Of a stretch of 37,300 nt of DNA, positions 1 to 37,300 are shown one piece after another (the stretch's first letter is position 1; each line of letters starts with the position of its first letter). Source of the DNA: Rhodospirillales bacterium (GTDB taxonomy: Bacteria > Pseudomonadota > Alphaproteobacteria > Rhodospirillales > Defluviicoccaceae); contig JALOTH010000029.1 of assembly GCA_025458035.1 (NCBI GenBank), positions 1 to 37,300 of the forward strand, given 5' to 3'. The notes below the pieces were generated by a model. It had not been told where the DNA came from and did no database searches. It saw nothing but the letters and a program-made list of their open reading frames with translations. The position numbers and the translations under genes are program-made.

Positions 1-657
1 CCAGCCGGCGGCGGCCATCTCGTGTAACGCCGCTTCGCCGATGCGGCGATAGATGTCGTTGTTGATGCGGGTGAGCACCTGCTGAATTTCGGTCGCCGGC
101 AGATTGTCGGCGAACATGGCCTCGGCCAGTTCGACCTCCGCCACCTTCACCGCCTTCAGGCCGCTCAGCGTTCCTTCGTGGCTTAGCCGGTCGATCTGCC
201 GCAGCAGTCCCTCGGCGGCGATCGCCAGCGCGTCGGCAAGATCGAGCAACCCGGCAAGCCGTCCGTGCCGGTCGACCACCGGCAGTCGCTTGAGGTTCAA
301 GCGCCGCAAGGTGCCGATGGCGTGGTAGAGGTATTCGCTGCGAAGAACGGTCACCACCGGCGCCGTCATCACCGCCGAGGCGGGTGTGTCCGGCGGCACG
401 CGAAAGGCGATGCGGCGGGCGATGTCGGTTTCGTCAATGATGCCGACGGGCCGGCCCGCCCGGTCGGTGACGACGACGGCCGCGCTGTTTTCAAAGACCA
501 ATGCCGCCATCATGTCGGCAACCCGCATGGTCGGGCGAATGACCAGGACATTGCGCGTCGGACGCATGCAGTCGCGGACCCGGAGGCCGAACAAGGAGGC
601 CCGGGAGCCGGCGGCCGGACTGGCGTCGCGGGGCGGGGGCGCGGCTTCACTCACCAT
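1..657 (-). CDS. CBS-pair protein, probable DUF294-type nucleotidyltransferase family (C-terminus runs off window)
   Basis: Reverse-strand reading from ATG at 657: MVSEAAPPPRD...VRDCMRPTRNVLVIRPTMRVADMMAALVFENSAAVVVTDRAGRPVGIIDETDIARRI...VMTAPVVTV...LKRLPVVDRHGRLAGLLDLADAL: two CBS motifs, then ...INNDIYRRI resembling the DUF294 linker. Confidence 0.75.
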   Translation of the reverse strand, partial: MVSEAAPPPRDASPAAGSRASLFGLRVRDCMRPTRNVLVIRPTMRVADMMAALVFENSAAVVVTDRAGRPVGIIDETDIARRIAFRVPPDTPASAVMTAPVVTVLRSEYLYHAIGTLRRLNLKRLPVVDRHGRLAGLLDLADALAIAAEGLLRQIDRLSHEGTLSGLKAVKVAEVELAEAMFADNLPATEIQQVLTRINNDIYRRIGEAALHEMAAAGW

Positions 658-862
658 CGGCAGGAGCGGGCCACTGCCGCCGGTCCCGGCCGGGTTGTCC
701 GTGACAGTCGAAGGTGTTATCAGTCCTGTCGCGCATCCGGCACGCTCCAATTTTCGCGCAAGTCTTCGCCGCGGCTGCGGCCAAAGGACGCGGCGGGCCG
801 GACGGGGACCAGCAACGGCGGCGGAACGCCGGCGCTGCCATGACACGAGGGGAGAGGGCGCC

Positions 863-2854
863 GTGCCGTCGAAAGTCGTCTGGCTGTTCGCCTTCGTCAT
901 TCTCTATTGGACGTACTGCATCTACTGGGGCATTCGCGGCGCACAGATGGCGCGAACCGCCAGTGATTACTTCATCGCTGGCCGCAAGCTGCCGCTGTGG
1001 GTGTTCGTGCTGGCGGCGACCGCCACGTCCTACTCCGGCTGGACGTTCATCGGGCACCCGGGCCTCGTCTTTCGCGATGGGTTTCAATACGCGTTCGCAT
1101 CGTTTTATGCCATCACCATCCCGTTCACCGGCGTGCTGTTCCTGAAGCGGCAATGGATGCTTGGCAAGCGTTTCGGCTATGTGACGCCGGGCGAAATGCT
1201 GGCCGATTACTTCCAGGGAGATGCGATCCGCATCCTCACCGTCGTTGTCGCCCTGTTCTATTCGGTACCCTATCTCGGTTTGCAATTGGCGGCGTCCGGC
1301 TACCTGTTCAACGTGCTGACGATTACCGAGGCGTTTCCCCACGGCATGGTCGGCGAGACCTTCGGCATGTGGGTGCTGTCGATTGTCGTGGTGCTTTATG
1401 TCGCCTCCGGCGGGCTGCGCGCCGTCGCCTATGTCGATACGGTTCAGTGCGTTCTGCTGTGGCTCGGCATCGTCATCGTCGGCCTGATCGCCCTCGACGC
1501 GGTCGGCGGCTTTTCGTCGCTGAACGCAGCGATGGCCCGCCTCGCCGGCACCGACATCGGGCGCTGGGGCACGACGGAAGGCGTCGCATTCTCCGGCGGG
1601 GACTTCAACGCCTATTTTGCCGTCCCCGGCATCATCCAGTGGACGGCGGGAGAAGGAGTCGAGGAATCGACCGGCGGGCTGTGGACCGGCGTCATGATCC
1701 TCACCTACATGATGGCGCTGATGGGCATCCAGGCCGCGCCGGCGTTTACCATGTGGGCCTTTTCCAACAGCAGCCCGGCGCCGTTCGCACCGCAGGCGGT
1801 GTGGGCCTCGGCCGCCTGGATCGGCGGCACGCTGATTTTTTTTACGGCGTTTCAGGGCATGGCGGCGCAGTTTCTCGGCGCCAATCCCGCCGTCACCGCT
1901 GCCGGGCTGGCGGTCGACCCGAACCTGTTGCCGGCCTCGATCGCCGATAATCCCGATACCCTGGTGCCATACTACTTCAACCTTATCGCGGACACCGCGC
2001 CGTGGCTGGTCGGTCTTCTTGCCGTGTGCGCGGTGGCGGCGATGCAGTCCACCGGCGCCGCCTATATCTCCACCGCTGGCGCCATCCTCACGCGCGATCT
2101 GTATAAGCGCTATATCAACCGCCGTGCGACGCACATGACGCAAAAGCTGTTCGGACGCATCGGCGTGTTCATCATCGTCGCCCTGGCGTTGCTGGTCGCC
2201 ACCTATTCCGATCAGGCCCTGGTGCTGCTCGGCGGGCTTGCCGTCGCCTTCGGCTTGCAGATGTGGGTGCCGCTGGCGGCCATCTGCTATTTGCCGCAGA
2301 TTACCCGCGCCGGAGCCACGGCCGGCCTCGCCTGCGGCCTCATCGCCGTGGCGATGACGGACTCGATCGGGCCCGCCTTGTTTGGCGACGCGCTGCCATG
2401 GGGACGCTTCCCGCTCACCATCCATTCCGCCGGCTGGGGCATTCTGGTGAACATCGTCGTCTGCGCCGTCGTTTCGGCGCTCACCGATGACCCGCGCCAG
2501 GCCAGTCACCGCAAGCGGTTTCACGCGTTCCTCGACGAGCATACCCGCCTGTCTGCACGCAAGCGGAGTTTTATACCCGTTGCCTGGGGCGTGACGGCGG
2601 CCTGGTTTCTGTTTGCCATCGGCCCCGGCGCGGTGATCGGCAACTGGATTTTCGGCCGCCCCGACGCCGGCCCCGACGGCTGGATGTTCGGGATCCCGTC
2701 GATCTGGGCGTGGCAGATCCTGTTCTGGCTGGCCGGCATCGCGCTGTTGTGGTTCCTCGCCTACTGGATGGAGTTGGCGACGGTACCGTCGCGGGACGTG
2801 CAGGCGCTCGTCGACGACATCGGCGACACGGCGTTGCCAAAACCAGGATCGTAA
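863..2854 (+). CDS. Sodium:solute symporter family (SSS) permease
   Basis: GTG start preceded by gaggggagagg; many TM segments; ASDYFIAGRKLPLWVFVLAATATSYSGWTFIGHPGLVF is SSS-like. The ORF-track start at 386 is an upstream extension overlapping the divergent CBS gene. Confidence 0.85.
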   Translation: MPSKVVWLFAFVILYWTYCIYWGIRGAQMARTASDYFIAGRKLPLWVFVLAATATSYSGWTFIGHPGLVFRDGFQYAFASFYAITIPFTGVLFLKRQWMLGKRFGYVTPGEMLADYFQGDAIRILTVVVALFYSVPYLGLQLAASGYLFNVLTITEAFPHGMVGETFGMWVLSIVVVLYVASGGLRAVAYVDTVQCVLLWLGIVIVGLIALDAVGGFSSLNAAMARLAGTDIGRWGTTEGVAFSGGDFNAYFAVPGIIQWTAGEGVEESTGGLWTGVMILTYMMALMGIQAAPAFTMWAFSNSSPAPFAPQAVWASAAWIGGTLIFFTAFQGMAAQFLGANPAVTAAGLAVDPNLLPASIADNPDTLVPYYFNLIADTAPWLVGLLAVCAVAAMQSTGAAYISTAGAILTRDLYKRYINRRATHMTQKLFGRIGVFIIVALALLVATYSDQALVLLGGLAVAFGLQMWVPLAAICYLPQITRAGATAGLACGLIAVAMTDSIGPALFGDALPWGRFPLTIHSAGWGILVNIVVCAVVSALTDDPRQASHRKRFHAFLDEHTRLSARKRSFIPVAWGVTAAWFLFAIGPGAVIGNWIFGRPDAGPDGWMFGIPSIWAWQILFWLAGIALLWFLAYWMELATVPSRDVQALVDDIGDTALPKPGS

Positions 2855-3010
2855 CCCCGGCGCTTGGCGCCGGTCGTCTGGCGCCAGGGTTGCCGCGGCT
2901 GCGTCTGAGTTCAGCCATCATAATCCCATAACGTTGACACCCCTATGGGGATGCGCCTACAAGGCCGCCCGCAAGCCATCGGCTTGCGCGTTGCGTATGG
3001 AGGGAGGAGT

Positions 3011-3355
3011 ATGGATAAGCACGAACAAAGGCTGCACGCCGTCGCCGCGCGGCGCTGGAAGATCGCGTTTATTTTGAGCGCGATCATGCTCGTCGCCTAC
3101 TACGGCTTCATTTTGCTGGTCGCCGCCGACGTCGGCGTCATTCAGAACCTGCTCAAGGCGGGGACGGCGATCCCGGCGGCGGGACTCGGCGATCAGATCA
3201 CGCTGGGCATCCGTCTTGGCGACGGACTGTCCGTTGGCATCCTGCTCGGCGCCATGGTCATCGTCTTCGCGTGGGTGTTAACCACCATTTATGTCAACTG
3301 GGCGAACAAAGTCTACGACCGCGAGATCGAAGACTTGAGCCATCTCGCGAGGTGA
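3011..3355 (+). CDS. DUF485 family membrane protein (YjcH-like small subunit)
   Basis: ATG after AGGGAGGAGT; two TM helices, ending ...YVNWANKVYDREIEDLSHLAR, immediately upstream of an ActP-like symporter. Confidence 0.8.
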   Translation: MDKHEQRLHAVAARRWKIAFILSAIMLVAYYGFILLVAADVGVIQNLLKAGTAIPAAGLGDQITLGIRLGDGLSVGILLGAMVIVFAWVLTTIYVNWANKVYDREIEDLSHLAR

Positions 3356-3358
3356 GCC

Positions 3359-5086
3359 ATGGAAAGCGACTGGACGTCCATTCTGTTTTTCTTTCTGTTC
3401 GTCTCGGCGACTCTTGGTATTACCTACTGGGCGGCGAAGCGAACGAAAACCACTGAGCACTTCTACGCCGCCGGCCGCTCCATCACCGGCTTCCAGAACG
3501 GTCTGGCGCTTGCCGGTGACTACATGAGCGCGGCGAGCTTCCTCGGCATCGCCGGCCTCGTCGCGTTGAACGGCTTCGACGGCCTGATTTATTCCACGGG
3601 CTGGCTGGTCGGCTGGCCGATCATCCTGTTCCTGATCGCCGAGCCGCTGCGCAACCTTGGCAAGTACACGTTCACCGATGTCGTCGCCTACCGCCTGCAG
3701 CAAAAGCCGGTGCGCATCGCCGCGGCAATCGGCACGATGGCGGTGGTGCTCACCTACCTGATCGCGCAGATGGTCGGCTCCGGCACGCTGATCAAGCTGC
3801 TGTTCGGCATCCCCTACGTCTGGGCGTGCGTCCTCGTCGGCGTCGTCATGATGACCTACGTGCTGTTCGGCGGCATGATCGCGACCACCTGGGTGCAGAT
3901 CATCAAGGCCTGCCTGCTGCTCGGCGGCGCCACGGTGATGGCGCTCATCGTCCTGTCGAAATTCGGTTTCGACCCGACTGCCCTGTTTGCCCAGGCGGCA
4001 CAGGAAGGGTGCAAGGACCGCGCCGCCGACGGCAGCCTCATCCCCGCCGGCAGTCAACTGTTCTGCTACGGCGGCAAGGTGCTCGAACCGGGAACGAAAG
4101 TGGTCACCGGCGCCTGGGATGCAATCTCCCTTGGCATGGCCCTGATGTTCGGCACGGCGGGACTGCCACACATCCTGATGCGCTTTTACACCGTGCCGAA
4201 CGCCAAGGCGGCGCGGGTTTCCGTGCAGTGGGCAACCATCTGGATCGGCGGGTTTTACCTGATCACCTTCATCCTCGGCTTTGGATCGATGGTGCTGGTC
4301 GGCCAACAGAACATCCTGGCGGCCGGCGGCGGCGGCAACATGGCAGCACCGCTGCTCGCCAAGGTGATCGCCGGCGACATCTTCTTCGGCTTCATCTGTG
4401 CCGTTGCCTTCGCCACCATCCTCGCCGTCGTCGCCGGCCTGACGCTGGCCGGTGCCGGCGCGCTCTCCCACGACCTTTGGGTGAACGTGGTGCGTGGCGG
4501 TAACGCCCCGCAGCACGAACAGATGATCGCTGCCCGTTCAGCCTCGATCATCCTCGGCGTCCTCGCCATTATCCTGGGCATCATCTTCGAGGGGCAGAAC
4601 GTCGCCTACATGGTCGGGTTGACGTTCTCCATCGCCGCCTCGGCCAACTTCCCGGCGCTGGTGCTCTCGGTGTTCTGGCGCCGCTTCACCACCTGGGGGG
4701 CGGTGCTCAGCATCCTCTTTGGGGCGATTGGCACCATCGTGCTGATCATTCTCGGTCCGACCATCCAGTTCGACCTATTGTTTCCCAAGGTCGGCACCGA
4801 GATCACCCAGGCGATGGTCGATGCCTACCGCTCGATCCCGGGCATGGACTCGATCGCCGTCGGCGGCAAGATCAATGCCCAACTGATGGCGGCCTATCAG
4901 GCTTACATCAAGTCGCAATGGTGGTTCTTCCCGCTGAAGAACCCCTGCATCTACACGATGACTGGCGCCTTCCTCATCGGCATCATTGTCTCGCTGCTGG
5001 TCCCCGAGCGGTCCGCATCCGAGGGTTTTGCCGAGGTCGAGCGGCGCGCGGTGCTGGGCGAGCCGAAAGGCGCCATCGCCGGATAA
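3359..5086 (+). CDS. actP: Cation/acetate symporter, ActP-like
   Basis: [60 protein letters not shown] is characteristic of ActP-like SSS members; 3 bp after the DUF485 gene. Confidence 0.88.
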
Positions 5087-5134
5087 TCACGCCGGGCCAA
5101 ACCGAAAACGAGAGCCATGGCAACACCACAGACT

Positions 5135-5165
5135 GGGCCGGGGACATTCCCCGGCCCTTTCTGTT
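5135..5165 (+). terminator. Rho-independent terminator/attenuator after actP
   Basis: GGGCCGGGGA-cat-TCCCCGGCCC perfect 10-bp stem followed by TTTCTGTTTC. Confidence 0.8.
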
Positions 5166-5239
5166 TCTGCGGGAGCGGTGTATGACGCGCATTTCCGCGA
5201 GCATCCCGATGCCGCAAGTCTGATGCCGCCAGTTTGGGC

Positions 5240-7099
5240 ATGACCATGGGTGAAGCGACGCTGACCGAGGAGACGGCCGCCCGCGGCGACGACGAGCGAC
5301 TGAAAGCCGTGATGCCCTTCGACCGGCTGTCCGCCGACGAACTGCGGGAAGCCGCACGGGCGCTCGAACCCGCCACCTACAATGCCGGCGAGACGATCCT
5401 GCCCCGAATGCGGCCGGCGAGCCATCTGCACATCGTCCGCGAAGGCACCGTCGAGGAACTGGACGCGGGCGGCGTCGTCGCCCGCTATCAGCCCGGCAGC
5501 GTCTTCGATTACCGAGCGCTGGCGCAGGGGCGCGCCGAGCACGTGTTCATCGCCCGCACGAAAACCGTCTGTGAGCTGTTGCCGGCGCCGGTGGTGATCG
5601 CGCTGACCCGGCGCAACGCCGAGTTCCTCGCCTACTGGCAGGCCGAACTGGAGCGCCGTGCCGACGCCCTGATCACCATCCAGCAGCAGCGGGAAGCCGC
5701 CTCGTTCCTGCTTGGCCGGCTCGGCGACGGCGAGTTGCACCCGGCCCAATTCGTGCCGGCGTCGACGACGCTGCAGGAGGCGGTCTCGCTGATGAACCAG
5801 CGCGCGACCTCGTTCGTGCTCGTTGAAGCCGGTGACCGGGTCGGGATTTTTACTGGCCGCGACGCGCGCGAGAAATCCTTGCTGATGGGGCTCGACGGCT
5901 CGACGCCGATCGGCGATCTGGCATCCTTCGATCTCGTCACCCTGGATAAGGATGACTTTCTGTTCAATGCCCTGGTGATGATGACGCAGCACGCCATCCG
6001 TCACATCGTCGTCACCGACGGCGGCGCCATCGTCGGCGTGTTCGAGCAGAGCGACCTGCTGCGCTTTTTTAGCGACAGCTCGTTCGCCATCGCCAACCAC
6101 ATCGAGCGGGCGCGCACGCCGGCCGACCTGGAAGAGACGGGACGCTCGATCCCCCGCCTGATCGAGACCCTCCACAACCGAGGCGTGAAGCCGCGCTATA
6201 TTGCCCGCGTCGTCACCAACCTCAACCGCAAGACCTTCCGGCGGCTGTTCGAGCAGATCGTGCCGGCGGAGATGCGCGCCGGCGCCTGCCTGATCGTCAT
6301 GGGCAGCGAGGGCCGCGCCGAACAGCTGCTGCCCACCGACCAGGACAACGCGGTGATTTTCGAGACCACGCCGCCGACGGGCGTCAACGAACCGTTGCAG
6401 GCGTTCTCCGCTTCGCTGTCGAAGCTGGGCTACCCCCCCTGCCCCGGTAACATCATGGTCTCCAATCCCGCGTGGGCGCGCGCCTTTGCCGACTTTCGCC
6501 GCGACGTCGGTCACTGGCTTTATGACGGCAAGATGGAGGGCTTCCTCAACCTCGCCATTCTGTTCGATGCGGCGCCGGTGGCCGGCGACGAGACCTTGCT
6601 GCAGCGACTGAAGGAGCACCTGTTCGATCTGGCCAGGCAGGAGCAGGGAGCACTCGGGTTTTTCGCCCGTGCCGTGCTCAATTTCCCGACGCCGCTGGGC
6701 TTCCTCGGCCGCCTCGTCAGCGAGTCCGGCGAACCGCACAAGGGCCTGATCGACGTGAAGAAGGGCGGGCTGTTCCCGGTTGTCCACGGCATCCGCTCGC
6801 TGGCGCTGGAACGGCGGATCACCGACACCAACACCATCGCCCGCATCCAGGCCCTGTCCGCCACCGGCCATTTCACCGACACGTTTGCCGCCGATCTCAT
6901 CGAGGCCTTCGACTTCATGAGCATGCTTCGCCTGCGCCGGCAGCTTGAGGCTTGGCGATCCGGCGCGGCGGCGGACAATTTCATCGATCCGAGGCGGCTA
7001 TCGAAGCTGGATCGCGGCCTGCTCCGCGATTCCTTCCGCGTGGTCAACGAGCTGAAGTCCTCACTGAGTTACCATTTCCGTCTGGGCTATGTATCTTAG
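5240..7099 (+). CDS. cNMP-binding / CBS-pair / DUF294 putative nucleotidyltransferase
   Basis: N-terminal cNMP-binding-like domain, two CBS motifs, MGSEGRAEQLLPTDQDNAVIFE nucleotidyltransferase motif. Start could be TTG 5234, ATG 5240 or ATG 5246. Confidence 0.85.
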   Translation: MTMGEATLTEETAARGDDERLKAVMPFDRLSADELREAARALEPATYNAGETILPRMRPASHLHIVREGTVEELDAGGVVARYQPGSVFDYRALAQGRAEHVFIARTKTVCELLPAPVVIALTRRNAEFLAYWQAELERRADALITIQQQREAASFLLGRLGDGELHPAQFVPASTTLQEAVSLMNQRATSFVLVEAGDRVGIFTGRDAREKSLLMGLDGSTPIGDLASFDLVTLDKDDFLFNALVMMTQHAIRHIVVTDGGAIVGVFEQSDLLRFFSDSSFAIANHIERARTPADLEETGRSIPRLIETLHNRGVKPRYIARVVTNLNRKTFRRLFEQIVPAEMRAGACLIVMGSEGRAEQLLPTDQDNAVIFETTPPTGVNEPLQAFSASLSKLGYPPCPGNIMVSNPAWARAFADFRRDVGHWLYDGKMEGFLNLAILFDAAPVAGDETLLQRLKEHLFDLARQEQGALGFFARAVLNFPTPLGFLGRLVSESGEPHKGLIDVKKGGLFPVVHGIRSLALERRITDTNTIARIQALSATGHFTDTFAADLIEAFDFMSMLRLRRQLEAWRSGAAADNFIDPRRLSKLDRGLLRDSFRVVNELKSSLSYHFRLGYVS

Positions 7100-7207
7100 T
7101 GGCCGCCGGTTGCGGCCAACGGGCCGCGGTGCCATGAAAACGGCGCGCCGCTATCGGACGCGCAACAACGAAGCGGCAACCACGCCGCCATTTGGGTCTG
7201 GGAGACG

Positions 7208-9337
7208 TTGTCGATGTCGGTTTACCTGGCCATCCTTGCGGCCATCATTCTGCTCGTCGAGGGCGGCGTCGCCACCGCCATGTTCATGGCGCTGTGGAAT
7301 GGGCTGGGCGCCGACACGCAGGCGGCCCTCGCCACCGCCGCCAATAGTGGCGCCGGCATCCTGATCCTCGGCGGCCTCGTTCTGGCCGCGGTGCCGGTGG
7401 CGGCGCTGATCACCATCAACCGCCGCTACGTGACGCCACTGCCGAAGATCGCCGAGGCGACGCGGGTGGTGGCGATGTCCAACCCGCGCCACCGCATCCC
7501 GATCGACGACGCGCCATCCGAGCTGCGCGATGCGGTGGCCGCCGTCAACCTGCTCGCGGACCGCTTCGAGGCCTCGCGGCAGGAGGTGGAGGACCGCATC
7601 CGCGAGGCCAACACCGCCCTTGAGGAGGAACGCAACACGCTGGCCGCGCTGATGTCGAAGCTGACGCAGGGCGTCGTCGTCTGCAACCCCACCGGCCAGA
7701 TCCTCCTCTACAACCACCTGGCGCAGACCCTGCTGAGCAGCGGCGCCGCCGGCGGCGAGTGGATCGGCCTCGGCCGTTCGGTCTTCACCATTCTCGACCA
7801 GAAGGTCGTCGAACACGCCCTCGACCAGGCAAATCACCGGCTGAGCGCCGGCGACGCGGCGCTGCTGGTTCCGTTCGTCGCCAATCGTCCCGGCGGGCAG
7901 ATGCTGTCCGTGCATCTGGTGCCGATCCCCGACGCCGAGCGCCGCCTGCGCGGCTACATCCTGACCCTCGAAGATGTCACCCGCCGGTCGGACAGCGAGC
8001 AGCGGCGCGGCAAGCTGCTGCACTCGCTGATCCAGGGGCAGCGATCCAGCCTCGCCAGCATCCGCGCCGCGATCGAGATCGTCCTCAGCAATCCCGACCT
8101 CGTCGTCGCCGAGCGCCAGCAGTTCCTTGACGTGATCAGCGATGAGGCGACCCGGCTGGGCGATCAGCTCGACGGCCTGGAGCGGGAGTATGCCGCCGAC
8201 CTGAAGGTGAACTGGCTGCTGGAAGAAATGCTGGGCACCGACCTGCTCGCCGCCATTGGTCGCAGCGTGACGGAAAAGACGAAGACCGCCATCGAGGTGA
8301 CGGCGCCGCTGGAACCGGTATGGCTGCGCGTCGATTCCTATGCCATCGCCCAGGTCGTCGTCTTTCTCGTCGAACGCATCCAGCCGCTGTGCCGCGCCGA
8401 GGGGTTCGGGCTGCACCTGGAAGCCCGGCGCAACCTCGCCGCCCTTGTCCTCGATTGGAACGGCGCCCCCCTCAACATGGAAGCCCTGCGCAACTGGTGG
8501 GACCGCAGCGTGATTTCCGAAAGCGCCGGCCGGTCGCTGACGTTGTTCGATGTCATTGAACGGCACGGCGGCGCGACCTGGGCACATGCCGCCGCCGGTC
8601 GCCGGCCAGCGGTCCAGATCGTCCTGCCGGCGGGCGAAGCGGCGGGCCAGCATCTGAGCGGACCCGCCGACGACATGGCGGGACCGGATTTCGACTTCCG
8701 GCTGTTCGCTGGCGGCGTCGCCGGCGGCGTCCTCGACGACACCCCGCTGTCGAAGCTGCATTACACCGTCCTCGACACCGAGACCACCGGCCTCGATCCC
8801 GCCGGCGGCGATGAAATCATCGCCATCGGCGCCGTCCGCATCGTCAATGGCCGCATCCTGAAGCGGGAAACCTTTGACGTGCTGGTCAATCCGCGGCGGG
8901 TGATTTCGCGGGAATCGCAAGCCATCCACGGCATTTCGCCGGCGATGCTGCGGACGATGCCGGGCATCGAAGACGTGCTGCCGAAGCTCGCCCGCTTCGT
9001 CGAGGACTCCGTCATCGTCGGCCACAACATCGCTTTCGACATGCGCTTCCTGGCGAAGAAGGAAGCGGAGACGGGCGTGAAGTTCACCAATCCCGTGCTC
9101 GATACGCTGTTACTGGAGCTGATCGCCCACCCCAACATCGAGGACAAGAGCCTCGAAGCGATCGCCGGCCGGCTCGGCATCACCATCACCGGCCGCCACA
9201 CCGCCCTTGGCGATGCCATGGCCACCGCCGAGGTGTTCCTGGCGCTGCTGCCGATGCTGGCGGAGAAGGGCATCAGCACCCTCGGCACCGCGCGGCGGGC
9301 GTGCGAACAGCATGCGCTGATGAAGATGACCGGCTGA
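7208..9337 (+). CDS. Membrane PAS / degenerate histidine-kinase-like protein fused to DEDDh 3'-5' exonuclease (DnaQ/epsilon-like)
   Basis: Two N-terminal TM helices, HAMP/PAS-like segments, HisKA-like LLHSLIQGQRSSLASIRAAIEI lacking His, then VLDTETTGLDPAGGDEIIAIGAVRI...IVGHNIAFDMRFL...GRHTALGDAMATAEVF exonuclease motifs. Confidence 0.82.
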   Translation: MSMSVYLAILAAIILLVEGGVATAMFMALWNGLGADTQAALATAANSGAGILILGGLVLAAVPVAALITINRRYVTPLPKIAEATRVVAMSNPRHRIPIDDAPSELRDAVAAVNLLADRFEASRQEVEDRIREANTALEEERNTLAALMSKLTQGVVVCNPTGQILLYNHLAQTLLSSGAAGGEWIGLGRSVFTILDQKVVEHALDQANHRLSAGDAALLVPFVANRPGGQMLSVHLVPIPDAERRLRGYILTLEDVTRRSDSEQRRGKLLHSLIQGQRSSLASIRAAIEIVLSNPDLVVAERQQFLDVISDEATRLGDQLDGLEREYAADLKVNWLLEEMLGTDLLAAIGRSVTEKTKTAIEVTAPLEPVWLRVDSYAIAQVVVFLVERIQPLCRAEGFGLHLEARRNLAALVLDWNGAPLNMEALRNWWDRSVISESAGRSLTLFDVIERHGGATWAHAAAGRRPAVQIVLPAGEAAGQHLSGPADDMAGPDFDFRLFAGGVAGGVLDDTPLSKLHYTVLDTETTGLDPAGGDEIIAIGAVRIVNGRILKRETFDVLVNPRRVISRESQAIHGISPAMLRTMPGIEDVLPKLARFVEDSVIVGHNIAFDMRFLAKKEAETGVKFTNPVLDTLLLELIAHPNIEDKSLEAIAGRLGITITGRHTALGDAMATAEVFLALLPMLAEKGISTLGTARRACEQHALMKMTG

Positions 9338-9358
9338 CGCCGCGCGGCGGGGCGGTGC

Positions 9359-9625
9359 TTGGCGATGCCGACGCTGGCGACCCCGGAAGGCGTCTGGCTG
9401 TGGTCGCTGGTGCTGGCGCTGGCCCTCGCCCTGCCGCTGCGCCGGCTGATTTTCGTGCTGGCGATGCGGCGGGCGCTGCGGCGGACCACGAGCGGCACGG
9501 TGGACATCGACGACGCGCAGCGGCGACGGCTGCGGCGGCGAGCGACGGTGAGCGCGCTGCTGCTGTCGGTGCTGTTCGCCGTCCTCTACGTGCACGCCCT
9601 GGCGGGCCGCCTCGCCGCGCCATGA
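9359..9625 (+). CDS. Small membrane protein, unknown function
   Basis: Starts 21 bp after the exonuclease stop (TTG 9359 or ATG 9365); two hydrophobic helices; stop overlaps next ATG (ATGA). Confidence 0.6.
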   Translation: MAMPTLATPEGVWLWSLVLALALALPLRRLIFVLAMRRALRRTTSGTVDIDDAQRRRLRRRATVSALLLSVLFAVLYVHALAGRLAAP

Positions 9626-10248
9626 CCGCCCGCAACGTCGCCCGCCGCTTTACGGTGCTGGCGGCGGCGGTGCTGGCCATCGCCGCCCTCGCCGTTGCCT
9701 TCAGCCATGGCCTCGTCGACGCGCCGCCGGGGGACTATGCGACGCGGCGGGGGGACCAGCGGCTCGCCGACCGGCAGTGGGCGGATGCCGCCGCGTGGTT
9801 CGACAGGGCGCTCGCCGAAGCGCCGGATCATGCCGGCGCGGCGATGGGCAAGGCGATCGCGCTCCTCAACATGGGGGAGGCGGCGGCGGCCGAGGCGGCA
9901 TTCTCGCGGCTGATCGCCCGGCTCGAGGAACGGCTGGCGGCCGGCGGCAGCGGCGCCGCGGAGCGATGGCGGGGCATGCTCGCCGCCGCCCACGCCAACC
10001 GCGGGATCATCCGCGATCGCGCCGGCCGCAGCGCCGAGGCGCTGGCCGACTACCGGGCGGCGCTCGCCATCGATGCCGGTGCGGTGAGCGGTCCGGGCAT
10101 CAGCCAGCGCATCGTCAGCGGCAACGCCCATCCGTCATCGGTGGCGAAGCGCGCCGCCTATCTCGAACGCCAGTTGGCGTTGCCCGAGGCCGAGCGGCGG
10201 CTGTTGGTCCCGGAGCTCGACGCCCGCCAGCGGATGCACCGGCCCTAA
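9622..10248 (+). CDS. TPR-repeat membrane-anchored/periplasmic protein
   Basis: ATG at 9622 overlapping the previous stop; N-terminal TM; ADAAAWFDRALAEAPDHAGAAMGKAIALLNMGEAAAAEAAFSRLI and HANRGIIRDRAGRSAEALADYRAALAID are TPR-like. Confidence 0.7.
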   Translation: MTARNVARRFTVLAAAVLAIAALAVAFSHGLVDAPPGDYATRRGDQRLADRQWADAAAWFDRALAEAPDHAGAAMGKAIALLNMGEAAAAEAAFSRLIARLEERLAAGGSGAAERWRGMLAAAHANRGIIRDRAGRSAEALADYRAALAIDAGAVSGPGISQRIVSGNAHPSSVAKRAAYLERQLALPEAERRLLVPELDARQRMHRP

Positions 10249-10436
10249 AACCCCAACTGCTGCAGCAGCACCGCCACGAAGAACACCGCGGCGATGCAGC
10301 CGAACAGCAGATGGCCGAAGGTCGGTGCGCCATCGGCATCGCGGTAACGGATGCCATGCCAAGCGATGGCGCCGGTCACCGCCAGGAAGACAAGATCGAT
10401 CAGCAGCGCCCAGGGGTCCGCCGCGGCGTCGGTCAT
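10245..10436 (-). CDS. Small hydrophobic protein, unknown
   Basis: MTDAAADPWALLIDLVFLAVTGAIAWHGIRYRDADGAPTFGHLLFGCIAAVFFVAVLLQQLGF; two TM segments, convergent with the TPR gene. Confidence 0.55.
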   Translation of the reverse strand: MTDAAADPWALLIDLVFLAVTGAIAWHGIRYRDADGAPTFGHLLFGCIAAVFFVAVLLQQLGF

Positions 10437-10569
10437 CGCTGCACTCCCGCGCATCGCCAGCGCCGCCAGACTATCGCAAAGGCGCCCCGCCCCGCCACAG
10501 CCCTCCCGCCGGCGGACGGGAAAGGCAGGCGGCGGAGAGGGGCGGGGCGCCAGCGGCGAGACCGGCGCC

Positions 10570-11289
10570 CTACGGGCGGCGCCGATGGCGGCCGATGAGG
10601 CCGAGGCCGGCGAGGGCCGGCAGCAGCAACGGAATGGTTCCCGGCAGCGGCGTTGCCACCAGCGCATTGCCGCTGCCGGCGTCGATCAGCAGGCGGGCGC
10701 CGTTGCCGCCTTCCGCCGCGGCAAAGGCGAGGCCGATGGTGTTGTAGCCGGAACATTCGTAGCAGGAGGTGAAGCGGAAGCGGACGCTGCCGTCGCCCAT
10801 GGCGAGGACCTGTTTCAGCGGGTCGGTGATGTCGATATCGATGACGTCGTCGACGGCAAGCCCCGACAGCGCCGAGGCGAACGTCTCGGTAACGCCGCTG
10901 CTGCCGACGAACACGTCGGCAAGAACGCCGTCGCTGCGGGTGGCATAGAGTTCCTTCACCTGCACGCGCAGCACGGCGCTGGCGATATCGAGAGCGGACG
11001 GCAGGCTGCTCAAGCCGATCTCGACGAAGCCGTCCCGGTGAACGCGCTGACCGCTGCCGGGATAGTAGTCGTGATAGTCGTAGGCGTAGATCAGGCTTTC
11101 GCCGGCGATGGTGTCGGGACCCCAGCGGCCGCTGCCGAACCAGCCCCAGTAGCGGCCGGTTTCGACGGAGTAATCGCCCGCCGCCGCGACCGGCAGATCA
11201 TAGTCGTAGGACGGGGCGGCGGCGGCCTCACCAGGGGCGGCAACGGCGGCGGCACCCGCGAGAAGCAGGCAGACCATGAGCTTGCGCAT
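10570..11289 (-). CDS. Secreted protein with C-terminal PEP-CTERM/VPLPA-like sorting signal
   Basis: Signal peptide MRKLMVCLLLAGAAAVAAPGEAAAAP; C-terminus ATPLPGTIPLLLPALAGLGLIGRHRRRP (PLPG motif, TM helix, Arg-rich tail). Confidence 0.78.
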   Translation of the reverse strand: MRKLMVCLLLAGAAAVAAPGEAAAAPSYDYDLPVAAAGDYSVETGRYWGWFGSGRWGPDTIAGESLIYAYDYHDYYPGSGQRVHRDGFVEIGLSSLPSALDIASAVLRVQVKELYATRSDGVLADVFVGSSGVTETFASALSGLAVDDVIDIDITDPLKQVLAMGDGSVRFRFTSCYECSGYNTIGLAFAAAEGGNGARLLIDAGSGNALVATPLPGTIPLLLPALAGLGLIGRHRRRP

Positions 11290-11414
11290 GATGACGGTTC
11301 CTTCGGTTGGCGTGTCGGCACCGTGGCGCGTCGGCATCGGCGTTCCGGTCGGCGGGCCGTGGCGTTGGCGCGGCGGGCGATCGGGGCTGGGCGAGGCCGA
11401 GATATTCGCGTTTA

Positions 11415-11427
11415 GGTTGCTGCAACC
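11415..11427. promoter_or_regulatory. Perfect 13-nt palindrome in promoter region of the PEP-CTERM-like gene
   Basis: GGTTGC-T-GCAACC in AT-richer DNA upstream of the 11289 start. Confidence 0.4.
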
Positions 11428-11618
11428 ATAGGACGAATATCGTCGCAAGGCAACAGGATTTTCCCTTCGAATTTTATGGAAATGGGCAGCCCGCCGCCCC
11501 GTTTAGGCCAAAAATGCGGGCCCGCGGCATACCACGGGGCCGCCCTGGCCGCCGGATCGGCCCTTTCAGGCCAGCAGCCCGGCCTTTTCGGCAACCCCGC
11601 CATGCACCGGGTGCAGGG

Positions 11619-11905
11619 GTCGTCACCGGCTGAACGGGGGTCCGACGCCAAGGACAATCCGGTCCCCGGCTGCAAAATCCGGGCTAACGCCAAGGGTGTA
11701 AGCCGCTGCCGGCGGCGGCGTTGCCCGTCTGCCGATGTCGTCAGTTTGGCGTCGTCATGTCGTCAGCGGTGTCGTCACCCCGGTCGTCACGATGTCGTCA
11801 GAAGTCGTCAAAAGTCGTCATTGCCACACCGCTACCACATTGAAATCAAACGATGCACGGTCCGCGCCCGGTGCCGCTGTCGTCATCTGTCGTCATTTGT
11901 CGTCA
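11619..11905. repeat. Array of 12 GTCGTCA heptamers
   Basis: GTCGTCA starts at 11619, 11737, 11751, 11759, 11771, 11783, 11794, 11804, 11814, 11879, 11889, 11899; many spacings are 10-12 nt. Confidence 0.8.
11632..11720 (-). pseudogene. Decayed fragment homologous to the signal-peptide/N-terminal region of the 12884-13687 protein
   Basis: Minus-strand reading ...AAAYTLGVSPDFAAGDRIVLGVGPPFSR* versus ...AATYTLGVNPAFATGDRIVLGTGPVQVG in the intact gene; DNA also clearly similar (ccaaggacaatccggtccccggctgcaaaatccgggctaacgcc versus ccaggacgatccggtcccctgttgcgaaagccgggttaacgcc). Confidence 0.72.
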
Positions 11906-12221
11906 TCTTTCATCATCGATGGGTTTTCCCCGCCGCCGCGATCGGCACGGGCAACCCCGTGCCGCGCAGTGTCCCTTGCCCGCCACCCCTTTCGCAACCC
12001 GCCAACTTCGGGCGCTTGACGGGAAATTCCCGCAACGGCCACCTTAGGTTTGAATCGCGGGCCTCCGGACCGGACAGTCACCGTCGTTGAGCCAACCGTG
12101 CCGGGGCGGGTACACTGCAACGCCAACCATGCTGAAAGCGCTTCATCCCGTTTCGGCGCTCCGAGGAGTCCCTGAGCGCGCAGCTTCGGAGCGTCACAGG
12201 CGGTGCGGAAGGGGACTTGCC

Positions 12222-12437
12222 ATGGCGAGAGAGTTTGATGTTGTGATCGAACGGGACGCTGAGGGGAACTACGTTGCCTCGGTTCCGGCGATTGCCGGCT
12301 GTCATACCCAGGCCCGCTCGCTCGATGCGTTAATGGTTCGCGTGCGGGAAGCGATCGAAGCCAACCTGGAGGCCATCGGGGATGACGGCGCGTCGCTTGA
12401 ATTCGTCGGAGTTCAGCGCATCTCCGTCTCCGCATGA
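12222..12437 (+). CDS. hicB: HicB-family antitoxin
   Basis: MAREFDVVIERDAEGNYVASVPAIAGCHTQARSLDALMVRVREAIEANLEAIGDD; overlaps hicA by ATGA. Confidence 0.88.
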   Translation: MAREFDVVIERDAEGNYVASVPAIAGCHTQARSLDALMVRVREAIEANLEAIGDDGASLEFVGVQRISVSA

Positions 12438-12670
12438 TGCGGTTGCCAAGGCTGACCGGCAGCGAGATCATCTCGGCCTTGCGCGGGGCCGGCTTTGACG
12501 TTGTGCGTGTCAAAGGCAGCCATCATGTCCTCCGGCATCCGGACGGCAGGACGACGACGGTCCCGGCGCACGCCGGGGAGGTGATCGGACCGGGCTTGCT
12601 TTCGAAGATTCTGCGGGACTGCGAGTTGAGCCGCGAACAGCTTTCGAGGTTGCTGTCGCGCACTTTGTAG
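12434..12670 (+). CDS. hicA: HicA-family mRNA interferase toxin
   Basis: LPRLTGSEIISALRGAGFDVVRVKGSHHVLRHPDGRTTTVPAHAGEVIGPGLLSKILRDCELSREQL; conserved G-S-H-H. Confidence 0.9.
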   Translation: MMRLPRLTGSEIISALRGAGFDVVRVKGSHHVLRHPDGRTTTVPAHAGEVIGPGLLSKILRDCELSREQLSRLLSRTL

Positions 12671-12690
12671 GCCGGGCCTGATGCGAAGCG

Positions 12691-12795
12691 TGACCCGCCG
12701 CATCGGGTGCGGACCCCCCGCCCATTCGGCGGGTTGCGCGTCGCCCCGAACCCGCCGACGCGGGCTCGAACCCCGCCCCACGGCGCGGCGGGTCA
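12691..12795. repeat. Structured intergenic element bounded by 11-bp inverted repeats
   Basis: TGACCCGCCGC (12691-12701) and GCGGCGGGTCA (12785-12795), with nested GGCGGGTT/AACCCGCC and CGCGTCG/CGACGCG inverted repeats inside. Confidence 0.5.
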
Positions 12796-12817
12796 GCAGG
12801 CCTTCATCGCAACGGGA

Positions 12818-12839
12818 AACGGGGCCTTGCGGCCCCGTT
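12818..12839. terminator. Hairpin between hicA and the convergent secreted-repeat gene
   Basis: AACGGGGCC-TTGC-GGCCCCGTT perfect 9-bp stem; only weak T-tracts on either side. Confidence 0.6.
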
Positions 12840-12883
12840 CAAGGATGGTAGTACTCGTCAATGGTGGCAAGCCGACCCCAACA

Positions 12884-13687
12884 CTACGGCAACTCGAAAC
12901 CGACGGACTGGGTCAGGAAATCACCGCCAAGTGTTGCCCAAACGCGCGGACTGAAAGTAGCTCCCCCGTTAGGCGAACGCGCCCCGATAACTCGGATAAC
13001 GCCGTCGAAAGCGAATACACAGTCGACCCGATAATCCCACTGACCGTTGTTGTCGTTCGAACGCCATTTGCGACTTGTCTTATTCATTGCGTCTGTCTCT
13101 GTGGGCCAAACCTCGATGCCAGGGTTGCTTCCAGCGTCACTCGCATCCAGACTGGGATCGTAAGTTACGTATGCTGCGGGGTACGTCGTTGTACCTTTCA
13201 CCACGGCGAACGGACCGTACTGCTCCCGTGTGTCGGTGAGTACTTCGGGCTCGCAACTGAACGCCGCCCCGTACTGCGTAAGGAACGAACCGCCGGTATA
13301 CGTCCACACTCGGCCCTGAGGGCCGTGACTACCAGTCCTCGTCCCATAGACAAACACCGTGTTATTTGAGAAAAAGGCGCCGACGGGATCATAGTCCCAC
13401 TGACCATTGTTATCGTTGGAACGGGCGATGCGGTTTGTGGCAGCCGCTTCGTTGACCGCATCTCTCCAGAGTTCGATACCGGGGTTCGAGCCTACGTCGG
13501 ACGCGTCCATCACCGGATTGTAGGTGATTACAGCATTCGGATAGAGGGTCGCACCAACCTGCACCGGTCCGGTGCCCAGGACGATCCGGTCCCCTGTTGC
13601 GAAAGCCGGGTTAACGCCCAAGGTGTACGTTGCTGCCAGTGCCGCGGCGGCGGCGAAGGTCAGGTGTCTTGAAAGCGCTTTCATCAT
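12884..13687 (-). CDS. Predicted secreted protein with two ~90-aa internal repeats, unknown family
   Basis: RBS-like AAGGGAGTG before ATGATG; signal peptide ALSRHLTFAAAAALAATYTLGVNPAFA; repeats containing (I/V)TY(N/D)P..DASD.GSNPGIE(L/V)W...RSNDNNGQWDY...GG.FLTQ. Confidence 0.8.
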   Translation of the reverse strand: MMKALSRHLTFAAAAALAATYTLGVNPAFATGDRIVLGTGPVQVGATLYPNAVITYNPVMDASDVGSNPGIELWRDAVNEAAATNRIARSNDNNGQWDYDPVGAFFSNNTVFVYGTRTGSHGPQGRVWTYTGGSFLTQYGAAFSCEPEVLTDTREQYGPFAVVKGTTTYPAAYVTYDPSLDASDAGSNPGIEVWPTETDAMNKTSRKWRSNDNNGQWDYRVDCVFAFDGVIRVIGARSPNGGATFSPRVWATLGGDFLTQSVGFELP

Positions 13688-13829
13688 CCACACTCCCTTA
13701 AGGTTTTCCGTTGCCCGGAGGCCGGGTGCGCCACGCGCACAAAAGGGCGCGATGACCGGCACGGGTGCCGCTCCTCCAGTCCGTATTGGGTTGGGAACGT
13801 GTGGCGTTTTGCGCACGAACAGGCCCCCC

Positions 13830-13875
13830 CAACCCGTCTTGCCGCCTCCCGTTCGGGAGGCCAGGCGCCGGGTTG
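13830..13875. repeat. Nested inverted repeat
   Basis: CAACCCG(13830-13836)...GCCTCCC-gttc-GGGAGGC(13844-13861)...CGGGTTG(13869-13875). Confidence 0.55.
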
Positions 13876-14223
13876 GATCCCCTTCCTGCCCGGAGCCTCT
13901 CGTCACCCTACCCCCCCCCGCGCATCCCGTCAATCCAAGAAAAATCAAGTCCTGGCTTTTGCTTCGTCTGTTTTTGCGCGCGAAAGTCGAGTACCTGTCA
14001 GCGGCCCTGCTTCAAGCATGCAGTCCTCGGCAATCCAGCAACGATATTCGCCGCGTCCATTTCGTCATGCGACTTATAGTCATTGTCTGTCCGGCGGGCG
14101 GACGCTGCAGTTGATGACGGCTGAAATTGATACCGATTGACAACGGCTCGCCGCGGCGGCGGGAAACGGGGGATGGCGCCGCCGCCGTGGACTCGCGCGC
14201 CCGCGGCCGATATCGTACGCGGC

Positions 14224-14472
14224 ATGTCTGTCCGCCGCCTCGCGCCGCTGCTCGCCATCGCCGCCCTCGCCGCCACCGCCGGCTGCTCGTCCGTCGAGAA
14301 CGAAACGCCGAACGGCATCTGGATCCGGGCGCCGTTCCTCGGCATCGGCGATCCGCAGGCCACCGCCGACGCCCACTGCCGCAAGTATGGCAAGACGGCG
14401 GTCTACCAGGGCCGCCTCGGCGCCACCACCAACCCGGTCTACGTCCCCATTCTCGCCTACGACTGCCGCTGA
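14224..14472 (+). CDS. Small predicted lipoprotein
   Basis: MSVRRLAPLLAIAALAATAGCSSVEN: lipoprotein signal peptide with lipobox-like ATAGC. Confidence 0.65.
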   Translation: MSVRRLAPLLAIAALAATAGCSSVENETPNGIWIRAPFLGIGDPQATADAHCRKYGKTAVYQGRLGATTNPVYVPILAYDCR

Positions 14473-14536
14473 GGCGCCTTGCGCCGAGCCGACGGCGATT
14501 GCGCCATCTCCTCTCCTGGTTCGCGGCGGAACTGCT

Positions 14537-14818
14537 ATGCTGGAGACCTCGGCACCGCTGGCCGCTTTAAAAGGACCTGCCATCAGCGGGACGCATCGCA
14601 TCACCGTCGCTGCTGATCAGTGTGGCGGTCGTCCGTGCCTGAGAAACTTGCGCATTCGGGTCAAGGATGTTCTCGATTTGCTGGCCGCTGGTGCAACGCG
14701 GGAGGAAATTCTCAAGGATTACCCGCTGCTCGAAGCGGGGGACATTACCGCCGCGCTGGAGTACGCGGCGCGGCAAGCCGATCACCCGGTGCTCCGCGTT
14801 GCCGGATGCGATTTCTGA
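14537..14818 (+). CDS. DUF433 family protein (antitoxin-type)
   Basis: HRITVAADQCGGRPCLRNLRIRVKDVLDLLAAGATREEILKDYPLLEAGDITAALEYAARQ is DUF433-like. Confidence 0.85.
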   Translation: MLETSAPLAALKGPAISGTHRITVAADQCGGRPCLRNLRIRVKDVLDLLAAGATREEILKDYPLLEAGDITAALEYAARQADHPVLRVAGCDF

Positions 14819-14863
14819 TCGACGCGCAACTCCCGCCAGCGCCTCTGGAGCGTCGCAGCGCTT
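14806..14863 (+). pseudogene. Truncated remnant of the partner toxin (DUF5615, PIN-like)
   Basis: ATG overlapping the DUF433 gene: MRFLIDAQLPPA resembles the DUF5615 N-terminus, then similarity stops and the DNA runs into the 3' end of a convergent hydrolase gene. Confidence 0.6.
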
Positions 14864-15532
14864 CTAGCCGACGTGCTGGGCGAACAGGGCGAGCGTGCGG
14901 TCGAGGGCGAGCGCCGCCGCGTCCGCCCGGTAGTCGGCGCGGGCCTCGCAATTGAAGCCGTGGCCCGCACCATCGTAGACGAAGATCGGCACGTCCGGGT
15001 TGGCGGTGCGGATCGCCTCGACATTGGCGAGTGGAATCAGCGGATCGGCGGCGCCGAAATGCATGATCGTCGGGCAGGCCGGCCGCTGATCCAACAGATC
15101 GACGATGTGCCGGCCGTAATAGACGGCGGCAGCGGCGAAGGACAGCCGGCAAGCGGCCAGATAGGTGACCGATCCGCCCCAGCAGTAGCCGACGGCGCCG
15201 ACCCGCCCCGCCGCCGCCAGCGTTCGCCGCGCCGCCTCCACATCCGCGAGCGGCGCTTGCCAGCCCAGTTCGGCGACCAGTTCGCGGCCTCTGGCGATCC
15301 CCGTCTCGTCGTAGTCCAGTTCGACGCCACGGGCGATGCGATCGAACAGGGCCGGTGCCAGCGCTTCGTAGCCGGCGGCGGCGAACCGCTCGCAAACCCG
15401 GCGGATGTGGGCGTTGACGCCGAACACCTCCTGGATGACGACGACGCCGCCCCGCCGCGGACCTGCCGGTACCACCCGGCAGGCGCTGAGCCGGTGGCCG
15501 TCGCTTGCCTCGATCTCGATCGTTTCCGCCAT
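14864..15532 (-). CDS. Dienelactone hydrolase family protein
   Basis: VVVIQEVFGVNAHIRRVCERFAAAGYEALAPALFDR, GYCWGGSVTYLAA, GAGHGFNC. Confidence 0.88.
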   Translation of the reverse strand: MAETIEIEASDGHRLSACRVVPAGPRRGGVVVIQEVFGVNAHIRRVCERFAAAGYEALAPALFDRIARGVELDYDETGIARGRELVAELGWQAPLADVEAARRTLAAAGRVGAVGYCWGGSVTYLAACRLSFAAAAVYYGRHIVDLLDQRPACPTIMHFGAADPLIPLANVEAIRTANPDVPIFVYDGAGHGFNCEARADYRADAAALALDRTLALFAQHVG

Positions 15533-15671
15533 TCTCGCCTCCTGCCGCGACCTTTACCGAAGCCGGCGCATCCCGCCTTTCCGCCACCGGCGTTGCCGCT
15601 ACTATGGAGCACAAAGCCGCCGCCCGTCGATCGCTCTCCGCCGGTCGTTGCGGCGGCCCAGGAGGTTTGCC

Positions 15672-16175
15672 ATGAGCGCCGCCGCGCCGCCCGATCTCGC
15701 CACCGTCGTCGATACCTTCCGCCGCATCCCCCACTGCCAGCTGCTGGACATGCGGATGATCGCCATCGCCCCCGGCTGCGGCACGGCCCTGATCCCCTAC
15801 CGCCCGGCCCTGGTCGCCAACGTCCGCACCGGCGTCATCCACGGCGGCGTCATCACCACCCTGCTCGACACGCTGTCCGGCATCGTCGTGATGACGACGG
15901 TGCCGGCGGGAACGCCGCTCGCGACACTGGACCTGCGCATCGACTACCTGCACCCGGCGACGCCGGGCAGTGACATTCGCGGTCGCGTCGAATGCTACAA
16001 GACGACGCCGAACATCGCCTTCGTTCGCGGCGTCGCCTTCCACACCGATGAGGCCGATCCGATCGCCCATTGCGCCGGCACCTTCATGCTCGGGGCGATG
16101 GGCTTTCGCCCGCCGACCGCGGCGGACGAGGCGCCGGCGCCCGGCAACGACCGCCCGGGGGGGCAGCCATGCTGA
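15672..16175 (+). CDS. PaaI-type hotdog thioesterase
   Basis: RBS ggaggtttgcc; VRTGVIHGGVITTLLDTLSGIVV...LDLRIDYLHPA. Confidence 0.85.
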   Translation: MSAAAPPDLATVVDTFRRIPHCQLLDMRMIAIAPGCGTALIPYRPALVANVRTGVIHGGVITTLLDTLSGIVVMTTVPAGTPLATLDLRIDYLHPATPGSDIRGRVECYKTTPNIAFVRGVAFHTDEADPIAHCAGTFMLGAMGFRPPTAADEAPAPGNDRPGGQPC

Positions 16176-16594
16176 AGGTGATCGCCGAACTGAAGGCGGC
16201 CAATGCCATCGAACGGCTGAACGAGGTGATCCCCTACGCCGCGACCATCGGCCTTGCCGCCCGCCGGGAAGACGGCGCGCTGATCAGCGTGCTGGCGTTC
16301 CGGGAAAGCAACATCGGCAACTACGTTGCCCGTGCCATCCACGGCGGCGTCGTCGGCGCGCTGCTGGAGCACGCCGCCATCCTGCAGGTGCTGGCGGAAA
16401 CCGAGACCCAGGTTCTGCCGAAGATCGTCAACCTGTCGGTGGACTACCTGCGGCCGTGCCTCGCCGCCGACACCTTTGCCCGCGGCCGGGTGATCCGCCA
16501 GGGCCGGCGGGTCGCCAACGTCCGCGTCGAGGCCTGGCAGGACAGCCCGGAACGGCCGGTGGCGGCGGCGCATGCCCACTTCCTGCTGACATAG
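16169..16594 (+). CDS. Second PaaI-type hotdog thioesterase paralogue
   Basis: Overlaps preceding gene by 7 bp; VARAIHGGVVGALLEHAAILQV...IVNLSVDYLRPC. Confidence 0.83.
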   Translation: MLKVIAELKAANAIERLNEVIPYAATIGLAARREDGALISVLAFRESNIGNYVARAIHGGVVGALLEHAAILQVLAETETQVLPKIVNLSVDYLRPCLAADTFARGRVIRQGRRVANVRVEAWQDSPERPVAAAHAHFLLT

Positions 16595-16645
16595 GGTGGC
16601 ATAGGGCGCGCCCGCCCGGTCCGCGCAGCCGGCGAACGGGCTCGG

Positions 16646-17332
16646 TCAGGCGGCAACGGCGCCGGACGCCGCCACGTCCAGCATGCGGGCGAGCACCGCC
16701 GGCTCCTGGGCGCCGCAGATGGCGATGGAGCGGTCGAACAGGAACGCCGGCACGCCGTTGATGCCCAGTTGATGGGCGCGGCGGTTATCGCCGCGGACGG
16801 CGGCCTCGCCGTTGCCGCTGGCGAGAAAGGCAGCGGCGGCAGCAGAGTCGAGACCGGCCTCGCCGGCGAGGGCGACGAGCACGCCCGCATCGCCAATGTC
16901 GAGGCCGCGCACGAAGAAGGCGCGGAACACCGCCTCCACCATTGCCGTCGACTCGCCGGCGGTGGCGGCGAACCGCACCAGCCGGTGCGCGGCGACGGTA
17001 TTGGGTGTCCGCTGGATCCGTTCAAAGGCAAAGTCGATGCCGACGGCGCGGCCGACGCGGGCGATGGCGTCGTGGATGCGCTGGCTGCGCGTCTCGCTGC
17101 CGAACTTGCGCAGCAGATAGCCGCTGCGCTCGACGCCGCCGGCCGGCAGATCGGGCGTCAGCAGGAACGGCCACCAGGTCACGCGCGTGCGCAACCCCGG
17201 CCGCAGCGCCTGCATCATTTCGAGGTGGCGCTTGCCGATGTAGCACCACGGACAGGCGAGATCGAAGATCACCTCGATGGCGACGGGCCGGCGGGCGGCG
17301 GCGGGCGGCCCCCCCGCCTCTCGGGTCACCAC
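16646..17332 (-). CDS. DsbA-family oxidoreductase (FrnE-like)
   Basis: IEVIFDLACPWCYIGKRHLEMMQ (CPWC) and GINGVPAFLFDRSIAICGAQEP. Confidence 0.87.
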   Translation of the reverse strand: MVTREAGGPPAAARRPVAIEVIFDLACPWCYIGKRHLEMMQALRPGLRTRVTWWPFLLTPDLPAGGVERSGYLLRKFGSETRSQRIHDAIARVGRAVGIDFAFERIQRTPNTVAAHRLVRFAATAGESTAMVEAVFRAFFVRGLDIGDAGVLVALAGEAGLDSAAAAAFLASGNGEAAVRGDNRRAHQLGINGVPAFLFDRSIAICGAQEPAVLARMLDVAASGAVAA

Positions 17333-17439
17333 GGCGAGCCCCTGCCGCCGATGGCGGCGCCAAAGGCCACGGCGATGATCGCGGCACTTGAAATGCCAGC
17401 CGGGTCTGTGCCAGATATTAGCAATCGGGAGTTGTCCTC

Positions 17440-17772
17440 ATGACGCATGTTCGGCACGCCAAATTCCAGATTGGACAGGTTGTCCGTCATCGCTTCTATC
17501 CGTTTCGCGGCGTCGTCTTCGACGTCGATCCGGAATTTTCCAACACCGAGGAATGGTGGCAGGCGATACCGGAACACATCCGTCCAGCGAAGGATCAGCC
17601 ATTCTACCACCTTCTCGCGGAAAATGCCGAGACGACGTATGTCGCCTATGTCTCGGAACAGAATTTGATCACCGACGAGTCCGGGGAGCCGGTTTCCCAT
17701 CCGCAGGTGAACGAGATTTTTGATGGCCTCGAAGACGGCGTCTACGTCTTTCGCCGCTCCGTGCAGAACTGA
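17440..17772 (+). CDS. hspQ: Heat shock protein HspQ
   Basis: AKFQIGQVVRHRFYPFRGVVFDVDPEFSNTEEWWQAIP...FYHLLAENAETTYVAYVSEQNL. Confidence 0.9.
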   Translation: MTHVRHAKFQIGQVVRHRFYPFRGVVFDVDPEFSNTEEWWQAIPEHIRPAKDQPFYHLLAENAETTYVAYVSEQNLITDESGEPVSHPQVNEIFDGLEDGVYVFRRSVQN

Positions 17773-17936
17773 CGGATCGGGCCCGAGCCACCGCCCATGC
17801 TGCGGCGGGTTTACAGCGGCGCGGCAATGTTGATATAGCAGTGTCCGGCTGCGGCAATGGCGCCGAGCCGGGCGGGAAACGCTGTGCCGTGATGCTGGCC
17901 GGCGTCCCCTGAACGCGGCGGCAAGATAGCGATCCG

Positions 17937-18869
17937 ATGAAAATTCTGGCGTGCAACAGCAACCGTCCGCTGGCCGAGGCGGTGGCCGCGTACCTTGGCC
18001 TGCCGGTCTCGCAGGCGTCGATCCGCCGCTTCTCCGATATGGAGGTGTTCGTCGAGATCCTGGAAAACGTGCGCGGCGAGGATGTCTTCGTCGTTCAGTC
18101 GACCTCCTACCCGGCGAACGACAACGTGATGGAATTGCTGGTGACGCTGGACGCGCTGCGCCGCGGCTCGGCGCGCCGCATCACCGCCGTCATCCCCTAC
18201 TACGGCTACGGCCGGCAGGACCGCAAGTCGGGGCCGCGCACGCCGATTTCCGCCAAGCTGGTCGCCAACCTGATCACCGTCGCCGGCGCCGACCGGGTGC
18301 TCACCGTCGATCTGCACGCGGGTCAGATCCAGGGCTTTTTCGACATCCCCGTCGATAACCTCTACGGCGCTCCGGTGTTCACCAAGGACATCGAGAAGCG
18401 CTTCAACTCCGATGACATGATGATCGTTTCGCCCGACATCGGCGGTGTCTTCCGCGCCCGGCTGATCGCCAAGCGCTTCGGCAGCGATCTTGCCATCGTC
18501 GACAAGCGGCGGGAGCGCGCCGGCGTTTCCGAAGTCATGCACGTCATCGGCGAGGTTCGCGAACGCCGCTGCATCCTCATTGACGATATCGTCGATTCCG
18601 CCGGCACCCTGTGCAACGCCGCCGTCGCGCTGATGGACGCTGGCGCCGCCTCCGTATCCGCCTACGCAACGCACGGCGTGTTGTCCGGCGGGGCGGTGGC
18701 CCGCGTCGGCGCCAGTCCCATCGAGAAACTGGTGATCACCGACAGCATCCTCGCCACCGAGGCGGTTCGCCTGTCCCACAACATCGCACAACTTTCGATT
18801 GCGCCGTTGATTGCCGAGGCGATGCGGCGGATCAGCGAGGAAACCTCGGTTTCGTCGCTATTCGATTGA
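17937..18869 (+). CDS. prs: Ribose-phosphate pyrophosphokinase
   Basis: [68 protein letters not shown]. Confidence 0.97.
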
Positions 18870-18925
18870 CCCTCGCCGCGGCCCCACTTGCCCATTCCGT
18901 GCCCGTTCAGACAAGAGAGAATGCC

Positions 18926-19540
18926 ATGACCGAAACCGACACGATCATCGCCGAACCGCGCGTCGCTCGCGGCAAGGGCGGGGCGCGCCAAGCGCGGCGC
19001 AGCGGCCGCACCCCCGGCATCGTTTATGGCGGCGACGCCGATCCGCTGCCGATCACCGTCGATGCCGCCGAACTCAGCCGGCGTTCCCGGCAACCCGGCT
19101 TCCTCAGCCATGTCTTCGATTTGCAGGTCGGCGGCCAGAAGCAACCGGTGCTGCCGCGCGAGGTTCAGCACCACCCGCTGTCCGGGCAGGCTGTCCACGT
19201 CGATTTCATGCGGGTCAGCGCCACCACCGAGATCACCGTCGACGTCGAGATCGTTTTTGAGAACGCCGACAAGTCGCCGGGCCTCAAAGGCGGCGGCGTG
19301 CTCAACGTCGTCACCCATACGATCGCCATCGTCTGCATGCCTGGCGCGATCCCGGATCGCTTCGTCGTTGACCTGACCGGCCTTGAGATCGGCGATGTGG
19401 TCCATGCCGATGCCTTGAAGCTACCGGCGGGTGCCCGCCTCGTCGGCACCGAAATCTCGGCGACGATCGCCTCGGTGGCGCCACCGACATCGGAAGCGGC
19501 GGCACCGGCCGCCGCTGGCGAGGAAGACGCTTCGGCGTAG
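18926..19540 (+). CDS. rplY: 50S ribosomal protein L25/general stress protein Ctc
   Basis: GKGGARQARRSGRTPGIVYGG...HVDFMRV...; prs-L25-pth-ychF synteny. Confidence 0.93.
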   Translation: MTETDTIIAEPRVARGKGGARQARRSGRTPGIVYGGDADPLPITVDAAELSRRSRQPGFLSHVFDLQVGGQKQPVLPREVQHHPLSGQAVHVDFMRVSATTEITVDVEIVFENADKSPGLKGGGVLNVVTHTIAIVCMPGAIPDRFVVDLTGLEIGDVVHADALKLPAGARLVGTEISATIASVAPPTSEAAAPAAAGEEDASA

Positions 19541-19587
19541 GGCGCCGGCCTCCGGCACCGGCCGTCGGCCCGCCGCGGGACAGGGGG

Positions 19588-20250
19588 GTGGCAACACTGA
19601 ACGGGCGGGCGGTGCTGGTCGGACTGGGTAACCCGGGCGCCGCCTATGCCGGCCATCGCCACAACATTGGCTTCATGGCCATCGACCGCGTCGCCGCGGT
19701 GCATCGGCTGACGCCGTTCCGCCGGCGGTTTCAAGGTGACGTCGCCGATGGCAGCATCGACGGCCGGCCCTGCCTGGCGCTGAAACCGCTGACCTTCATG
19801 AACGAATCCGGCCGCGCCGTCGGCGAGCTGTGCCGTTTCTACAAGGTTCCCGCCGACGCCGTGTTCGTCTTCCATGATGATCTGGACATCGCCTGCGGGC
19901 GGTTGCGGGTCAAACAGGGCGGCGGCCACGCCGGCCACAACGGCCTGAAAAGCCTCGACGCCCATATCGGTCCCGAGTACTGGCGGATCCGCCTTGGCAT
20001 CGGCCATCCGGGGGATAAGGCACGGGTGCACGGCTATGTGCTGTCGGATTTTGCCGCCGCCGATCGCCAATGGCTGGCGCCGCTGCTGGATGCGGTGGCG
20101 GGACAGATCGGCATTCTGCTCAGTGGCGACGCCGCCGCGTTCACCAGTCGCATCGCCCTTGCGCTGCGGCCGCCGGCGGCGCCAGCGAAGGGCGAAGATG
20201 GACGCATCGAAGCGGGTGGCGGCGGTGCGGCCAAGCCGCGGGAAGGATGA
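19588..20250 (+). CDS. pth: Peptidyl-tRNA hydrolase
   Basis: GTG start; [66 protein letters not shown]. Confidence 0.96.
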
Positions 20251-20253
20251 GAC

Positions 20254-21351
20254 ATGGGCTTTAACTGCGGCATCGTCGGCCTGCCCAACGTCGGCAAGTC
20301 GACGTTGTTCAACGCGCTGACCCAGTCGGCGGCAGCCGCCGCCGCCAACTTTCCGTTCTGTACCATCGAGCCGAACGTCGGCCGGGTGCCGGTGCCCGAT
20401 GCCCGCCTCGAGCGCATCGCCGCCATCGCCAAGTCGGCGAAGGTGATCCCGACGCAACTGGAATTCGTCGATATCGCCGGCCTCGTCGCCGGCGCCAGTC
20501 GCGGCGAGGGCCTCGGCAACCAGTTTCTCGCCCACATCCGCGAGGTCGACGCCATCCTCCATCTTGTCCGCTGTTTCGAGGATGGCGACGTCACCCATGT
20601 CGCCGGGGCGGTGGCGCCGCTGCGCGACATCGAGACCATCGACACCGAACTGATGCTCGCCGACCTCGACAGCCTGGAAAAGCGCGAGGCGGGCCTTGCC
20701 AAGCGGGCGAAGGGCGGCGACCGCGAGGCGAAGGAGGCGCTGGAGTTGCTCGCCCGCGCGCTTGCCGCGCTGCGCGAGGGCCGCCCGGCGCGCGCCGTGC
20801 CCCTCGGCGACGATGAACGGGCGCCGTTTCGGGCCCTGCAACTGCTGACCGCAAAGCCGGTTCTCTATGTCTGCAATGTCGATGAGGGCACCGCCGCCAC
20901 CGGCAATGCCATGAGCGATGCCGTCGCCGCCCACGCGGCGCGGGAAGGCGCCGACAGCGTCGTCATCTCGGCCGCCATCGAAGCGGAAGTGGCGGAACTG
21001 CCTGCGGATGAGCGCGCCGCCTTCCTCGACAGCCTGGGCTTGGCGGAAACCGGCCTCGCCCGCGTGATCCGCGCCGGGCACCGGCTGCTCGACCTGATCA
21101 CCTTCTTCACCGCCGGACCCAAGGAAAGCCGCGCCTGGACGATCCGCCGCGGCACCCGCGCGCCCCAGGCGGGCGGCGTCATTCACTCCGATTTCGAGCG
21201 GGGCTTCATCCGCGCCGAGACCATCGCCTATGACGATTTCGTCGCCCTTGGCGGCGAGGCGGCGGCCCGCGACGCCGGGCGGATGCGCTCGGAGGGCCGC
21301 GACTACATCGTCGCCGACGGCGATATCCTGCTGTTCCGCTTCAACGTCTGA
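20254..21351 (+). CDS. ychF: Redox-regulated ATPase/GTP-binding protein YchF
   Basis: [24 protein letters not shown]...[20 protein letters not shown]-terminal TGS-like domain. Confidence 0.96.
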
Positions 21352-23176
21352 CGCTGAACGGCACCACCTCCCGATCGAGGTGGCGGGCCACATAGGCGGC
21401 AAATTCGGCGGCCGGCAGCGGCGGCGAGAACAGGTAGCCCTGCGCCTCGTTGCAGCCGAGTTCGCGCAGCCGCCGCGCCTGCTCCGGCGTCTCCACGCCC
21501 TCCGCCGTCGTCTGCATGGCAAGGCTGGCCCCAAGCGCGATGACGGCGCGGACGATCGCCAGGCCGCCATCGCCGCTCTCGAGGTCGCGGACGAAGGTGC
21601 CGTCGATCTTGATGCGATCGATGGGGAACCGGCGCAGGTAGCTGAGCGATGAGTAACCGGTGCCGAAATCGTCCATGGCGATTTCGACGCCGATGCTTTT
21701 CAGCGCCTTCAGGGTGGTCAGTGTCTGCTCGGTGTCGGTGAGCAGGACGCCTTCGGTGATTTCGAGCTCGAGCCGCTGCGGGTCGATGCCGGTCTCGCCG
21801 ACGACGCTGGCAATGCTTTCGGCGAGGCCGGCGATGCGGAATTGCGCCGGCGACAGGTTGACGGCGATGCGCAAGGGCCGCCAGCGGTTGGCCTCAAGGC
21901 AGGCGGTGCGCAGCACCCATTCGCCCAGCGGCACGATCAGCCCGGTCTCCTCGGCGATGGCGATGAAAGCTCCGGGCGGGATCACGCCCCGCTGCGGGTG
22001 GCGCCAGCGCACCAGGGCCTCGGCGCCGACAAGGCGGCCGCTGCCGAGGGCAAACTGCGGCTGGTAGTGGACCTGGAACTGATCACCGGCTTCCAGCGCG
22101 CGGCGGATGTCGCACTCCATCGTCCGCCGCGTCTTCAGCCGGTCGTTCATGCGCTCCTCGAAGAAGTGATAGGTGCCCCGCGCCTCGCTTTTCACCCGGT
22201 GCAGCGTCAGGCCAGCCTGGCCGAGCAGAGTACTGCCGGTGCCGCGCCCACTGTAGACGGCGATGCCGATGGAGCAGCCGATCACGATCTCGTCGGCGGC
22301 AAAGGTGAACTTCTCTCGCAGCCGGTCGATGATCCGCTGCGCCAGCGCCGCCGCGTCCTCCGGCTGCTGCGATCCGCACTGAATGATCGCGAATTCATCG
22401 GCGCCGAGGCGGGCGAGGGTGTCGCTCTTGCGCAGACACTCGCCGATGCGGGCCGCCGCCACCTGCAACAGACGGTCGCCAACGGCGTGACCGAGGGCGT
22501 CATTGACATCCTTGAAATGGTCAAGGTCGAGGCAGAGGACGGCAACGCTCTCTCCCGACCGGCGAGCGTGCACGATCGCCTGCTCCAGGCGGTCGGCAAA
22601 CAGCGTGCGGTTGGGCAGCGCCGTCAGCCGATCGTGGCTGTCGAGATAGGCGATATGGGCGGTGGCCTTGCGCAAGGCCCGCAGCGGGACGTTGCGGACA
22701 ACGAGGAACAGGCCGATGGCGACGACCAGGCTGACCGCCGCCGCCAGGGCGGTGTCGAGCAGCAGCGGGCGCATCGACCAGATCACCTCGGCCCGCCCCA
22801 CCACCTCGCCGGCGTCGTAGATCGGCGCGGAACGGACGATGCGCGGCGCGGCCACCGCATCCACCGCCGGCGACGGCTTGCCGACGATCGGCGCCCCCGA
22901 GGCAGCGAGCACGCGGCTGGCTTCCTCGCCGGCCGCCGGCACCTCGGGCAGGATGGCGAGCAGGCGCTGGTGCTCAAAGGGCCACAGCACCGGGTTGCGC
23001 GCCGCCATCGCGGTGATGTCCCGGCCGAGTGCCGCCGCCAGCAGGTCAATGCGGTCGACGTGGCGTCCGTAGCCGGCATGCAGGATGGCCAGCGGCGCGA
23101 CGACGGCGCTCAGAATGGCGACCGTCACCGCCATGCAGGTGATCATCCGCGCCAGACGGCGCTCATCGTCGGCCAT
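21341..23176 (-). CDS. Membrane GGDEF(degenerate)-EAL protein
   Basis: Two TM helices; RLGADEFAII in place of GGDEF; intact-looking EAL motifs EALVRWRHP, NLSPAQFR, EITEGVL, MDDFGTGYSSLSYL, TAEGVET, QGYLFSPPLP. Confidence 0.9.
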   Translation of the reverse strand: MADDERRLARMITCMAVTVAILSAVVAPLAILHAGYGRHVDRIDLLAAALGRDITAMAARNPVLWPFEHQRLLAILPEVPAAGEEASRVLAASGAPIVGKPSPAVDAVAAPRIVRSAPIYDAGEVVGRAEVIWSMRPLLLDTALAAAVSLVVAIGLFLVVRNVPLRALRKATAHIAYLDSHDRLTALPNRTLFADRLEQAIVHARRSGESVAVLCLDLDHFKDVNDALGHAVGDRLLQVAAARIGECLRKSDTLARLGADEFAIIQCGSQQPEDAAALAQRIIDRLREKFTFAADEIVIGCSIGIAVYSGRGTGSTLLGQAGLTLHRVKSEARGTYHFFEERMNDRLKTRRTMECDIRRALEAGDQFQVHYQPQFALGSGRLVGAEALVRWRHPQRGVIPPGAFIAIAEETGLIVPLGEWVLRTACLEANRWRPLRIAVNLSPAQFRIAGLAESIASVVGETGIDPQRLELEITEGVLLTDTEQTLTTLKALKSIGVEIAMDDFGTGYSSLSYLRRFPIDRIKIDGTFVRDLESGDGGLAIVRAVIALGASLAMQTTAEGVETPEQARRLRELGCNEAQGYLFSPPLPAAEFAAYVARHLDREVVPFSVRR

Positions 23177-23181
23177 GACGA

Positions 23182-23940
23182 TCAATCTCCGAAAACGACG
23201 GGAACGCTGGCCGGTGTCAGGCCGTTGGCGAGCAGCAGGTCGTGGTGGCGGTCGGCGAGCAAGAACTCGACGAGAGCAGCCACCGGCGGTGCGGACGGCT
23301 GATGGCGGACGATGGCGATGCGGCGGTGCAGTCGGTACAGGCCGAGCCATTCGTTGCCGGCGGACGGCTCGATGCCGTCGATAAGCAGTGGCCGCAACCG
23401 GCGATGGGCAGTGAGGACGTGGCCGGCGGTGGTAAAGCCGATCGACCCCGGCACCGCTTCGATGCGGTCGGCGAGATCCTCATCGGAGTGAACCACCGTC
23501 AAGCCCGGCCGCTGCCGGGCGTGATCGATGGCGGAGGCGAGCCCCGACGAGGCCGCCTTCACCTGCCACAGGTCACGGGACGTGGACGGCGGCAGCTGCA
23601 AACGTACCGGCGTGCCGTCCGGCCATCGCGTCATCCAGCCGGCGAGGATCGCCACCAGGTCGTCCAGCTTGATCGAGCCGACCGGCACCTGATCGTGTAC
23701 GGCGAGGATCACCGGTGTGCGTACCCACTCGCGGATGGCCAGCGGCGGCGCGCCGTCCGGGATGGTCAGCGGGCCGGCGACGATGAGAAGATCGACGTGG
23801 CCGGCGATAAGGGCGTTGGTGGCGTCGATCGGCTGCATCGCCGGCAGCAGCATCGCCCCGATGTCCCGCTGGCGCGCTTCCGGGCTGGCGAGAAGCTGAC
23901 GCACGGCCGGCGCCGCCGCACCATCGCAGACGACGCGCAA
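23182..23940 (-). CDS. Substrate-binding-protein-like (PstS/PBP-like) protein
   Basis: LIVAGPLTIPDGAPPLAIREWVRTPVILAVHDQVPVGSIKLDDLVAILAG...PGSIGFTTAGHV is typical of PstS-like proteins; no clear signal peptide, TTG or other non-ATG start. Confidence 0.65.
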   Translation of the reverse strand: MRVVCDGAAAPAVRQLLASPEARQRDIGAMLLPAMQPIDATNALIAGHVDLLIVAGPLTIPDGAPPLAIREWVRTPVILAVHDQVPVGSIKLDDLVAILAGWMTRWPDGTPVRLQLPPSTSRDLWQVKAASSGLASAIDHARQRPGLTVVHSDEDLADRIEAVPGSIGFTTAGHVLTAHRRLRPLLIDGIEPSAGNEWLGLYRLHRRIAIVRHQPSAPPVAALVEFLLADRHHDLLLANGLTPASVPVVFGD

Positions 23941-24121
23941 ACGCTCGCGGCCCCGGGGGCTTCGGCGATAGCATGGCCCAGCTTAATACCCGCTTAATGC
24001 AACCGGAGGGCGAGCGCCTCCGATATCGGCAAGGGGAGACGCGGCGTTAAGGCTTCGGTGAGGGAGTTGCGCTAGTTTCGGCACAGCGCCTGATCTCCCT
24101 CTGCTCACACGGGTTGTCACG

Positions 24122-24460
24122 ATGACGGACTGCCGTCCCGCCGAACGTCGCAAGGAACGCCGCTACATCCTCTGTGGCGTCGACTGCTGGATCGACGGCC
24201 GCCCCACGCACATCGTCGATATCTCCCGCAGCGGCGTCCGCATGCTGCTGCCGCCGGCGCTGGCCATCGAAGACCGTCCCTACGACATCGTCTTCGACAT
24301 GCCCGAAGGCGGACAGGTCCGCAGCTTCCGGGTTTCCGGCCAGCCGCTCCGACACACGGAACACTATGTCGTGCTCACCTACGCGCCACCGTGCGCGGAC
24401 TGGGAAGCGCTGCTGCTGTCGCTCGATACCTTCGAGATGACGCGGCTCACCGCCATCTGA
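24122..24460 (+). CDS. PilZ domain protein
   Basis: RRKERRYILCGVDCWIDGRPTHIVDISRSGVRMLLP: RxxxR...DxSxxG motif. Confidence 0.8.
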   Translation: MTDCRPAERRKERRYILCGVDCWIDGRPTHIVDISRSGVRMLLPPALAIEDRPYDIVFDMPEGGQVRSFRVSGQPLRHTEHYVVLTYAPPCADWEALLLSLDTFEMTRLTAI

Positions 24461-24499
24461 GCCGTCGGCCACGGCGGCGCCCGCCGCCCATCGCCCCGC

Positions 24500-24525
24500 A
24501 ACCGTGTTCAACGAACGGTTTTTTT
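24500..24525 (+). terminator. Rho-independent terminator after PilZ gene
   Basis: AACCGT-gttcaacga-ACGGTT followed by a T tract. Confidence 0.65.
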
Positions 24526-24638
24526 CCGCGCCGTTAAACGGGGATTCATCGTCTGCGGCCAACAGTGCCTGGCTTGTGCGCTGACGCGACCTATGGCCGC
24601 GGCGGCATCAACCGGTTGATCGAGGCGATACCAACCCC

Positions 24639-25814
24639 ATGGAACGCGAGCTGCTCCAGCTCTTTCTCCGCTCAGGCCCGGCCCGGCAATACAACGTCCG
24701 GATGTTCACGGCCAAGGTGCGGGCGGAGACGCCGGAAACGCCGGAATTCCTTTTCCGCATCCCGTTCCTCAATGAATGCATCATCTTCAAGACGGTGATC
24801 GCCAGTGAACATGCCGGCTGCACCGATCGGCGGCCGGTGCGGACGCTGATCTATCTGCCCTACGACGGCATGCGCCCGGGCGACGGCGGCGAGTCCTTCG
24901 TCTTTTCCATCGGTGATTTCGCCAGCTTCGTACAGTTCAAGTCGGGCGGCAGCAGCCACGACGAGATCGCCCTCGACCACGACCAGCGGCTGCTGAGCAT
25001 CCTCGATACGGTGCCGACGATGAGCCCGCTCATCCTCGCCCTCGCCTTCGAGCGGGCGCGCACCTACGTGCCGCAGCCCTATCTCGATCTGCCGCCCGAG
25101 GTGCGGGTCAAGCTGATCACCTTCCTGAAAAGCCGCATCCGGCCGCTGGTCGTCGCCGCCTACGACAAAGCGGGCGCCAACATCGACCGGGCCGTCGAAT
25201 TCATGGTCAACCGGCTGCTGACGCTCGACGACGTGCGCGCGATCATGCCGCTGGTGCAGGCGCTGCGCATTCCGCCGATGCAGGCGGCGGAGGTGCTGAG
25301 CGCGTGGATCGGCCTCACCTATTTCGAGTACGAGTACTCGGCGCTGCAAAATCATCTTCAGGAATTCTCGCTGTGGATGGCCGATCCCAGCTGGCAGCGG
25401 GAGCCTTCGTCAATGAAGGATCGCGACTTCGCGATGTTCCTGATCAAGTTCGTGCAGAAGCGGCTGCACGACGACTGGCAGCGCATCGTTCTGCTGTCGC
25501 GCCGCTATCAGGAGGCGTACAACGGCCTCGTCTACAACAGCGAGGTCAAGCCGTTCAGCGACTTTCTGCTGGAATGCCGGTCGATGTACTGGGAAATGGG
25601 CGACGTGCTCGGCCGCTTCGAGCAGACGACCCACGTCTGGCGCCGCTATAAACATCAGCTCGTCGGCCGCAATTGCAGCATTCGCGCCATCATCCAGTTT
25701 TTCTCGCTGCTCCGCACGCTGCACGGCCCGCCGCCGCAGCTTTCGCAACTGACGCAGCAACTGGCGGCCACCGACGAGGGTGGCTTCGTCTCCCTCACCG
25801 CCAACCTGTTCTGA
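24639..25814 (+). CDS. Conserved-looking soluble protein of unknown function, 391 aa
   Basis: Long non-repetitive balanced composition (MERELLQLFLRSGPARQYNVRMFTAKVRAETPETPEFLFRIPFLNE...); no family recognised. Confidence 0.75.
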   Translation: MERELLQLFLRSGPARQYNVRMFTAKVRAETPETPEFLFRIPFLNECIIFKTVIASEHAGCTDRRPVRTLIYLPYDGMRPGDGGESFVFSIGDFASFVQFKSGGSSHDEIALDHDQRLLSILDTVPTMSPLILALAFERARTYVPQPYLDLPPEVRVKLITFLKSRIRPLVVAAYDKAGANIDRAVEFMVNRLLTLDDVRAIMPLVQALRIPPMQAAEVLSAWIGLTYFEYEYSALQNHLQEFSLWMADPSWQREPSSMKDRDFAMFLIKFVQKRLHDDWQRIVLLSRRYQEAYNGLVYNSEVKPFSDFLLECRSMYWEMGDVLGRFEQTTHVWRRYKHQLVGRNCSIRAIIQFFSLLRTLHGPPPQLSQLTQQLAATDEGGFVSLTANLF

Positions 25815-25829
25815 GCCTCGCCGCCCCGC

Positions 25830-27344
25830 TCACCCGGTCTGGTCGTCCACCCAATCCTTGGCGCGGCTGACGGCGCGGCGCCAGCCGGCGCGCAGCGTCT
25901 CCACCCGTTCGCGATCCATCGCCGGCTCGAAACGGCGGTCCACGCGCCACTGCCCGGCGAGGGCATCGGCATCCCGCCAGACGCCGGCGGCGAGGCCGGC
26001 CAGATAGGCGGCGCCGAGCGCCGTCGTCTCGGTGACGCGCGGGCGGACGATCGGCCGGCCGAGGATGTCCGCCTGGAACTGCATGAGCAGATCATTGGCG
26101 GCGGCGCCGCCGTCGACCCGCAACTCGGCGATCGGCGCGCCGGCATCGCTTTCCATGGCATCGCTTTCCATGGCGTCGATGACATCGGCGACCTGAAAGG
26201 CGATCGCCTCCAGCGCGGCGCGGGCGAGGTGGGCGGCGGTCACGCCGCGGGTCAGGCCGAGGATGGCACCCCGCGCCCTGGCGTCCCAGTGCGGCGCGCC
26301 GAGGCCGACGAAGGCGGGAACGAAGAAGACGCCGTTGGCGTCCGCCACCCTCGCCGCCAGCGCCTCGACGTCGCCGGAGGCGCCGATCAGGCCGAGCCCG
26401 TCGCGCAGCCACTGGACGACGGCGCCGCCGATGAAGATGCTGCCCTCCAGCGCGTAGCGGGTCTCGCCGCCGATGCGCCAGCCGACCGTCGTCAGCAGCC
26501 GATTCTGCGACGCCACCGGCTGCGTTCCGGTGTTCAGCAGCAGGAAGCAGCCGGTGCCGTAGGTGCACTTCGCCATGCCGGGGGCAAGGCACAGCTGGCC
26601 GAACAGGGCGGCCTGCTGATCGCCGGCGATGCCGCCCAGGGGTACGGGGCGCGCAAACACCTCCGTCGCCGTCTCGCCGACGATGCCGCTGCTGGCCACC
26701 ACCTCCGGCAGCAGCGGCCGCGGAATGTCGAGCAGCGCCAGCAGCGCATCGTCCCAATCCATGGTGTGGATGTTGAACAGCAGGGTGCGCGAGGCGTTCG
26801 ACGCATCGGTGACGTGCAGGCGACCGCCCGTCAGGTTCCAGATCAGCCAGCTGTCGACGGTGCCGAAGGCGAGTTCGCCGGCCTCGGCCCGTGCCTGCGC
26901 CCCCGGCAGCGCATCCAGCAGCCAGCGGATCTTGGTGGCCGAGAAGTAGGCATCGACGACGAGGCCGGTGCGGGCGCGGAAGATTTCGGCGCGGCCGTCG
27001 GCATGCATGGCGTCACACAGGCCGGCGGTGCGCCGGTCCTGCCAGACGATGGCGTTGGCGATCGGCTGCCCGGTCGCCCGCTCCCAGATGATCGTCGTCT
27101 CCCGCTGGTTGGTGATGCCGATGGCGGCGAGATCGCCGGCACCGATGCCCGCCATCGCCATCGCCTCGGTGGCAACGCCAGCCTCCGTCGACCAGATTTC
27201 GCCGGGGTCGTGTTCGACCCAGCCCGGACGCGGATAGAGCTGGCGGAATTCCTTCTGGGCGACGGCGACGATGCGGCCCGCCTCGTCAAACACGATCGCC
27301 CGCGAACTCGTCGTTCCCTGATCAAAGGCGAGAACGTGGCGCAT
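25830..27344 (-). CDS. glpK: Glycerol kinase
   Basis: [76 protein letters not shown]. Confidence 0.97.
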
Positions 27345-27493
27345 CGCTGTCCCTCCGCCGCCTGAGCTGGCCCGCCCGCAGTATTGACCAAACCGGTCGG
27401 CCGCGGCAGGGGGCAGATCGCGGGCGAATGCCTTGACCGGCGGCGAGACGGGGCTAGGCTGGCGCCGCCACCCCTGCCGAGGAGCCTCCGCTC

Positions 27494-28342
27494 ATGTCGT
27501 TCATGGACCGCATCCGCGCCTGCCACGTCTGGGACCGGGCGGCCTACCTGCCGTTCATTGTCGGCGACGACGCGGTCGGGCTGGTTCATGACGATTTTGC
27601 CGTCGCCCTCAGCCACCATGGCGACGTGTTCGAGGTGGACGACGACGGCGTCCGCCTCGCGCCCGGCCTGACGTCGCCGGCGGCCCGCGGCGAAGCGGTG
27701 GCGGACGTCACCCGGCGGCTGGCGGCGAAAGGCTGGATCCGCGGCTGGCGCGACGAGCCCTATGCCGTGCTGTCCTCGGACCGGCGGCGCGAGCTGTTCC
27801 GCATGGAGCGGGCGGCGGTGCCCCGCTTCGGCGTCGCCGCGTTCGGCGTTCACCTCAACGGCGTCGTCCGCCGCGACGGCGCGCTGCTGATGTGGATTGG
27901 CCGGCGCAGTCCGCACAAGCACACGGCGCCGCTCAAGCTCGACCAGATCGTCGCCGGCGGTATCGCCGCCGGTCACAGCCCGCGCGAGACGCTGCTGAAG
28001 GAGGCGGCGGAGGAAGCGGCGATGCCGGCGGCGCTGGCGGAGCGCGCCCGCCCGGCCGGTATCGTCCGCTATCGCTCGGAGCGGGAAGAGGGTCTGCGCA
28101 ACGACATCCTCTACGTCTATGACGTCGAACTGCCGGCGGACTTCGTGCCGCGAAACACCGATGGCGAGATCATCGAGTTTTTCCTGCTGCCGATCGACGA
28201 GGTCGTGGCGCGGGTGCGGGACGGCGATGAGTTCAAGTTCAACTGCGCCCTGGTCGTCATTGATTTCCTCGTTCGCCAGGGTCTGATCGGCCCGGAGGAC
28301 GGCGACTACGTCGATATCGTCGCCGGCCTGCACCGGCCATAG
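27494..28342 (+). CDS. NUDIX hydrolase with DUF4743-type N-terminal domain
   Basis: FGVAAFGVHLNGVV...LDQIVAGGIAAGHSPRETLLKEAAEEAAMP (Nudix-box-like). Confidence 0.83.
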   Translation: MSFMDRIRACHVWDRAAYLPFIVGDDAVGLVHDDFAVALSHHGDVFEVDDDGVRLAPGLTSPAARGEAVADVTRRLAAKGWIRGWRDEPYAVLSSDRRRELFRMERAAVPRFGVAAFGVHLNGVVRRDGALLMWIGRRSPHKHTAPLKLDQIVAGGIAAGHSPRETLLKEAAEEAAMPAALAERARPAGIVRYRSEREEGLRNDILYVYDVELPADFVPRNTDGEIIEFFLLPIDEVVARVRDGDEFKFNCALVVIDFLVRQGLIGPEDGDYVDIVAGLHRP

Positions 28343-28467
28343 CGGCGACGGCTGCGCCTGGCCTTGCCGCCGGCACCGCTTCCGGTGCAAGAATTGCGGA
28401 GCAGGCCGCAGCGTCACCCTCGGGACGCAAAGCGGCCGAGATGCATCGCCGGGAAGGGAGGGACGTG

Positions 28468-29058
28468 ATGACCCAGGACGTGTTGGGCACGACATCGGCA
28501 GCCGCCGCGGTGACGGCGGCGCCATCGCACCGGGGTGCGCTGCTGGCGTTCGCGCGGCGGGAATGGCCATACCTGGTGATGATCGTGCTGTCGATGGCCG
28601 GTGTCGCCTACACCACTCTCGTTCCCCAATCGAGCCATCCGTTCTGGGAAATTCTGGCGCCAATCTTCGGCATCATCTGCATCGCTACGCAATGGTCGAA
28701 AGTCTATCCCAAAGGCAAGCATTGGCGACTGATCGGCACGCAGGTGGCGCATTGGGGCCTGTTCGCGCTGTCGATGCAGCTTTTGTTTCTGCCCGACGTA
28801 CAACAGACGATGGAGTCCTTTGCCATCGGTCTCGTCGTTCTCTATCTGCTGGCGATGAGCACGTTCCTCGTTGGCGTTTACTACGCGTCGTGGCGACTGT
28901 GCGTCGTCGGCCTGTTCCTCGGCGCGGCGATCCCCATCATCGCCCTGTTCCAGGAACTGGCCCTGCTGCTGGTGCTGGTTGGCGTCGTGCTGATCGCCGG
29001 TCTTTACCTGTATTTCCGCTATCGCGGTGGCCGCGAGGAAGACGAAGAGGCGTGGTGA
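28468..29058 (+). CDS. Multi-TM membrane protein, unknown
   Basis: Several hydrophobic helices; ORF extends upstream to 28441 but MTQDVLG at 28468 preceded by gggagggacgtg is the better start. Confidence 0.65.
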   Translation: MTQDVLGTTSAAAAVTAAPSHRGALLAFARREWPYLVMIVLSMAGVAYTTLVPQSSHPFWEILAPIFGIICIATQWSKVYPKGKHWRLIGTQVAHWGLFALSMQLLFLPDVQQTMESFAIGLVVLYLLAMSTFLVGVYYASWRLCVVGLFLGAAIPIIALFQELALLLVLVGVVLIAGLYLYFRYRGGREEDEEAW

Positions 29059-29076
29059 GCCCGGCAATGACAGTGG

Positions 29077-31254
<2,178 letters not shown>

Positions 31255-31338
31255 GAAGATGGCGGGATTGAGGAACGCAGCGGTCATGGCAGAGGTATAA
31301 GTCCGGGTGCGCGATGTCGCCAGGGGGCGGCAGCCGGA

Positions 31339-32313
31339 TCATGGGGCATGGCGGACCCACGCGGCAAACGCCGGATAGGGCGTGCGGTCCAAGCTGAGCA
31401 GGCCCCAGTGGCCTTCGATGCCGCTGGCGAACTGCGCCGCCTTCCACGGCGCATCGAACGCTTCGAACGCCGCGGCGTAAGCCACCCAAACGGGGGGATC
31501 GCCCGCGCGGGCGAGCCGCCCGGCCGCCAGCCAGGCGCGCCAGAACGCCGCCTGCGCCTCCGGCGTGAAGCCGGGCCCGCCGCCGTGCGGCCAGCCGGTT
31601 TCCTTGACCAGCACCGGCCGGCCGGTCGTCCGCGCCACCGCCTCGGCGCGCGCCCGCGCCCAGGCGGCGGCGGCCTCCGGTCCGAGCGCCGGCCGGTCCA
31701 ACGCCGGGTGGATGTTGGGGCTGAGAAAGTCGCCGAACCCGGCCAGCGGCGGCCAGCCGTAATCGCCCCACGGCTCGCTCGTCGTCACCGGCACCGCGAC
31801 GCCCTCGGGCAGCTTGGCGCGCAGCCGTGCGGCGGCGGCATTCAGGTCATCGATGGTATAGCGGTTATCGTTGATCCCCTCGTTGCCGATGGCGACGGCG
31901 AGCGCCAGCCGGTCGCCGAAGCAGCGGACGATGGCGGCGACGCCTTCGATTTCCGTGGGCGAGCGCGGGTCCCAGATACCCAGCAGCACAGCGCGAAAGC
32001 CGAGGTCGGCGGCGCGGTCCACCACCGCCTCGGTCAGTTGCGGCTCATAGGCGTAAAGCACGAGGCCGTCGAAAGCGGGACGCAGCGCCGCCAGATCCTT
32101 GGCGATCTCGGCCAGCGGCGTCAGCCGCGCCGCCGGCTGCCGCGGATCGTAGGCCGAGGGGTTGAAGGCGATCAGCGCCGCGTCCGGCTCGGCGAGGTAC
32201 CCGGCGAAAGTGGGCACCGCTGGCTCGTCCACCGCCAGCGAGGCACCGATGCCGACGATCGCCGCCAGCAGCACCGCCGCCACGAACCCGCGCTGGCGGC
32301 GAGCCACCCTCAT
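31339..32313 (-). CDS. Glycoside hydrolase family 17-like protein, exported/membrane-anchored
   Basis: N-terminal signal/anchor; AVAIGNEG and PVLVKETGWPHGG motifs resemble GH17 acid/base and nucleophile regions. Confidence 0.72.
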   Translation of the reverse strand: MRVARRQRGFVAAVLLAAIVGIGASLAVDEPAVPTFAGYLAEPDAALIAFNPSAYDPRQPAARLTPLAEIAKDLAALRPAFDGLVLYAYEPQLTEAVVDRAADLGFRAVLLGIWDPRSPTEIEGVAAIVRCFGDRLALAVAIGNEGINDNRYTIDDLNAAAARLRAKLPEGVAVPVTTSEPWGDYGWPPLAGFGDFLSPNIHPALDRPALGPEAAAAWARARAEAVARTTGRPVLVKETGWPHGGGPGFTPEAQAAFWRAWLAAGRLARAGDPPVWVAYAAAFEAFDAPWKAAQFASGIEGHWGLLSLDRTPYPAFAAWVRHAP

Positions 32314-35162
32314 TCGCGCGGACGGCTGCAGGCGTCGACCAGATCGACGATGGAGCGGTAGGGGATGCCGGCGTGCGCGGACAGGCCGATCTCGCAGGTG
32401 CGGCTGTTCGAATAGCCGCGATCGCAGCCCGCCGGCAGCGCCGCCTTCAACTGGCGCAGCGCGTGGGTGTTCAACTCGGGTGTCGTCCAGCCCTTGTCGC
32501 CCGCCCAGCCGCAGCAGCCCACCTCGTCCGGTGAGATTACGTGCTCGGCGCAGGCGGCGGCGATCGCCTTGACCTTGCCGGCGAGGCCCATCTTCTGCGC
32601 GCTGCAGGTGACGTGCACGGCCACCGGCCCCGGCTGGCGCTCAAAGGTCAGCTTCGGCATCAGGTGATCATGGATGAACTCGACGGTGTCCATGGGCTGC
32701 AAGTGCGCCGGCAGCGTGCGCTTCAGCCGGTAGGTGCACGGGCTGGTGTCGGACACGATCGGCAGCACACCATCGAGGCTGGCCTCGGCCACCGCCGCCG
32801 CCACCTCCGCCGACTTGCGGTCGGCAACGTCGCTTAAGCCCTTGCTTTCGAACGGCTGGCCGCAGCAGAGGCCCGCGGACGCGCGCGGCAGGATGACGCG
32901 GTAGCCAGCCTTCTGCATCAGCGCCGTCATCCGTTCGATCAGCGCCACCCCGTCCTCGTCATTGTGCGCCACGCCCATGGTGCGCGACACGCAGCTGGGC
33001 AGATAGACGACGGCGGGCCGGTTGGGGATACTGGCGAGGGGCGCCGGACTGATGCGCGGCGCCGGCTTCGGCAGCGCCGGCGTCCACGGCGGCAAGCGTT
33101 CGCCGCTCGCCTGGCGCAGCCGCGCGCTCAACCGTTCGAGCCGATCGTCGCCGAGCAGGCGGCCGGCCCAGTCGGCGAGCCGCAGGCCCTCCCGCGTCAC
33201 GCCGAGGGCGAGCCCGTAGTAGTCGGCGGCGATGCCGGCGACGCTGCGGGCAATCGCGCCCTGGCCCTCGCCGCGCAGCTTTTTCGTCAACAGGCCGGTC
33301 TCGATGCCGACCGGGCAGGCGGTGGCGCACAGCCCGCAGGCGGCGCAGGTATCGAGTCCCTGGTAGGCATAGGCCTCGCGCAGCGCGCCCCGTTCCGCCG
33401 TCTCTCCCGCTGCCGTCAGGCGGGAGATTTCCCGCCAGCCGACGATGCGCTGGCGCGGCGTCAGCGTCAGGCCGGCGGACGGGCACATCCGCTCACAGAA
33501 GCCGCACTCCATGCACATGTCGACGAGCGGATCGGCGGCCGGCAGCGGTTTGAGGTTCTTGATGTGGATCTCGGGATCGTCGTTGAGGATGACCCCGGGA
33601 TTGAGCAGGCCCTCGGCGTCGAACAGCGCCTTGATCTCCCGCATCAGCCGGTAGGCGTCGGCGCCCCATTCCAGCTCGACGAAGGGCGCCATGTTGCGGC
33701 CGGTGCCGTGCTCCGCCTTGAGCGAGCCGTCATACCGCTCGACGACCAGGTGACAGACCGCGTCCATGAAACGGGCGTAGCGGTCGACCTCGCTCGCCTT
33801 GCCGAGGTCGGGGGTAAAGACGAAGTGCAGATTGCCTTCCAGCGCGTGGCCGAACAGGATCGCCCGGTCATAGCCATACTCGGCGAACAGCCGCTGCAGG
33901 TCGGCGACGGCATCGGCGAGGCGTTCGATGGGGAAGGCCACATCCTCGATGATGACGGTGGTGCCGGTTTCCCGCATCGCCCCGACCGAGGGAAACAGGC
34001 CCTTGCGAATGTTCCAATAGCGCTCGAACTCGGCCGGCACGGCGGTGAACGCCAGCGCCGTCAGCGTCTTGAAATCCGCCAGTGCGGCGCTGACGGCGGC
34101 GATGTTGGCGGCAAGGCCGTCCGCATCGGCGGCGCGCGTTTCGATCAGCAGCGCCGTCGCGCCATCGGGCAGGCCGCGGATACCGTCGGGCATCCCTGGC
34201 TTGTCCTCCACCGACTTGAGGCTCGCCCGGTCCATCAGCTCGACGGCGGCGACCGCCGTTCCCTTCAGCCGGATGACCGCTTCGCACGCCTCGACGGCAG
34301 ACGGGAACAGGGCCAGCGCGCTCGCCTTCTCCGCATGCTCCGGCACCGTCCGGTAGGTGATTTCGGCGATGAAGCCCAGTGTGCCTTCCGAGCCGATCAT
34401 CAGGTGCTGAAGGATGTCGATGGGATCGGTGAAATCGATCAAGGCGTTCAGGGAATAGCCGCAGGTGTTCTTGATGGCGAACTTGCGGCGGATGCGCTCG
34501 GCGAGAACGCCGTTGTCCCGCGTTGCCGCCGCGAGATTGCTCAGCCCGTCGAGCAGCGCGCCGTGGCTTTGCGCGAAGGCGGCCCGGCTCGCCGCATCGG
34601 CCGTATCCAGCAGCGTGCCGTCAGCGAGCATAACCCGCATGGCCTTGAGCGTGCGGTAGCTGTTCTGCGCGGTGCCGCAACACATGCCGCTGGCGTTGTT
34701 GGCGGCGATACCGCCGACCTTGCAGGCGTTGATGGAGGCGGGATCGGGGCCGATCTTGCGGCCAAAGGGGGCGAGCCGGCGGTTGGCGTCGCTGCCGATG
34801 ACGCCGGGCCCGAGCCGCACCGTTTCGCCGTCGGGCGCGATGTCGATGCGGTTCCAGCCGTCGCCGAGCACCGCCAGCACCGATGAGGTGACCGACTGCC
34901 CGGAGAGGCTGGTGCCGGCCGCCCGGAAGGTGACCGGCGCGCGCTGCGTCTGGCAGGCGCGCAGCAAGGCCGCGACCTCCGTCTCGCTCTCGACGATGAC
35001 CACCGCGCGGGGGATCAGCCGGTAGAAGCTGGCATCCGTGCCGTAGGCCAGCAGGCGCAGCGGATCGGTGATCAGGCGGTGCGACGGCACGACCGGGCGC
35101 AGCGCCTGGACGAGACCCTCGACGTGGGGTTCGGAACTCCTGCGTTCGGCGCTGTCCGGCAT
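32310..35162 (-). CDS. FAD-binding and 4Fe-4S-binding oxidoreductase (D-lactate dehydrogenase-like)
   Basis: RBS GGGAGG before ATG 35162; VTFRAAGTSLSGQ FAD site; CMECGFCERMCPS and CAACGLCATACPVG clusters; C-terminal CCG domains. Confidence 0.9.
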   Translation of the reverse strand: MPDSAERRSSEPHVEGLVQALRPVVPSHRLITDPLRLLAYGTDASFYRLIPRAVVIVESETEVAALLRACQTQRAPVTFRAAGTSLSGQSVTSSVLAVLGDGWNRIDIAPDGETVRLGPGVIGSDANRRLAPFGRKIGPDPASINACKVGGIAANNASGMCCGTAQNSYRTLKAMRVMLADGTLLDTADAASRAAFAQSHGALLDGLSNLAAATRDNGVLAERIRRKFAIKNTCGYSLNALIDFTDPIDILQHLMIGSEGTLGFIAEITYRTVPEHAEKASALALFPSAVEACEAVIRLKGTAVAAVELMDRASLKSVEDKPGMPDGIRGLPDGATALLIETRAADADGLAANIAAVSAALADFKTLTALAFTAVPAEFERYWNIRKGLFPSVGAMRETGTTVIIEDVAFPIERLADAVADLQRLFAEYGYDRAILFGHALEGNLHFVFTPDLGKASEVDRYARFMDAVCHLVVERYDGSLKAEHGTGRNMAPFVELEWGADAYRLMREIKALFDAEGLLNPGVILNDDPEIHIKNLKPLPAADPLVDMCMECGFCERMCPSAGLTLTPRQRIVGWREISRLTAAGETAERGALREAYAYQGLDTCAACGLCATACPVGIETGLLTKKLRGEGQGAIARSVAGIAADYYGLALGVTREGLRLADWAGRLLGDDRLERLSARLRQASGERLPPWTPALPKPAPRISPAPLASIPNRPAVVYLPSCVSRTMGVAHNDEDGVALIERMTALMQKAGYRVILPRASAGLCCGQPFESKGLSDVADRKSAEVAAAVAEASLDGVLPIVSDTSPCTYRLKRTLPAHLQPMDTVEFIHDHLMPKLTFERQPGPVAVHVTCSAQKMGLAGKVKAIAAACAEHVISPDEVGCCGWAGDKGWTTPELNTHALRQLKAALPAGCDRGYSNSRTCEIGLSAHAGIPYRSIVDLVDACSRPRE

Positions 35163-35176
35163 TGGGTGCCTCCCGG

Positions 35177-35202
35177 AAACGATTGTTGAAAACGATTGTT
35201 GA
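35177..35202. promoter_or_regulatory. Perfect tandem 13-bp direct repeat upstream of the FAD/Fe-S oxidoreductase gene
   Basis: AAACGATTGTTGA at 35177-35189 and 35190-35202. Confidence 0.6.
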
Positions 35203-35401
35203 TTATGGGCTTCGCCTTGACCTTGAAGATAGGCTCCGGCGGCGCCGGCGCAAAGGCCGCGTACTGGCGGCGGACCACAAAGCCGCGGCGGCCACCGGCG
35301 TTCACGCCTCCTTAACCTCGTGCCCGTCACAGTAAACGCTGGGCGTTCGTTCGTTCGCGGCGCCCGACGTCCATGAACAGGAAACACGAGGGTCCGTCCG
35401 G

Positions 35402-36289
35402 ATGTTCCACGATGACCCGTGCGCCGCCGCCTGGGATCGACCGGTCTTTATCATCACCACCGGCCGGTCCGGCAGCACGCTGTTGCTGCGCTACCTGAAC
35501 TGCGCCGAGGGCCTCGTCGTCTGGGGTGAACACGCCGGCGTCCTGCGCGAGCTGGCGGAGGCGTACCGCCGGCTGACCGGCCGGGAAACGACGGAATTCG
35601 TTGAGGCGGCGCGCCCGTGGGTCGACGATCTGAAGGCGAAGCGGGCGGTTCTGTGTCCCCTCGATCAGATGACGATCGAATGGGTCAATGGCTTCGATCC
35701 GGCGGCGATCCGCGGCGCCTTTCGCCGCATGCTGCTTGGCCTGTTCACGGTCGGGCTGCTGGAAACGACACGGTGGGGGTTCAAGGAAATCCACTATGGC
35801 TGCCGGGAGATGAACCTGCTGCGCCAGCTGTTCGCGGAACCGCGGTTCATCATGCTGGTGCGCCGGCCGGCGGCGATCCTGAAATCGAAGCTGAGCGCGT
35901 TCGCCAGGGGTGACCGGGCGACGATGGCGCCGCACGTCAGGGAGACCCGCGCCTTTTTCGAGAGCGCCGTGGCCGAGGCGCGGAGCGGTGCGCCCGATGT
36001 GCTCTTCGTCCATTACGAGGACCTCGTCAGCGGGCCGGGGCGTGAGATCGAGCGGCTCGCCGCGTTCATCGGCGCCCCCTTCGCCGCCGATGCCGTGCGG
36101 GCGATCGGCGGCGAGCGTGCCAATCGGGACTCGCCGGCATCATCACCGCGCACCGCCGCGGACGACATCGGCAGCGACATCGCCGATCTCGGCTTGACCG
36201 CCTGTGCCGAAGACATCGCGGCCATCGCCGCGCTCGACAAGGAGCTCGGCCGGCAGGCGCCGGCGCGAGCCGCTTCGCTGGCGGCCTAG
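35402..36289 (+). CDS. Sulfotransferase family protein
   Basis: PVFIITTGRSGSTLLLRYLN (PAPS-binding P-loop), RFIMLVRRPAAILKSK, VLFVHYEDLVSGPGREIERLAAFIG. Confidence 0.85.
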   Translation: MFHDDPCAAAWDRPVFIITTGRSGSTLLLRYLNCAEGLVVWGEHAGVLRELAEAYRRLTGRETTEFVEAARPWVDDLKAKRAVLCPLDQMTIEWVNGFDPAAIRGAFRRMLLGLFTVGLLETTRWGFKEIHYGCREMNLLRQLFAEPRFIMLVRRPAAILKSKLSAFARGDRATMAPHVRETRAFFESAVAEARSGAPDVLFVHYEDLVSGPGREIERLAAFIGAPFAADAVRAIGGERANRDSPASSPRTAADDIGSDIADLGLTACAEDIAAIAALDKELGRQAPARAASLAA

Positions 36290-36394
36290 TGCAGCGGCGC
36301 ATTCAAAAAATGCGCGGTCGCTGCACGCAACCTATTGTTTTTAGTGCACATCTGACCCATTCGACGGACCCATCCGAATGGGTCTGTGCACTAG
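36286..36394. mobile_element. ~100-bp MITE/REP-like double-hairpin element bounded by CTAG
   Basis: CCTAGTGCA (36285-36293) and TGCACTAGG (36387-36395) inverted ends; hairpin 1 36289-36326, hairpin 2 36343-36392, each with one 3-nt bulge; no ORF. Confidence 0.6.
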
Positions 36395-37068
36395 GACAAG
36401 GCTTCGACCAGGCCCCCCAGGAGCCGCGCCGTTTCGAAGTCGATGCGGCCGTTGACGCGCGCCGGCCGGAAATGCCGCTGAAAGGCGCGCAGCGTCGCAA
36501 TGGGATCGATCACCTCGTAGCCGACGGCGGCGAGGCGAGCCGCCACCGTATCCGTGTTCATGTCACAGATATCGGATGGCGCCGGCCAGATGCCGATGCC
36601 GTTGGCAGCGAGCCGTCGCCAGTCGAACAGCTCGCCCGGATCCGCCTTGCGTCGCGGGGCGATATCCGCATGACCGACGACATTGCGCGCGGGGATCGGA
36701 TGGCGGGTGAGGATGTCCGTCGCCAGCGTGATGAGCGACGCCATCTGCGCCTCGGGGAACGGCCGATAGCCGAACTCATGACCCGGGTTGACCAGCTCGA
36801 TGCCGACCGATCGCCCGTTGATATCGGTGCAGCCGCGCCAGTAGGCAGCGCCGGCATGCCACGCCCGGCGGGCTTCGTCGACCAGTTGCCAGACGGTGCC
36901 GTCCTCATCGATCAGGTAATGGGCGCTGACCTTCGCCGCCGCATCCGTCAGCCGCCGCAGCGCCGCCGCCGCCGTCTCCATGCCCGTGTAATGGATGACC
37001 AGCATGTCGATCGGCACGCCGGCGGCGCGCTCGTCGCTGTTCGGCGAGGGGCAGCGACGGACGGTCAC
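36391..37068 (-). CDS. N-acetylmuramoyl-L-alanine amidase (AmpD-like)
   Basis: IDMLVIHYTGM, VSAHYLIDEDGTVWQLVDEARRAWHAG, SVGIELVNPGHE, NVVGHADIAPRRKADPG; GTG start overlapping upstream stop; C-terminal peptidoglycan-binding-like segment. Confidence 0.92.
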   Translation of the reverse strand: MTVRRCPSPNSDERAAGVPIDMLVIHYTGMETAAAALRRLTDAAAKVSAHYLIDEDGTVWQLVDEARRAWHAGAAYWRGCTDINGRSVGIELVNPGHEFGYRPFPEAQMASLITLATDILTRHPIPARNVVGHADIAPRRKADPGELFDWRRLAANGIGIWPAPSDICDMNTDTVAARLAAVGYEVIDPIATLRAFQRHFRPARVNGRIDFETARLLGGLVEALS

Positions 37069-37300
37069 GCGCCCGCCGCCGGCACCGCCGGCTTGAGAAA
37101 CTGGATCATGGCCACTCCCAAGGTGGTGATGATGGCGCCGGCAACGGTGGCGACGGTCAGCGGTTCGTCGAGCAGCAGGGCGGCGAGCAGCACCGCCAGC
37201 ACCGGCGCCAGCAGCGTGAACGGCACCACCCGGTTCATTTCATGCTTCTCGATCAGGTAATACCACAGGCCGTAGGCGGTGATCGAGGCGCCGACCGCGG
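37065..37300 (-). CDS. EamA/DMT-family transporter, C-terminal part (truncated by window)
   Basis: Reverse reading AVGASITAYGLWYYLIEKHEMNRVVPFTLLAPVLAVLLAALLLDEPLTVATVAGAIITTLGVAMIQFLKPAVPAAGA*. Confidence 0.85.
   Translation of the reverse strand, partial: AVGASITAYGLWYYLIEKHEMNRVVPFTLLAPVLAVLLAALLLDEPLTVATVAGAIITTLGVAMIQFLKPAVPAAGA

Follow-up and report, generated by a model that had tools for sequence, protein, structure and literature searches.

In E. coli, the RIB/RIP elements are BIME-1 units that carry an IHF site; they are ~100 bp long and place inverted hairpins at the 3' ends of transcription units. The GTAG-tagged HH dimers of the REPIN/BIME type combine inverted, tagged and bulged hairpins with a conserved spacer, are extragenic, multi-copy and found in tandem arrays, and the GTAG termini of REPs often supply the TAG stop codon of flanking ORFs (Di Nocera et al. 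2013, PMC3733652). MITEPsy1 is a non-autonomous element of 100 nt that inserts at CTAG or YTAA targets with faithful duplication of the 4 nt and has 18-nt terminal inverted repeats (TIRs) matching those of ISPsy2 (PMC3189936). For IS630 and ISY100, of the Tc1/mariner group, the passage of PMC2170065 that cites Tenzen and Ohtsubo 1991 gives TA within CTAG as the preferred target. How REP-like doublets spread is still poorly understood, partly because empty sites have seldom been documented.

Here, we describe a double-hairpin element in the genome of a Rhodospirillales bacterium (the host genome), located near the end of the 37,300-nucleotide stretch of DNA that was analysed (the window). A preliminary description of the locus had recognised two bulged hairpins between CTAG tags that hold the stop codons of two convergent genes, and the sequence, the ORFs and the predicted fold bear this out (Table 1). 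Specifically, the two tags are separated by 101 bp, the left tag is preceded by GGCGGC, and the ends of the element form an imperfect inverted repeat of 18 bp (TAGTGCAGCGGCGCATTC / TAGTGCACAGACCCATTC). The minimum-energy fold (-53.1 kcal/mol, compared with -28.65 on average for shuffled sequences; z = -6.8; 0/200 shuffles as good) contains both hairpins and both 3-nt bulges; the doublet fold is not a chance structure, and the host genome has 11 copies of this 109-bp sequence. An Rfam search with the element returned no family, and a search of a plasmid collection returned no match. As for the flanking genes, amidase orthologues terminate at nearly the same point (within about 1–5 residues); the sulfotransferase gene was found in none of the 10 further genomes of the bacterial family and, therefore, an empty site at the window locus was not obtainable. 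Elsewhere in the window, a repeat of ~50 bp at 11878–11916, also seen at L006:701-760, has several copies in the host genome and many in a further genome (G004), and is possibly a coding repeat.

Table 1. Features of the double-hairpin locus (positions are those of the window)
Feature	Position	Strand	Remarks
Sulfotransferase-family gene (PF13469)	35402..36289	+	Stop TAG; Pfam Sulfotransfer_3 E=7.8e-16
Complete mobile doublet	36286..36394	.	109 bp including both CTAG tags; 11 host-genome copies, same ends except decayed copies
Left CTAG tag	36286..36289	+	Includes the TAG that ends the sulfotransferase gene
Hairpin 1	36289..36326	+	Loop CAAAA; 3-nt bulge GGT in 3' arm
Linker GCAACCTATTGTTTT	36327..36341	+	Contains AACCNATTG, a motif common to the Defluviicoccus families
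IHF-like site AAACAATAGGTTG (predicted)	36328..36340	-	Putative; 8/9 of WATCAANNNNTTR
Hairpin 2	36342..36393	+	3-nt bulge TCT in 5' arm; 11-nt loop
Right CTAG tag	36391..36394	-	Includes, on the minus strand, the TAG that ends the amidase gene
AmpD-like N-acetylmuramoyl-L-alanine amidase gene (PF01510)	36391..37068	-	Stop TAG; Pfam Amidase_2 E=9.2e-40

The search for further copies that the preliminary description had proposed returned 11 in the host genome, with 85–99% identity and on 10 contigs, adjoining at least 11 unrelated gene neighbourhoods. Aligned in one orientation, these copies run from tag to tag, the exceptions being single-base changes in a tag (CTAC on contig C40, TTAG on C132 and CTCG on C195) and a copy on C8 that is cut by the contig end, and they form two sequence subgroups. 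We note that contig C8 (L007:1) starts exactly within this copy; the repeat thus breaks the assembly and the copy number may be underestimated. One copy lies at an orthologous locus in DF3PA (UXAT02000012.1; G002) and in Defluviicoccus SCELSE-4 (G003), and none of the other genomes in a set of 60 relatives had strong copies. This kinship suggests that the host is an alphaproteobacterium of the Defluviicoccus type. Among the sequences read, the doublet was always complete, and we noticed no copies consisting of a single hairpin (REP). The stems show few compensatory changes and, because the copies are too similar, stem covariation is uninformative. Orthologues of the genes at the other host-genome copies displayed natural variation in their stops and no empty sites at the DNA level.

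A covariance model built from 13 copies was used to find further double hairpins with CTAG ends. It identified, in both G002 and G003, a 121-bp family with different stems and CTAG ends, as well as look-alikes, again with different stems, in further members of the order (G130, G136 and G081/G092); a third multi-copy family of about 121–124 bp is also present in G002/G003. All families have the same order of CTAG, bulged hairpin, linker, bulged hairpin and CTAG; in every Defluviicoccus family that was read, young copies carry CTAG as the tag, and AACCNATTG recurs in the linkers of these families. In 1.2 Mb of G003, the 121-bp family has 25 near-complete copies, and it also forms tandem arrays with a period of 117 bp in which neighbouring copies share one tag; at one and the same locus, the array has four copies in G002 versus two in G003. 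At another locus, the 121-bp element lies in opposite orientations in G003 (L116:1285-1405) and G002 (L117:1285-1405), reflecting either an inversion in place or two independent insertions at one CTAG. A second type of double hairpin in G130 (contig C113, L134:1501-1621), with the linker AACTATTGTTTTTAG and the end CTCTAG, suggests that there are still more families.

The 121-bp sister family is mobile. Using joined-flank queries between G002 and G003, we found eight loci at which this family, rather than the window copy, is inserted in one of the two genomes and absent from the orthologous site in the other. The 11 host-genome copies and these eight polymorphic insertions with clean empty alleles support the initial suggestion of a small non-autonomous mobile element. 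Occupied alleles read CTAG at both junctions, except for one array edge with CCAG, while the empty alleles consist of a single tetramer: CTAG (two), CTAA (three), TTAG (one), TTAA (one) and GTAA (one). The target is thus a TA-centred tetramer with the inner TA present in 8/8 empty alleles, and at six of the eight empty sites it is a tetramer other than CTAG. At the outer positions, the empty tetramers depart from C/G in 8/16 cases, compared with 16/160 differences among the ten bases adjoining the site (P = 2.4e-4) and 29/270 at third codon positions (P = 2.3e-4). Because the outer bases of empty sites often differ from C and G, the tags seem to be the element's own, i.e. from the allele comparison the C and G of CTAG appear to arrive with the element and not to be copies of target bases. 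A 4-bp target duplication of CTAG had been among the first suggestions; given the six non-CTAG empty sites and the excess of outer-base differences, it is not supported in that form.

The same alleles bear on whether the doublet is a classical MITE, with TIRs recognised in trans by a DDE transposase and cut-and-paste insertion, either of the IS630 type with duplication of TA inside CTAG or of the IS5/IS427 type with duplication of CTAG. The imperfect inverted repeat at the ends, the invariant central TA, the presence of IS630-type transposases (DDE_3) in the host genome, and the documented precedents of CTAG/YTAA duplication in MITEPsy1 and of the TA-in-CTAG preference of IS630 all fit such an element, and MITEPsy1 is also of similar size and non-autonomous. 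However, the outer C and G found at every young occupied site are frequently missing from the empty alleles, so that the empty sites seem to fit neither a faithful 2-bp nor a faithful 4-bp duplication; unlike in MITEPsy1, the outer bases do not seem to derive from the target, and TA duplication alone, as in IS630/ISY100, does not explain the junctions. A parent IS is also missing from the sequences searched. CTAGTGCA occurs 20 times in the host genome, 18 times as an element end and twice as an isolated hit; because 18/20 occurrences are ends of the CTAG doublet, the assembly contains no IS with CTAGTGCA ends. The autonomous IS with matching ends that had initially been envisaged was likewise not found in the host genome (a draft of 239 contigs) or in 1.2 Mb of G003, and the host-genome IS630 copies examined have no TIRs like the element ends, the doublet itself being without a transposase gene. 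Because the host genome is a draft of 239 contigs, a partner IS may be missing from the assembly. A 1.7-kb segment of G003 between two inverted sister copies was considered as an autonomous partner and was discarded because it contains ordinary genes. Taking the IS630-type and IS5/IS427-type variants together, we consider a MITE fairly unlikely, and we do not regard the element as a proven MITE.

We also considered that CTAG may be strictly required at the target and that non-CTAG empty alleles lost it later through a genome-wide avoidance of this tetramer. CTAG is ~27-fold depleted in the host genome (23 sites outside the elements in 205 kb versus 619 expected from composition); CTAG sites may, therefore, turn over fast, a CTAG present in one lineage may frequently have no counterpart in its relative, and turnover in the empty lineage could account for some of the outer-base differences. 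The two CTAG sites among the eight empty alleles also agree with a strict requirement. By contrast, tags inside elements decay mainly at the inner TA, with 24 inner and five outer changes in 50 tags of 25 G003 copies, whereas the empty alleles differ at outer bases only (0 inner, 8 outer; P = 3.3e-5), and on this ground we hold a strict requirement for CTAG to be doubtful. Finally, a conserved pair of terminators acting in both directions between convergent genes, whose TAG stops would be coincidental, had also been entertained. It would account for strong hairpins between convergent genes and for the T-run on the + strand of the linker, but we reject it as extremely improbable in view of the occurrence of the same 109 bp beside at least 11 unrelated neighbourhoods, the presence or absence of sister copies between close relatives, the lack of a T-run directly after either stem and the lack of an Rfam match.

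The placement at stop codons is exact and real. In seven of the eight empty alleles, the tetramer already serves as the stop codon (TAA or TAG) of a gene that scores as coding; the gene, therefore, ended there before the insertion and the stop was not created by the element. In the host genome, 9/11 copies have a gene stop in a tag, and an unbiased census of G003, in which arrays were counted once, gave 12/22 insertion events. Against a background of stops at 34/169 (20%) non-coding target-like tetramers and at 10/23 CTAG sites, the combined 21/33 is in excess (P = 6.6e-8 versus target-like tetramers; P = 0.016 versus CTAG sites alone). Non-stop tags in the G003 census are mostly decayed (CGAG, CTCG, CCAG). 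An early estimate of 29/33 stop sites was dropped in favour of this census, as it came from the covariance-model search, which is biased towards copies whose tags are intact. A good part of the stop placement follows from the survival of TA-rich tetramers in a genome of 67% G+C together with selection that keeps stop-bearing tags. That the insertion machinery itself selects stop codons and converts both flanks of the site to CTAG, by a chemistry that is neither a DDE duplication nor the known RAYT/IS200 single-strand insertion, is a tentative idea that we think rather unlikely to be correct.

With a probability of about 0.65, our preferred reading is that the element is a CTAG-tagged, REPIN/BIME-like, non-autonomous mobile palindromic doublet with an IHF-like linker. 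The comparison with an inverted REP/BIME-like pair, made in the preliminary description, is supported by the architecture of two inverted, tagged and bulged hairpins, the short linker and the tandem arrays; like the GTAG-tagged HH dimers, the doublet is extragenic and multi-copy with a conserved spacer. It differs from them in having CTAG at both outer ends instead of the GTAG/GTGG of canonical REPs, in the documented empty alleles at stops and in the lack of a cognate RAYT. Specifically, no RAYT flanked by CTAG doublets was detected in the host genome or in 1.2 Mb of G003. The RAYT genes that were found, one in the host genome (NF047646; L026:1483-1962 on contig C2) and one on contig C11 of G003 (about 146140–146613, with a CRISPR array beside it), lie amid GTAG-type REPs (GTAGGGCGGGTT..., GTAGGTCGGATTAGCG...) that are unrelated in sequence to the CTAG doublets, and these genes lend no support to the original suggestion that a RAYT/IS200-IS605 enzyme may have moved the element. 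The S. maltophilia TnpAREP still acts on a CTAG variant, with reduced activity (PMC8266576), and a RAYT-type enzyme for CTAG doublets is therefore possible. Because the tag is not GTAG and the RAYTs lie among other REPs, we do not claim membership of the REPIN/BIME group for the doublet. The likeness to RIB/RIP extends to the size of about 100 bp, the inverted hairpins around an IHF-like site and the position at the 3' ends of transcription units, whereas sequence, tag and host differ and the IHF site of the doublet is a consensus match only. The IHF consensus is matched at 8/9 positions in 6/7 families, although matches within the elements are barely better than those in shuffled sequences (25–62/500 for these six families). 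For the 121-bp family and G092, moreover, the 8/9 match ranked first is located elsewhere than in the linker.

In the mechanism that we propose, a doublet of two inverted hairpins around an IHF-like linker, with a tetranucleotide tag at each foot and a 3-nt bulge in the arm facing the tag, would be copied to new places by a trans-acting enzyme encoded elsewhere. Insertion occurs at a TA-centred tetramer, mostly a gene's stop codon (TAA or TAG), as the empty alleles of the sister family show, and leaves CTAG at both junctions, as seen at the occupied sites; each gene ending at the site thus keeps a TAG, and convergent genes are pushed apart, unbroken. Copies persist where the tag is a stop, while non-stop tags decay by loss of TA, the pattern in the G003 census. 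By analogy with E. coli BIMEs, the hairpins in place would shield the 3' ends of mRNAs or dampen read-through, and IHF may bind to the linker.

The doublet is, therefore, of an ordinary kind, a short mobile palindromic repeat, with an unusual tag and an unusually well-documented target. The eight clean present/absent pairs show this target, a TA-centred tetramer that in most cases is a stop codon in use, and they point to a tag that moves together with the element, giving direct and testable constraints on the chemistry of insertion. Targeting of stop codons explains how such repeats come to lie at the ends of genes without harm to the genes.
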